Positions 1-52,286 of a DNA stretch of 52,286 nucleotides are shown here, one piece after another. The stretch is from assembly GCA_026989015.1 (NCBI GenBank), contig JALSKD010000183.1:72462-124747 (forward strand), in the 5' to 3' direction. A program made the translations under genes and the position numbers. A model generated the notes under the pieces. That model saw nothing but the letters and a program-made list of their open reading frames with translations. It ran no database searches and was not told where the DNA came from. Position 1 is the stretch's first letter; every line of letters begins with the position of its first letter. This stretch comes from Gammaproteobacteria bacterium. GTDB taxonomy: Bacteria; Pseudomonadota; Gammaproteobacteria; GCA-001735895.

Positions 1-1126
1 TGGCCAGGTAGAGCCAGCGGTGGAAGCCCTCCGCGGGCAGGATGCGCTGGCCCGATTGCAGGCCGTCAAGCAGCAGCCGCGAGGCGATATGGCTGAGGTT
101 GACGGTAACGGCCTGGTACATGCGTTTCATGTAATCGTCTCTCACGGTATTGGATTTGGCGCGCATGCCCAGCGCGTGGATGCGTCCACTCCAGTGGCGG
201 CTGCGGGTGTCCAGTGTGAACAGCTCATCGAGGCTGTCGAAGCAGTGCACCACATTGGGCAGCAGTTGTTTTTCCCACCAGTGCCAGTAGCGGCCCATTT
301 CCAGCGGTTCGGCGAAGCGGATGTCCATGTCGGTGTCGCGCAACAGCAGGTTGCCCTCGATCAGCAGTTCCTCGGCAAAGCGGCGGTCGATGCGCTTGTT
401 GAACAGGCGTGCCGCCTGGTAGAGCAGATTGTCGCGCACCCGCAGCGGGTAGAAGGTGATGTGGGCTGGCACGATCAGGGTCGGCTTGAGGGCGCGGGCG
501 AGCAGGGTTTCGCGGTCCTCGAAGCCCAGCTGAGCGGTCCAGCGGTCGATGTTCTCGATCCGGCCCCGGGAATAGTCGCGCAGCAGGGCGGTCTTGAAGG
601 CGTCCAGCGCCAGCGCGATCACCGCCGCGCCGCGGTGCTGCTTGCGCCGTTCCATCGCGGTGCGTGAATAGATGCTGAATCGGCCCTGGTCGTCGAGCAC
701 CCGCTTGTCCTTGACCATGCCGCCCTCCGGGAACACCACCAGCTTGCGGCCGTGCAGGATCTCACGCGCCAGAAAGGGGAACAGGCCGGGCAGGGTGTTG
801 GGCACCACGCCCAGCGAACGCAGAAAGGCGCCGAAGCGCTCGTCGTCAAAGAATTCGGGCGCGGCGATGGAACGGCAATAGACACCGGCCTGCTCGTACA
901 TCAGGTATTGCGGAATAAAGGTTTCGAAGCGGGCGAAATGATTGAACAGAAAGATGTCGCCGCGGCGGATCAGATGCGCGGTCTCGGTGGCACTGTCGTT
1001 GTGCAGGCGCATCTCCAGCTTCAGCAGGCGGCGGGTCACGCGGAAGGCCCGTGCCACCCAGTCGTAAGCACTGGTGATGCGGTAGGCTTCACCGCCTGGA
1101 TCGGTGGATGCGTCTGCCGGTTTCAT
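1..1126 (-). CDS. PlsC-like glycerolipid acyltransferase (3' partial)
   Basis: Reading the minus strand from an ATG at 1126 gives about 375 residues with no stop before the left edge, so the C-terminus is missing. A GGGAG ribosome site lies just upstream. Two acyltransferase signatures are visible: an HX4E version of the catalytic box (H63 to E68 within FNHFARFE) and the FPEGGM block at about 132-137. The family transfers acyl groups to glycerol phosphate or lysophospholipid in the inner membrane. The usual first box is HX4D, so Glu in place of Asp is a divergence. No obvious long membrane span is seen in the visible part. The gene is divergent from the VWA operon at 1225. The family call is firm; the exact substrate is unknown. 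Confidence 0.85.
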   Translation of the reverse strand, partial: MKPADASTDPGGEAYRITSAYDWVARAFRVTRRLLKLEMRLHNDSATETAHLIRRGDIFLFNHFARFETFIPQYLMYEQAGVYCRSIAAPEFFDDERFGAFLRSLGVVPNTLPGLFPFLAREILHGRKLVVFPEGGMVKDKRVLDDQGRFSIYSRTAMERRKQHRGAAVIALALDAFKTALLRDYSRGRIENIDRWTAQLGFEDRETLLARALKPTLIVPAHITFYPLRVRDNLLYQAARLFNKRIDRRFAEELLIEGNLLLRDTDMDIRFAEPLEMGRYWHWWEKQLLPNVVHCFDSLDELFTLDTRSRHWSGRIHALGMRAKSNTVRDDYMKRMYQAVTVNLSHIASRLLLDGLQSGQRILPAEGFHRWLYLA

Positions 1127-1157
1127 ACGGGCTCCCTGCAAGGCCAGCCCGAGCTTC

Positions 1158-1200
1158 TATACTCGGGGTTCAGACTCTGCTTCAAACTGCCGATAGTATA
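1158..1200. promoter_or_regulatory. candidate divergent -10 elements
   Basis: A TATACT at 1158-1163 faces the VWA operon and a TATACT on the minus strand (1200 to 1195) faces the acyltransferase. Both lie at plausible distances from the starts at 1225 and 1126. Neither has a good -35 hexamer, so this is only a candidate divergent promoter pair. Confidence 0.3.
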
Positions 1201-1224
1201 CCCATTCGACCGACTGCCCCGCCG

Positions 1225-3042
1225 ATGATTGCCCGTTTTCCGCGTTTTTTGCTCATGATGCTGTTGCTGCTTGCCGGCTCCCTGGCGTCGGCGGCCGATG
1301 ACATCCGCATCCTCATCGATGTATCGGGCAGCATGGTCAAGACCGACCCGCAGAACCTGCGTCAACCGGCCTTGCGCATGTTGACCGGGTTGATCCCGGC
1401 CGGATCGAAGGCCGGCGTCTGGACCTTTGGCCGATATGTCAACGAGGAGGTCAAGTGGGGCCGGGTCGATGCCAACTGGCGCCGCCGAGCCGATGCCGGC
1501 GCGGCGAACATCCATTCCCGTGGCCTGTACACCAACATCGAGGGCGCCATCAAGCGTGCGCTCAAAGGCTGGAGCGGGCCGGATGGCAAGACCCGCCGCA
1601 CGCTGGTGCTGCTCACCGACGGCAAGGTGGACATCTCCAAGAACCCCGACAAGAACGCCGCCTCGCGCGAGCGGGTGATGCTGGAGCAGGCGGATCGGCT
1701 GGAGGCGCTGGGTGTCAAGGTCTACGCGGTGGCCCTGTCGAAGAATGCCGATGAAGTCTTGCTCAGGCGTCTGGCTCTGAAGACCGGTGGCGCCTTCGAG
1801 GTGGCCGAAAGCGCCGACCAGTTGCAGCGGGTGTTCCTGCGCATGTTCGAGCGCGCCACCGCGCCGGACACGGTGGCCATCGAGGGCAATGCCTTCAAGA
1901 TCGACGGCAGCGTGAGGGAAATGACCCTGCTGGTGTTCCGCAAGAGTGACCGGCCGACCGTACTGTTCGACCCCGACGGCAAGCCCCACAGCGAGCAAAA
2001 GCCAGGCCAGGGCGTGCACTGGCGGCGCGACATGGGTTATGACCTGATCACCGTGCGCAAGCCCAAGGCCGGCCAGTGGCGTCTGGACGCCGACACCGAC
2101 CCGGACAACCGGGTCATGGTGGTCACCGATCTCAAGCTCAAGGTGAGGGAACTCCCTGCCTTCGTCATGCCCGACCGCAATATCGATCTTCATGTCGAGT
2201 TGCACAACAAGGGCAGGAAGATCGCGCGCAATAGTTTCCTCAAGTTCGTCGATTTCAGTCTGCAGCACAGCATCGACGGGCAGACGGAAGCGGTACCGCT
2301 CCGGCGCAAGAAATCACGCGACATCAAGGACAAGGGCATCTACCTGGCGCGCATAGAGGCACCGCTGCAGGAAGGCCGGCACGAACTGGTCGTCAGCGCC
2401 GATGCCCGCACCTTCAGCCGCAGCCGGCGTATCAGCGTCGAGGTGGCCTGGCCGCTCGAGGTCGATATCGAAAAAACCGCCCGCACCGGCGTTTTCAAGC
2501 TGTGGATCAAGCCGCGCGCCGAGATGATTGAACCGTCCAGCCTGCAACTGACGGCCGAGCTGGAAACACCGGATGCAACACGAGCGCCGGTCGAGCTGAA
2601 GCCGATGAACGGCCAGTGGCTGGGTGAGTTGCGTGCCGACGGCGCCGATGGCCTGCACCGGCTGTGGATCGGCATGAAGGCGAACGACCTCGAAGGCCGG
2701 CCAGTGGCTGTCACGCTGGAGCCCTATCCGTTGCTCGGTGTGCGTGCCGAAGAGGAGGTTGACAACCCGGCCCCGGCGGAAGCAGCCGCTGAGGTTGCCG
2801 AACCTGCGCCCGCGGAAGCGGCGTCGGATCCGGAACCGGAGCCCGCCGATCCGGCGGAAACAGCGGAAGCACCCATCACTCCACCGGACAACAGCCTGTT
2901 GTATATCGCCATAGCCTCCTTCAATCTGTTGCTGCTGGCGGGCGGCGCGGGCCTGTGGTGGTGGCTGCGGGCGCGCAAGCGCGAGAAAATCCAGCTTCTG
3001 GACGAAGACGACGATGACCCGGAGGTCGCGATCGATGACTGA
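1225..3042 (+). CDS. VWA-domain membrane-anchored protein
   Basis: 605 residues if started at the ATG at 1225, where a clean signal peptide (about residues 1-23, ending in ASA) begins. An upstream in-frame ATG at 1108 would put charged sequence before it. A von Willebrand A domain follows immediately, with a complete MIDAS motif D32-x-S34-x-S36 and a later LLTDG strand. The middle is beta-rich and the C-terminal third holds an Ala/Pro/Glu-rich linker (about 508-550). One transmembrane helix lies at about 556-577, followed by a short acidic cytoplasmic tail. The layout suggests a periplasmic metal-dependent protein-binding domain tethered to the inner membrane. It resembles uncharacterised gammaproteobacterial VWA proteins (possibly the TIGR03503 type). 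Its stop overlaps the next gene by 8 nt, so the two are probably translationally coupled. Confidence 0.9.
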   Translation: MIARFPRFLLMMLLLLAGSLASAADDIRILIDVSGSMVKTDPQNLRQPALRMLTGLIPAGSKAGVWTFGRYVNEEVKWGRVDANWRRRADAGAANIHSRGLYTNIEGAIKRALKGWSGPDGKTRRTLVLLTDGKVDISKNPDKNAASRERVMLEQADRLEALGVKVYAVALSKNADEVLLRRLALKTGGAFEVAESADQLQRVFLRMFERATAPDTVAIEGNAFKIDGSVREMTLLVFRKSDRPTVLFDPDGKPHSEQKPGQGVHWRRDMGYDLITVRKPKAGQWRLDADTDPDNRVMVVTDLKLKVRELPAFVMPDRNIDLHVELHNKGRKIARNSFLKFVDFSLQHSIDGQTEAVPLRRKKSRDIKDKGIYLARIEAPLQEGRHELVVSADARTFSRSRRISVEVAWPLEVDIEKTARTGVFKLWIKPRAEMIEPSSLQLTAELETPDATRAPVELKPMNGQWLGELRADGADGLHRLWIGMKANDLEGRPVAVTLEPYPLLGVRAEEEVDNPAPAEAAAEVAEPAPAEAASDPEPEPADPAETAEAPITPPDNSLLYIAIASFNLLLLAGGAGLWWWLRARKREKIQLLDEDDDDPEVAIDD

Positions 3043-3883
3043 ACTCCCCACCTGGCTGCTGATCGTACTGGTCGAATCGCTGGTGCTGCTGTTGCTGGCG
3101 CTGGTGGTGATGCTCATCATCGCCATACGCCGCGGTCGCCGCACCCGCCGGGCCATCGACAGCCTGGTCAAGCAGATCCGGAAGCAGTCGAAGCTGAGGC
3201 TCGAGGAAACCGGCTCCTTTCTGGAAGAAAAATACCGTTTCGAGGGAGAAGAGTTGCAGCAGGCCGTGGAACAGGTCGACAAGGCGGAAAAGCTGTTCTT
3301 TCAGCGCGTCATCAACCTCTACCTCAAGCGCGACTGCGACAGACTGCACAGCCTCGATGCCTGGGTGGCGGAGCTGATCGATGTGTACAAGTCCCTGTCG
3401 CCGATCATGCCCGCACCGGGGGAGGGCACTGTCGATGAGGCCACGCAGCAGAAGCTGGCCGAACTGGAATCCCGCAAGCAGGTGTTGGAAGAAGAACTGA
3501 AAATCACCAAGGCGACCATGGGCAGCATGATCGCGGAGTTCGGCAACATGTTTGGTGGTGGCCACGACAGCCAGATCGACCGCTCGGAAGTGGTGGAAAA
3601 GGTGGTCCATGACGAAACGATCGACACAGAAAAAGTGGCCGAGATTCTCGAAAGTGATTCCGGGGTCGCGGACCAAAGCGATGAACCGATGCCGGCTGCC
3701 GAAGAACCGGTGCCGACGGAAACGGAAGACGAGGTGCTGCCGGAGCCGGATTCTGAGCCGCCGCCCGCACCCGAAGCGTTGTCGGGAAGCGACGACCTGG
3801 CCATCGAGGCCGATGACGAGATCGACGAACTGCTGGACGGCATCGACCTGTCCGATGGCGAGGAACTGGAGGCGCCGAAATGA
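3035..3883 (+). CDS. membrane-anchored coiled-coil protein, acidic tail
   Basis: 282 residues from the ATG at 3035, which gives a natural MTELPTW N-terminus. It overlaps the VWA gene stop by 8 nt. One strong transmembrane helix (about residues 5-29) is followed by an Arg-rich stop-transfer segment, so the bulk is probably cytoplasmic. Two charged helical stretches with heptad character (about 45-100 and 130-170) suggest coiled coils. The last 90 residues are very acidic and Pro/Glu-rich and end in a DEIDELLDGIDLS segment, which looks like a docking tail. No enzymatic motif is visible. It is the middle gene of an envelope operon between the VWA protein and a LolA-like protein. Function unknown; by inference it could be a scaffold for the other two. 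Confidence 0.88.
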   Translation: MTELPTWLLIVLVESLVLLLLALVVMLIIAIRRGRRTRRAIDSLVKQIRKQSKLRLEETGSFLEEKYRFEGEELQQAVEQVDKAEKLFFQRVINLYLKRDCDRLHSLDAWVAELIDVYKSLSPIMPAPGEGTVDEATQQKLAELESRKQVLEEELKITKATMGSMIAEFGNMFGGGHDSQIDRSEVVEKVVHDETIDTEKVAEILESDSGVADQSDEPMPAAEEPVPTETEDEVLPEPDSEPPPAPEALSGSDDLAIEADDEIDELLDGIDLSDGEELEAPK

Positions 3884-4791
3884 AGCCGCGTATCTGGCTG
3901 TTGGTGGTGGCGCTGTTTCCGTTGCCGCTCGCCGCCGCGGAGGTGGATCTGGACGCCTTGCTGGAACGCAGTTGGCGGGTCGATCATTTTCGCGGTTTCG
4001 AGACGCTGTTGATCGGCTACCGCAAGCGTCCCGACATGGTGCTGCTCAGCAGGGGGCCGCGTTCAAACACCCGTATCGACACCGAGCGGCTGATCCTGCT
4101 CAGGCCCAAAAAGCCGAAGCTGGAAGCGCAGGATCTGGTGCTGTTCAAGTCCGGCAAGCTGCGCGGCACCGGCATCCTGGTCGATGACTACGGCCCCGGA
4201 AAGCCGATGCAGATCCGCATGTGGCTGCCGGCCCTGCGCAAGGTGCGGCGTTTTTCGGAGCCGGATCCGGACGACATCTGGGGCGGCTCTCACCTGACCT
4301 ATGGCGACCTCTACCTGCGCCGCCCCGGCGATGAAACCCACCGCCGCGTCGAGGCCGGCGAATACCCATCCTGCCTCGAGGATGCGGCAGCCATCGGCCG
4401 CTGGGCGAACCCGCGCCTGAACACAGTGCTCGAAGCCTGGTGCGGACTCGAGGGCCGCCCGCTGATCTGGGTGGAAAGCCGGCCGCGCAGGCCGGGCCCG
4501 CACTACGACCGCCGCCTGCGGCTGATCGATGCGGAAACCGGGGCCGAATACCAGTCCGAATACTTCATGGGTGACCGCCTCGTCAAGCGGCTGCAAAAAA
4601 ACTGGCAAGCACTGATCGAGGGGCAACCGGAATCACAGGTCTATACCTTCTGGAGCGTGCGCCTGTTCGGCGATGACGGCGCGGTGGAAGCCGAATCCCT
4701 GGCCTGGGTGCCGCTGGACGCCTATGAGGCGAACCGCAGGCTCCCGGATTCGATGTGGAGCGAGAAAACCCTGCGCCGCATCAGGCGCTGA
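3880..4791 (+). CDS. LolA-like outer-membrane lipoprotein-sorting protein
   Basis: 303 residues, starting in an ATGA overlap with the preceding gene. A signal peptide (about 1-20, ending LAAA) predicts periplasmic export. The body carries the pattern of LolA-like lipoprotein-sorting proteins: a KLRGTGIL strand, then WLPALRKVRR, then GGSHLTYGDL. In that family these correspond to conserved KGT, W.LP..rkvRR and GS...Y.DL segments. Such proteins bind acyl chains or accompany envelope transport systems. The co-operonic VWA and coiled-coil proteins suggest a joint envelope task. The last 11 nt overlap, tail to tail, the thioredoxin-fold gene on the other strand. The family call is reasonable; the cargo is unknown. 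Confidence 0.85.
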   Translation: MKPRIWLLVVALFPLPLAAAEVDLDALLERSWRVDHFRGFETLLIGYRKRPDMVLLSRGPRSNTRIDTERLILLRPKKPKLEAQDLVLFKSGKLRGTGILVDDYGPGKPMQIRMWLPALRKVRRFSEPDPDDIWGGSHLTYGDLYLRRPGDETHRRVEAGEYPSCLEDAAAIGRWANPRLNTVLEAWCGLEGRPLIWVESRPRRPGPHYDRRLRLIDAETGAEYQSEYFMGDRLVKRLQKNWQALIEGQPESQVYTFWSVRLFGDDGAVEAESLAWVPLDAYEANRRLPDSMWSEKTLRRIRR

Positions 4792-5362
4792 AATACTCCG
4801 GCTCGTTACCGGCCTTCCATTTGATGTTGCAGCCCAGGCTCGGCAACTGCTCCTGCGGTGCCGGCGCGCCGGCCAGCAATGCATCGGCCGCCGCGCGCAG
4901 ATCGGCGCCGGTCACCGGCGCGTCGTTGCGCGGACGCGCGTCATCGAACTGGCCGCGGTAATAGAGCCGGTGACCGGCATCGAACAGGAAGAAATCCGGC
5001 GTGCAGGCCGCCTGATAGGCCTGGGCCACGGATTGGGATTCATCGAAGAGGTACGGGAAGTCGAAACCGTACTCGCGGGCCAGTTCGACCATCTTCTCCG
5101 GGCTGTCGTCGGGGTAGTTGGCGACATCGTTGGCGTTGATCATCACGATCTTCAGGCCGCGCTGCCCATACTCCCGGGCGAACTCCGTGAACGCGCGCAG
5201 GATGTGCAGCACATAGGGGCAATGATTGCAGGCGAACACCACCAGCAGCGGCTGGCCCTCGAAGTCCGACAGCGACACCGTCTTGCCGGTGATCGGCGAA
5301 GGCAGGGAAAACTCCGGCGCCGGAGTGCCGAGTTCGAGCATGGTGGAAGGGGTGCGTGCCAT
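4781..5362 (-). CDS. thioredoxin-fold (redoxin) family protein
   Basis: 193 residues with an AhpC/TSA-type thioredoxin fold. The start at 5362 is supported by GAGGA about six bases upstream. The active site reads FACNHCPYV, a CxxC with C45 and C48, in the arrangement typical of thioredoxin-family proteins with a conserved CPY. A TPDFFLFD segment supplies the expected cis-Pro strand. There is no signal peptide, so it is probably cytoplasmic. It may be a thiol peroxidase or a disulfide reductase; the sequence does not separate these. It converges with the LolA-like gene and overlaps its end by 11 nt. Confidence 0.9.
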   Translation of the reverse strand: MARTPSTMLELGTPAPEFSLPSPITGKTVSLSDFEGQPLLVVFACNHCPYVLHILRAFTEFAREYGQRGLKIVMINANDVANYPDDSPEKMVELAREYGFDFPYLFDESQSVAQAYQAACTPDFFLFDAGHRLYYRGQFDDARPRNDAPVTGADLRAAADALLAGAPAPQEQLPSLGCNIKWKAGNEPEYFSA

Positions 5363-5754
5363 CGGGAATCCTCATGTGGGTTCAGAGAGGCGACATCATA
5401 GCGCCGAAGGCGGCGGGAATCACCCTGCAGGTCAGACTGTTGCACAATCCATGTTGTGAATATCCAGAAACAGTTATCCACCCCAAATGTGCTGAAAGTG
5501 CCTCAGCTCTACCACAGCCCGGCTGCAAATGTTGATCTCAAATACCAGTGGTTGTCACTGCCATAACACATCGAATCCCTCAGCTTCACATCATAATCGG
5601 CGAAATGCCTTGATTTTCTTGTTTTGCATCTGGATTTTGTTCTCAAGAGTGAATTCCCGTGTCTTAGATTTTGTGACCGGTTCTAGTTTTTGAGAAATCG
5701 GTAGTGCAGGTACACTAGAGGCGTGCAATCCGCGCGGACACATGGAGACGAACT
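5363..5754. other. AT-richer intergenic stretch with weak promoter candidate
   Basis: 392 bases without a convincing gene, noticeably richer in A+T than the flanks. A possible promoter for the small gene at 5755 is TTGAGA (5690-5695) and TACACT (5711-5716) with a short 15-base spacer. No hairpin terminator, repeat or RNA gene was recognised. With the small ORF and the S24 fragment downstream, it may be the edge of a decayed insertion. Confidence 0.4.
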
Positions 5755-5994
5755 ATGGGATCAGAGGTTGGGGCCGGCGCTGGCCTGGTGATGATAGTAT
5801 TGGTTGGCTTGCTAGCTCTTGCGGCGCTGCTGCTACCAATTTTTGTTGTCGGCATTTATCAGCATCTGGGGCGCATCCGCAAACTGCAGTCGGCGCAGCT
5901 TGAGGTGCTTGAGTCGATGGATCGGTCGCTGACTCGGCTTAGTCAAGAGGTAGCGGAAACGGAGCTGCCTGAGTTTCGTGCACCGCCGAACTAG
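5755..5994 (+). CDS. small single-span membrane protein
   Basis: 79 residues, preceded by GGAGA about seven bases before the ATG. A Gly/Ala-rich N-terminus leads into one long hydrophobic helix (about residues 8-34). A short amphipathic, charged helix follows (about 38-68, HLGRIRKLQ to LSQEV) with coiled-coil character. No family recognised. Its TAG stop lies on a CTAG tetranucleotide shared with the stop of the minus-strand S24 ORF, so the two genes converge with four overlapping bases. It is in an AT-richer pocket whose composition differs from its neighbours, which fits acquired DNA. Confidence 0.65.
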   Translation: MGSEVGAGAGLVMIVLVGLLALAALLLPIFVVGIYQHLGRIRKLQSAQLEVLESMDRSLTRLSQEVAETELPEFRAPPN

Positions 5995-6242
5995 AGTAAC
6001 AGGCGGGCCTCGCGTACCACGCAGACTATATCGGTGTCATTGGTTACAGGTAGCACCGGATAGCGGTCGTTGTCCGGTGTCGGGTAGGCGGTGCAGCCAT
6101 CGAGGCTTAACGGTTTGCAGGTGGCCTCGCCGTGGCTGTTGGTGCGGGCGATCACTATTTGGCCGTGGGCGGGCGCCGCGTCCGGATCCACAATTACAAT
6201 GACCCCGTCGGTGATAGTGGGGCTCATGCTGTCGCCGTGCAC
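5991..6242 (-). pseudogene. S24 (LexA/repressor-type) peptidase domain without HTH
   Basis: 83 residues from a GTG at 6242. The sequence begins HGDSMSPTI, the S24 serine box (S5), and continues to GEATCKPL with the lysine K43. The 38-residue Ser-Lys distance is what LexA, UmuD and phage repressors show. Typical members are 140-240 residues with an N-terminal helix-turn-helix or cleavage arm; here nothing precedes the domain. In-frame reading upstream (RIPLSV before the GTG) runs into the out-of-frame tail of the SH3 gene, whose TGA is at 6247-6245. I read it as a truncated repressor remnant. A stand-alone domain coupled to the SH3 gene (two bases between stop and GTG) remains possible. Confidence 0.65.
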
Positions 6243-6244
6243 GC

Positions 6245-6919
6245 TCAGCGGAATTCGCCCCAGGAGTCGCGCTTGCGCCAGCGGATGCGGGTGACGAGGA
6301 TCCCGATGAAGAAGGCGAGCAGGGAGACGCCGGCGCCGCGCACGAACCAGTCCATGGCGGTGCTGTCCTTGTAGGCGCGGTTTTCTTCTTCCAGCAGTTG
6401 CTTTTCCGATTCCAGGCGGGTGATGCGCTGTTGCAGGGTGCGGTTCTGTTCGATGACCTGCACGGTGTCACGGGTGGCGTTCTTGAGGTTGTCCAGTTCG
6501 GTCTGGGTGGCTTGCAGTTCGCGCTTGAGCTGGCCGATGGTCTGGTTGTCGGACTGCAGGTTGTCCTTGTATTGCTTCAGTTCTTCGCGCAGCTGGGCAA
6601 TGGTCTTTTTCAGTTGCTCGCTCTTTTTCTGCAGGGCGGCCAGGCGCTGGCGGGCCGAGGGCAGGTTGTCGAGGTAGCGGGTCAGCACATAGCCCTGTTT
6701 GCCGTCGGCGGTCTGCACCAGGGTGTATTTGCTTTCGGGGTCGTCTTCGATGACGGTAACCGGCTGCCCGGATTTGAGCATCTTGAGGATGCTATTGGAG
6801 GTGCTGGCGCCGCTGCGCAGGGTGATCTCGAACTGGTCGGTGACATAGCGGGTCTCGGCCAGCAGGGGCTGGGACAGGGTCATCAGCAGGAGGGGCAACA
6901 GAAGGCGTTTGAAGGTCAT
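6245..6919 (-). CDS. YgiM-like SH3 and coiled-coil membrane protein
   Basis: 224 residues: a signal peptide (about 1-21, ending LLAET), a bacterial SH3 domain (about 22-85, including RYVTDQFEITLRSG and GYVLTRYLDN), a long coiled coil (about 88-185), and a C-terminal transmembrane helix (about 190-212) with a basic tail. This is the architecture of the SH3-and-anchor family that includes E. coli YgiM. The SH3 part should sit in the periplasm and may contact peptidoglycan. Its stop abuts the S24 ORF. Upstream on the same strand lie the peptidoglycan-related csiV and then mfd, with a 152-base gap before csiV. Confidence 0.9.
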   Translation of the reverse strand: MTFKRLLLPLLLMTLSQPLLAETRYVTDQFEITLRSGASTSNSILKMLKSGQPVTVIEDDPESKYTLVQTADGKQGYVLTRYLDNLPSARQRLAALQKKSEQLKKTIAQLREELKQYKDNLQSDNQTIGQLKRELQATQTELDNLKNATRDTVQVIEQNRTLQQRITRLESEKQLLEEENRAYKDSTAMDWFVRGAGVSLLAFFIGILVTRIRWRKRDSWGEFR

Positions 6920-7071
6920 GTTCGGAATGAAAGCGGTGACGGGTTGAACAAAATGACGGATAGGGTACCACCCCCTGACGGATTTTGCCGCCGCGTAACG
7001 ACAGGGGGCAGGATCTTCCCGGCGGGCGATTGGAACAGAGGCCGGATGAACCGGGGATGAATGGCCGGGAG

Positions 7072-7848
7072 CTACTCGCTGCCAGAGGCAGACGCAGCCG
7101 GTTTGACGGCTGCGGCCGGCTGATAGGGGGTGATCAGCACCAGCAGGCCGTATTCGGGGTGGTCGAGGTAGTGCAGGCGTTTGCTGCGCATGCGGCGCTT
7201 TTCCTTCAGCGGGTAGTTGATCAGCAGTTTCCGCCCGGAGCTGTCGATGGGAGGTACTCGCTGGCCATTCCGGGTCTGGGCGATCTGTTCCGGCTTGGCC
7301 GGTTCGCGCAGCACCAGGTTGGCCTCGGTGTGCAGGTAGCGCGACAGGCTGACGCGCAGCCAGCCTTCCAGTTCGTACAAGCCGCGCCGGGTTTCGCCGG
7401 CTGCATCGGCGTTCATGGCTTCGTCGATGGATTCATAACTGTTGTCGTAGAAACGGCCGCCACGCACGCGGATCGCGCGGGTGTCGTCGGCGGCGAGGCC
7501 GGGCTGGCGCCATCCGAAATGTTTCAGTACACGGTAGCGGCGCGAGGCATCGAGGCGCTGGCGTTCGGCCTTGAGCCGCAGTTGGGCATCGGTGAGCGGT
7601 TTGAATCCATCTCTGGCGGCGCGGGCCGCGCTGTCGGGGTTGGAGAAATCGATGCTGCGGGCCGGGAGCTCGGGGGAAGCGGTGGGCAATACCGTTTCGC
7701 GGCCGCGCGGCACGGATTCGTTGCGGAAGAGGATGACTTCCACATCGTAGATGCGTTCCGGTTTGGCCTGATTGCTGATGTCGGACTGGCCGGGCAACGG
7801 GGTGAAGGGCAGGGTCAGCAGGAGCAGCAGCGCGAGGGTACGGGGCAT
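7072..7848 (-). CDS. csiV: CsiV family periplasmic protein
   Basis: 258 residues with an N-terminal signal peptide (about 1-20). The YDVEVILFRNE opening strand, the YRVLKHFGWRQP segment and the C-terminal YLDHPEYGLLVLITP strand match the CsiV family (formerly DUF2803). In Vibrio cholerae CsiV helps activate peptidoglycan synthesis through LpoA and PBP1A. The gene lies nine bases downstream of the mfd stop on the same strand. An mfd-csiV pairing is also seen in Pseudomonas and supports the call. The Ala/Ser-rich last 15 residues are probably disordered. Confidence 0.85.
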   Translation of the reverse strand: MPRTLALLLLLTLPFTPLPGQSDISNQAKPERIYDVEVILFRNESVPRGRETVLPTASPELPARSIDFSNPDSAARAARDGFKPLTDAQLRLKAERQRLDASRRYRVLKHFGWRQPGLAADDTRAIRVRGGRFYDNSYESIDEAMNADAAGETRRGLYELEGWLRVSLSRYLHTEANLVLREPAKPEQIAQTRNGQRVPPIDSSGRKLLINYPLKEKRRMRSKRLHYLDHPEYGLLVLITPYQPAAAVKPAASASGSE

Positions 7849-7856
7849 GGCGGGGT

Positions 7857-10800
7857 TCAGTCCTTGGCGGTGAGGTGGGCGAGCAGCCGGCGCAGCTGTT
7901 CGAAACGGGTTTCCAGGTCTTCTTCGAGGTGGTGGACGGTGAGGGTCTGACGGCCGTCGAACTGGTAATCCTGCGGGCGCGTCTGTATCAGCTGGATGAT
8001 CCTCATGGGGTCGATGTTGGGCTTTTCGATGAAAACCATTTTGCCTGATCCGGGCCCGAAATCAATCTTCTGCAGGCCGATGTCGCGGGTGACGAGTTTG
8101 ATCTCGCTGATTGCGAACAGGTTGTTCAACGGTTCGGGCAGCAGCCCGAAGCGGTCGATCATTTCCATTTTCAGTTCGCGCAGCGCGTCTTCGCTTTGGG
8201 CGTTGGCGATGCGCTTGTACTCGATCAGACGGTGGTGGACATCGGGGATGTAGTCGGCCGGAATCAGCGCCGGCGCATGGAAGTCGATCTCCGAGGCACG
8301 CATCAGCGGCTGGTCGAAATCCAGTTCGCGGCCTTCCTTCAGCGAGCCCACCGCCCGCTCCAGCAACTCGGAGTAGAGGGTGAAGCCGATCTCGGCGATC
8401 TGGCCGCTCTGGTCTTCGCCCAGCAGTTCGCCGGCGCCGCGGATCTCCAGGTCGTGGGTGGCCAGCGTGAAGCCGACGCCCAGGTCTTCCAGTGATTCGA
8501 TGGCTTCCAGGCGCTTGCGCGCGTCCGCCGTCATCGAGCGTGGCGGCGGGGTGATCAGGTAGGCGAAGGCGCGGTGATGAGAGCGTCCGACGCGACCGCG
8601 TATCTGGTGCAGCTGCGCCAGCCCCAGCTTGTCGGCACGGTTGATGAAGATGGTGTTGGCGGTGGGCACATCGATGCCGCTCTCGATGATGGTGGTGCAC
8701 ACCAGCAGGTTGACCCGATGGTGGTAGAAATCGAGCATCACCTGTTCCAGTTCCTTCTCCTTCATCTGGCCATGGGCGATGCCGATGCGGGCTTCGGGCA
8801 ACAGGTCCTGAAGCTGGGCGGCGGTTTTTTCGATGCTCTTGACCTCGTTGTGCAGGAAGTAGATCTGGCCGCCGCGTTTCAGTTCGCGCTGGCAGCCTTC
8901 GACGATGAGGTCGTCGTTCCAGCGGGTGACGAAGGTCTTGATCGCGTGGCGCTGCATCGGCGGGGTGGCGATGATCGACAGGTCGCGCATGCCGGCCAGC
9001 GACATGTTCAGCGTGCGCGGAATCGGCGTGGCGGTCAGGGTCAGCAGGTCCACCTGGGCGCGCAGCGCCTTGAGCTTTTCCTTGTGGCGCACGCCGAAGC
9101 GGTGTTCCTCGTCGATGATGACCAGCCCCAGGTCGCGGTATTTGATCTTTTCGGAAAGCAGCTTGTGGGTGCCGATGACGATGTCGATCCGGCCGCTTTC
9201 GATGCGGTCGAGGATGTCCTTCAGCGCGTTGGCATGGGTGAAGCGGGTCAGCAGGGCGATGCGGAACGGCCAGTCGGCGAAGCGGTCGAGGTAGTTCTGA
9301 TAGTGCTGCTGGGCGAGCAGGGTGGTCGGCGCCAGCATCACCACCTGCTTGCCGGCATTGGCGGCGATGAAGGCGGCGCGCATGCTGACCTCGGTCTTGC
9401 CGAAGCCGACATCGCCACAGACGATGCGGTCCATCGGCTGCGGTGCGGTCATGTCGTCGATGACGGCCTGGATCGCGGACTCCTGGTCCGGCGTTTCCTC
9501 GAAGGGGAAATCGCTGGCGAACTGCTGGTACTCGTCCTCGTTGAGCGGGAAGGCGAAGCCCTTGAGCGCGGCGCGGCGGGCGTGGATCTCCAGCAGTTCG
9601 GCGGCCACATCGCGGATCTTCTGCTGCGCCTTACGGCGTACCTTCTGCCATTGGTCGTTGCCGAGGCGGTGCAACGGTACCTTGTCTTCAGCAGCGCCGG
9701 TGTAGCGGGTGATCAGATGCAGCGAGCTGACCGGCACATAGAGCTTGTCGTCGTTGGCGTACTGGATGGTGAGGAACTCGGTTTCGACACCGCCCACGGT
9801 CAGGGTGCGCAGACCGAGGTAGCGGCCGATGCCATGGTCCTCGTGCACCACCGGCGCGCCCTCGTGCAGGTCGGCCAGGCTGTTGACGATGGCTTCGGCG
9901 TCGCGGGTCTTGCGGTATTTGCGGCGCCGGGTCTGGCGCGCGCGCTCGCCGAACAGCTGTGCCTCGACGATCAGCGTGATGCCTTCCTCGTTCAGTTCCA
10001 GCCCCTGTTCGATCGGCGCCACGGTCAGATAGAGGCCGGCTTCCTGACGCGATTGGAAATCGCCGAAGCGTTCCACCACCCGCGGACGCAGGCCGTGATG
10101 GTTGAGCAGTTCGAGCATGAATTCCCGCCGTCCGCTGGACTCGGCGCAGAACAGGATGCGCTGGCGCACGCGGCGTTGCAGGTAATCCTTCAGTTCCTGT
10201 AACGGCTCTTCGGCATGGGGGCGGATCGGCAGCGGCGGCGCGGGGGGGATGCCGGTGTTGACGGTCAGCCGGTCTTCGTCGGCATACTTGTGGCGGTCGA
10301 ACAGGGTGACCGCAAGCGCGGCGAGCCGTTCACCGAATTCGTCGGCTTCCAGAAACAGTTCCGAAGGCGGCAACAGCGGCCGCTCGAGGTTGTGGCGGCG
10401 TGACTCATAGCGCTCGGACACCTGATCGAGGAAGGCGTCCACGCCGTCGGCCGCCTCCTGCTCGATGATCCACTGGCTGTGCTCCGGCAGGTAGTCGAAC
10501 AGGCTGTCGAGGCGGTCGAAGAACAGAGGCAGGTAGTATTCGATGCCCGGTGCAGCGATGCCTTGGCTGACATCCTGGTACAGCGGGCAGGCGGTAGGGT
10601 CCACCTCGAAGCGCTGGCGGAAGCGGCTGCGGAAACCGCTGATACCTTCTTCGTCCAGCGGAAACTCGCGTGCCGGCAACATCTCGATGCCTTCGAGCTT
10701 GTCCACCGAACGCTGGGTCTCGGGGTCGAAGCTGCGGATGGAGTCGATTTCGTCGTCGAAGAATTCGATGCGGTAGGGCAGCGGGCTGCCCATCGGATAC

Positions 10801-11309
10801 AGGTCGATGATGGCACCGCGCACCGCAAACTCGCCGTGCTGCTCCACCCGCGACACCGTCTGGTAGCCCTGTTCGGCCAGTTGCTGGCGGAAGGCTTCGA
10901 AATCCAGCCGTTGGCCACGCTGGAAGGACAGCGCGCGCGAAGCAATGTAACCGCGCGGCGGAAGGCGTTGCAACAGGGTGCCCAGTGGCAGCAAGAGCAG
11001 GCTGCGCCCCTGTTGCCGCGGCAGGCGTGCCAGGCAACGCAGCCGGTCGGAGATGATGTCCTGATGCGGGGAGAAGGGGTCGTAGGGCAGGGTTTCCAGA
11101 TCCGGAAAACGCAGCACCTCGATACCGTCATCGCGGAAGAAGCGGATTTCCTTTTCCAGCTGCTCCGCTTCGGCCATGTCGCGAGTCACCACCACCGTCA
11201 GCCCCTTGAACTGGCGGATCTGGCGCGCGATGAACAGGCTGCGGCTGCAGCCGGTCAGCTGTCCGATGCGCCGGGTTTCGGCAGGTTGGGGCAAGGGCTG
11301 TTGCAACAT
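7857..11309 (-). CDS. mfd: transcription-repair coupling factor Mfd
   Basis: 1150 residues, the usual full length. Mfd is a cytoplasmic DNA translocase that removes stalled RNA polymerase and recruits UvrA. The N-terminal third resembles UvrB (DLETLPYDPFSPHQ near residue 70). An RNA-polymerase-binding segment around 480-550 precedes the RecG-like motor. Motor motifs are GDVGFGKTE (Walker A, about 633), DEEH (about 731), LTATPIPRTL, and QIRGRVGRS (motif VI). The C-terminal TRCF domain is present. The start is the ATG at 11309. It heads the minus-strand run into csiV. Long open frames on the opposite strand across this gene are codon-usage shadows. Confidence 0.97.
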   Translation of the reverse strand: MLQQPLPQPAETRRIGQLTGCSRSLFIARQIRQFKGLTVVVTRDMAEAEQLEKEIRFFRDDGIEVLRFPDLETLPYDPFSPHQDIISDRLRCLARLPRQQGRSLLLLPLGTLLQRLPPRGYIASRALSFQRGQRLDFEAFRQQLAEQGYQTVSRVEQHGEFAVRGAIIDLYPMGSPLPYRIEFFDDEIDSIRSFDPETQRSVDKLEGIEMLPAREFPLDEEGISGFRSRFRQRFEVDPTACPLYQDVSQGIAAPGIEYYLPLFFDRLDSLFDYLPEHSQWIIEQEAADGVDAFLDQVSERYESRRHNLERPLLPPSELFLEADEFGERLAALAVTLFDRHKYADEDRLTVNTGIPPAPPLPIRPHAEEPLQELKDYLQRRVRQRILFCAESSGRREFMLELLNHHGLRPRVVERFGDFQSRQEAGLYLTVAPIEQGLELNEEGITLIVEAQLFGERARQTRRRKYRKTRDAEAIVNSLADLHEGAPVVHEDHGIGRYLGLRTLTVGGVETEFLTIQYANDDKLYVPVSSLHLITRYTGAAEDKVPLHRLGNDQWQKVRRKAQQKIRDVAAELLEIHARRAALKGFAFPLNEDEYQQFASDFPFEETPDQESAIQAVIDDMTAPQPMDRIVCGDVGFGKTEVSMRAAFIAANAGKQVVMLAPTTLLAQQHYQNYLDRFADWPFRIALLTRFTHANALKDILDRIESGRIDIVIGTHKLLSEKIKYRDLGLVIIDEEHRFGVRHKEKLKALRAQVDLLTLTATPIPRTLNMSLAGMRDLSIIATPPMQRHAIKTFVTRWNDDLIVEGCQRELKRGGQIYFLHNEVKSIEKTAAQLQDLLPEARIGIAHGQMKEKELEQVMLDFYHHRVNLLVCTTIIESGIDVPTANTIFINRADKLGLAQLHQIRGRVGRSHHRAFAYLITPPPRSMTADARKRLEAIESLEDLGVGFTLATHDLEIRGAGELLGEDQSGQIAEIGFTLYSELLERAVGSLKEGRELDFDQPLMRASEIDFHAPALIPADYIPDVHHRLIEYKRIANAQSEDALRELKMEMIDRFGLLPEPLNNLFAISEIKLVTRDIGLQKIDFGPGSGKMVFIEKPNIDPMRIIQLIQTRPQDYQFDGRQTLTVHHLEEDLETRFEQLRRLLAHLTAKD

Positions 11310-11484
11310 GATGACGCGGATGGCGAAAAGGCGGCGATTCTACACCGAATGGCCCCGATGCACATCCGGGCCGGTTTGTCTCTTGCTTTTCAGGGCTTCA
11401 TCGCCATATGGAGTACAGCACTGAAACACCGGCCAATGAAGCCGGCCCAATACATGAAATTCAACCATCCCTGTGGAGATGAAC

Positions 11485-12744
11485 ATGAACATAACACGAT
11501 TCGATCCCGATCTGATGCATCTGGAACTGCTGGGCGATGACGAGCGCGGATACGATTTTCTGGACACTGACACACTGCTGGAACTCAAGCGCTATACCAG
11601 TGACCATGGCGTGCTCAGCGTCTATGCAGATCTGGGCGAAGGCGCCGATGCAGCGCTGACCCGCTACCGCAACCGGGTCCGCGCCTTGCGCGAAGCCCAT
11701 GAACAGGACTGGGACCACGAGCGCAAGCAGCAGTTCGATGCATTGACCGAAGAAGTCGCCGAGCACCTCGAGCGCTATTTCCAGGCACCGCGTGGCAAGG
11801 GTCTGGCGCTGTTCATTGCACCCGGACGGTTGCGGGTCAAGAAAGGCAAGCTGGATCATGAACTGCTGCGCGTCTTTCACCTGCCCGAAGCGCCTGCCGA
11901 TGAACTGCACTGGGGCAATACTCCGGCGCTGACCCAATTGCTGCTGCAACAGGACGAGCATCCGCCGACCGGGGTGGTGCTCTTCGATCGCGAACACCTG
12001 CGCTTCTTTCTCTACTACATGGGCGAGGCGGCCGAGTATTCGGTCAAGCTGGAGAACCCTGAACCGGTGCCCTTGACCCGCGCCCACAACTGGCACGGCT
12101 ACGGCACCCACAATCACCAGCAATGGCAGGAGGAGCACTACCGCCGCTATCTGCGCCAGGCGGCCATCGCGGTCGGCAAGCTGGCCGACAAGGCCGGCTG
12201 GAAATGGCTGGTGCTGGCCAGTCCGGACGGGCAGGAGGCGCAACATCTGACGGAAGCGCTGCAACGGCCCTGGAGCGAGCGGTTGATCGGCACCCTGACC
12301 CTGCCGCTGGCGGCCAACCTGAATGAACTGCGCGACGCGGTAGCCCCTGTGGTCGCCGAGGCGGAACGGAAGGAAGAGCAGGAAACGCTGGATCAGTGGA
12401 TCACCGAACTGGAGCGCCCGGAAGGCCGGGCCGTGGCCGGGCTGGCCGATACCGCTGAAGCGGTGCAGGAATACCGGGTACTGCACTTCATTGCCGACAG
12501 CGACTTCCATCATGCCGGCTGGCAGTGTACGGATTGCGGCAGCCTGATGGCGGACCTGCAGGCATCAGCACCCGAATCCTGCCCCTACTGTGGTTCGGAG
12601 CAACTGCAGGAACGCGCGGACATCGTCGGCGATCTGGCCTTGCAGGTGATCAACAGCGGTGGCCATGCCGAGATTGTACGCGAAGAGGACAACCGCCAGC
12701 GGGTCAACCGCCACGGACGGATCGGCGGTCTGCTGCGTTACTGA
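11485..12744 (+). CDS. bacterial eRF1/Vms1-like (baeRF, VLRF1) protein
   Basis: 419 residues from the ATG at 11485, chosen because GGAG (11475-11478) sits six bases ahead; in-frame GTG 11473 and ATG 11479 would overlap that site. The order of features resembles bacterial release-factor-1-like proteins: LSVYADLGEG opening, RGKGLALFIAP, GVVLFDREHLRFFLYYMGE, and KAGWKWLVLASP. Relatives in this superfamily (Vms1/ANKZF1, VLRF1) cleave peptidyl-tRNA on stalled ribosomes. The C-terminal part has a zinc ribbon: CTDC and CPYC pairs at about 350-372. Divergent from mfd. A role in ribosome rescue is inference from the fold; the closest group is probably baeRF family 10. Confidence 0.82.
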   Translation: MNITRFDPDLMHLELLGDDERGYDFLDTDTLLELKRYTSDHGVLSVYADLGEGADAALTRYRNRVRALREAHEQDWDHERKQQFDALTEEVAEHLERYFQAPRGKGLALFIAPGRLRVKKGKLDHELLRVFHLPEAPADELHWGNTPALTQLLLQQDEHPPTGVVLFDREHLRFFLYYMGEAAEYSVKLENPEPVPLTRAHNWHGYGTHNHQQWQEEHYRRYLRQAAIAVGKLADKAGWKWLVLASPDGQEAQHLTEALQRPWSERLIGTLTLPLAANLNELRDAVAPVVAEAERKEEQETLDQWITELERPEGRAVAGLADTAEAVQEYRVLHFIADSDFHHAGWQCTDCGSLMADLQASAPESCPYCGSEQLQERADIVGDLALQVINSGGHAEIVREEDNRQRVNRHGRIGGLLRY

Positions 12745-12778
12745 GCCGTCAGACAGCCCGCGCGTCCGGGCTGCCAAA

Positions 12779-12818
12779 CAACGAAAAAGGGCGACCCGAG
12801 GGCCGCCCTTTTTCGTTG
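12779..12818. terminator. bidirectional intrinsic terminator
   Basis: Perfect 15-base arms (12779-12793 and 12804-12818) contain A5 on one side and T5 on the other, with a 10-base loop. The hairpin lies between the convergent eRF1-like and rhodanese genes and can serve both strands. Confidence 0.9.
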
Positions 12819-12836
12819 CGGTGAGATCCCGTGGGA

Positions 12837-13490
12837 TCAGTTGGCCGCCTTGACGGTGGTCAGGCCGAGAATCTCCCAGTCCTGCATGCCGCCACGGTAC
12901 CACTTGATCTTGTGGGCCGGGTAGCCGAACTTGAGCAGGTTCTTGATGTTGTTCGGCGACTGCCCGCACCACATGCCGTTGCAGAACATGACCAGGGTCT
13001 TGGCATTGGTGTAGTCCCACAGGCCTTCGAGGTTCTTGGCGTTGAACTTGTCTTCCAGAATTTCGCCGATGGAAATCGGATCGGCGCCCTTGGCCGGATT
13101 CAGCGCGGTCCAGGGAATGTTGACGGAACCGGGGATGGTGCCCTTGGCGGCCCAGTCGGGTGTGCGTGAATCGATGACCATGATGCTGTCGTCGGTCTGC
13201 ATCTGCTTCAGGTAGTTGATGACCTCGACTTCACCGATGGTCTCGACGCCCGGAGCCAGCTTGGCCGGCTGGATGCAGAAGGGCGGGCACTTGCGCGAGG
13301 TCTTGGCGAAGGCCGGGTTGACGGTGTTCTTCTGGTCCTGGTTGCGCATGATCTTGACCATCTTGCTGCCGTGCTTGACGGTGATGCTTTCGAGATCGGG
13401 CGTGATGTTGACGGCTGCGGCCGAAGCAGAGCCGGTGAATGCAAGGCCGAGGGCCAGTGCGCCAGCGGTAAGCAGTGTGTGGAATTTCAT
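12837..13490 (-). CDS. periplasmic rhodanese-like protein
   Basis: 217 residues from the ATG at 13490, which begins a good signal peptide (MKFHTLLTAGALALG to ASA). An upstream extension to 13592 would bury it. The rhodanese domain covers the C-terminal two thirds: DDSIMVIDSRTPDW, then IPGSVNIPW, then the active-site loop FCNGMWCGQS with the predicted persulfide cysteine first in the loop, and ending YRGGMQDW. The N-terminal 70 residues, with a CPPFC pair, are an additional module of unknown role. Such exported rhodaneses are frequent in sulfur-metabolising bacteria. It lies downstream of a small secreted acidic protein on the same strand, with a strong hairpin between them. Confidence 0.92.
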   Translation of the reverse strand: MKFHTLLTAGALALGLAFTGSASAAAVNITPDLESITVKHGSKMVKIMRNQDQKNTVNPAFAKTSRKCPPFCIQPAKLAPGVETIGEVEVINYLKQMQTDDSIMVIDSRTPDWAAKGTIPGSVNIPWTALNPAKGADPISIGEILEDKFNAKNLEGLWDYTNAKTLVMFCNGMWCGQSPNNIKNLLKFGYPAHKIKWYRGGMQDWEILGLTTVKAAN

Positions 13491-13560
13491 GTGATTTCCT
13501 CCATCAGGATAGTGCGTGGGTATCGTTATCGACGACCGGACGGCCGTCATTTTATTCTCA

Positions 13561-13595
13561 CCCATGCGGTTTCCGCGCAAGGGAAACCGCATGGG
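13561..13595. other. long inverted repeat between co-directional genes
   Basis: CCCATGCGGTTTCC (13561-13574) pairs with positions 13582-13595 over 14 bases. No T-run follows on either strand, so it is a poor intrinsic terminator. It sits between the 62-residue secreted protein gene and the rhodanese gene, where it could stabilise or separate two messages, or be a REP-like element. Confidence 0.6.
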
Positions 13596-13607
13596 AGGGA
13601 ATGGGGG

Positions 13608-13796
13608 TTACTCGCAGTCGGGTTCTTCTTCCTCGCCTTCCTTCTTTTTCTTTTCCTTCTCGTCTTCGGCAAACACCAGGGTCTGGCCGATCTGGAACGG
13701 GGAGGTGGCGGAACAGCGGTTGGAAGAGGAAGCCGGGGCATTGCTGCCCAGGACGAGCGCGAGCGCTGCGATCAGCGCGGTGATCAGGGTTTTCAT
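13608..13796 (-). CDS. small secreted Lys/Glu-rich protein
   Basis: 62 residues with a GGAGA ribosome site five bases before the ATG at 13796. A signal peptide (about 1-23, MKTLITALIAALALVLG) precedes a short mature part with FQIGQTLVF and a tail of alternating Lys and Glu (about 44-58) ending PDCE. Two cysteines (about 28 and 61) could form a disulfide in the periplasm. No family recognised. It is followed by the rhodanese gene on the same strand, separated by the hairpin at 13561-13595, so a shared role with it is possible. Confidence 0.75.
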   Translation of the reverse strand: MKTLITALIAALALVLGSNAPASSSNRCSATSPFQIGQTLVFAEDEKEKKKKEGEEEEPDCE

Positions 13797-13968
13797 GGCG
13801 TCTCCGGTTGCAACGAATTGATGGTTGCGTTGAACGGGGCCCTTGAACGAGCGTCTTGCATTGACCGGGGATGCGGAGCAATCAAGGCACTCTCGTGCAA
13901 AGGTCTCGATTCGTGAATCGTTTTTTCAAACGATGCCGCTTATTGTAATGATTGACGGGAGGCTTGCA

Positions 13969-14040
13969 ATGAAAAAAGAATCCGCGCAAGTTGTTGATAA
14001 TAAATCAAAAAAACCAAATGCCATAAATAATGGCCGGTGA
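13969..14040 (+). CDS. possible 23-residue ORF with strong ribosome site
   Basis: MKKESAQVV... and 14 more residues, highly charged, no hydrophobic segment. A near-perfect GGGAGG (13957-13962) lies six bases before the ATG, unusual for random sequence. It stands alone in an AT-rich gap between two minus-strand genes, on the opposite strand. It may be a small protein, a leader peptide or chance. Confidence 0.3.
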   Translation: MKKESAQVVDNKSKKPNAINNGR

Positions 14041-14070
14041 TCTGCCATAAAAATGGAATAAATCGCCAGG

Positions 14071-14376
14071 TTATTGCGTCGCCTTGCCGGGCATGACCAG
14101 GGTGGTCAGGTCCACGGTGTGCAGTACCGTGTCGTACTCGAAGTAGACCTTGTAATCGCCATAGTCCCAGACCGTGATCGGCGGGTCGCCTACAGGCCCC
14201 TGTTGTGCGGCGGGCTCGCCGAATTGGGCACGAACCTGATCCATTTTCATGCCGCGTCGGGGCATCTGAATCGGCTGTTGCGCCGGCACATGGCCGGGGA
14301 TGGTCAGGCTGTCCGCGCCTGCGGCGGGAGCGATCAGGGTCAGTGCGAGCAGCAGGGGGGCGGTGTAGCGGGTCAT
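14071..14376 (-). CDS. small exported protein, SmpA/BamE-like core
   Basis: 101 residues from the ATG at 14376, preceded by GGAGA at ideal spacing; the ATG at 14388 would overlap that site. A signal peptide (about 1-21) leads into a short domain: RRGMKMDQVRAQFGEP, then PPITVWDYGDYKVYFEYD. A G-M-x-x-x-x-V-x-x-x-F-G-x-P helix followed by W-Y strands is the pattern of the SmpA/OmlA (BamE-like) fold found in small envelope proteins. No lipobox cysteine is present, so it should be soluble in the periplasm. It stands alone, divergent from the PhoX-like gene. Family assignment is tentative. Confidence 0.82.
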   Translation of the reverse strand: MTRYTAPLLLALTLIAPAAGADSLTIPGHVPAQQPIQMPRRGMKMDQVRAQFGEPAAQQGPVGDPPITVWDYGDYKVYFEYDTVLHTVDLTTLVMPGKATQ

Positions 14377-14598
14377 CGGTTTCTCCATGACTCAGGGTCG
14401 TTGTCGTTGCCACAACTATAGCATGTGGGAGGGGGTCGGCAACTGCCGTTGAGGCGTAGCGCGGGTCCGGGGTCGCAGCGCACCGCGCTGTCTGCCTGTC
14501 TCACTGCGGCCGGAACTCCATCTGTCGTTTCTGTAATGGTTTCGTTACCCGGCGCCTTTACTGTGTGCGCATCACAACACGCAAATCAGGTGCACACC

Positions 14599-16467
14599 AT
14601 GAAACGAAACCTTCTGTATACCGCCGTCGTCCTGGCTCTGGGCGTCACTGCCTGCAGCAGCAACAATGACGGAGAAAAAGCCGTTACCGGCATCGCCTTC
14701 GCGCCGCTCGCAGTGTCGGCCAATGATGCGGAGAAACAGCAGATGCGCGTCTCCAGTACGCTGACCGTGAGCTACGACGACGGCAGCCAGCAGGAGTATC
14801 CGCTCGCGTACCGGACGCTGGCCAAAATGGGCGATACGATCGGCTCCGGTGTCATGGGGCTGATGGTGGACATGACGGGTCAGCCACTGGCCCGGGAGGA
14901 TGGCTCGCAGGATATCTCCGACGGACCGGACGGCAATTCCTTCATCAAGGTCGGGGATCAATACCGACTGATCACCCACCTGGAGGAGCGCCCTGGTCAG
15001 CTGATGGATACGGTCATCGAGGTGAACAGCGGAATGCTGACGCCGGTGGATACCCATCCGGTGGATCTGTCGGCCATCGGCGGCACCATCATCAACTGCG
15101 CCAGCTCCAAGACCGATTACGGCAGCCACCTGGGTGGTGAGGAAAACTATTCGCTGAACTCGGTCTATGCCGACGCCGACTCGCCCTATTTCGTGGATTG
15201 CGCGCTGGATGGCAGCGGTAGTGACGGCAACGGCGAGTTCAATTATTTCTGCAACTATGTGGAGCAGCAGTCCCGTTATCTCGGGGATACGCAGGTGGAC
15301 AAGGCCAATGGCTACAACGGTGAACGCTTCCGGCCCTACAACTACGGGTATATCGTCGAGGTCCAGCCTTTGCCCGACGGGTCCACGCGCAGCGCAAAAC
15401 ACTATGTGACCGGTTCCTACACCCCGGAGCTGGCGGTGATGATGCCCGACGGCAAGACCCTGTACATGAGCGATGACGGAACCGCCAAGGGCTTGTGGAA
15501 ATTCGTTTCCGACCGGTCGATCGAGGAATTCTCCGACAACTGGAGCGGCACACTGTATGCGGCGCGCGTGACCCAGACTTCGGCTCAGGGCGGGGGTGCG
15601 TTCACCCTGAGCTGGATCGAGCTGGGACATGCCAGCGACAATGCGCTCAAGGCGTTGATCGACGGCGGGCTGAAGCTGATGGACATCTTCGATATCCAAC
15701 TGCCGGACGACAGCAACAACTGTCCGGCCGGTTTCTCCTATGTCTTCGAAGACAGCCGCAGCGAGTGCCTCAGGCTCAAGCCGGGCATGGAAACCGCGGC
15801 CGCATTCCTCGAGTCGCGCAAGTATGCCGGCGTGCTGGGCGCGACCCTCGAGTTCCGCAAGGAAGAGGGCATGACCTATGACCCGGACCGCAATGTGCTC
15901 TACATCGCGATGAGTGCGGTGGAAAAGAGCATGGAGGAAGGCTACAAGGGCAAGGAGAAGGCCGACCACATTCGTCTGCCGAAGGAAGCCTGTGGCGCCG
16001 TTTATGAAATGACCCTGGACAATCAGTACAACGGCATTTCGCTCAAGGGGCTGCTGCTCGGTTCGACCCTGGATGCATCCGATCCGGCGGCGGAAGAATG
16101 GTATTGCGACCCCAATGGCATTGCCAATCCCGACAACATTACCTACATCGGCCACGACACGCTGCTGGTCAGCGAAGACACCACCAAGCATGTCAACAAC
16201 ATGACCTGGGCCTACAACACCCGGGACGGTTCACTGACGCGCGTTGCCTCGCTGCCGATCGGCGCCGAGGTGACCGGAGTCGATGTCGGGGTTGCCGGAG
16301 ACAAGGGCATGATCTTCCTCAACGCCCAGCACCCCTTCCAGGACAACCCCAAGAACCGGGCCGGTGACCGGCCCAATACGGCACTGCTGCAGAATGCCAG
16401 CGATGAACAGCTCAAGGCCTTCATCGGCTACATCGACGGCATTCCCGCGGATGTGCTGAACCAGTAA
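14599..16467 (+). CDS. PhoX-like (DUF839) lipoprotein
   Basis: 622 residues from the ATG at 14599, which begins MKRNLLYTAVV and reaches a lipobox VTAC at about residue 19, so the mature protein is probably lipid-anchored. The body matches PhoX/DUF839 beta-propeller phosphatases: CASSKTDYGSHLGGEENY (family pattern C..S.T.WG..L..EEN), MSDDGTAKGLWKF, and DNITYIGHDTLLVSEDT. PhoX enzymes are calcium/iron-dependent phosphomonoesterases, and several acidic ligand positions appear present. No Tat motif is seen, whereas classic PhoX is Tat-exported. The next gene encodes a diheme lipoprotein 247 bases downstream on the same strand. Phosphatase activity is likely but unproven. Confidence 0.88.
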   Translation: MKRNLLYTAVVLALGVTACSSNNDGEKAVTGIAFAPLAVSANDAEKQQMRVSSTLTVSYDDGSQQEYPLAYRTLAKMGDTIGSGVMGLMVDMTGQPLAREDGSQDISDGPDGNSFIKVGDQYRLITHLEERPGQLMDTVIEVNSGMLTPVDTHPVDLSAIGGTIINCASSKTDYGSHLGGEENYSLNSVYADADSPYFVDCALDGSGSDGNGEFNYFCNYVEQQSRYLGDTQVDKANGYNGERFRPYNYGYIVEVQPLPDGSTRSAKHYVTGSYTPELAVMMPDGKTLYMSDDGTAKGLWKFVSDRSIEEFSDNWSGTLYAARVTQTSAQGGGAFTLSWIELGHASDNALKALIDGGLKLMDIFDIQLPDDSNNCPAGFSYVFEDSRSECLRLKPGMETAAAFLESRKYAGVLGATLEFRKEEGMTYDPDRNVLYIAMSAVEKSMEEGYKGKEKADHIRLPKEACGAVYEMTLDNQYNGISLKGLLLGSTLDASDPAAEEWYCDPNGIANPDNITYIGHDTLLVSEDTTKHVNNMTWAYNTRDGSLTRVASLPIGAEVTGVDVGVAGDKGMIFLNAQHPFQDNPKNRAGDRPNTALLQNASDEQLKAFIGYIDGIPADVLNQ

Positions 16468-16714
16468 GGGTTGGCGGGTCTGCGCGGTCCTGGCCGCCAC
16501 GGTGCTTCACGGGGCAGGGACGCTGGAAGTATCTGACTGTTCGATCAGGGCGATCGGGACCGCGCAGACAGCAGTGAACACGGTTGCGTTGCTTCCGGGG
16601 GCCGGCCGCCGGCTGCGGCGATCGGCGCTCCAGGAAGGGCGAACCGGTTCACACCAGCCCCCACCCGCCGGGCATGCGCAGCATGGTCGGCATTTTTTTT
16701 GGAGAATCACACCC

Positions 16715-18409
16715 ATGAACCGGATGCGGTTGCTTGCCATCATCCTGACACCTGTGCTGGCCGCTTGCGGTGCGGCAGAGACGGGGACAACCGAGACCCT
16801 GAATCAGTACCTGTCTCGCCTCGAAGCGGAAAACGGGGTGCGTTTTCGCGGCATCAGCCATAGCCGGGGCGCCTATGTGACGCCCATGTGCTACACCCGT
16901 ACCGATGACGGCGACGGCACCCTGCACAACCCCTGCTACAGCTGCCATACGCGGGGAAAGACGCCCAATTTCTACAACGATGCGCGGCTGCAGAAGGCCT
17001 ACAGCTTCCCGGAACCCCTGCGGGACAATCCTTTCACCAACCTGCTTGAGGACCACAGTGCCGAGGTGATGCGTATCAGCGATCAAGCGGTGCTGGAGAC
17101 CGTGCGTGAGGACAACTACCGCGATTCGGCGGGGAGGATCCGGCTGGCACAGGAGCTGCCGGAACAGTGGAAGGGCTATCGGCCCGATTGCCATTTCAAT
17201 TTCGATGAACAAGGGTTCGACCGAGACCCCGAGGGGCGGATGACAGGCTGGCGGGCGTTTCGCTACTACCCCTTTCCGGGCACCTTCTGGCCCACCAACG
17301 GATCCGCCGATGATGTGCTGATTCGCCTGCCGGAAGCCTTTCGCGAAAACACGGCCGGCCAGCCGGACCGGGAAATCTATCGGCTCAATCTGGCCATCGT
17401 CGAGGCGCTGGTCAAGCAGAAGGACATTCGCCTCGAGGTGCCGGCAAACGAGGTGGATTATGGCATCGATCTGAACAACGACGGCCAGCTGGCAACGGCC
17501 GACCGGGTCGCCTTCCGCTTTGAGCCTCCGTTGCGTTATGCAGGGCGGGCCGGGCTTCTGCTGGGGCAGGGGGCCGTGCACCTTGCGCCCGGACTGTTTC
17601 CGGAAGGCACCGAATTTCTGCACAGCGTGCGTTATCTGGATTGGGATGAACGGGCTGCCGAAGTCCGTCTTGCACCGCGCATGAAGGAATTGCGCTACGC
17701 GCGCAAGACAGACTGGATGAACTACAGCGAGCTGGAGCGCGCCGCGCGCGCCGAAATGTACGAGGCCGAGGTCAATGATTTGAGCCAGGGCGTGCTGGCC
17801 GTCTTCCGCGGCACTTTCGAGGAAGGCTTGAACACGGACAGCGGCTGGGTCTTCCAGGGCTTCATCGAGGACCGTCAGGGCTGGCTGCGGCCGCAGACGG
17901 AAGAAGAAACGCTGTACTGCATGGGTTGCCACAGCCATCTGGGCGCGACCACCGACTCGGTGTTCGCCTTCCCGAGAAAATTCGAGGGCATTGCGGAAGA
18001 TGACCCGCTGCAAGGCTGGAAGCACTGGTCACAAAAGGGACTGACCGGTGTGCCCGAACCCCGGGTGGCCTATGTTGGTGTGGGGGAGCGTCATGAGTAC
18101 AGCTTCTACCTGCGCAACAATCATTCCGGCAATGAATTCCGTAATAACGATGAAGTGAAGCAGAAATTCTTCGATGCAGCCGGCGCCATCCGCAACGATC
18201 GGCTCGACGCGCTACACGCGGACATCAGCCTGTTGCTTTTGCCCGGCCGTCAGCGGGCGCTGGAGCTCGACAAGGCCTACCGGGTCCGCGTGCGGGAGCA
18301 GAGTTACATCCGCGGTCGAGAAGCCAATGTGCACGCGGTGGAGACGCTGTGGCGGCGGGTGGAGCCGGGGCAGGCCACAGGCATCGATACGCCCATCGTC
18401 CGCGAGTGA
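16715..18409 (+). CDS. diheme cytochrome c lipoprotein
   Basis: 564 residues from the ATG at 16715, with GGAGA nine bases upstream. MNRMRLLAIILTPVLAAC gives a signal peptide with lipobox LAAC. Two CxxCH heme-binding motifs occur: CYSCH (74-78) and CMGCH (402-406), more than 300 residues apart, so two separate heme regions are likely. Near residue 250 the segment DLNNDGQLATAD looks like an EF-hand or dockerin-type calcium loop. The intervening sequence matches no family I recognise. It follows the PhoX-like lipoprotein, and both should be envelope-anchored, so electron transfer linked to that protein is a reasonable guess. The 247-base gap between them holds no other gene that I can see. Confidence 0.88.
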   Translation: MNRMRLLAIILTPVLAACGAAETGTTETLNQYLSRLEAENGVRFRGISHSRGAYVTPMCYTRTDDGDGTLHNPCYSCHTRGKTPNFYNDARLQKAYSFPEPLRDNPFTNLLEDHSAEVMRISDQAVLETVREDNYRDSAGRIRLAQELPEQWKGYRPDCHFNFDEQGFDRDPEGRMTGWRAFRYYPFPGTFWPTNGSADDVLIRLPEAFRENTAGQPDREIYRLNLAIVEALVKQKDIRLEVPANEVDYGIDLNNDGQLATADRVAFRFEPPLRYAGRAGLLLGQGAVHLAPGLFPEGTEFLHSVRYLDWDERAAEVRLAPRMKELRYARKTDWMNYSELERAARAEMYEAEVNDLSQGVLAVFRGTFEEGLNTDSGWVFQGFIEDRQGWLRPQTEEETLYCMGCHSHLGATTDSVFAFPRKFEGIAEDDPLQGWKHWSQKGLTGVPEPRVAYVGVGERHEYSFYLRNNHSGNEFRNNDEVKQKFFDAAGAIRNDRLDALHADISLLLLPGRQRALELDKAYRVRVREQSYIRGREANVHAVETLWRRVEPGQATGIDTPIVRE

Positions 18410-18462
18410 GCAACGGCTCGGTTCCGGGCAGGTGGCCAAATGATCGGATGGCGGCTTGGTGG

Positions 18463-18492
18463 GGGGCGGCAGTCGTGTTTTAATGCCGCCCC
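18463..18492 (+). promoter_or_regulatory. hairpin directly before lolC start
   Basis: Nine-base perfect arms (GGGGCGGCA at 18463-18471, TGCCGCCCC at 18484-18492) with a 12-base loop end one base before the lolC ATG. No purine-rich ribosome site lies in the usual window. Such a stem would occlude initiation, so RNA-level control or a mis-set start is possible. Confidence 0.45.
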
Positions 18493-19740
18493 ATGAATTT
18501 CCCCGTCGAACTGTGGATCGGTCTGCGCTATACCCGCGCCAAGCGCCGCAACCACTTCATCTCCTTCATCTCGCTGATTTCCATGTTCGGCATCACCCTG
18601 GGCGTGATGGCGCTGATCGTGGTGCTGTCGGTGATGAACGGTTTCGAACAGGAGCTCAAGGGACGGATTCTGGGCATGGTCTCCCATGTCACCGTATCCA
18701 GCTATGACAATCGGCTGCAGGATTGGCGCAGCCTGCGCGACACGGTCCTGCAGTACCCGGGCGTGGTCGGCGCCGCGCCCTATGTCGATGCCGAGGCGAT
18801 GCTGTCCAACAAGTCGGCGGTCAGCGGAGCGATCGTGCGCGGCATTCTGCCGGAACTGGAGCCGGAGGTGTCCGAAATCCACGAAAACATGGTGTACGGC
18901 AGCCTCGATGACCTCAGGCCGGGCGAATACGGCATCATCCTCGGCACCGGTCTGGCCGATACCCTGGATGTGGGTCCCGGCGACCGGGTGACGATGATCA
19001 CGCCCCAGGCCAGCGTATCGCCGGTGGGCTTCCTGCCGCGTCTGAGGCGTTTTCGGGTGGTGGGGCTGTTCGAGATCGGCGTCTACGAATACGACCGCAG
19101 CAGCGCGCTGATCCATGCCACCGACGCTTCGAAGCTGTTTCGCCTCGACGGCGCGATGAGCGGCCTGCGCCTGAAGGTGGCCGACATGGACCGTGCCCCG
19201 GAATTGCGTTACCGGCTGGCGCAGGATCTGGGTAGCGACTTCTGGGTCTCCGACTGGACCCGCCGTCACAGCAATTACTTCAAGGCGGTCAAGACCGAGA
19301 AGACGGTGATGTTCATCATCCTGTCGCTGATCGTCGCGGTGGCCGCCTTCAACATCGTGTCGACGCTGGTGATGGTGGTCACCGACAAGCAGTCGGACAT
19401 CGCCATCCTGCGCACGCTGGGGCTGTCTCCGGCCTCGGTCACCGCCGTGTTCATGGTGCAGGGCGCGCTGATCGGGCTGATCGGCACCCTGATCGGAGTC
19501 GGCCTCGGGGTGCTGGTGGCCAGCCATATCGATGTCATCATCCCCGCGCTGGAACGCTTCTTCCAGACCCGTTTCCTGCCGCCCGGGGTCTATCCGATCG
19601 CCGAGTTGCCGTCGGAGATGAAGATCGAGGAAGTCATTCGCATCGCGCTGCTGTCCTTCGTGCTGTCCCTGCTGGCCACCGTCTATCCGGCTCTGCGCGC
19701 GGCGCGTACCCGCCCGGCCGAGGCGCTGCGCTATGAGTGA
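18493..19740 (+). CDS. lolC: lipoprotein-releasing permease LolC/LolE (LolF-like)
   Basis: 415 residues, full length. The MacB/LolC architecture is clear: an N-terminal helix (about 18-48), a large periplasmic domain (about 50-265) and three C-terminal helices (about 275-300, 318-345, 378-400). The N-terminal FPVELWIGLRYTRAK is characteristic. It extracts outer-membrane lipoproteins from the inner membrane and hands them to LolA. lolD follows with an 8-nt overlap. Enterobacteria have separate LolC and LolE, but only one permease is encoded here, so it may be the homodimeric LolF type. A second copy elsewhere cannot be excluded. The start lies directly after a GC-rich hairpin. Confidence 0.93.
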   Translation: MNFPVELWIGLRYTRAKRRNHFISFISLISMFGITLGVMALIVVLSVMNGFEQELKGRILGMVSHVTVSSYDNRLQDWRSLRDTVLQYPGVVGAAPYVDAEAMLSNKSAVSGAIVRGILPELEPEVSEIHENMVYGSLDDLRPGEYGIILGTGLADTLDVGPGDRVTMITPQASVSPVGFLPRLRRFRVVGLFEIGVYEYDRSSALIHATDASKLFRLDGAMSGLRLKVADMDRAPELRYRLAQDLGSDFWVSDWTRRHSNYFKAVKTEKTVMFIILSLIVAVAAFNIVSTLVMVVTDKQSDIAILRTLGLSPASVTAVFMVQGALIGLIGTLIGVGLGVLVASHIDVIIPALERFFQTRFLPPGVYPIAELPSEMKIEEVIRIALLSFVLSLLATVYPALRAARTRPAEALRYE

Positions 19741-20419
19741 TCAGGCCGTCATCGAGGCCCGCGAACTGGGCAAGACCTTCCTCCAGGGCGATCAGCCGGT
19801 GGAGGTGCTCCAATCGGTGGATCTTGCAGTCGGTGCCGGAGAGCGCCATGCCATCGTCGGCGCTTCCGGCGCCGGCAAGAGCACGCTGCTGCACCTGCTC
19901 GGCGGGCTGGAGCGGCCCAGCCATGGTGAGATCCGCGTGATGGGGCAGTCCCTGGATGTGTTGTCGGAAAAGGATCTGGGGCATCTGCGCAACCGCCACC
20001 TCGGGTTCATCTACCAGTTCCATCACCTGCTGCCCGAGTTCGATGCGCTGGAGAATGTGATGATGCCGTTGCGGATCCGCAGGGAAGCGCGCACCCGCGC
20101 GGCGGAACGCGCCCGAGACATGATCGAACGGGTGGGGCTGTCGCACCGGCTGGACCACAAGCCGGGGGAGCTTTCCGGCGGCGAACGCCAGCGCATCGCC
20201 CTTGCGCGGGCGCTGGTCACCCGGCCGGATTGCCTGCTGGCCGACGAACCCACCGGCAATCTCGACCAGAAGACCGCCGCCGCGATGCTGGACCTGATGC
20301 TCGAACTCAACGAGGCGGTGGGCACGGCGCTGGTCATCGTCACCCACGACCACAGCATCGCCGCGCGGATGGAACGGGAGTGGGAAGTGCAGGAAGGACG
20401 CCTGCTGGCCCGCCGCTGA
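19733..20419 (+). CDS. lolD: lipoprotein-releasing ATPase LolD
   Basis: 228 residues with all ABC motifs: Walker A GASGAGKST, signature LSGGERQR, Walker B LLADEPTGNLD and the switch histidine in VTHDH. The FIYQFHHLLPEF segment at the Q-loop is diagnostic for LolD. It energises lipoprotein release with the permease encoded just upstream. The start overlaps the permease stop by 8 nt, implying coupled translation. It converges with a minus-strand membrane protein gene 15 bases further on, with no obvious terminator between. Confidence 0.96.
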   Translation: MSDQAVIEARELGKTFLQGDQPVEVLQSVDLAVGAGERHAIVGASGAGKSTLLHLLGGLERPSHGEIRVMGQSLDVLSEKDLGHLRNRHLGFIYQFHHLLPEFDALENVMMPLRIRREARTRAAERARDMIERVGLSHRLDHKPGELSGGERQRIALARALVTRPDCLLADEPTGNLDQKTAAAMLDLMLELNEAVGTALVIVTHDHSIAARMEREWEVQEGRLLARR

Positions 20420-20434
20420 GCGCTTTCCGCCGTG

Positions 20435-21064
20435 TCAGGGCTGGCCGCCCAGCGGTTGCCAGCGCAACAGCCCGCCGCCATAGATCAGGATCAGCGGCAC
20501 CTGTAGCAGCAGGTACAGCCAGTCGTTGAACAGCCGGATGCTGCCTTCCACCAGAAAATGGTCGTCATAGGCCCGCGACCAGCGCAGGGCCAGCGTGCGC
20601 ACCACGAAATGCCCACCGATGGCCACGATCAGCAGTTTGACCGCGGTGGCCATGTCCGGCCACCAGCGGACCTCTGCCGGCAGATCGGGCAGGGCGTGGC
20701 GGGCAACGACCGCGGTGGCCAGTGCCGACAGGATCGGCAGGCCGACGGCCGGGTGCCCGAGCAGCGGAATGAAGGACAACACCAGCCCGCCGAGGAAGAT
20801 GGTGTTGAGGGCATTGACGAGGAAGGTTCCGTCCCCAAGCAGGCCCAGCAGGTCGGCGGTACGCAGGGCGGGATCGATCTGCGGCCACAGCAGCAAGGTG
20901 GCGAGAATCAGCAGCAGTATGCGCCCGGCCGGGCAATAGAAATGATCGAGCAGCCATTCTGAAACGCCGATGCCGTCGAAGTGTTTTTCCAGCCAGGCGC
21001 AGAGCAGGCCCAGCAGCAGGGTCAGCAGCGTCAATGTCAGAAAGATGCCGATCAGTGGCCACAT
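20435..21064 (-). CDS. multi-pass membrane protein of unknown function
   Basis: 209 residues from the ATG at 21064 (MWPLIGIFLTLTLL). Sequence upstream of this in frame is Ser/Arg/Cys-rich and belongs to the shadow of the neighbouring gene. About five hydrophobic helices are visible: 4-24, 43-60, 78-100, 104-125 and 184-205, with a charged segment RWSRAYDDHFLVEG before the last. No catalytic or transport motif recognised. It is immediately downstream of the DUF2062 membrane protein on the same strand (16-base gap), so the two are probably co-transcribed. Confidence 0.8.
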   Translation of the reverse strand: MWPLIGIFLTLTLLTLLLGLLCAWLEKHFDGIGVSEWLLDHFYCPAGRILLLILATLLLWPQIDPALRTADLLGLLGDGTFLVNALNTIFLGGLVLSFIPLLGHPAVGLPILSALATAVVARHALPDLPAEVRWWPDMATAVKLLIVAIGGHFVVRTLALRWSRAYDDHFLVEGSIRLFNDWLYLLLQVPLILIYGGGLLRWQPLGGQP

Positions 21065-21080
21065 GTCCCTGTCCCGGTGA

Positions 21081-21608
21081 TCAGCGGTCGGAAAGCCGTG
21101 ACTTGCGCCTCTGGATGTGGCGCACCAGCAGGTAGCGCCAGAGCCCGCGCACGCCGGCATAGCCGAGCGCGGCGCTGGACGAACCCACGACCAGACAGCC
21201 CAGCAGGAAGGGCTTCCAGATGTAGCGCAACTCGTGGAGCAGCCATTCGAAGGAGGGTTCGAAGGCAAAGGCCTGGTAATCTTCCGGGTGGCCGAGTATC
21301 CATAACCCGACACGGTAGCAGAAATAGAACAGTGGGGGCATGGTCACCGGGTTGCTGACCCAGACCAGGGCCACCGAGATCAGGATATTGACCCGGAACA
21401 GCACCGCGCCCACGGCGGCGATGAACATCTGGAAGGGCACCGGGATGAAGGCGCAGAACAGCCCCACCGCCACCGCGCCGGAGACCGAGCGCCGGTTGAC
21501 ATGCCACAGCCCCGGATCCTTGAGGCGGGGGCCGAGCCTCTGGATCATCGGGTTGCCGGTGACCTTGCTGTGGTGGGGCAGGATCTTCTTCAGCGTTCTG
21601 CGGGGCAT
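21081..21608 (-). CDS. DUF2062 membrane protein
   Basis: 175 residues. The DUF2062 core is evident: a basic N-terminus, SVSGAVAVGLFCAFIPVPFQM, then RVNILISVALVWVSNPVT, then PLFYFCYRVG, with a third hydrophobic stretch around 130-150. These are small inner-membrane proteins with no settled function. In other Proteobacteria members are often found beside comEC, as here, where comEC is divergent (69-base gap). Co-directional with the downstream multi-pass membrane protein. Confidence 0.88.
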   Translation of the reverse strand: MPRRTLKKILPHHSKVTGNPMIQRLGPRLKDPGLWHVNRRSVSGAVAVGLFCAFIPVPFQMFIAAVGAVLFRVNILISVALVWVSNPVTMPPLFYFCYRVGLWILGHPEDYQAFAFEPSFEWLLHELRYIWKPFLLGCLVVGSSSAALGYAGVRGLWRYLLVRHIQRRKSRLSDR

Positions 21609-21676
21609 GGACGGCTATTGAGTTCGCGATCGGGTTGGATAGACTGGATCCAGTCGGTGACAGGGAGCGTAGCGCA

Positions 21677-24028
21677 ATGTTTGCCACGGGACTGGCCTTT
21701 CTCGCGGGGGTGTTGGCCGCCGCACATGTTCCACAGCCTTCGGCTGTCTTCTGGTTCGCCGCCTTGCCGCTGGCCCTGGCGACGCTGGTCCTGGCTCCGC
21801 CCCGCGGGCGATGGCATCGCCTGCTGCTGTGGGCGCTGGTTGGGGCCGTGTACGCTTCCGGCTGGAGTCAGTGGCGCCTGGAGCACCGGCTGCAAGCGGG
21901 GCTGAATGATAGAAGACTCGTTGCCGTCGGGGAAGTGGAATCCATCCCCCGTTTGATCGAGCGCAAACCCGAGGCGGAAGGCGGGTGGCCGCAGCAGCGT
22001 TTTCTGTTCCGCCTGCGGGCGTTGCAGGATGAGCAGGGACGGTCGGTAGAGACGGCAGTGCGCCGGCTGCGCCTGAGCTGGCGCGGCGCGCCACAGTTGC
22101 TGGTACCGGGGCAGGTCTGGCAGTTGCCGGTACGCCTGCGACAGCCACACGGTTACCGCAATCCCGGTGCCTTCGACTACGAACGCTGGCTGTGGCTGCG
22201 CGGTATCGATGCCACCGGCTGGGTGCGCCGGGATGGTGAGGCGAGACAGCTGGCGGACCGAAGCGTCTCCCTGAACCGATGGCGTTACCGCATCGTCGAA
22301 CGCCTGCGCCGGCTGTGCGCGGATTGCGCCTACGGCGGTCTGGTGCAGGCCCTGTCGGTGGGGCACCGGGGCGAGTTGCCGCGTGATCAGCGTGATCTGT
22401 TGCGCCAGACCGGAACGGCACACCTGGTGGCCGTTTCCGGTCTGCACATCGGCATCATTGCCTTTTGCTTCCACTGGCTGGGACGGGGTGTGTGGCACAT
22501 CGGGCTCTGGCGCAGCGGCATCAGCCGGCGCACGCTGGCCTGGACCCTGGCCTTTGGCGGTGGCCTCGCCTATGCACTGCTGTCGGGCCTGGCACTGCCG
22601 GCGCTGCGCGCGGTGATCATGCTGGGGGTGATGCTGCTGGCGCTGTGGACCGGTCGGCCGCAGCGGCTGCTTCACAGTCTGGGGCTGGCGGTCATTCTGG
22701 TGCTGCTCATCGATCCCTTGTCGGTGCTGTCCGCCTCCTTCTGGCTGAGCTTTGGGGCCCTCTGCGTGATTGCCTTCGGCCTGTGGTGCTGGCCTGCGGA
22801 ATACACGGCTTCGCGCTGGCTGCCCGCCGTGCGCATTCAGTGGCTGTTCTCGCTGCTGTTTCTGCCCATGGGGCTGGCGGTATTCGGCGAGGTGCACCGC
22901 GCCAGCCTGTTCGCCAATCTGCTGGCGGTGCCGCTGGTGAGTCTGCTGATCGTACCCTTCAATTTTCTGTTGCTGGCCCTGTCCTGGCTGCCGGATGCAT
23001 GGATTGCGCCCGGCTACCGTCTGCTCGACGGACTGCTGGCGATGCTGATGGGGTACCTCGATGCCTTGCGCGCAGCCGGCTTGACCGCCTGGCCATTGCC
23101 CGAATCCCCGGGATGGGTGCTGTGGCTGTTGCTTGCCGGGCTGCTGGCGCTGCTGCTGCCCGCCGGTCTGCTGCGAGGCCGCATGCTGTGGCTGTTGATG
23201 CCGTTGCCGCTGCTGTGGCCGCGCTGGGATCATTCTGCGGATGTGCCTTATGGAAGCTTCGTGGCCGAGGTGCTGGATGTGGGCATGGGGACGGCGGTGG
23301 TGATCCGTACCCGTGAACACAGTCTGATTTATGACTTTGGACCTGGCCGTCGCCAGGGCTTCAGCATGGGGAACTGGGCGGTCTTGCCGCTGCTGCGCAC
23401 CCGTGGCATCACCAGGCCGCAACGGATCGTGCTCAGTCATGAGGATCAGGACCACATTGGCGGGTTCCTGGCCCTGACCGGGCGCTGGCCCGCAACCCTG
23501 CTGGAGACCGGGACCCTGGCCGAGACCCGCCAGCGCCTGCCGGCGGGGCTGCCCCTGCGTGCCTGTCATGGGCAGCCTCCCTGGCGCTGGGACGGCGTGT
23601 CTTTCCGTTATCTGGACGCGGCAGACCCGCTGGCGAGCGAAAACGACCGTTCCTGCGTGCTGCGTGTCGCGTCCTCCGAAGGCACCGTGCTGTTGCTGAC
23701 CGGCGACATCGAGCGCAGGCGGGAACGGGGTTTGCTGGAGCAGGGCGACAGATGGCTGAAGGCCGATGTGCTGGTGGCGCCGCACCACGGCAGCGAAAGT
23801 TCGTCCACGGCGGATTTCATCGAGGCGGTTGCGGCCGGGCAGGTGGTGTTCACCAGCGGCTTCCGCAACCGCTGGGGCTTTCCCCGGCCCGCCGTGTTGC
23901 GGCGTTACCGTGACAGCGGCGCGCGGCTGTGGAATACCGCCGTCGATGGCGCGCTGCGCATCGGTTGTGCGGTGGAGTGCCGCATCCGTGCCCTGCGGCG
24001 CGAGCGGCCCCGCCCCTGGCAGGGGTGA
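21677..24028 (+). CDS. comEC: DNA uptake channel ComEC/Rec2
   Basis: 783 residues from the ATG at 21677, preceded by GGGAG. Three parts in order: an N-terminal soluble domain (about 30-190) after two short helices; the Competence membrane domain (about 215-480) containing the TGTAHLVAVSGLHIGI signature; and a C-terminal metallo-beta-lactamase-like domain with SHEDQDHIGG (about 587), the metal-binding HxDxDH box, and APHHGSESS. ComEC carries single-stranded DNA across the inner membrane during transformation. The domain set is complete, so this is not a decayed copy. It precedes exbB by 96 bases. Confidence 0.95.
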   Translation: MFATGLAFLAGVLAAAHVPQPSAVFWFAALPLALATLVLAPPRGRWHRLLLWALVGAVYASGWSQWRLEHRLQAGLNDRRLVAVGEVESIPRLIERKPEAEGGWPQQRFLFRLRALQDEQGRSVETAVRRLRLSWRGAPQLLVPGQVWQLPVRLRQPHGYRNPGAFDYERWLWLRGIDATGWVRRDGEARQLADRSVSLNRWRYRIVERLRRLCADCAYGGLVQALSVGHRGELPRDQRDLLRQTGTAHLVAVSGLHIGIIAFCFHWLGRGVWHIGLWRSGISRRTLAWTLAFGGGLAYALLSGLALPALRAVIMLGVMLLALWTGRPQRLLHSLGLAVILVLLIDPLSVLSASFWLSFGALCVIAFGLWCWPAEYTASRWLPAVRIQWLFSLLFLPMGLAVFGEVHRASLFANLLAVPLVSLLIVPFNFLLLALSWLPDAWIAPGYRLLDGLLAMLMGYLDALRAAGLTAWPLPESPGWVLWLLLAGLLALLLPAGLLRGRMLWLLMPLPLLWPRWDHSADVPYGSFVAEVLDVGMGTAVVIRTREHSLIYDFGPGRRQGFSMGNWAVLPLLRTRGITRPQRIVLSHEDQDHIGGFLALTGRWPATLLETGTLAETRQRLPAGLPLRACHGQPPWRWDGVSFRYLDAADPLASENDRSCVLRVASSEGTVLLLTGDIERRRERGLLEQGDRWLKADVLVAPHHGSESSSTADFIEAVAAGQVVFTSGFRNRWGFPRPAVLRRYRDSGARLWNTAVDGALRIGCAVECRIRALRRERPRPWQG

Positions 24029-24124
24029 AGCGCGTCGGTCGCGTTTCGCTGCAATGGCCGGAGCAGCGATTATTCAGTATCATGCCGCGCATTCACCAAC
24101 CCGCAACACATCCAAGGAGACCTC

Positions 24125-24745
24125 ATGCTGGAACTGGTTCAGGCGGGCGGTTGGCTGATGTATCCGATCCTGCTGAGTTCGGTCATCGCCTTCGCCATCA
24201 TCGCCGAGCGGCTGTGGACACTGCAGCGCAAGAAAGTGATTCCCGAAAAACTGATGCCCGCGATCTGGACGCTGTTGCGCGAGAATCAGTTGACCGAGCA
24301 ACACATCGTCGAGATCGAGCAGGGCTCGCCGCTGGGACGGGTGCTGGCCGCCGGGCTGATCAACCGCCACCTGTCGCGCGACCTGGTGCGCGAGAGCATC
24401 GAGGAAACGGGCCGTTTCGTCGCCCACGAGCTGGAGCGCTTCATCAATGCGCTGGGCACCATCGCCAACATCACGCCATTGCTTGGCCTGCTGGGCACGG
24501 TGATCGGCATGATCAAGGTATTCACCGCGATCACCACCGTCGGCGTCGGTGATCCGACGCTGCTGGCCGGCGGCATCTCCGAAGCGTTGATCACCACCGC
24601 GGCCGGGCTCAGCGTGGCCATCCCCACCGTGATCTTCTACCGCTACCTGAAACGCAAGATCGACGAGCTGGTGGTCGGCATGGAACAGGAGGCGATGAAA
24701 CTGGTCGAGGTGCTGCACGGCGAGCGTCCGCCCGAGGCGGCCTGA
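24125..24745 (+). CDS. exbB: MotA/TolQ/ExbB proton channel protein
   Basis: 206 residues, start supported by AGGAGA. Three membrane helices (about 12-32, 112-135, 155-178) and the characteristic cytoplasmic loop are seen. The TPLLGLLGTVIGMIKVF segment and the ALITTAAGLSVAIPTVIFY helix are the conserved ExbB/TolQ pore motifs. With ExbD it couples proton flow to an envelope machine. No tonB lies nearby. The pair precedes msbA, an order common in Gammaproteobacteria, so a link to outer-membrane assembly rather than TonB uptake is possible. Confidence 0.94.
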   Translation: MLELVQAGGWLMYPILLSSVIAFAIIAERLWTLQRKKVIPEKLMPAIWTLLRENQLTEQHIVEIEQGSPLGRVLAAGLINRHLSRDLVRESIEETGRFVAHELERFINALGTIANITPLLGLLGTVIGMIKVFTAITTVGVGDPTLLAGGISEALITTAAGLSVAIPTVIFYRYLKRKIDELVVGMEQEAMKLVEVLHGERPPEAA

Positions 24746-24749
24746 TCCG

Positions 24750-25169
24750 ATGCAGTTCCGCACCCGCAACAGCGAAGACGACAGCGCGGTCAATCTGACG
24801 CCGCTGATCGATGTGGTGTTCCTGCTGCTGATCTTCTTCATGGTATCGACCACCTTCGATACCACTTCCGAGCTGAAGATCCAGCTGCCGGAGGCCAGTG
24901 CGCAGAAACGCCCCTCGGCGCCGCAGAAGGTCATCGTCAGTATCGATCCGCGCGGCTTCTATCATGTCAATGGCAAGCGCCTGAAAGCGCCCACCGGCGA
25001 GCTGCTCACGCTGGAGCTGCACCGCCTGATCGGTGACGACAAGGAACGCCCGGTGGTGATCCAGTCCGATGCCTCGTCGCCGGTGCAGTCGCTGGTCACG
25101 GCGATGGACGTGGTTGGGCAGATGGGCCTCAAGCGGCTTTCCATCGCCACCACCCAGCCGGTCAAGTAG
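24750..25169 (+). CDS. exbD: ExbD/TolR biopolymer transport protein
   Basis: 139 residues, four bases after exbB. A short cytoplasmic N-terminus is followed by one transmembrane helix (about 18-38) containing LTPLIDVVFLLLIFF with the conserved proton-carrying Asp (D21). The periplasmic domain ends in LSIATTQPVK. It forms the proton-driven motor with ExbB. Gap of seven bases to msbA. Confidence 0.94.
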   Translation: MQFRTRNSEDDSAVNLTPLIDVVFLLLIFFMVSTTFDTTSELKIQLPEASAQKRPSAPQKVIVSIDPRGFYHVNGKRLKAPTGELLTLELHRLIGDDKERPVVIQSDASSPVQSLVTAMDVVGQMGLKRLSIATTQPVK

Positions 25170-25176
25170 ACGCCCG

Positions 25177-26964
25177 ATGGCCGACGATTCCGTCGCTTCC
25201 GCGCCCGCCACCCGCGGCATCGGGGCCTACCGGCGCCTGGTGGCGCTGGCGATGGAGTACAAGGCCTGGTTCGGGCTGGCGATACTCGGCATGGTGGTGT
25301 TCGCCCTGACCGAAGCCGCCTTCGCCTGGCTGATGAAACCGATGCTCGACGACGGCTTCATCAAGCGGGATCCGGCCACCATCCGCTGGGTGCCGCTGGC
25401 CATCGTCGGCATCTTCGTGGTGCGCATGGTGGCGTCCTTCCTGCGTACCTACTGCATGGCCTACATCGGCCGCCAAGTGATCAACGATCTGCGCCGACAG
25501 ATGTTCGACAAGCTGCTGAACCTGTCCACCAGCGAGTACGACAAGGCCTCCAGTGGCGCGATCATTACCAAGTTTTCCTACGACATCGAGCAGGTGGCGG
25601 CCTCGGTGTCCTCGGCGCTGACGGTATTCATCCAGGATACCCTGCGCATCCTGGTGCTGCTCGCCTACATGCTGTGGCTGAGCTGGGAACTGAGCCTGAT
25701 CTTCCTCACCATCGGGCCGCTGGTGTTCTGGATCGTGGTCAAGGTATCGGGGCGCTTCCGGCGCATCAGCAAGAACATCCAGAAGTCCATGGGCGAGGTC
25801 TCCCATGTGGCACAGGAGGTGATCGAAGGCAACCGGGTGGTGCGCATCTTCGGCGGCGAGGACTACGAGAAACGCAAGTTCGAACGCATCAACGCGCGCA
25901 ACCTGAAGCTGAATCTGAAGATGACCACCGCGCAGGCGATCAGCATGCCGTTGATCCAGCTCATCGTCGCTATCGCCTTCGCCCTGATCGTGGCTTTCGC
26001 CACCTCGCAGGCGATGGAAGGCAAGATCACTTCGGGCGACTTCATTTCCTTCATCTTCGCCATGACCAGCCTGTTCGCGCCGATGCGCAGCCTGTCCTCG
26101 GTCAACGCCAAGATCCAGAAGGGCATCGCCGCCGGGGAGAGCGTGTTCGAGTTTCTGGCGCGGCCCAGCGAACAGGACAGCGGCAGCCGCAGGCTGGATA
26201 CGGCCAGCGGCCACATCCGCTTCGAGGATGTCGCCTTCCACTATCCGGGGCATGAGCGGCAGGTGCTCAAGGGGGTGTCGTTTCAGGTGCAGCCCAACCA
26301 GACGGTGGCCATCGTCGGCCGTTCCGGCAGCGGCAAGTCGACCCTGGTCAACCTGTTGCCCCGGCTCTATGAACTGACCGGTGGCTCGATACGCCTCGAC
26401 GATCACGACATCCGCGACTACCGGCTGGCCGACCTGCGCCGGCAGATCGCCTATGTGGGCCAGGATGTGCGCCTGTTCAACGACACGGTACGCAACAACA
26501 TCGCCTATGGGGCGCTGGAATCGGTGGACGAGGCGCGCATCATCGAAGCGGCGAAACAGGCCAATGCCTGGGAATTCATCCGCGATCTGCCGCAGGGGCT
26601 GGACACCTTGGTGGGCGAGCGCGGCGTTCTGCTCTCGGGCGGGCAGCGCCAGCGGCTGGCGATTGCCCGCGCGCTGCTCAAGAATGCGCCGATCCTGATC
26701 CTCGACGAGGCCACCTCGGCGCTGGACACCGAGTCGGAGCGGCACATCCAGAGTGCCATAGACGCCCTCATCTCCACCCGCACCACGCTGGTCATCGCTC
26801 ACCGCCTGTCCACCATCGAACATGCGGACCTGATCCTGGTGATGGACGAAGGCGAGGTCGTCGAGCAGGGCACCCACCGCGAACTGATCGCGCTGGACGG
26901 CATCTACGGCCGCCTGCACGCCATGCAATTCCGGGAAACCGATTGTGTCGTCCACCCCGCGTGA
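25177..26964 (+). CDS. msbA: lipid A flippase MsbA
   Basis: 595 residues from the ATG at 25177. The N-terminal half has six membrane helices of the ABC exporter type. The ATPase half has Walker A GRSGSGKST (about 381), YVGQDVRLFNDTVRNNIAYG at the Q-loop, LSGGQRQR (about 486) and LILDEATSALD (about 509). MsbA flips lipid A-core across the inner membrane. lpxK begins inside its last codons (20-nt overlap), confirming the lipid A context. Confidence 0.95.
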   Translation: MADDSVASAPATRGIGAYRRLVALAMEYKAWFGLAILGMVVFALTEAAFAWLMKPMLDDGFIKRDPATIRWVPLAIVGIFVVRMVASFLRTYCMAYIGRQVINDLRRQMFDKLLNLSTSEYDKASSGAIITKFSYDIEQVAASVSSALTVFIQDTLRILVLLAYMLWLSWELSLIFLTIGPLVFWIVVKVSGRFRRISKNIQKSMGEVSHVAQEVIEGNRVVRIFGGEDYEKRKFERINARNLKLNLKMTTAQAISMPLIQLIVAIAFALIVAFATSQAMEGKITSGDFISFIFAMTSLFAPMRSLSSVNAKIQKGIAAGESVFEFLARPSEQDSGSRRLDTASGHIRFEDVAFHYPGHERQVLKGVSFQVQPNQTVAIVGRSGSGKSTLVNLLPRLYELTGGSIRLDDHDIRDYRLADLRRQIAYVGQDVRLFNDTVRNNIAYGALESVDEARIIEAAKQANAWEFIRDLPQGLDTLVGERGVLLSGGQRQRLAIARALLKNAPILILDEATSALDTESERHIQSAIDALISTRTTLVIAHRLSTIEHADLILVMDEGEVVEQGTHRELIALDGIYGRLHAMQFRETDCVVHPA

Positions 26965-27955
26965 TGTACTGCCGGCCCCACGGGCCGGGGCCTGGTTGTG
27001 GCGGCGCGGGCCCACCGCCTGGCTGCTGTGGCCGCTGTCGCTGGTGTTCTGTACATTGGTGCGTCTGCGTCGCCTGGGCTATCGTCTCGGCCTGTTCGCC
27101 TCGGTCAGGCCGCGTCTGCCGGTGATCGTGGTCGGCAACCTGTCGGTGGGCGGGCAGGGCAAGACGCCGGTGGTCGAGGCCCTGTCGCGGCTCTATGGCG
27201 CCCATGGCCGCCATGTCGGCCTGTTGACCCGGGGCTACAAGAGCGACCATGAGGGCGATATCCGCCTGTTGCAACGCGGGCAGACCCATCCGGCGGCCGG
27301 TGACGAGGCCAACATGCTTTCGGAACTGACGGGCCTGCCGATCGCGGTGGGGGCCGACCGGGTGGCCGCCGCCGAAGCCCTGATCGACCAGCACCCGGAG
27401 CTGGACCTGCTGATCAGCGACGACGGTCTGCAGCATTACCGTCTGGGCCGTGACATCGAAATCGTCGTACAGCGCCCCGGCGGATACGGCAACGGTTTCT
27501 GCCTGCCCGCCGGTCCGCTGCGCGAACCCCGCTCGCGGCTGCGCAGCGTCGATTGCGTGATCGACCGCGGCAGCGATGCGGTGCGCGAACGCCTGGGCAC
27601 GGCCTGGAATCTGCTGGATGCGCGCCAGCGGCGGCCGCTGGACGCCTTTGCCGGCCAGCCGGTGCATGCGCTGGCCGGTATCGGCTTTCCCGAAAGTTTT
27701 TTCGATGCGCTGCGCGCCGAGGGACTGAACCCTCGCTGTCAGGCCTTTCCGGATCACCACGACTATTCCGCGCTGGATCTGGCCGATCTGATCGATGCCC
27801 CGCTGCTGGTGACCCACAAGGACGCGGTCAAGTTGCGCCCCATCGCCGAGGCCCAGGGCTGGAGCGACATCTGGGTGGTTCCGCTCGAACTCGAACTGTC
27901 CGATGCTTTACAATCGGAACTCATGCAGTTGCTGGAGAAGAAAACCCGTGGATAA
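26945..27955 (+). CDS. lpxK: tetraacyldisaccharide 4'-kinase LpxK
   Basis: 336 residues from a GTG at 26945, overlapping msbA by 20 nt. The LpxK P-loop variant [17 protein letters not shown] lies near residue 62. LLTRGYKSD and [19 protein letters not shown] are family signatures. It phosphorylates the 4' position of the lipid A precursor at the inner membrane. A short hydrophobic N-terminal helix (about 27-45) should anchor it. The next gene overlaps its end by 8 nt. Confidence 0.95.
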
Positions 27956-28136
27956 ACATTTGCTCGACATTCTGGTCGACCCGGTGACCAAGGGGCCACT
28001 GGTCTATGACAAGAAAAAGCAGGAGCTGCTGTCGCGCAGTTCGCGCCTGGCCTATCCGATACGCGATGGCATTCCGGTGATGCTGCCGGAGGAGGCCCGG
28101 GAGCTGACGCCGGAAGAGGTCGAAGCCCTGCGATGA
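27948..28136 (+). CDS. Trm112-like small protein (YcaR family)
   Basis: 62 residues from a GTG at 27948, with GGAGAAG upstream. The pattern [17 protein letters not shown], then [20 protein letters not shown], is that of the UPF0434/Trm112 family (E. coli YcaR), and the length matches. The family resembles a zinc ribbon that has usually lost its cysteines in bacteria; no cysteine is seen here either. It sits between lpxK and kdsB, its standard place. Confidence 0.92.
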
Positions 28137-28146
28137 GTGGCGCGGC

Positions 28147-28884
28147 GTGAGCGAGCCCTTCAGTGTCGTCATCCCGGCGCGCCATGCCTCGACCCGCCTG
28201 CCGGGCAAGCCGCTGGTCGAAATCCACGGCCGGCCCATGATCCAGTGGGTCTGTGATGCTGCCCGTGGCAGCGAGGCCGAACGCGTCGTCGTGGCCACCG
28301 ACGACCGGCGCATCGTCGAAGCCGTGGAATGCTTCGGCGGCGACTGCCGGATGACCCGCGCCGACCATCCCAGCGGCACCGACCGCCTGCTCGAGGTGGC
28401 CGATCAGCTCGGCTGGAGCGACGACCACATCGTCGTCAACCTGCAGGGGGACGAGCCGCTGATGGACCCGCGCAACCTGACCCAGGTGGCGCGCAACCTG
28501 GTGTGTTCCGCTTGTGATATGGCGACGCTGTATGTCGATATCGGTGCCGAAGAAGCGGCCGATCCCAACCGGGTCAAGCTGGTCTGCGACGCGCGCGGCC
28601 GCGCGCTCTATTTCAGCCGCTCGGTGATTCCCCACGACCGGGATGCCGAGGGCGGACGCTACCTCGGCCATGTCGGACTCTATGCCTATCGTGTCGGTTT
28701 CCTACGCACCTTTGCCGCATTGCCGCCCTGCGAACCCGAGCAGCGGGAACGGCTGGAACAGCTGCGTGCGCTGTACCACGGCTATTCCATACACGCGGAT
28801 CGCGCCCGCGTCACGCCCGGTCCGGGCGTGGACACGCCGGAAGACCTGCACCGCGTGCGCCGCCTGCTGGAGCCACGGGCATGA
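28147..28884 (+). CDS. kdsB: CMP-Kdo synthetase KdsB
   Basis: 245 residues from a GTG at 28147. Nucleotidyltransferase motifs include PARHASTRLPGKPL at the N-terminus, VVATDDRRI, VVNLQGDEPLMDP and YFSRSVIPHDR. The enzyme activates Kdo as CMP-Kdo for lipopolysaccharide core synthesis in the cytoplasm. It shares the lipid A operon with msbA and lpxK, and its stop overlaps the NUDIX gene by ATGA. Confidence 0.95.
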   Translation: MSEPFSVVIPARHASTRLPGKPLVEIHGRPMIQWVCDAARGSEAERVVVATDDRRIVEAVECFGGDCRMTRADHPSGTDRLLEVADQLGWSDDHIVVNLQGDEPLMDPRNLTQVARNLVCSACDMATLYVDIGAEEAADPNRVKLVCDARGRALYFSRSVIPHDRDAEGGRYLGHVGLYAYRVGFLRTFAALPPCEPEQRERLEQLRALYHGYSIHADRARVTPGPGVDTPEDLHRVRRLLEPRA

Positions 28885-29483
28885 ACTACGGCTGGCGCAT
28901 CGTCGATCACCGGATCGTGTTCCAGGGCTATTTCCGCATCGAGAAATACCGCATCGAACATGAACTCTACAATGGCGGCTGGAGCCCGCCCTTCGACCGC
29001 GAAGTGTTCGAGCGCGGCAGCGCTGTGGCCGTCCTGCCGTACGACCCGCTGCGCGACCGGGTGGTGCTGATCGAACAGTTCCGCGCCGGTGCCATTGGCA
29101 GTCGGGAACGCCCCTGGCTGAAGGAGATCGTTGCCGGCATCATCGAGCCCGACGAAGCCCTCGATGCGGTGGCGCGCCGTGAGTGCCGCGAGGAGGCCGG
29201 CTGCGAGATCCTCGACCTGCAGCCGGTATGCCGCTATTTCGTCAGTCCCGGCGGCAGTACCGAGCAATGCACGGTGTTCTACGGCCGCATCGACAGCGAC
29301 GGCATGGGTGGCGTGCATGGGCTGGATGAGGAACAGGAGGACATCCGCGTGGAAGTGGTGAGCTACGATCAGGCCATGGCCTGGCTGGACGACGGCACCA
29401 TCGACTCGTCGGTCGGCATCATTGCGTTGCAGTGGCTGCGCCTGAACCGCGAGCGCCTGCGCCGCGAGGCCGGTGCGCCGTGA
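28881..29483 (+). CDS. nudF: ADP-ribose pyrophosphatase-type NUDIX hydrolase
   Basis: 200 residues, ATGA overlap with kdsB. The NUDIX box is complete: GIIEPDEALDAVARRECREEAG (about 91-112), with the REcrEEaG metal-binding core. The upstream strand VVLIEQFRAGA and the downstream SPGGSTEQ segment match the ADP-ribose/ADP-sugar diphosphatase group (NudF). Predicted reaction: ADP-ribose to AMP and ribose 5-phosphate. Its end is five bases from the convergent Smr gene. Substrate assigned by family only. Confidence 0.88.
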   Translation: MNYGWRIVDHRIVFQGYFRIEKYRIEHELYNGGWSPPFDREVFERGSAVAVLPYDPLRDRVVLIEQFRAGAIGSRERPWLKEIVAGIIEPDEALDAVARRECREEAGCEILDLQPVCRYFVSPGGSTEQCTVFYGRIDSDGMGGVHGLDEEQEDIRVEVVSYDQAMAWLDDGTIDSSVGIIALQWLRLNRERLRREAGAP

Positions 29484-29487
29484 CCGC

Positions 29488-30012
29488 TCACCCCGAAGAA
29501 GACGCAGCGCGCGTGCGCAGATAGACATAGCTGGCGCCGCCCCCGCCATCGCGCGGCTGAGCCGGGCACCAGGCCAGCACCTCCGGCTGCTGCGAAAGCC
29601 AGTGCCGGGTCAACGGCTTGAGCACCGCCGCGCTGCTCGACCCGTAGCCCTGACCGTGCACCACCAGCAGCAGTCTGCAGCCCAGCTGCAGCCCTTCGTC
29701 CAGAAAGCTGCCCAGCGCCGCAATGGCCTCGTCGCGGCGCAGTCCGTGCAGGTCCAGCCGCGCGTCGATGGGCAGTTGTCCGCGCTGGATGCGCTGGCGC
29801 AGTTTCTTCTGCAATCCGTGATGAAACCATTCCGCAGCGGTCTGTTCCGGCACATCGGCAATGCCGCGTTCCTCGGTCGGCGGTCTTTCCGCATCGGGCC
29901 GGCGGCGTACCCTGGGCGGTGGCCGATTTGGCCTCGGTTCGATGCGGTCGTGCTCGATTCGGCGCACAGGGCCGACGAGGCGGGCAAATTCGGAATCGTC
30001 GTCATCGTTCAT
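29488..30012 (-). CDS. Smr-domain protein (SmrA/SmrB type)
   Basis: 174 residues from the ATG at 30012; a TTG at 30030 would add six residues without a better ribosome site. The N-terminal third is acidic then Arg/Pro-rich and probably disordered. The Smr domain (about 85-170) starts LDLHGLRRDEA, contains VVHGQGYGS (the HGxG motif) and ends SYVYLRT. Smr proteins are endonucleases; E. coli SmrB cleaves mRNA at collided ribosomes. The DLHGL and HGxG motifs needed for activity are intact. Divergent from surE. Confidence 0.88.
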   Translation of the reverse strand: MNDDDDSEFARLVGPVRRIEHDRIEPRPNRPPPRVRRRPDAERPPTEERGIADVPEQTAAEWFHHGLQKKLRQRIQRGQLPIDARLDLHGLRRDEAIAALGSFLDEGLQLGCRLLLVVHGQGYGSSSAAVLKPLTRHWLSQQPEVLAWCPAQPRDGGGGASYVYLRTRAASSSG

Positions 30013-30091
30013 GTGGCCATGATACGGCAATTTTTCAGCGGAATGGGTGCCGAATCGGGTATCATAGCGGGTGTTTTTTCATGGGTTTTTC

Positions 30092-30847
30092 ATGCATATT
30101 CTGATCAGCAACGACGACGGCTATCTGGCCCCCGGTCTGGCCGCTTTGGCCGAGGCGCTCGGCGAGCTGGCCCGGGTCACCGTCGTCGCTCCCGACCGCA
30201 ACCGCAGCGGCGCCAGCAATTCGCTGACCCTGCAGCGTCCGCTGCGCGCCGAGACCGTGCCCGGCGGATTCATCAAGGTGGACGGCACGCCCACCGACTG
30301 TGTCCATCTGGCCCTGACCGGGCTGCTCGACGAGGAGCCCGACATGGTGGTGTCCGGCATCAATGCCGGCGCCAACCTGGGTGACGATGTGATCTATTCG
30401 GGTACCGTTGCCGCCGCCACCGAAGGGCGTTTCCTCGGGCTGCCGGCGCTGGCCGTCTCGCTGGCCAGCCGCGAGGCCCGGCATTACCACACCGCGGCGC
30501 GCGCCACGGCGCAACTGGTGCGCGGACTGGAACAGGCCCCGTTGCCCGACGATACCATCCTCAACATCAATGTCCCGGATCTTCCCTGGGAGGCGATTCG
30601 TGGCTTCCGGGCGACCCGCCTCGGTTTTCGCCACCGTGCCGAGCCGGTGGTACGGGATCAGGATCCCTATGGCCGCGACATCTACTGGGTCGGCCCGGCC
30701 GGCCCCGCCCAGGACGGCGGCGAAGGAACCGACTTTCATGCCGTGGAACAGGGCTGTGTTTCGGTGACGCCGCTGCAGATCGACCTCACCCGGCACCGGG
30801 GGGTTCAGCCCTTGCAGGACTGGCTGCGGGAGAATACCGGAGCATGA
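30092..30847 (+). CDS. surE: survival protein SurE, 5'/3'-nucleotidase
   Basis: 251 residues from the ATG at 30092. Metal ligands are visible: ISNDDGY (N7, D8, D9), [11 protein letters not shown], and [12 protein letters not shown]. SurE dephosphorylates nucleoside monophosphates under stress. It opens the conserved surE-pcm-yqaA-nlpD-rpoS run; pcm overlaps by ATGA. A TATCAT at 30060-30065 could be the -10 of this operon, without a clear -35. Confidence 0.95.
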
Positions 30848-31521
30848 GCGGTCTGTCGGACGCAATGATGCAGGGCATCGGCATGACCTCCCAGCGCACC
30901 CGCGATCGCCTGATCGAGCGCCTGCGCGAGCAGGGCATCACCGATCAGCGGGTGCTTCAAGTGATGCGCAATACGCCGCGCCACCTGTTCGTGGATGAGG
31001 CTCTGGCGCACCGCGCCTATGAAGATACCGCCCTGCCCATCGGTCACGGGCAGACCATCTCCCAGCCCTATATCGTTGCCCGCATGACCCAGCTGTTGCT
31101 GGAGCACGGGCAGCCGCATTCGGTGCTGGAAATCGGCACCGGCTGCGGCTATCAGACGCTGATTCTGGCCCAGCTGGTGTCGCAGGTGTACAGCATCGAA
31201 CGCATTGGCGCGTTGTACGAGCAGGCCAAACGGCGCCTCGATGAGCTCAAGATCTACAATGTGGAACTGCGGCATACCGACGGCAGTGGGGGCTGGCCCA
31301 ACCGCAAGTACCGCTTCGACCGCATCCTGATGACCGCGGCGGCCAGCGAGATTCCGCACAAGCTGCTGGAACAGCTGCGCGAAGGGGGCGAGATGATCCT
31401 GCCTTTCGACTCCGGCAAGGGGCAGGTGCTGCTGCGCATCACCCGGCGCGGTGATGCCTTCGAGACCGAACAGTTCGAACCGGTGATCTTCGTTCCACTG
31501 TTGCCCGGTGTCAGCGGATGA
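30844..31521 (+). CDS. pcm: protein-L-isoaspartate O-methyltransferase
   Basis: 225 residues. Family motifs: [36 protein letters not shown] at 42-77 and the SAM-binding loop [12 protein letters not shown]. The enzyme starts repair of isoaspartyl residues in aged proteins. It overlaps surE and yqaA by ATGA at either end, so the operon is tightly coupled. Confidence 0.95.
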
Positions 31522-32108
31522 AACTGTTCGAAAACCTTTACCGCGGCGTGATTCAGGCTTCGGCCAGTCCGCGCGCGCCGCTGGCGCTGTCGCTGCTGAG
31601 CTTTCTCGAGTCCTTCATACTGCCGTTTCCGCCGCCGGATGTGATGCTGGCGCCGATGTCGCTGGCGCAGCCGCGCAAGGCACCGCGCTTCGCGCTGATC
31701 ACGCTGCTGGGTTCGCTGGCCGGTGGTGTGGTCGGCTACCTGATCGGCGTGTTCGGCTATGAACTGGCGCAGCCGCTGATTGTCGAATGGGGCTACATGC
31801 CGGCCTTCGAGAAAGCCATGGCCTGGTTTGGCGAATGGGGGTTCTGGGCGGTGCTGGCGGCGGGGTTCTCGCCGATCCCTTACAAGATATTCACCATCAC
31901 CGCGGGGGTGCTGCAGCTGGCCTTTCTGCCCTTCATGCTGGCTTCGGTGATCGGCCGCGGCACGCGCTTCTTCCTGGTAGCGTTGCTGCTGGCGCGTTTC
32001 GGCCCGGCCCTGGAAGCGCGGCTGATGCGCTACATCGAATACATCGGCTGGGCGCTGGTGGCCGTGATCGCCGCGGCCATGCTCTGGTTCAGCTTCGGAC
32101 GCTCATGA
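31518..32108 (+). CDS. YqaA-like SNARE-associated (DedA-related) membrane protein
   Basis: 196 residues. Hydrophobic segments at about 20-45, 55-78, 112-135, 140-160 and 175-193, with the ESFILPFPPPDVML and GFSPIPYKIFTITAGV motifs of the YqaA/VTT (DedA-related) group. The family is linked to membrane lipid scrambling or homeostasis. Its place between pcm and nlpD recurs in several Gammaproteobacteria, though E. coli lacks it there. Overlaps both neighbours by ATGA. Confidence 0.9.
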   Translation: MKLFENLYRGVIQASASPRAPLALSLLSFLESFILPFPPPDVMLAPMSLAQPRKAPRFALITLLGSLAGGVVGYLIGVFGYELAQPLIVEWGYMPAFEKAMAWFGEWGFWAVLAAGFSPIPYKIFTITAGVLQLAFLPFMLASVIGRGTRFFLVALLLARFGPALEARLMRYIEYIGWALVAVIAAAMLWFSFGRS

Positions 32109-32869
32109 AACCCATACAGAAGGCACTGCTGATGATCCTGCTGGCGCTGAGCCTGGCGGCCTGTGCCCGGCTGGAGATGAACGCCTTCAAGGGGCCGGGA
32201 TGGTACCGCGTCAAACCCACCGACACCCTCTACTCGATCGCCTGGCGCTACGACCTCGACTACCGGGATCTGGCGCGCTGGAACGGCATTGCCGAACCCT
32301 ATGCGATACACCCCGGGCAGGATTTGCAACTGTTTGGCCCTAAAGATTCCGCGGCCGGCGCCGATACAGGCCAGGCACGCACCGCAAGGCCCAGCGTGAA
32401 GACGACCCCGGCAGCGCCTTCTTCGTCGACTCGCAAGCCACCGGCGAAGGTGGTGGTCAAGCCGCTGCAACCGGAATACAGCAAGGTGTTGCGGTGGTCC
32501 TGGCCAGTCGACGGCGCCCTGCTCAAACGCTTCTCGCTGAAGCAGCTGGACCGGCATGGTATTGATATTGCAGGGGAGATAGGGCAACCTGTACGGGCGG
32601 CCGAAAGCGGCAAGGTGGTGTACAGCGGCAACGGGCTCTCGGGCTATGGGAACCTGGTCATCATCAAGCACAACGATCGGTACCTCAGTGCCTATGCCCA
32701 CAACCGCCGACTGAAGGTGAAGGAAGGGCAGGTCGTTCGCCGGGGCGAGACCATTGCCACCCTGGGCCAGGGGCGTGACGGCGTGGCGCGGCTGCATTTT
32801 CAGATACGCAAGAATGGAAAACCGGTGGACCCCTTGAAGTATCTGCCGCCGCGACAAGACAAAAGATGA
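32105..32869 (+). CDS. nlpD: NlpD, LysM/LytM-domain lipoprotein
   Basis: 254 residues from the ATG at 32105. Signal peptide with lipobox LAAC (about residue 20), a LysM domain (about 35-78, [14 protein letters not shown]), a Ser/Pro/Lys linker, and a LytM domain (about 135-250). Zinc ligands are lost: Arg replaces the first His before GIDIAG, and the HxH box reads RLH, as in E. coli NlpD. It should therefore activate an amidase rather than cut peptidoglycan itself. The partner AmiC is encoded 3.2 kb downstream. The main rpoS promoter often lies inside this gene. Confidence 0.95.
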
Positions 32870-32892
32870 CAACACCGGACAGGACAGCCAGC

Positions 32893-33960
32893 ATGAGCAA
32901 ATCCAACGATCCATCCCTACTCGACGACAAGGAAATTCCGGCCGAAACCCTGGTCGAAGGCATGGTCGAAAACAGCATCGAGGAGGAAGCGGTCGACCCG
33001 CTAGCCATCGAGGCCGCCATCGATCCCACCGTGGAAACCATCAGCGAGGAAGTCGAGGAAACCGCCAGCAAGTTCGTCGAGCGCCGACGCACCGCCGACC
33101 GCCGCAAGACGCCCTCACGGCGCGCCACCGATGCCGACCCGACCCGCATGTACCTCAGCGAGATCGAGAACTCGCCGCTGCTGACCGCCGAGGAAGAAGT
33201 CTTCTATTCGCGCAAGGCGCAGAAGGGCGATGCCGCGGCCCGCGACAAGATGATCGAATGCAACCTGCGGCTGGTGGTCAAGATCGCCCGCCGCTACATG
33301 AACCGAGGCCTGCCTCTGCTCGACCTGATCGAGGAAGGCAACCTCGGCTTGATCCGCGCGGTCGAGAAATTCGATCCGGAGCGCGGGTTCCGTTTCTCCA
33401 CCTATGCCACCTGGTGGATTCGCCAGACCATCGAACGCGGCCTGATGAATCAGACCCGCACCATCCGTCTGCCGATCCATGTCATCAAGGAACTCAATAC
33501 CTACCTGCGCGCGGCGCGCAGGCTGACCCAGGAACTGAATCAGGAAGCCACCGCCGAAGACATCGCGCGCACCCTCAACAAGCCGCTGGAAGATGTCGAA
33601 AAGATGCTCAAGCTGGCCGAGCGTGTCACCTCCGTGGACACGCCGATGGGTGGCGATGGCGAGCGCCCGATGCTCGACATCATCCCCGATGAAAACAACC
33701 TCGATCCGTCAGCGGTGCTGCAGAACGAATCGGTGCTCAAGCACCTCGACAAGTGGCTCGACGAACTGGACGACAAGCAGCGCGAAGTGGTGGTGCGCCG
33801 TTTCGGTCTGCGCAACCACCCGCGCGGCACGCTGGAAGAAGTCGGCCGCGAACTGGGCGTCACCCGCGAGCGGGTGCGACAGGTGCAGATGGACGCGCTG
33901 CGTCGCCTGCGCCGCATCCTCGAAAGCAGCGGCTATTCCCGCGACAACATCCTGCAATAG
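32893..33960 (+). CDS. rpoS: stationary-phase sigma factor RpoS
   Basis: 355 residues from the ATG at 32893, which has AGGA eight bases upstream; an ATG at 32866 overlapping nlpD is a weaker alternative. After an acidic N-terminal extension come region 1.2 ([16 protein letters not shown]), region 2 ([16 protein letters not shown] to [11 protein letters not shown]), region 3, and region 4 ([21 protein letters not shown]). It directs general stress transcription. Slightly longer than the 330 residues of E. coli. Closed by a terminator. Confidence 0.96.
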
Positions 33961-33984
33961 CTAAAGGGCCCTGCCGGTCGATGG

Positions 33985-34013
33985 AGAACCCCGCACTGTG
34001 CGGGGTTCTTTTG
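33985..34013 (+). terminator. intrinsic terminator after rpoS
   Basis: Eleven-base perfect stem (AGAACCCCGCA with TGCGGGGTTCT, 33985-33995 and 33999-34009) and a three-base loop, followed by TTTTGTT. It ends the surE-rpoS operon before nnr. Confidence 0.9.
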
Positions 34014-34029
34014 TTATAGAATCCGCGCC

Positions 34030-35505
34030 ATGATTCCCCTCTACCACCGTGAGGCCGTTTATCGGCTGGACCGCCAGGCGATGACGCTGGACGCCCAGCC
34101 GTCGCGCCAGCTGATGGCCCGTGCCGCCCGCGCCGCCTGGAACGCCCTGACCGAGCGCTGGCCCGAAGCGCACGACCTGCTGATACTGACCGGCCCCGGC
34201 AACAACGGTGGCGACGCCTTTGCGCTGGGTACCCTGGCTCTGCGCGCGCGGCTCAACCCCCGCCTGATCGTGCTGGGCGATCTCGATCGGCAGTCGTCCG
34301 AGGCCGCGGCCTGCCGCGAGGACTACCTGCGTCTCGGGGGCGGCATGGAAGCCTGGCAGGGCGAATTGCCGGAAGCGGAACTCATCGTCGATGGCCTGCT
34401 CGGCATCGGGCTCGACAAGCCACTGCGCGCGGACTGGCTGCGGCTCATCGAAGCGGTCAATGCCCACCCGGCACCGGTGCTGTCCATCGACATCCCCAGC
34501 GGGCTGCATGCCGAAACCGGCCGCCCTTTGCCAAAGGCCGTTCGCGCCGCGCTCACCGTTACCTTCATTGCCCGCAAGGCCGGTCTCTATCTGGCCGACG
34601 GGCCGGATTTTTGTGGCGAACTGAGGTTCGATGACCTGGGGCTGTCGCGCGCCGCCCGTGCCAGCGAATCACCGGCCCTGAACCTGCTGCAGTCCGCCGA
34701 CCTGCATCGACCGGTGCCGCGGCGCCGCAACAGCCACAAGTACGATTACGGTTCGGTTCTGGTCATCGGTGGCGACCGTACCCTGGCCGGCGCCGCGCTG
34801 CTGGCCGGTCAGGCGGCCCTCACCGCCGGCGCCGGGCTGGTGCGCCTGTGTGTTCACCCCGATGCGGTGGGCAGTCAGCTGGCCCGCGTGCCGGAACTGA
34901 TGTGCTGTGGCTGGGACGACCTGGAGCGTCATCTGCCGCGGGCCAGTCACCTGATCGTCGGTCCCGGACTCGGGCGCGGCGATGAGGCACGGACCCTGCT
35001 GCGTGGCCTGGAAGGCGTGGACAAGCCAATGCTCATCGACGCCGATGCCCTGCAGCCGGACTTCGTCTCCGGCCTGTCCGGCCGCCCCCTGCTGCTGACG
35101 CCCCATGCCGGCGAGGCCGCGCGCATGCTGGGCTGCGACAGCGACGCGGTGCAGGACGACCGCCTCGCGGCGGTACACGCTCTGGGAGAGCGCTACCGCG
35201 CCACGGTACTGCTGAAAGGCCAGGACAGCCTGATCGGACAGCCCCAGGCGACGCCGTTGCTGATGGCTGAAGGCATGCCCGGCATGGCCACCGCCGGCAT
35301 GGGTGACCTGTTGTCGGGGCTGACAGCCGGGCTTTGGGCGCAGGGAATGGATCCCCTGGATGCCGCCGCCACCGCAGCGTTCTGGCAGGCCCGGGCAGCC
35401 CATCATGCGGCACGGCATCAGACACAGTTGAGCCTCACCGTGACCGGTGTACTCGAAGCCCTGGGACCGGCAGCCGGAGCGTTGGGAATCGACGGTGATG
35501 ACTGA
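34030..35505 (+). CDS. nnr: bifunctional NAD(P)HX epimerase/dehydratase Nnr
   Basis: 491 residues. The N-terminal YjeF epimerase half holds GPGNNGGDAFALG (about 56) and LSIDIPSGLHAETG; the C-terminal ribokinase-like dehydratase half (from about 235) holds LTPHAGEAARML and TAGMGDLLSGL. The enzyme repairs hydrated NADH and NADPH. No ribosome site is visible and a TATAGA at 34015-34020 lies very close to the ATG, so a leaderless message is conceivable. tsaE overlaps its end. Confidence 0.95.
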   Translation: MIPLYHREAVYRLDRQAMTLDAQPSRQLMARAARAAWNALTERWPEAHDLLILTGPGNNGGDAFALGTLALRARLNPRLIVLGDLDRQSSEAAACREDYLRLGGGMEAWQGELPEAELIVDGLLGIGLDKPLRADWLRLIEAVNAHPAPVLSIDIPSGLHAETGRPLPKAVRAALTVTFIARKAGLYLADGPDFCGELRFDDLGLSRAARASESPALNLLQSADLHRPVPRRRNSHKYDYGSVLVIGGDRTLAGAALLAGQAALTAGAGLVRLCVHPDAVGSQLARVPELMCCGWDDLERHLPRASHLIVGPGLGRGDEARTLLRGLEGVDKPMLIDADALQPDFVSGLSGRPLLLTPHAGEAARMLGCDSDAVQDDRLAAVHALGERYRATVLLKGQDSLIGQPQATPLLMAEGMPGMATAGMGDLLSGLTAGLWAQGMDPLDAAATAAFWQARAAHHAARHQTQLSLTVTGVLEALGPAAGALGIDGDD

Positions 35506-35980
35506 GTGGCACATCGAGGGCGAGGCCGCGATGAAGGGCTTCGGCGCGGCACTGATCGCGGCCTGCGAGGCGGTCGGCAGGGGCGGTGTGATCGCTCTGG
35601 AAGGCGATCTCGGCAGTGGCAAGACCACGCTGGTACGCGGTGCCCTGGCCAGCCGCGGCATCCGCGAAGGGGTGCGCAGCCCGACCTACACCCTCGTCGA
35701 GACCTACCCCCTGAAGCCCTTGTCGGTGGCCCATTTCGACCTCTACCGCCTGGCGGACCCCGAAGAGCTGGAATACCTGGGCTTTCGGGACTACCTCAAT
35801 CCGCAGACGCTGTGCTTCATCGAATGGCCGCAACGGGCTGCGGGCTACCTGAAGCGCCCCGGTCTGACGCTGCGCTTGAGTCTGACCGATGGCGGTCGAG
35901 CGCGGCAGATCCGGGCCGAAGCCGGTGACGACTGGGGGCGGGACTGTCTGAAATCTTTAGAAGATTTCGAGGAAGGTTGA
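35498..35980 (+). CDS. tsaE: tRNA t6A synthesis ATPase TsaE
   Basis: 160 residues from the ATG at 35498, overlapping nnr by 8 nt. P-loop EGDLGSGKTTLVRG (about 34-46), RSPTYTLVETY and HFDLYRL are diagnostic. TsaE works with TsaB and TsaD to make threonylcarbamoyladenosine on tRNA. The nnr-tsaE-amidase order is conserved in Gammaproteobacteria. About 96 bases, AT-rich, separate it from amiC. Confidence 0.95.
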   Translation: MTEWHIEGEAAMKGFGAALIAACEAVGRGGVIALEGDLGSGKTTLVRGALASRGIREGVRSPTYTLVETYPLKPLSVAHFDLYRLADPEELEYLGFRDYLNPQTLCFIEWPQRAAGYLKRPGLTLRLSLTDGGRARQIRAEAGDDWGRDCLKSLEDFEEG

Positions 35981-36076
35981 CTATCTGTCTAATTTCAAAA
36001 GAGAAATGTTGATTTCTCTCTCGCGATTGTCTATAAGTGTACTGTCTGAGCATCATCCAGGATCCGTTCGCGAGTC

Positions 36077-37261
36077 ATGAGCAAAAACCGTTTTCCTTCG
36101 GCGCGTAGAAAATTCATCAAGAAACTGGCCGGCGCTGGCGCCGCGCTGGCGCTGCTCGGCGGCAGCCGCCCGCTGCTGGCGGCACGCAAAAAGGCGCTCA
36201 CCGGAGTCCGCGTTGCCCAGGCCGCCGATGACCACACCCGGGTCGTGTTTGACCTCTCGGGCCCGCTCGAGCACAAGCTGTTCACGCTGGAGAATCCGCC
36301 GCGCGTGGTGGTCGACCTGCTCGGCGCGCGCAAGAGCACAGCCCTGTCCACCGACAGCAACCGCACCTCGCTGCTCAAGGGTATCCGTTCCGCCGTGCGC
36401 AACAGCCGCGACCTGCGCATCGTTCTCGATCTGGACACCCGTGTGCGGCCGCGCAGCTTCCTGCTGCAGCCCGACAGCAAATCCGGGTATCGGCTGGTGG
36501 TGGACATGTACCAGACCCGGCTCAGCCCGACCCCGATCAAGACCCGCCGCGAGCAGATGCGCAAGAAGCTGGAGCAGGTCGTCATCGCCATCGATCCCGG
36601 CCACGGCGGCAAGGATCCAGGCGCGCTCGGCCACAAGGGCACCCGCGAGAAGGATGTGGTGCTGGCTCTGGGCAAGAAGCTCAAGGCTCAGATCAATGCA
36701 ACTCCTGGATACCGCGCGGTGCTGACCCGCGAGGGAGATCGATTCATTCCGCTGCGCAAGCGGGTGGCTGTCGCGCGTGCCGCCCGGGCCGACCTGTTCG
36801 TGTCATTGCACGCCGATTCCTACAAGAGTCCGCGCGTCGAGGGCGCTTCCGTCTATGCCCTGTCGCTCAACGGGGCCAGCTCCGAAGCGGCCCGGCTGAT
36901 CGCCCACAAGGAGAATGCCTCCGACCTGATCGGCGGCATCAGCCTCGACGACAAGGACGATCTGATCGCCTCGGTACTGCTCGACCTGTCGCAGACCGCG
37001 ACCATCCAGGACAGTCTGGAACTGGGCAACAAGGTGCTCGGCAAGCTGGGCAAGGTCTGCAAGCTGAACAAGAAATCGGTGCAGCAGGCCGGCTTCGCTG
37101 TGCTCAAGGCGCCCGACATGCCGTCGATCCTGATCGAGACCGCATTCATCTCCAACCCCAAGGAGGAACGTCGCCTCAAGTCATCGAAATACCAGCACAA
37201 GATGGCGCGCGCGATCTTCTCCGGCATCAGGGAACATGTCCGCAAGCAGCGTCTGGTCTGA
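36077..37261 (+). CDS. amiC: N-acetylmuramoyl-L-alanine amidase AmiC
   Basis: 394 residues. The N-terminus ARRKFIKKLAGAGAALALL is a twin-arginine signal, as in E. coli AmiC. An AMIN domain (about 45-145) that targets the septum is followed by amidase_3 (about 172-390). Zinc and catalytic residues are present: IDPGHGGKDPGA (His about 176), GTREKDV (Glu), SLHAD (His about 244) and LIETAF (Glu about 354). There is no C-terminal LysM, unlike AmiB of many relatives. The amidase needs an activator such as NlpD, encoded upstream. mutL, the usual next gene, is absent. Confidence 0.95.
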   Translation: MSKNRFPSARRKFIKKLAGAGAALALLGGSRPLLAARKKALTGVRVAQAADDHTRVVFDLSGPLEHKLFTLENPPRVVVDLLGARKSTALSTDSNRTSLLKGIRSAVRNSRDLRIVLDLDTRVRPRSFLLQPDSKSGYRLVVDMYQTRLSPTPIKTRREQMRKKLEQVVIAIDPGHGGKDPGALGHKGTREKDVVLALGKKLKAQINATPGYRAVLTREGDRFIPLRKRVAVARAARADLFVSLHADSYKSPRVEGASVYALSLNGASSEAARLIAHKENASDLIGGISLDDKDDLIASVLLDLSQTATIQDSLELGNKVLGKLGKVCKLNKKSVQQAGFAVLKAPDMPSILIETAFISNPKEERRLKSSKYQHKMARAIFSGIREHVRKQRLV

Positions 37262-37616
37262 ATCCGAACCCGTGGCGGAGCATACTTCGCCATGGGCATG
37301 ACGCCTCATTCGCCACCGTCTTCCGGTGCTTCCTCTTTGCTCTGTTCGTTGGTGACATGTGTCGGTACGAACATCATGATATCGACGTGGGCGGCCTGTG
37401 GGTTCCGCGTCGACGATGTCTTGCCCACGCAAATCGGCATACGGGTAGATCTCTCCCGCTTCTACCCCTGCAGTTGTGGCTTGGTAGTCCTGGGGGGTTT
37501 TTCTTTCCGGTGCTGGGCTAATAGAAAAGTAAATTCCACCAGCCTCCAGGAGTGCACGACCGCAGTAAGCCAGACCGAAAGTATTTCATCACAGGGCCAT
37601 GACTCAGGTTCGGCGG
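37262..37616. other. 355-base gap with weak short ORF
   Basis: No convincing gene. A 44-residue minus-strand ORF (37440-37306, MPICVGKTSS... ending PEDGGE) has GGGAGAG ten bases upstream and a protein-like acidic tail, but no known relatives come to mind. A 7-base inverted repeat GGGTAGA/TCTACCC (37443-37449, 37461-37467) lies just beyond. Composition is more mixed than in amiC. Possibly the left edge of an insertion. Confidence 0.35.
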
Positions 37617-39467
37617 TCAAATCATCAGCTCAAACCAGCAGTCTTGCTGTTGGGCTTTCATGTAGCCCTCGAGTAACCTTTGATGTTTTTCATTCCATGT
37701 GTCGGGCAGCCGCTTCTTGATGTCCATGGCGCAGCTGACAGCGGCGGAGAAATCACGCTCCTCGAAGAGGCAATGGGCCTCAAGCAGATGGTAGCTGGGG
37801 TCGTAAGGCACGAAGTTGGTGCCATCCTCAAGATGACGCCGTGCCCTGTCGGGCTGGTGAAGGTTGAGATAGGCGCGGGCACACAGGCGGTGCGCCAGCC
37901 ATTCTGGGTAGACCAGTGATTTCTCCTTGAGCTCCGGGATCAGGGCTTCATACGCCTCGGTAGCGGAATTGATGTCGCCTTTGAGTTGCTGCAGATGGAT
38001 CAGCTCGATGCGCGCCCGCGCATGATTGGTCTGGTCTCCATTGTAAAGGAAGATACCCTGGGCATATAGAAAGTGCTCCCGGGCGCGGTCCAGCTCCCCT
38101 TTTTCACGGAGCAGTGTACCGATCTGGAAATTGGATATCGCCTGGTGGTGTTCGTAGTCGAGCCGCGCGAAGATCAGTTCGGCCTGTTCAAGATAGTCCA
38201 GGCAGCGATCAACACTGTGTTGTTGGATATTGCCCAGGTTGTGCAGGACCATGCCTTCCCCCTTGAGGTAGCCGGCGTCGCGGCTCGCCCGCAGGGCCTG
38301 CTGCATGACCCGGCGGGCTTCATCGAGATTGCCAAGAGCCCGTTCAGCGGTACCTTTGTTGATACACTGGTGTGCAAACAGCACCGGATCGTCGCGGCAG
38401 AGGGGGGCTTCCATCAGCGCCCCGTGTTGACGGGCAGAAGATCGGTAATCTCCGCGTGAAAAGTGATACTGGCCCATCAGGGAATCCACCTCAAAACGAA
38501 AACGCGGATCCTGATTCGGGGTGGACTGCAGCGTTTCGATGAGCGTGATCGCCTCATCCAGCAAATCCTGCATGATCAGGCTTTTGGCGAGGTACACCCG
38601 GGCCCACTGGAAGCCGTCATCGTAACGCAGGGCATCCCGAAATCGGTGCTCAGCCTCGCGAGAGCGCCCCTTGTCCAACAGTTGAAGACCATTTCGGTAA
38701 GCCTTGTCGGACAACTCATCATGTGAATGGCCTGGAAAATTTGCGAGCGACTTGCCAGTGGCGGCATTCTGGCAAAGACGTTCCTGCAGGTGAGTCGCCA
38801 GCTTGTCGATCAGTTCGAGCAGACTGGAAGCCTCCAGGGTGGTTTCTTCATTGCTTTCATCAGGATCTGCGGAAAAAAGGCTGAAACGCAGCCTGCGGGG
38901 CAGCCTGTCCGGTAACAGACTCAGTTGCAGCAGAGCCTGACAGACATGTTTGTGCATCAGCGACCGGGCATCGAACGACTGGTCCGCCTCTGTGCCGGGT
39001 ATGAACTGAATGTGCAGTTCCGTACGCGTTTCCAGACGCTGGATCAGCAGTCCGGGCAAGTCTATGCACATCCAGGGGGCATCGGCCAGGTAGTCCTGCC
39101 GGGTAGATAGTAGCAAAGCAACCCTCGGCGGCGCGGATTCTGCTGAGGATTCGGGCTCGGGTGTCGGTATCAGCCGCAATCCCACGCCGTGGACGGTTCG
39201 GATGTATCGTGGGGCCTGCGCATCATCGCCCAGCAGGCGGCGAGTGCGCCGGATCAGTTGGGCCAAAGCACTGTCCCCAATTTCCTGGCGGGGCCACAAG
39301 CGGTCGATCAGGTCACTCCGGCTCAGGGTGCTCGGGTGGGCCTCGATTAGCACACTCAGCAAACCGAACTCTTTCGGCTCCGGCTCCAGCAGCTGCGTAC
39401 CCCGGTAAAGCAGACGCCGTTCCAGATCGATGCGGAATTCTCCTAAGCGCAGCATTTTTCGGGCCAT
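37617..39467 (-). CDS. CadC/HilA-like winged-helix TPR regulator
   Basis: 616 residues. An OmpR-type winged helix (about 4-105) contains LLEPEPKEFGLLSVLIEAHP, the recognition region SALAQLIRRTRRLLGDD and the wing YIRTVHGVGLRLI. A middle region (about 115-250) has no recognised domain. The C-terminal 350 residues are helical repeats of TPR type. No transmembrane helix is present, so unlike CadC it is probably cytosolic, closer to HilA-type regulators. No receiver domain and no cognate kinase are near. The TPR part may sense a peptide or partner protein. It lies alone in a stretch of unusual gene order; targets are unknown. Confidence 0.9.
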   Translation of the reverse strand: MARKMLRLGEFRIDLERRLLYRGTQLLEPEPKEFGLLSVLIEAHPSTLSRSDLIDRLWPRQEIGDSALAQLIRRTRRLLGDDAQAPRYIRTVHGVGLRLIPTPEPESSAESAPPRVALLLSTRQDYLADAPWMCIDLPGLLIQRLETRTELHIQFIPGTEADQSFDARSLMHKHVCQALLQLSLLPDRLPRRLRFSLFSADPDESNEETTLEASSLLELIDKLATHLQERLCQNAATGKSLANFPGHSHDELSDKAYRNGLQLLDKGRSREAEHRFRDALRYDDGFQWARVYLAKSLIMQDLLDEAITLIETLQSTPNQDPRFRFEVDSLMGQYHFSRGDYRSSARQHGALMEAPLCRDDPVLFAHQCINKGTAERALGNLDEARRVMQQALRASRDAGYLKGEGMVLHNLGNIQQHSVDRCLDYLEQAELIFARLDYEHHQAISNFQIGTLLREKGELDRAREHFLYAQGIFLYNGDQTNHARARIELIHLQQLKGDINSATEAYEALIPELKEKSLVYPEWLAHRLCARAYLNLHQPDRARRHLEDGTNFVPYDPSYHLLEAHCLFEERDFSAAVSCAMDIKKRLPDTWNEKHQRLLEGYMKAQQQDCWFELMI

Positions 39468-40066
39468 GGCCGATACCCTTCGGCATAAGATGAACGCGAG
39501 TATATGCCGGAGTTGTTGCCAGCGGCAATACTGTTGTGATGGTAAGGCTATTTTTCAGAAAAGGTTACGGCATGAACAAGGATGACCGCCGTTCGCACCG
39601 TGACAGAAAGGCAAATATCTGGCTGAAAAGCCAGAAACCCTTCCGCTTGAACGGTATCGGGGGATTTGCCATGCTCAGTATCAACGGCCACTGCAATACA
39701 CACAAATCCGAAAGAACCCGACATAAACGGATGGCTTTCCGTGTTTTCAAGGACAATATCGCCTACGCGCACTCCATTATACTGTTCAATCTGTACCTCC
39801 CATGGCGCCGATATATCGTGTAGCTGAGCGGCCAACAGCGATTCCGATCGGAGCAGATGGCTTGCGAACAACATGAACGCCATCCAGACAGCGATTGAGT
39901 AGTCGGCCTCATCATGCGAAGAGAAAAAAATGATAAAAAATAGGCTCAAGAGACGGTGCGGCTCCGTCTATCAAGCCGCTGGAACGGACAATCCGTCCTC
40001 CGCCTCAGTCCTGGGGACAGTGGATGGAAGCCGTTCAACTCACCGTCGGCTGTGCGGAGAGATAAA
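39468..40066. other. 600-base stretch with only doubtful ORFs
   Basis: A minus-strand ORF (39949-39548, 133 residues from TTG, or 111 from an ATG at 39883) has a hydrophobic N-terminus like a signal peptide and a plausible middle, but a weak ribosome site. A plus-strand ORF (39575-39823) in the same place is very basic and starts MNKDDRRSHRDRK. Both cannot be typical genes. Base composition is AT-richer than the flanks. Neither is claimed. Confidence 0.35.
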
Positions 40067-40399
40067 ATGAGAGAACGACTATTTGTCTACGGAACTCTAG
40101 GCCCTGGTCGGCCAAATGAACATGTGCTTACGGCAATTGGAGGGTCTTGGAAAGCCGCCACAATAACCGGAACTCTACGCAATGAAGGCTGGGGTGCAGA
40201 GCTGGGCTATCCTGGCATCGTCCTCAATGAAGACGGCGGTGAAGTCAAAGGGTTTCTTTTTATTTCGGATAACCTTTCGGCTCATTGGGCCGCCCTTGAT
40301 CAGTTTGAGAGCGATGCTTATAAGCGCGTGCTGGCTAAAGTCCAGGTCGAAGACGGAAGCACGGTCGATGCCTATGTCTATACATTGCGATCAGTGTGA
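40067..40399 (+). CDS. gamma-glutamylcyclotransferase-like protein
   Basis: 110 residues with GGAGAG upstream of the ATG at 40067. The fold opens with LFVYGTLGPGRPNEH (substrate-binding YGTL motif) and carries ALDQFESDAYKRV with the likely catalytic Glu, then VEDGSTVDAYVY. This is the YtfP/GGCT group, small enzymes or binding proteins acting on gamma-glutamyl compounds. It is isolated, with AT-richer, poorly coding DNA on both sides, and the codon usage looks less GC-biased than neighbours. Lateral acquisition is likely by inference. Confidence 0.88.
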   Translation: MRERLFVYGTLGPGRPNEHVLTAIGGSWKAATITGTLRNEGWGAELGYPGIVLNEDGGEVKGFLFISDNLSAHWAALDQFESDAYKRVLAKVQVEDGSTVDAYVYTLRSV

Positions 40400-40647
40400 G
40401 GTGATCACTGCTTAAGGGCTAAAGTCCAAGGGTTGACAGGTAAAATTCTGTCTCACTTCCAATGTCATCGATTCTTTGTGCTTTTTTGCTGCCGATTTGT
40501 CGGTGGGCCGAGCGGGCAACCGGAGTTCCGGCCGATGCCTTGCCGCGAACAAGCGCGAGCGGGCTGAACACGATGTAGATACTTGCCGGGTTAATAAAAA
40601 GCGTGTACAGCAATCCCCGTTTATATGATTTGCTGTCTCCACAGTGG
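40400..40647. other. poorly coding gap with possible decayed minus-strand ORF
   Basis: A minus-strand frame ending near 40419 reads through LLYTLFINPASIYIVFSPLALV, a hydrophobic segment, then SAHRQIGSKKAQRIDD. It has no clear start and no family I recognise. An 8-base palindrome GTGATCAC follows the cyclotransferase stop at 40401. Likely remnant DNA. Confidence 0.3.
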
Positions 40648-40649
40648 CG

Positions 40650-40808
40650 GTCTCTGCACCCAGCTCGACGTTTACCTTGGTTGTGCGAGGGTTGCCAATA
40701 GCCCGGTTCTCTAAGTGACCTGTGGTACGGGGAGCATGCTGCTGCCGATTGCTGCTCAGGGTATCGAGTGTGCAGGTGTCGACCTATCGGGCCGGATGAT
40801 TCAGGTCA
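40650..40808 (+). pseudogene. fragment of class I SAM-dependent methyltransferase
   Basis: In one frame the sequence reads QLDVYLGCARVANSPVL, a stop (TAA at 40712-40714), then VTCGTGSMLLPIAAQG and IECAGVDLSGRMI. This is motif I and the following strand of class I methyltransferases, where the stop replaces the usual acidic residue of VLE/D-x-x-CGTG (a GAA to TAA change would explain it). No N-terminal start or C-terminal half is present, and it ends at the boundary with the TgpA gene. It is a degraded remnant. Confidence 0.7.
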
Positions 40809-42797
40809 TTGTTGTTGCGTCGGACGCCACCGCCGGCTGCGACGGATCAGCTGTTGGATGTGTTTTCGGTCGGGAGCGCCGGGTGCATAGCGCAGGCGCT
40901 GGAAAGCTTCGAGCAGGCGGGTGAGTTCAGCGTCGGCAAGGCCGGCACGCCGCAGGCGCTTGAGGTAGTCGCGCAGGTCTTCGTGGGGCTGCCGCGGGTA
41001 GCCGGCCCTGGCGAGCCGTTTTTGCAACTGTTTCAGCGCCCGGTCTTCGGGTGATCGGGCGGGTGGCCGGCTCCGCCAGAGAGCAATGGCGATGTACAGC
41101 CCCACCAGCAGGCTGAGCGCGGCGACCAGGGTGAGGATCAGGTCGCCCCAGCCCTTGATGCCCAGCCCGAGGCGCCGCATCAGGCTCATCTGGCGGTCCC
41201 GGTTGTACTGCAGGATCCATTTGTTCCAGCCGTATTGCAGGCTGTCCCAGCGGAACAGCAGTTGCGACAGTAGCGGGTTGCGGCGGCCGATGCGGAACAG
41301 GGCTTCGCCGCCTTCCAGCGCCTGATCCAGTCCGCCTTCGATGCGGTCGGGCGAGACCGCGGCGGTGGGGTCGATGCGTATCCAGCCGCGGTTTTCGATC
41401 CATACCTCGACCCAGGCGTGGGCGTCGGACTGGCGCACGATGAGGTAGTTGCCGACACTGTTGACCTCGCCGCCCTGGTAGCCGGTGACGATGCGCGCGG
41501 GGATGCCCGCGGCGCGCATCAGCAGGGCGTAGCTGCCGGCGTAGTTTTCGCAGAAGCCCTTGCGCGTCTTGAACAGAAAGTCATCGCTGTTGTTCTCGCC
41601 CAGCAGCGGCGGGTTGAGGGTATAGACGAAGGGTTGTTCGCGGAACAGGCGCAACCCGCGCTGGACGATCTGCCAGGGGTCGTCGTATTCCCGGGCCCAG
41701 CGCTGGCCGAGGGCGATGGTGCGCGGATTGCGGTTGTTGGGGAACTGGCTGGCGAGCAGCAGGTAGTCGAAGGATTCATTGACGCCCAGACGGTAGTCGA
41801 GTACCGAGCGTACCGGATAGCGGGTCAGGTCATTGACGGCGTGTTCGGCGGTCAGCTGGTATTCCGAGCTGAGGTAGCTTTCCGGCGTCTGTGGTATCGA
41901 TACCGGCACATCCAGCCCCAACAGCCAGTTTTTGCCGTGAGGTTCCAGCGTCATGGTGTAGCTGACCGGTTCGCCGAGGGCTTCCAGGTCCAGCTCGCGC
42001 AGCGCGAAATGCTTCGCCTGTGTCCACTCGATGCCGTTGTAGCGCACCATCACCGGTCCCCGCCAGTAGAGTTTGCTCTGAGGCGGAATCGGGCCGTCGA
42101 AGTCCACCCTGAAGGCCACTTCGTTGCTCTGGATCAGACTGCTGATGTCGCCCGGCCGCATGCGCTCGCTGAGTCCGGTGACACCGCCGCGCTGTTCCTT
42201 GGTGAGCCCCCACAGCGGGCCGGGCACCCGTGGCACCAGAACGAAGAGCAATGCCATGATCGGCAATGCCAGCGCGATCATGCGCGCGGCCAGCCTGAAC
42301 CGGTTGCTCCAGGGCAGGCGGTCGTCGCGCTGATTGATGGCGATCAGCGCACTGGTGATGACCGCCAGATCGACCAGCATGTACACCGCAATGGCGATGC
42401 TCTGGCCAAACAGGAAATGGGTGGCGAGCAGGAAGTAGCAGAGAAAGATCAGGATCAGTATGTCGCGGTGGCTGCGGCTTTCAAGAAACTTGAAGGAGGC
42501 CATGACCGTCAGCAGCGCCAGGCCGGGGTCGCGCCCGGTGATCGTCCAATACTGGGCGAACACGCCGATGCCGCCGACAAGTACCAGCGGAACCAGCACC
42601 CAGCGCGGCAGTGCCGGTACCCGGTCCAGCTCTTGCGCCACGCGCCAGCCTACGGCGAACAGGCTGAACAGGCTGACCCACAGCGGCAGATGAGCGAAAT
42701 GCGGGGCCAGCGTGAACAGGAAGCCGAACGCCACGGAAAACAGGGCGCTGCGGCTCGCGGGCTCCTCGGCGATGCGTCCGTAGGGCAGGGGGGTCAT
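40806..42797 (-). CDS. TgpA-like transglutaminase membrane protein
   Basis: 663 residues from the ATG at 42797, an ATGA overlap with the DUF58 gene; the longer frame upstream is Arg/Pro-rich shadow. Five or six N-terminal helices (about 15-185, DUF3488) precede a periplasmic transglutaminase domain. Its triad is visible: Cys in GFCENYAGS (about 415), His in DAHAWVEVW (about 457) and Asp in RIDPTAA (about 474). One further helix (about 555-578) and a cytoplasmic DUF4129 tail follow. Pseudomonas TgpA is essential, with unclear substrate. It forms a cluster with MoxR and DUF58 proteins. Confidence 0.92.
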   Translation of the reverse strand: MTPLPYGRIAEEPASRSALFSVAFGFLFTLAPHFAHLPLWVSLFSLFAVGWRVAQELDRVPALPRWVLVPLVLVGGIGVFAQYWTITGRDPGLALLTVMASFKFLESRSHRDILILIFLCYFLLATHFLFGQSIAIAVYMLVDLAVITSALIAINQRDDRLPWSNRFRLAARMIALALPIMALLFVLVPRVPGPLWGLTKEQRGGVTGLSERMRPGDISSLIQSNEVAFRVDFDGPIPPQSKLYWRGPVMVRYNGIEWTQAKHFALRELDLEALGEPVSYTMTLEPHGKNWLLGLDVPVSIPQTPESYLSSEYQLTAEHAVNDLTRYPVRSVLDYRLGVNESFDYLLLASQFPNNRNPRTIALGQRWAREYDDPWQIVQRGLRLFREQPFVYTLNPPLLGENNSDDFLFKTRKGFCENYAGSYALLMRAAGIPARIVTGYQGGEVNSVGNYLIVRQSDAHAWVEVWIENRGWIRIDPTAAVSPDRIEGGLDQALEGGEALFRIGRRNPLLSQLLFRWDSLQYGWNKWILQYNRDRQMSLMRRLGLGIKGWGDLILTLVAALSLLVGLYIAIALWRSRPPARSPEDRALKQLQKRLARAGYPRQPHEDLRDYLKRLRRAGLADAELTRLLEAFQRLRYAPGAPDRKHIQQLIRRSRRWRPTQQQ

Positions 42798-43813
42798 CCC
42801 GCGTCCTCGTCGGGCAAGGGCAATTCGCCGCCGGCGTCGGGTTGCTGGAATTCGGCCAATGCGCGCAGGCAGTGCTCGCGGTGGGCCGGACCGAGATCCT
42901 GTTCCAGTTCGCGATCCGGCAGGCGCAGGCCATAGCGCCGGCCCGCCTGTTCGGCGGCCAGCACCAGCCCGGCCATCTGGGACAGCCGCCCTTCGAGGGA
43001 GGGAGCGTCCATGTCTCGGTAGTCGATCCACAAGGCCGGGGCCGCGTGGCCCTGGAAGGTCTTGGTCAGCATGCCGCGACCCTGGGCATAGGCCTTCCAG
43101 GAGATGTGACGCAGCGATTCACCCGGCTGATGCTCGCGCAGACCGGCAAAATCGTCGCCATCGATGCTGTCGCGCACACCGGGGCCTTCCGTGTCGTCGA
43201 TCAGGGTTTCGATCAATCGCCGGTCGCTGCGCGGTTGCGGGTAGACCCACAGCTCGGTGTCGAGCCGCAGCCAGCTCCAGGCGTGGAACAGGCCGGTGGG
43301 ATAACGGGTGAAGACGATGATGCCCCGCGGCCGGAAGCGGCCGCGCCGGCTGGTGGGCAGGGGCAGGGTGATGCGTGCGGCGGTGTCCGGGTCGAGCCGG
43401 CAATAGACCGGGGGCTGCTGGCCATACTGGAAACCCACCGCGTAGCGGGGCTGGCTGCCGGGGTTGTGCAGCGTCAGAGGCAGGGGCAGGGGTTCGCCGG
43501 CGAACACGGCGGGTGGTCGCTCCGGTTCGATCTGCAGGCCCAGCAGATTGCGGTGGGTCTGCCACAGGCTGAGGATGCCGATGGCGGTGAGTGTAAAGGT
43601 CATGACATAGGCCATGCTGTTCTGGTAATTGATCGATGCCAGCAGCAGCGCCACCAGCATCATCGCGAACAGGTAGCCAAAACGGGTCGGCAGGATGTAC
43701 AGGTGCCGCTGATCCAGCACGATGCGATTTCGGCTGCGCGGGTGGCGCTCGGCGATCCAGCGGTCGAAACGCCGCCGCAAGGGCGAGATCAGCAGGCGGC
43801 TGAGCAGGGCCAT
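42794..43813 (-). CDS. DUF58 protein
   Basis: 339 residues. Two N-terminal helices (about 48-80), a beta-rich region and the DUF58 signature GDDFAGLREHQPGESLRHISWKAYAQ at 216-241, followed by a VWA-like fold with an altered metal site. DUF58 proteins accompany MoxR ATPases in envelope maturation clusters. It overlaps tgpA by ATGA and starts 12 bases after the MoxR stop. Confidence 0.92.
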   Translation of the reverse strand: MALLSRLLISPLRRRFDRWIAERHPRSRNRIVLDQRHLYILPTRFGYLFAMMLVALLLASINYQNSMAYVMTFTLTAIGILSLWQTHRNLLGLQIEPERPPAVFAGEPLPLPLTLHNPGSQPRYAVGFQYGQQPPVYCRLDPDTAARITLPLPTSRRGRFRPRGIIVFTRYPTGLFHAWSWLRLDTELWVYPQPRSDRRLIETLIDDTEGPGVRDSIDGDDFAGLREHQPGESLRHISWKAYAQGRGMLTKTFQGHAAPALWIDYRDMDAPSLEGRLSQMAGLVLAAEQAGRRYGLRLPDRELEQDLGPAHREHCLRALAEFQQPDAGGELPLPDEDAG

Positions 43814-43825
43814 CGGTCGGCCGGG

Positions 43826-44773
43826 TCAGGGAATGGAGACCTGTTCGAGCAACTCGCCGACCAGGGATTCACTGCCCTGGCGGCGTTCCTCGAGGGCGAC
43901 CAGACGGTGGCTGGCAACGGCGGGCAGGACCGCCTGCAGGTCGGCGGGTTCGACCTGACCGCGGCCCTGCATCATTGCCCAGGCGCGTGCCGCCGAGAGC
44001 AACGAAAGCGCGGCGCGCGGCGACAGGCCGTAGAGAAAGCGTTGACGGTCGCGGGTGGCGGCCACCAGTGCCTGCAGGTAATCGAGCAGCGCGTCGGAGG
44101 CGTGGATGCCTTCCGCCTGGCGCTGAAGGTCGAGCAGATCCGGTATGTCCATTACCGGTTTGAGCCCGTCGAGCCGGCGTGCGCCGCTGTCGCCCTTGAG
44201 CAGCCGGCGCTCGGCTTCCGGGTCCGGATAGCCCAGGCTGAGGCGCATCATGAAGCGGTCGAGCTGGGACTCCGGCAACGGGAAGGTGCCCGACTGGTCC
44301 AGCGGATTTTGCGTGCCGATGACGAAGAACGGCTGTTTCAGCGGGTAGGTGGTGCCGTCCACGGTGACCTGCTGTTCCTCCATCGCTTCCAGCAGCGCGC
44401 TCTGGGTCTTGGGGGTGGCCCGGTTCATTTCATCGGCGAGCACGCAATGGGCGAAGATGGGGCCGGGGTGAAAGCTGAAGCGCTGGGTCGCCGGGTCAAA
44501 GATGGAGACGCCGAGGATGTCCGCCGGTAACAGGTCACTGGTGAACTGGATGCGGCTGAAGTCAAGGCCAAAGACGCCGGCCATGGCGTGGGCGAGGGTG
44601 GTCTTGCCGACGCCGGGCAGGTCCTCGATCAGCAGGTGGCCGCCTGCCAACAGGCAGCACAGTGCCAGACGCACCTGGCGCGGCTTGCCAACGATGATGG
44701 ATTCGATCTGTTGCAGTGCGCGGTCGATCTGCGCCTGTGCGGGGCTGCCGCCGGAAGTCTGTGCGTCGAACAT
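43826..44773 (-). CDS. MoxR-family AAA+ ATPase
   Basis: 315 residues. Walker A LIEDLPGVGKTTLAH (about 52), Walker B VLADEMNRATPKTQSALLEAMEE, sensor 1 GTQNPLDQSGTFPLPE and sensor 2 GLSPRAALSLL are intact. MoxR ATPases act as chaperones that load cofactors or assemble complexes, usually with VWA partners such as the DUF58 protein beside it. First gene of the minus-strand MoxR-DUF58-TgpA operon. Confidence 0.95.
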   Translation of the reverse strand: MFDAQTSGGSPAQAQIDRALQQIESIIVGKPRQVRLALCCLLAGGHLLIEDLPGVGKTTLAHAMAGVFGLDFSRIQFTSDLLPADILGVSIFDPATQRFSFHPGPIFAHCVLADEMNRATPKTQSALLEAMEEQQVTVDGTTYPLKQPFFVIGTQNPLDQSGTFPLPESQLDRFMMRLSLGYPDPEAERRLLKGDSGARRLDGLKPVMDIPDLLDLQRQAEGIHASDALLDYLQALVAATRDRQRFLYGLSPRAALSLLSAARAWAMMQGRGQVEPADLQAVLPAVASHRLVALEERRQGSESLVGELLEQVSIP

Positions 44774-44846
44774 GAGGGGTCCTGCCTGGGTTGTGGGTTC
44801 TGAGTCGGGAACGCGCCGTCAGTTCCCGATTGTAGCCGCTGGGCGC

Positions 44847-44871
44847 AAAAAAGCCCGCGCGGGGCGGGCTT
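44847..44871 (-). terminator. intrinsic terminator for DUF2892 gene
   Basis: Eight-base stem AAGCCCGC/GCGGGCTT (44851-44858, 44864-44871) with a five-base loop; on the minus strand it is followed by six T. It lies 23 bases past the DUF2892 stop. Confidence 0.88.
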
Positions 44872-44894
44872 CAGACAGCGCTGAAACGGCAGGC

Positions 44895-45098
44895 TCAGCC
44901 GAAGGCGGAGCCGGATTTCTTGCCCATGGCCTTGAGGATGTTGGCCAGCGGGCAGAAGCCGGTGAAGGCGGACTGCAGCAGGTTGGCGCCGACGAAGGCG
45001 GTCAGCCACAGCCAGTTCTGGTTGACATAGACGGCCAGTGCCAGGCTGATCAGAATCACGGCGCCGGCAAAGGCCAGTACGATGCGTTCGATGCTCAT
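44895..45098 (-). CDS. DUF2892 (YgaP-like membrane domain) protein
   Basis: 67 residues, GGAG before the ATG. Two hydrophobic helices (about 5-27 and 30-50) and [17 protein letters not shown], the DUF2892 signature also found as the membrane part of the rhodanese YgaP. Such proteins are often under sulfide- or persulfide-responsive ArsR-type repressors (BigR, YgaV). A palindrome is located inside the probable promoter. The single Cys in the FCP motif may be redox-active. Confidence 0.92.
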
Positions 45099-45136
45099 GG
45101 TGGTTCTCCAGTGGTATAGGGTTGGTGTACCGAAAT

Positions 45137-45163
45137 CTTATATTAGAAAATTCTAATAATCAA
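45137..45163 (-). promoter_or_regulatory. promoter with embedded palindromic operator
   Basis: TATTAGAA-AA-TTCTAATA (45141-45158), perfect 8-base arms, lies between TTGATT (45163-45158) and TAAGAT (45140-45135), spacer 17, on the minus strand upstream of the DUF2892 gene. The position is that of a repressor operator. No regulator gene is adjacent. Confidence 0.6.
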
Positions 45164-45198
45164 TCGTATCCGGTCTAAGTCCGCGCCGGAGGATCCTC

Positions 45199-45204
45199 TA
45201 TACT
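45199..45204 (+). promoter_or_regulatory. candidate -10 of the universal stress gene
   Basis: CTATACT with the hexamer TATACT at 45199-45204, 29 bases before the start. No clear -35 is present, and the C before TATACT fits the RpoS preference. Inference only. Confidence 0.35.
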
Positions 45205-45232
45205 GGCCGGATTCGATCCAGCGGAGTGATTC

Positions 45233-46060
45233 ATGGCCTACAAAGATATCCTACTCTACCTCGATGACGGCGCCTCCAATGCGCAGCGCGTGCGCACGGG
45301 CTTGCGTCTGGCCGGGCAGCACGGCGCCCGCATCACCGGCGTCAGCCTCAGCGCCTCGATTCCGAAACACCTGAAGATAAAGGATGCGCGCACGCGCTCC
45401 GGCATGGCGAAGGAAGCGGCGGAGCTGCGGGCACAGGCCTTTCTGCAGCAGGCGGCGGAAGCGGGCGTGGAGGCCGATTCCCTGGTCATCGACGGTGACG
45501 CTGCGGAAGCCTCACGCCGGTTGGCCCAGTGCGCGCGCAACTACGATCTGGCGCTGCTGCGGCAGGCCAATCCGAAAAGCCGCAACCTGGAACTGATGGA
45601 AAGGGTGGCGGAACAGGCGATCCTGCTCAGTGGCCGCCCGATCCTGTTCATCCCCTATATCGGTACCCACCGCAGTCCCTGCGAACGGGCCTTCATTGCC
45701 TGGGACGGTACCCCGTCGGCCACGCGGGCGGTGCATGATGCGATTCCTCTGCTCAAACGGATTCCGGATGTGGTGCTGCTGGTGGTGCAGGAAGGCAAGC
45801 CCAAAACACAGCGCGGCGAACTGCTCTGCGAGGGCATGGCGGAGCACCTGGGCCGCCACGGAATCGAGGCCCGCACCCTGCGCACCCACACCGGCAGCTT
45901 TGATGTGCCGACGGTCATCCTCAACCGGATCGCCGAAAACGATGCCGATCTGCTGGTGATGGGCGGCTACGGCACCCCGAGCCTGAAACAGAAGATCTTC
46001 GGCGGCGTGACGCGAACCCTGTTGTCGAGCATGATCGTGCCGGTCTTCATGTCGCATTGA
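45233..46060 (+). CDS. tandem universal stress protein
   Basis: 275 residues, GGAG upstream. Two Usp domains: about 1-140 and 150-275. The second carries the nucleotide-binding pattern MGGYGTPSLKQKIFGGVTRTLLSS; the first lacks an obvious copy. It has no membrane span, so it is cytoplasmic. Tandem Usp proteins (UspE/UspF-like) respond to starvation and oxidative stress. A CTATACT element upstream would fit RpoS control. It converges on gltA with a shared terminator. Confidence 0.93.
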   Translation: MAYKDILLYLDDGASNAQRVRTGLRLAGQHGARITGVSLSASIPKHLKIKDARTRSGMAKEAAELRAQAFLQQAAEAGVEADSLVIDGDAAEASRRLAQCARNYDLALLRQANPKSRNLELMERVAEQAILLSGRPILFIPYIGTHRSPCERAFIAWDGTPSATRAVHDAIPLLKRIPDVVLLVVQEGKPKTQRGELLCEGMAEHLGRHGIEARTLRTHTGSFDVPTVILNRIAENDADLLVMGGYGTPSLKQKIFGGVTRTLLSSMIVPVFMSH

Positions 46061-46074
46061 CCAGGCGCGGAAAA

Positions 46075-46106
46075 GGCGAGGCCCGCACTGGCACGCGGGC
46101 CTCGCC
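46075..46106. terminator. terminator between usp and gltA
   Basis: Twelve-base perfect GC-rich arms (46075-46086, 46095-46106) with an 8-base loop. Four T follow on the minus strand, so it mainly serves gltA; on the plus strand the tail is GTTATTG. Confidence 0.85.
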
Positions 46107-46129
46107 GTTATTGCGCGGGGCCGTGGCGT

Positions 46130-47428
46130 TCAGCGCCGCTGCGACAGCGGCACATAGTCGCGCTGGGTGGCTCCGGTGTAGATCTGCCGGGGTCGGCCGA
46201 TGCGCTGCTCCTTGTCTTCCATCATCTCCAGCCACTGCGAGATCCAGCCGGCGGTGCGTGCCATGGCGAAGATCACCGTGAACATGTTGAGCGGTATGTC
46301 CAGCGCCTTGAGGATGATGCCCGAATAGAAGTCCACATTCGGGTAGAGGTTGCGTTCGAGGAAGTATTCGTCCTCCAGTGCAATGCGTTCCAGCTCGCGA
46401 GCGGTTTCGAACAGCGGCTGGTTGGAGCTGTCGAGCACCTCCAGCAGGTCATTGCAGGCTTCGCGGATGATCTTGGCCCGCGGATCGTAGTTCTTGTAGA
46501 TGCGGTGACCGAAGCCCATCAGCCGATAGGGATCGTTCTTGTCCTTGGCCCGGGCGATGTATTTGGGAATCTCCGACGGGTCCTTGATCTCTTCCAGCAT
46601 GCGGATCACCGCCTCGTTGGCGCCACCGTGAGCCGGTCCCCACAGCGAGGCGATGCCGGCGGAGATGCAGGCAAAGGGGTTGGCCCCCGAGCTGGACGCC
46701 AGACGCACCGTCGAGGTGCTGGCGTTCTGCTCGTGGTCGGCATGCAGAATGAAGATCTTGCGCATCGCGCGTACCGCCACCGGGTTGATCTGGTACTCCT
46801 CGGTGGGCACGCTGAACATCATGTACATGAAGTTCTCGATGAAATCGAGGTCATTGCGCGGGTAGGGCAGCGGCAGGCCGTGGGCGCGGCGGTGCGAATA
46901 GGCGGCGATGGTCGGCATCTTGGCCAGCAGCCGGTGTGCCGAGATTTCGCGGTGCCGCGGGTTGGTGACATCCAGCGAATCGTGATAGAAGGCGGAAAGG
47001 GCACCAACCACGCCGACCATGATCGCCATCGGATGGGCGTCGTGCTGGAAACCGTTGAAGAACTGCTTGACCCCTTCATGCACCATGGTGTGCCGCTTGA
47101 TGATATTGACGAATTCATCGTATTCGCCGGGATCGGGCAGGTGGCCGTACATCAGCAGAAAGCTGGTTTCCAGGTAGTTGCTCTGTTCCGCCAGCTGCTC
47201 GATCGGGTAGCCGCGGTAGAGCAGTATGCCCTGGTCACCGTCGATGTAGGTGATGTCGCTCTTGCAGCTGGCGGTGGCCTGGAAACCGGGGTCGTAGGTG
47301 AACAGTCCGAGCTGGCCGTGCAGCGTGCGGATGTCGATGGCCGGAGAGCCGATGGTCGGGTCGATGATATCGAATTCCGCCTGTTTTCCGCTTCGGTTGT
47401 CGGTAATGGTGACGGTGTGGGTGCTCAT
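46130..47428 (-). CDS. gltA: citrate synthase GltA
   Basis: 432 residues, AGGAG upstream of the ATG at 47428. The type I citrate synthase signatures are seen: [33 protein letters not shown] (catalytic His), [15 protein letters not shown] (His) and [11 protein letters not shown] (Asp). It condenses oxaloacetate with acetyl-CoA in the TCA cycle. A TATAAT on the minus strand (47499-47494) is a likely -10. Divergent from an exported hypothetical gene. Confidence 0.97.
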
Positions 47429-47524
47429 GGTTGACTCCTGAGTGTTGATTGCGCCGGCCTTCGGCGGTTGGCGGGCCGGTTGTTTTGTCGCGTATTATAC
47501 CCGTTTGGGACAGAAATAGAGCTT

Positions 47525-48271
47525 ATGACTCCATCAAAAAAGATGATCAGGCCATTCTATCTCCGTGTGCTGTCCGGCCGAGCATTGCTTGTATTGATAC
47601 TGATCATCATGCCGTTGCCACTCTATGCAGCGGAAAACGGCAGCGACGGACGCTGGCTTCTTGAGATCGACGGGCGCGATCAACTGGAATTCGGCATGGA
47701 GAACCTGGCCGGTGGCATTGTAGTGCGCTGGCGCACTGCACTGGAATTCCGCATTGAAAACGGCCGTTTCCTGCGTGGCAGTGGTCGCGCCGAGCTGATG
47801 CCGGATGTCGAACCGGTCTCGCGCCCCGAGGGCGTGTTCACCTGCGCCCTCAATGAAGGCGTGTTCGTGAGCCGCAGTGGCCAGACCTTCGACATGCCCC
47901 ATCTGCGCTACCGGTCCTTTCCGATGCGGGGCCGGGTCGAACAGGGCGAGGCGGGTACGCGCGTGATCCTCCAGCCGGAGCTGAAATACCCCGGCAATTA
48001 CCTGGCGGTGATGTACCGCTGCACGACCGATCATCAACAGGGCGCTCTGTGGCTCGAGGCTTCGCCGCGCATCGCCCGTGAACTGGGCAAGCGGCAAAAC
48101 GCACAGGCCCGTGTCGAGGATGGCCGTTACCGGGCAACCGTCAAAGAGGTGAAAACCCTGCCGCCGGGGCCGCTGCTGGAACTGCCCTTGCAGGACAAAC
48201 TGGAGTTGACGCTGGAAAGCGAGTTTGGCTTGCGTCGGCTGCGTTACCGCCTGCAGCGACTGACCGACTGA
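47525..48271 (+). CDS. exported protein of unknown function
   Basis: 248 residues from the ATG at 47525. A longish signal peptide (about 1-36) has a basic start and LLVLILIIMPLPLYAAE. The mature part is mostly beta strands: two related halves with LEFRIENGRFLRGSG and YLAVMYRCTTDHQQGALWLEA. Two cysteines (about 117 and 170) might form a disulfide. No family recognised. It converges with xseA; a 7-base inverted repeat (CGACTGA/TCAGTCG, 48265-48281) spans both stop codons. Confidence 0.8.
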   Translation: MTPSKKMIRPFYLRVLSGRALLVLILIIMPLPLYAAENGSDGRWLLEIDGRDQLEFGMENLAGGIVVRWRTALEFRIENGRFLRGSGRAELMPDVEPVSRPEGVFTCALNEGVFVSRSGQTFDMPHLRYRSFPMRGRVEQGEAGTRVILQPELKYPGNYLAVMYRCTTDHQQGALWLEASPRIARELGKRQNAQARVEDGRYRATVKEVKTLPPGPLLELPLQDKLELTLESEFGLRRLRYRLQRLTD

Positions 48272-48274
48272 TTG

Positions 48275-49618
48275 TCAGTCGTTGATCCGCGCCTTGCGCT
48301 GACCGTCGCTGAAGCGCAGCCGGACCGTATCTCCGCTAGCCAGTGACTGGGCGCTGTGGATCAGCTCGCCGTCTTTCTCGACCGCGGCAAATCCACGCCC
48401 CAGGGTCTTCAGCGGGCTCAGGCCGTCCAATCCCCGTGCCATCAGTTGCAGGCGTTGGCGGTTGCGTTCGATACGCTGCCGCATGCGCTCCAGCAGACGC
48501 CGCTGCAGGTGTTCGCTGACGCCACGCTGCCGTTCGATCAGCCGCAGGGGTTGCTGGTGTCGCAGGCCCTGATGAAGGAAACGCATCCGATCCTGCTGCA
48601 GCCGCAGCCGGTGGTTCATGGCCCGTTGCAGGCTGCCGGTGGCCAGGTGCAGTTGGCGGCGCATGGCTTCCAGTTGCCGCTGAGGATGCTGCGCCGCTAG
48701 GCGGCGGGTCAGTTGCTGCAGGCGGTGATTCAGCCGCTGAAGGCGTTCCAGTTGCGTCTGCTGCATGCGCGACAACCACTGGTCGATGCGGCTCATGACT
48801 TCGTGCTGGTCCGCGGTCACGGTCTCCGCCGCCACCGAAGGTGTGGGTGCGCGCAGGTCGGCGGCGAAATCGGCGATGGTGAAATCGATTTCATGGCCCA
48901 CGCCACTGACCACCGGGATCCGGCTGTCGGCGATCACCCGGGCCAGGGCTTCGTCGTTGAAACACCACAGGTCTTCCAGCGAGCCGCCACCGCGGATCAG
49001 CAGCAGCACCTGGCATGCGGCATGGCGGTTGGCACGCAGCAGGGCACGGGCAATTTCCGGTGCGGCCTGTTCGCCCTGTACCGGGGCCGGGTAAAGGGTG
49101 ACCTGTGCCAGCGGCCAACGGCGGCGGATCACCGACAGGGCGTCGCGGATTGCGGCTCCGCTGGGGGAGGTCACGATGCCGATGCGTTGAGCCGAACGCG
49201 GTACCGGTCGCTTGCGCGATTCGTCGAACAGACCTTCGGCGGACAGCCGTTTCTTGAGTGCTTCGTATTCACGCATCAACCGGCCAACGCCGGCTTCTTC
49301 CATGTGTTCCACGATCACCTGGAAATCGCCGCGCGCTTCATAGAGGGTGACCTGGGCGCGAATCAGCACCTGCTGCCCGTTGCGCGGGCGGAAACCGATG
49401 CGGCTGTTGCGGTTGCGGAACATGGCGGCGCGCAGCTGGGCCCGGTCATCCTTCAGCGAGAAGTACCAGTGACCCGAAGACGGCGCGGCGAAATTGGAGA
49501 TCTCGCCCTCCAGCCAGATGCGTCCGACGCCCTGTTCGAGCAGGCTGCGGATTTCGAAATTGAGGGCGGATACGGACCAGATGGCGTCGTCGGTAGGGGA
49601 GGGGGGCATGGGTGTCAA
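48275..49618 (-). CDS. xseA: exodeoxyribonuclease VII large subunit
   Basis: 447 residues. OB-fold N-terminus (about 8-110) with GRIWLEGEISNF and SGHWYFSLKDDRAQLRAAMF, catalytic domain with ITSPSGAAIRDAL, LLIRGGGSLEDLW, and SGVGHEIDFTIADFAADLRAPTPS, then long coiled coils and a short beta tail. It degrades single-stranded DNA with XseB, not encoded here. xseA and guaB are divergent neighbours in E. coli; here two extra genes separate them. Confidence 0.96.
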   Translation of the reverse strand: MTPMPPSPTDDAIWSVSALNFEIRSLLEQGVGRIWLEGEISNFAAPSSGHWYFSLKDDRAQLRAAMFRNRNSRIGFRPRNGQQVLIRAQVTLYEARGDFQVIVEHMEEAGVGRLMREYEALKKRLSAEGLFDESRKRPVPRSAQRIGIVTSPSGAAIRDALSVIRRRWPLAQVTLYPAPVQGEQAAPEIARALLRANRHAACQVLLLIRGGGSLEDLWCFNDEALARVIADSRIPVVSGVGHEIDFTIADFAADLRAPTPSVAAETVTADQHEVMSRIDQWLSRMQQTQLERLQRLNHRLQQLTRRLAAQHPQRQLEAMRRQLHLATGSLQRAMNHRLRLQQDRMRFLHQGLRHQQPLRLIERQRGVSEHLQRRLLERMRQRIERNRQRLQLMARGLDGLSPLKTLGRGFAAVEKDGELIHSAQSLASGDTVRLRFSDGQRKARIND

Positions 49619-49725
49619 CTTTTCCTGACAGCAGGGGGGCGGAGTTGTAATCTATTCATGACAAAAGCGCAAGCAGGCATCCAAAAAGCAATTCAACATA
49701 GTGTGATGAAGTCAGATATTTTTAT

Positions 49726-49741
49726 TGGCACGGTAGGTGCA
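49726..49741 (+). promoter_or_regulatory. sigma-54 (-24/-12) promoter
   Basis: TGGCAC-N5-GTGCA matches the RpoN consensus TGGCAC-N5-TTGCA at all but one base. GG (49727-49728) and GC (49739-49740) have the required 10-base gap. Predicted transcription start near 49752, 30 bases before the PEP-CTERM gene. PEP-CTERM genes are known RpoN targets through PrsK/PrsR. Confidence 0.8.
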
Positions 49742-49781
49742 TAATCCCAATCGCACACTATTTGCAACAAAGGAAGCAATC

Positions 49782-50543
49782 ATGAAAAAAGCAGTACTCT
49801 ACACTTCTCTGTCGGCTCTTCTGTTCGCAGGCAGCGCCACCGCCGGACTGATCAAGAACGGTGAATTGCCGATGTGGTCGGCCAATGGCTGGACCCAGTT
49901 CGCCGATGACGATGGCCACAAGTCCAATGGCTATGTCAATCCGGGTTGGGGCGGTCAGGCTTTCGATGCCGAATTCCTCTACTACAAGCTCGACGGCAGC
50001 ATCCTGTCCATCGGCCTGCAGACCGGATTCGATATCGAAGACAACATGATCACCCACGGAAGCCGTGACTACTACGGCGGTGACATCCAGCTGGTGCTCA
50101 ACGGCGGCGAGGAATTCGCCATCGATTTCGGTCTGTTCACCCAAAGCTACAACAATGAATACTCGGGCACCGATGACGCGGGCGTGTACGGTAATGTCAC
50201 CTGGAACAATGACATCTATTTCAGTTCCGAGTCCAGCCCGTTTGCGATGGAGAATGGCGACAAGGTTGCCGATCTGCTGAGCAACGGTGTCGGTTCGGCG
50301 GTTGTCGGTGGTGAACTGAGCTACTACCGTACCGTATCGGTTGACCTCAACGATCTGCTGGGCGCGGGTTCCGACCTGTACTCGCTGAGCGCGCACTGGA
50401 CCATGTCCTGCGGCAACGACGCCATCGATGGCTATACCCCGGTTCCGCCGACCAGCGTTCCGGAGCCGTCCTCACTGGCGCTGATGTCCCTCGGTCTGAT
50501 CGGTTTGCTCGGTGGCGTGGCGGCACGCCGTCGTCGCGGCTGA
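49782..50543 (+). CDS. PEP-CTERM sorting-domain protein
   Basis: 253 residues with AGGAAG five bases before the ATG. Signal peptide (about 1-21). The body is a 200-residue beta-rich, Asp/Gly/Tyr-rich secreted domain (WSANGWTQFADDDGHKSNG, then FDAEFLYYKLDG). The C-terminus is a full PEP-CTERM signal: VPEPSSLALM, a hydrophobic helix and ARRRRG. Exosortase (XrtA type) would cut it and release or anchor the protein at the cell surface with exopolysaccharide. No exosortase is in the window. Expression is probably RpoN-dependent. Confidence 0.93.
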   Translation: MKKAVLYTSLSALLFAGSATAGLIKNGELPMWSANGWTQFADDDGHKSNGYVNPGWGGQAFDAEFLYYKLDGSILSIGLQTGFDIEDNMITHGSRDYYGGDIQLVLNGGEEFAIDFGLFTQSYNNEYSGTDDAGVYGNVTWNNDIYFSSESSPFAMENGDKVADLLSNGVGSAVVGGELSYYRTVSVDLNDLLGAGSDLYSLSAHWTMSCGNDAIDGYTPVPPTSVPEPSSLALMSLGLIGLLGGVAARRRRG

Positions 50544-50581
50544 AGTCCGATGACCCAAGGTGGCATCCCCATGCGGGGTGC

Positions 50582-50623
50582 CGCCCACAAAAAAACCGCC
50601 GAATGGCGGTTTTTTTGTGGGCG
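50582..50623. terminator. long bidirectional terminator
   Basis: Perfect 19-base arms (50582-50600, 50605-50623) each containing A7 or T7, loop GAAT. Between the convergent PEP-CTERM and SoxK-like genes; efficient on both strands. Confidence 0.93.
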
Positions 50624-50636
50624 ATTCCGCGCTGGA

Positions 50637-50918
50637 TCAACGGCTGAAGCGCTGTTTCTCGCTCTGATACTGGGCAACGGCGTCCAGGCTTTGCTTTTCC
50701 GCCTTCTTCGCCAGATCGACGGCCTGCTGTTCCTTGCCGGCCCTGGCCAGTTCCTTCGCTTTCTTGATCAGCTTGGCGGTGTCGCGCCATTCGTAACCCA
50801 CTTGGATGGCGGCCTGGCGGGCCGACTCGGCGTTTTCGATGGCCTTCTCGGCGGAGGCGAACGCGGGGGTGGACAGGATGAAACCCAAGGCCAGACCGGC
50901 CAGTGCTTTACGGTACAT
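50637..50918 (-). CDS. SoxXA-binding (SoxK/SAXB)-like periplasmic protein
   Basis: 93 residues with GAGGAG upstream of the ATG at 50918. Signal peptide (about 1-22, ending AFASA). The mature helix pair carries GYEWRDTAKLIKKAKELA and QAVDLAKKAEKQ, matching my recollection of the SoxXA-binding protein pattern (EWRDT..LI..A..LA..G....A..LA..A). SoxK supports thiosulfate oxidation by SoxXA in the periplasm. soxXA genes are not in the window. A generic helical exported protein cannot be ruled out. Confidence 0.8.
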   Translation of the reverse strand: MYRKALAGLALGFILSTPAFASAEKAIENAESARQAAIQVGYEWRDTAKLIKKAKELARAGKEQQAVDLAKKAEKQSLDAVAQYQSEKQRFSR

Positions 50919-51013
50919 GTTGACTCCTCTGATGGATGGTTGCTGTTGTCATCGGCAGTCGTTCCCGCGGTTGGGAGCGCTCCCGGATTCTGATTATCCG
51001 GCTCATTATCCGG

Positions 51014-51043
51014 TTTACCGTGTTCCGGTCAATCCCTTATAAT
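51014..51043 (+). promoter_or_regulatory. guaB sigma-70 promoter
   Basis: A perfect TATAAT (51038-51043) and TTTACC (51014-51019) with an 18-base spacer, 29 bases before the guaB ATG. Two ATTATCCGG direct repeats (50993-51001, 51005-51013) and the palindrome GGGAGCGCTCCC (50973-50984) lie just upstream and may bind a regulator. Confidence 0.7.
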
Positions 51044-51053
51044 CGCGCTTTGA

Positions 51054-52286
<1,233 letters not shown>

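Follow-up and report, generated by a model that had tools for sequence, protein, structure and literature searches.

Among microbial phosphatases, PhoX is a major one in both seas and soils; MauG and MbnH are diheme enzymes acting by modification of partner proteins. We know of no heme protein that is a standard member of phosphate-starvation gene sets, and the literature searched disclosed none there, nor anything relevant on PhoX accompanied by a diheme or cytochrome partner. Canonical PhoX binds two Fe3+ and three Ca2+ ions, the iron being held by a thiolate, and is exported via the Tat pathway after metal loading that was proposed to occur in the cytoplasm (PMC4223295). Other functions engaged under phosphate limitation include plcP-agt and ornithine lipids (PMC9239053). 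Here we describe a gene pair found in a 52,286-nucleotide stretch of gammaproteobacterial DNA (hereafter the window), composed of a PhoX-family gene (A) and, downstream of it on the plus strand, a gene for a two-heme protein (B); as far as the literature searched shows, this pair is undescribed. A preliminary description of the window had taken both products for lipoproteins encoded in the same direction, which is borne out by Sec-type signals and lipoboxes in the two sequences. The following positions are relevant for A:

14599 to 16467, plus strand: gene A, PhoX-family (PF05787) lipoprotein, probable Fe/Ca phosphomonoesterase according to Pfam, AlphaFold and Foldseek
15097 to 15099, plus strand: Cys167 of A, aligned with the Fe ligand Cys179 of PhoX and invariant in 60 homologues
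15859 to 15861, plus strand: Lys421 of A, aligned with the PhoX Arg385 position and invariant in 60 homologues
16468 to 16714, plus strand: intergenic gap of 247 nt between A and B, holding no promoter-like or terminator-like match on this strand

The product of A (622 residues, MKRNLLYTAVVLALGVTAC, as read from the window ORF) matches PF05787 with 93.4 bits (E 2.4e-26, gathering cut-off 24), found no counterpart in an NCBIfam scan and represents the sole PhoX gene found in the source genome. Its AlphaFold model (pLDDT 94.2), compared with the PDB by Foldseek, retrieves as the best two matches P. fluorescens PhoX, 3zwu (E 1.4e-21) and 4a9v (E 1.3e-20), with the next one at E 6.6e-7, that is, after a gap of about 13 orders of magnitude; overall identity to PhoX is low, 16% by structure. 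The metal-ligand alignment to PhoX, proposed in the preliminary description, puts Cys167 opposite Cys179 via the motif NCA..KT.(W/Y)G..L..EEN, and Glu181/182, Glu277, Asp292/293 and Glu423 are either aligned with PhoX or invariant in 60 homologues; Cys179 and the acidic residues are those which we take to be the PhoX ligands. Thus fold, iron-ligand cysteine, acidic residues and the GAEVTG..QHP blade are common to both proteins, whereas the group of A differs by its Sec signal, by frequent lipoprotein nature, by Lys421, by the heme partner gene and by permutation in some members. Arg385, presumably a part of the PhoX substrate pocket, is replaced by lysine in 60/60 homologues. The Tat signal of canonical PhoX is absent from A, and by a simple pattern at most one of 64 relatives carries a Tat-like signal, the canonical PhoX of L165 being distinguished by a Tat-type SRRGFLK, so this subgroup looks Sec-exported by such prediction; lipoboxes among the relatives are common, not universal.

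The preliminary description had doubted that A is a phosphatase, and the lysine in all homologues together with the low identity to PhoX would suit a PhoX-fold binding or redox protein that is no longer a phosphatase, in which case the pair would form an electron-transfer unit induced along with phosphate genes. We regard this as unlikely, given that the aligned iron-ligand cysteine and acidic residues are invariant and that relatives of the pair reside among phosphate-starvation genes. Since this context and Pho-box-like repeats (both described below) point to phosphate starvation, A is probably of phosphatase type, changed in two ways: by Sec instead of Tat export and by the invariant lysine in place of Arg385.

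Two structural variants were noticed among A proteins. In about ten from the class (L034-L037, L041, L043-L045, L049 and L050) the GAEVTG..QHP blade is N-terminal, not C-terminal, which by sequence order is a circular permutation of the PhoX propeller; the literature searched yielded nothing relevant on permuted PhoX. Four others (L105, L109, L115 and L123) extend to about 1200 residues, and Pfam scans of L105 and L109 showed a choice-of-anchor I domain behind PhoX in both.

Gene B and its elements are located as follows:

16715 to 18409, plus strand: gene B, di-c-heme lipoprotein lacking a curated family model and having a P460-like heme segment (ORF, Pfam, NCBIfam, alignment, model)
16889 to 16891, plus strand: Cys59 of B, invariant cysteine with no constant disulfide partner in the 64-homologue alignment
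16934 to 16948, plus strand: first heme site, CYSCH, residues 74-78, invariant in 64 homologues
17468 to 17503, plus strand: EF-hand-like loop DLNNDGQLATAD, residues 252-263, recognised by sequence and kept in homologues
17621 to 17623, plus strand: His303 of B, candidate axial heme ligand, fully invariant in the homologue alignment
17918 to 17932, plus strand: second heme site, CMGCH, residues 402-406, inside the P460-like segment (motif, sub-threshold Pfam match, hhalign)

B encodes 564 residues (MNRMRLLAIILTPVLAAC) if started from ATG 16715, which was taken instead of GTG 16502, the latter merely opening the longest mechanical ORF. The diheme character, the distance of 328 residues between the CxxCH motifs and the EF-hand-like loop, all reported initially, proved to be conserved: in 64 homologues both heme sites are invariant, their spacing ranges within 320-352, and the loop recurs as VDLN/D-x-N/D-G-x-L. 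His303 is the sole fully invariant histidine outside CxxCH (His437 reaches 97%), and Lys324 and Lys331 are invariant as well, a Lys-heme cross-link being a feature of cytochrome P460. No Pfam or NCBIfam model matched B above cut-off. The closest described family is cytochrome P460 and c′-beta (PF16694), which B resembles locally at the second CxxCH (GW..., C.GCH..D..F), scoring 22.6 bits there against the Pfam cut-off of 27; comparison with the P460 profile by hhalign gave a local match over 60 columns (E 6e-5, probability 64%). However, B exceeds this family about fourfold in length, carries two hemes and does not match it in global fold: the AlphaFold model (pLDDT 93.7) found by Foldseek no PDB fold with E <0.001, its weak best matches being P460 and cytochrome c′-beta (E ~0.1), and PDB searches with the sequence or profile of B returned nothing useful. 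Most members have only two CxxCH sites. About nine long B proteins (L070, L073, L077, L081, L090, L094, L102, L121 and L127), mostly from Desulfobacterota and Geobacter, were also seen, and those read or scanned have a third CxxCH as well as a PD40/TolB-like propeller at the C-terminus.

A disulfide between Cys59 and Cys159 was considered and rejected as a general feature, as 13 of the 64 homologues lack Cys159 and have no other spare cysteine. Because Cys59 has no constant disulfide partner, it may serve as a heme ligand or be catalytic. This unpaired invariant residue, as well as a dedicated diheme protein encoded beside a putative substrate, would fit covalent modification of A by B to finish the active site, by analogy with MauG and MbnH, which share with B two c-type hemes and a gene position next to the partner protein. 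Yet B has no match to the MauG/CCP family (PF03150) in Pfam, while a scan of the same type does detect this family in a neighbour of one relative (L125:1769-3217, a MauG/CCP-type diheme protein overlapping the B end by a few bases), and A-type PhoX exists without B, all of which makes such modification quite improbable.

Searched with its single sequence against contigs of the named genome collection, B had no relatives; an 18-sequence alignment found at least 557. According to record titles they belong to Campylobacterota, Gammaproteobacteria, Alphaproteobacteria, Desulfobacterota-type bacteria, Deferribacteraceae, Leptospiraceae, Sulfurihydrogenibium and Thermodesulfovibrionales, and the marine heterotrophs Bowmanella and Pseudoalteromonas also carry the pair. 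Among 80 relatives kept of the at least 557 listed, seven lie at contig ends, and in 70 of the 73 judgeable loci A is immediately upstream of B on the same strand; the remaining three comprise two Leptospiraceae with A 1.3-1.4 kb upstream and one locus without A. In both Leptospiraceae an outer-membrane-like protein is encoded between the genes (L078:3642-4910 and L118:3477-4898), that of L078 matching no Pfam family. Within the class B is present in 19/369 genomes and A-type PhoX in about 26, mostly together against about 1.3 expected, and B was detected in 8/399 genomes drawn from the phylum. Among 22 loci from the search of the class and two records of Pseudoalteromonas (one of them with an annotated PhoX followed by a hypothetical protein), A directly precedes B in 16. 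Contig ends truncate two of these loci (L030 and L042), the A-type gene in the genome of L030 also being near a contig end; L040 has reversed order with a PhoX-family gene directly downstream of B, and L033, L038, L047 and L048 contain no PhoX gene upstream. L047, L048 and L004 represent a divergent subfamily, B2, without adjacent PhoX; L047 and L048 adjoin FMN-binding and PepSY-type genes, and L048 also a gene for a beta-barrel protein, perhaps forming, as judged from these neighbours, an iron-related electron route.

Clustering of ORFs from these loci together with the window, over about 8 kb in 23 gammaproteobacterial loci, left only A and B broadly shared, other clusters near the pair being shadow frames of A or B or common to few loci. 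In the window itself the pair is preceded by a gene with a baeRF family 10 match and a zinc-ribbon-like stretch at the C-terminus (11473-12744, plus strand) and by one for a rhodanese-like, apparently exported protein weakly similar to PQQ-associated CXXCW proteins (12837-13499, minus strand). Between loci, the pairwise distances for A track those for B, with r 0.81 (47 loci) against a maximum of 0.17 in 1000 permutations. The pair is thus a real conserved two-gene module; the initial suggestion that the two belong together holds after the neighbourhood check, and lack of conservation, named there as grounds for abandoning it, is clearly contradicted. Nearest to the window pair, among the matches listed, are one gammaproteobacterial MAG and then mostly Campylobacterota, and for this reason the similarity patterns suggest that both genes were transferred jointly between Campylobacterota and Gammaproteobacteria. 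Such transfer would agree with adjacency reflecting co-transfer or shared regulation alone, with no functional coupling, but A and B retain their order in many phyla amid neighbours that all differ, and we consider this explanation very improbable.

Dependence between the partners appears asymmetric. A-type PhoX is encoded without B in about 10 of the ~26 class genomes, where the flanks inspected hold no B-type gene; hence B looks the more dependent of the two. Most of the B-less proteins inspected also look Sec-exported by the simple pattern, so a Sec-exported A does not strictly need B, and the idea of a strict requirement is weakened.

In about 11 of the 80 loci kept (of at least 557) the pair has pstSCAB/phoU, olsF or plcP/agt-like genes beside it. 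It is embedded in the order PstS..A-B-PstC-PstA-PstB-PhoU-regulator in L065 and lies between PstS and PstCAB in L126, where OlsF is also present; B is followed by PstSCAB and PhoU in L061 and by OlsF and PstSCA in L097, and L052, L058 and L071 have OlsF and/or PstS nearby (OlsF in the first two). In those members that were scanned, OlsF, PstS, PstB and PhoU scored above their NCBIfam cut-offs. L069, L108 and L125 encode a calcineurin-like phosphoesterase together with a GT4-type transferase; the two resemble PlcP-Agt, a putative name given by the domain pair and adjacency. Loci of Campylobacterota and Thiotrichaceae supply most of these phosphate-related neighbours. Of 61 regions upstream of A, 9 contain the Pho-box-like repeat TGTMA-N6-TGTMA, with 11-bp period, compared with 0.17 in shuffles, and enrichment is confined to this period, other spacings giving at most one of 61 regions; scanning for Campylobacter PhosR boxes revealed no convincing enrichment. 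For the window one element was registered:

14531 to 14549, plus strand: weak candidate Pho box CTGTAATGGTTTCGTTACC by a relaxed pattern, its half-sites at 11-bp period, about 50 nt ahead of the start codon of A

The pattern was relaxed after the sites had been seen, and its single match in 52 kb compares with about one expected by chance from base frequencies, so that this site is no more than suggestive. In the upstream region of the closest relative among the matches listed, TTGTAACGGTGTTGTCATC aligns with it, and pstS of the source genome has a similar box, TTGTCACAAAGCCGTCATA. Altogether, gene context and repeats suggest that the phosphate-starvation response of many lineages includes the pair, and the source organism may regulate it likewise.

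Retention of the pair in unrelated bacteria, often among phosphate-starvation genes, suggests a phosphatase working with a redox partner, and the coupling of a PhoX-type propeller to a heme protein, initially supposed to be new, appears a fair reading and has no precedent in the literature searched. Our preferred, still tentative, explanation is an extracytoplasmic phosphate-scavenging module, in which A would be a PhoX-fold Fe(III)/Ca phosphomonoesterase, Sec-exported and anchored as a lipoprotein, while B would be its dedicated partner that matures the Fe/Ca centre or exerts redox control over it, with one of two hemes in the P460-like segment. B could exchange electrons with A or its iron, and would most likely load the iron or keep it as Fe(III) outside the cytoplasm, in contrast to canonical Tat-exported PhoX, proposed to be loaded inside. 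In favour of this module we count the adjacency in judgeable loci, the lack of other broadly shared neighbours, the co-occurrence in class genomes, the PhoX-family partner found even with reversed order (L040), the correlated distances, the invariant iron-ligand cysteine and acidic residues, the phosphate context and the upstream Pho-box-like repeats, and against it the B-less A-type PhoX, the lysine for Arg385, the weak Pho box of the window, the origin of phosphate neighbours from few lineages and the sub-cut-off likeness of B to P460.

The main rival to maturation or redox control, which we rate as rather unlikely, assigns substrate-releasing redox chemistry to B: as a surface or periplasmic oxidoreductase it would free phosphate, for example by reducing phosphate-binding Fe(III) or by converting a phosphorus compound that is reduced or organic, with A hydrolysing the released product, so that the two act sequentially. 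Relatives derive, by record titles, largely from iron- and sulfide-rich habitats, though the pair is also found in Bowmanella and Pseudoalteromonas; the FMN-binding, PepSY membrane and beta-barrel (L048) genes beside B2 look like electron supply, but B2 is a divergent branch; and the third CxxCH with the PD40 propeller of Desulfobacterota and Geobacter is offset by the two sites of most members. The outer-membrane-like protein of Leptospiraceae, of no known family, also speaks for this rival. Electrons might even pass between B and the di-iron centre of A, though we consider this unlikely; A would then be a phosphatase gated by redox state or an enzyme of phosphorus redox chemistry, and phosphate scavenging would, if this is true, be coupled directly to electron transfer.

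PhoX needs iron, and therefore the cycles of iron and phosphorus are linked. A widespread PhoX subgroup with a previously undescribed heme partner would mean that its phosphatases depend on redox chemistry outside the cytoplasm, and it would assign a function to a heme-protein family with at least 557 matches, whose member in the window has no Pfam or NCBIfam model.
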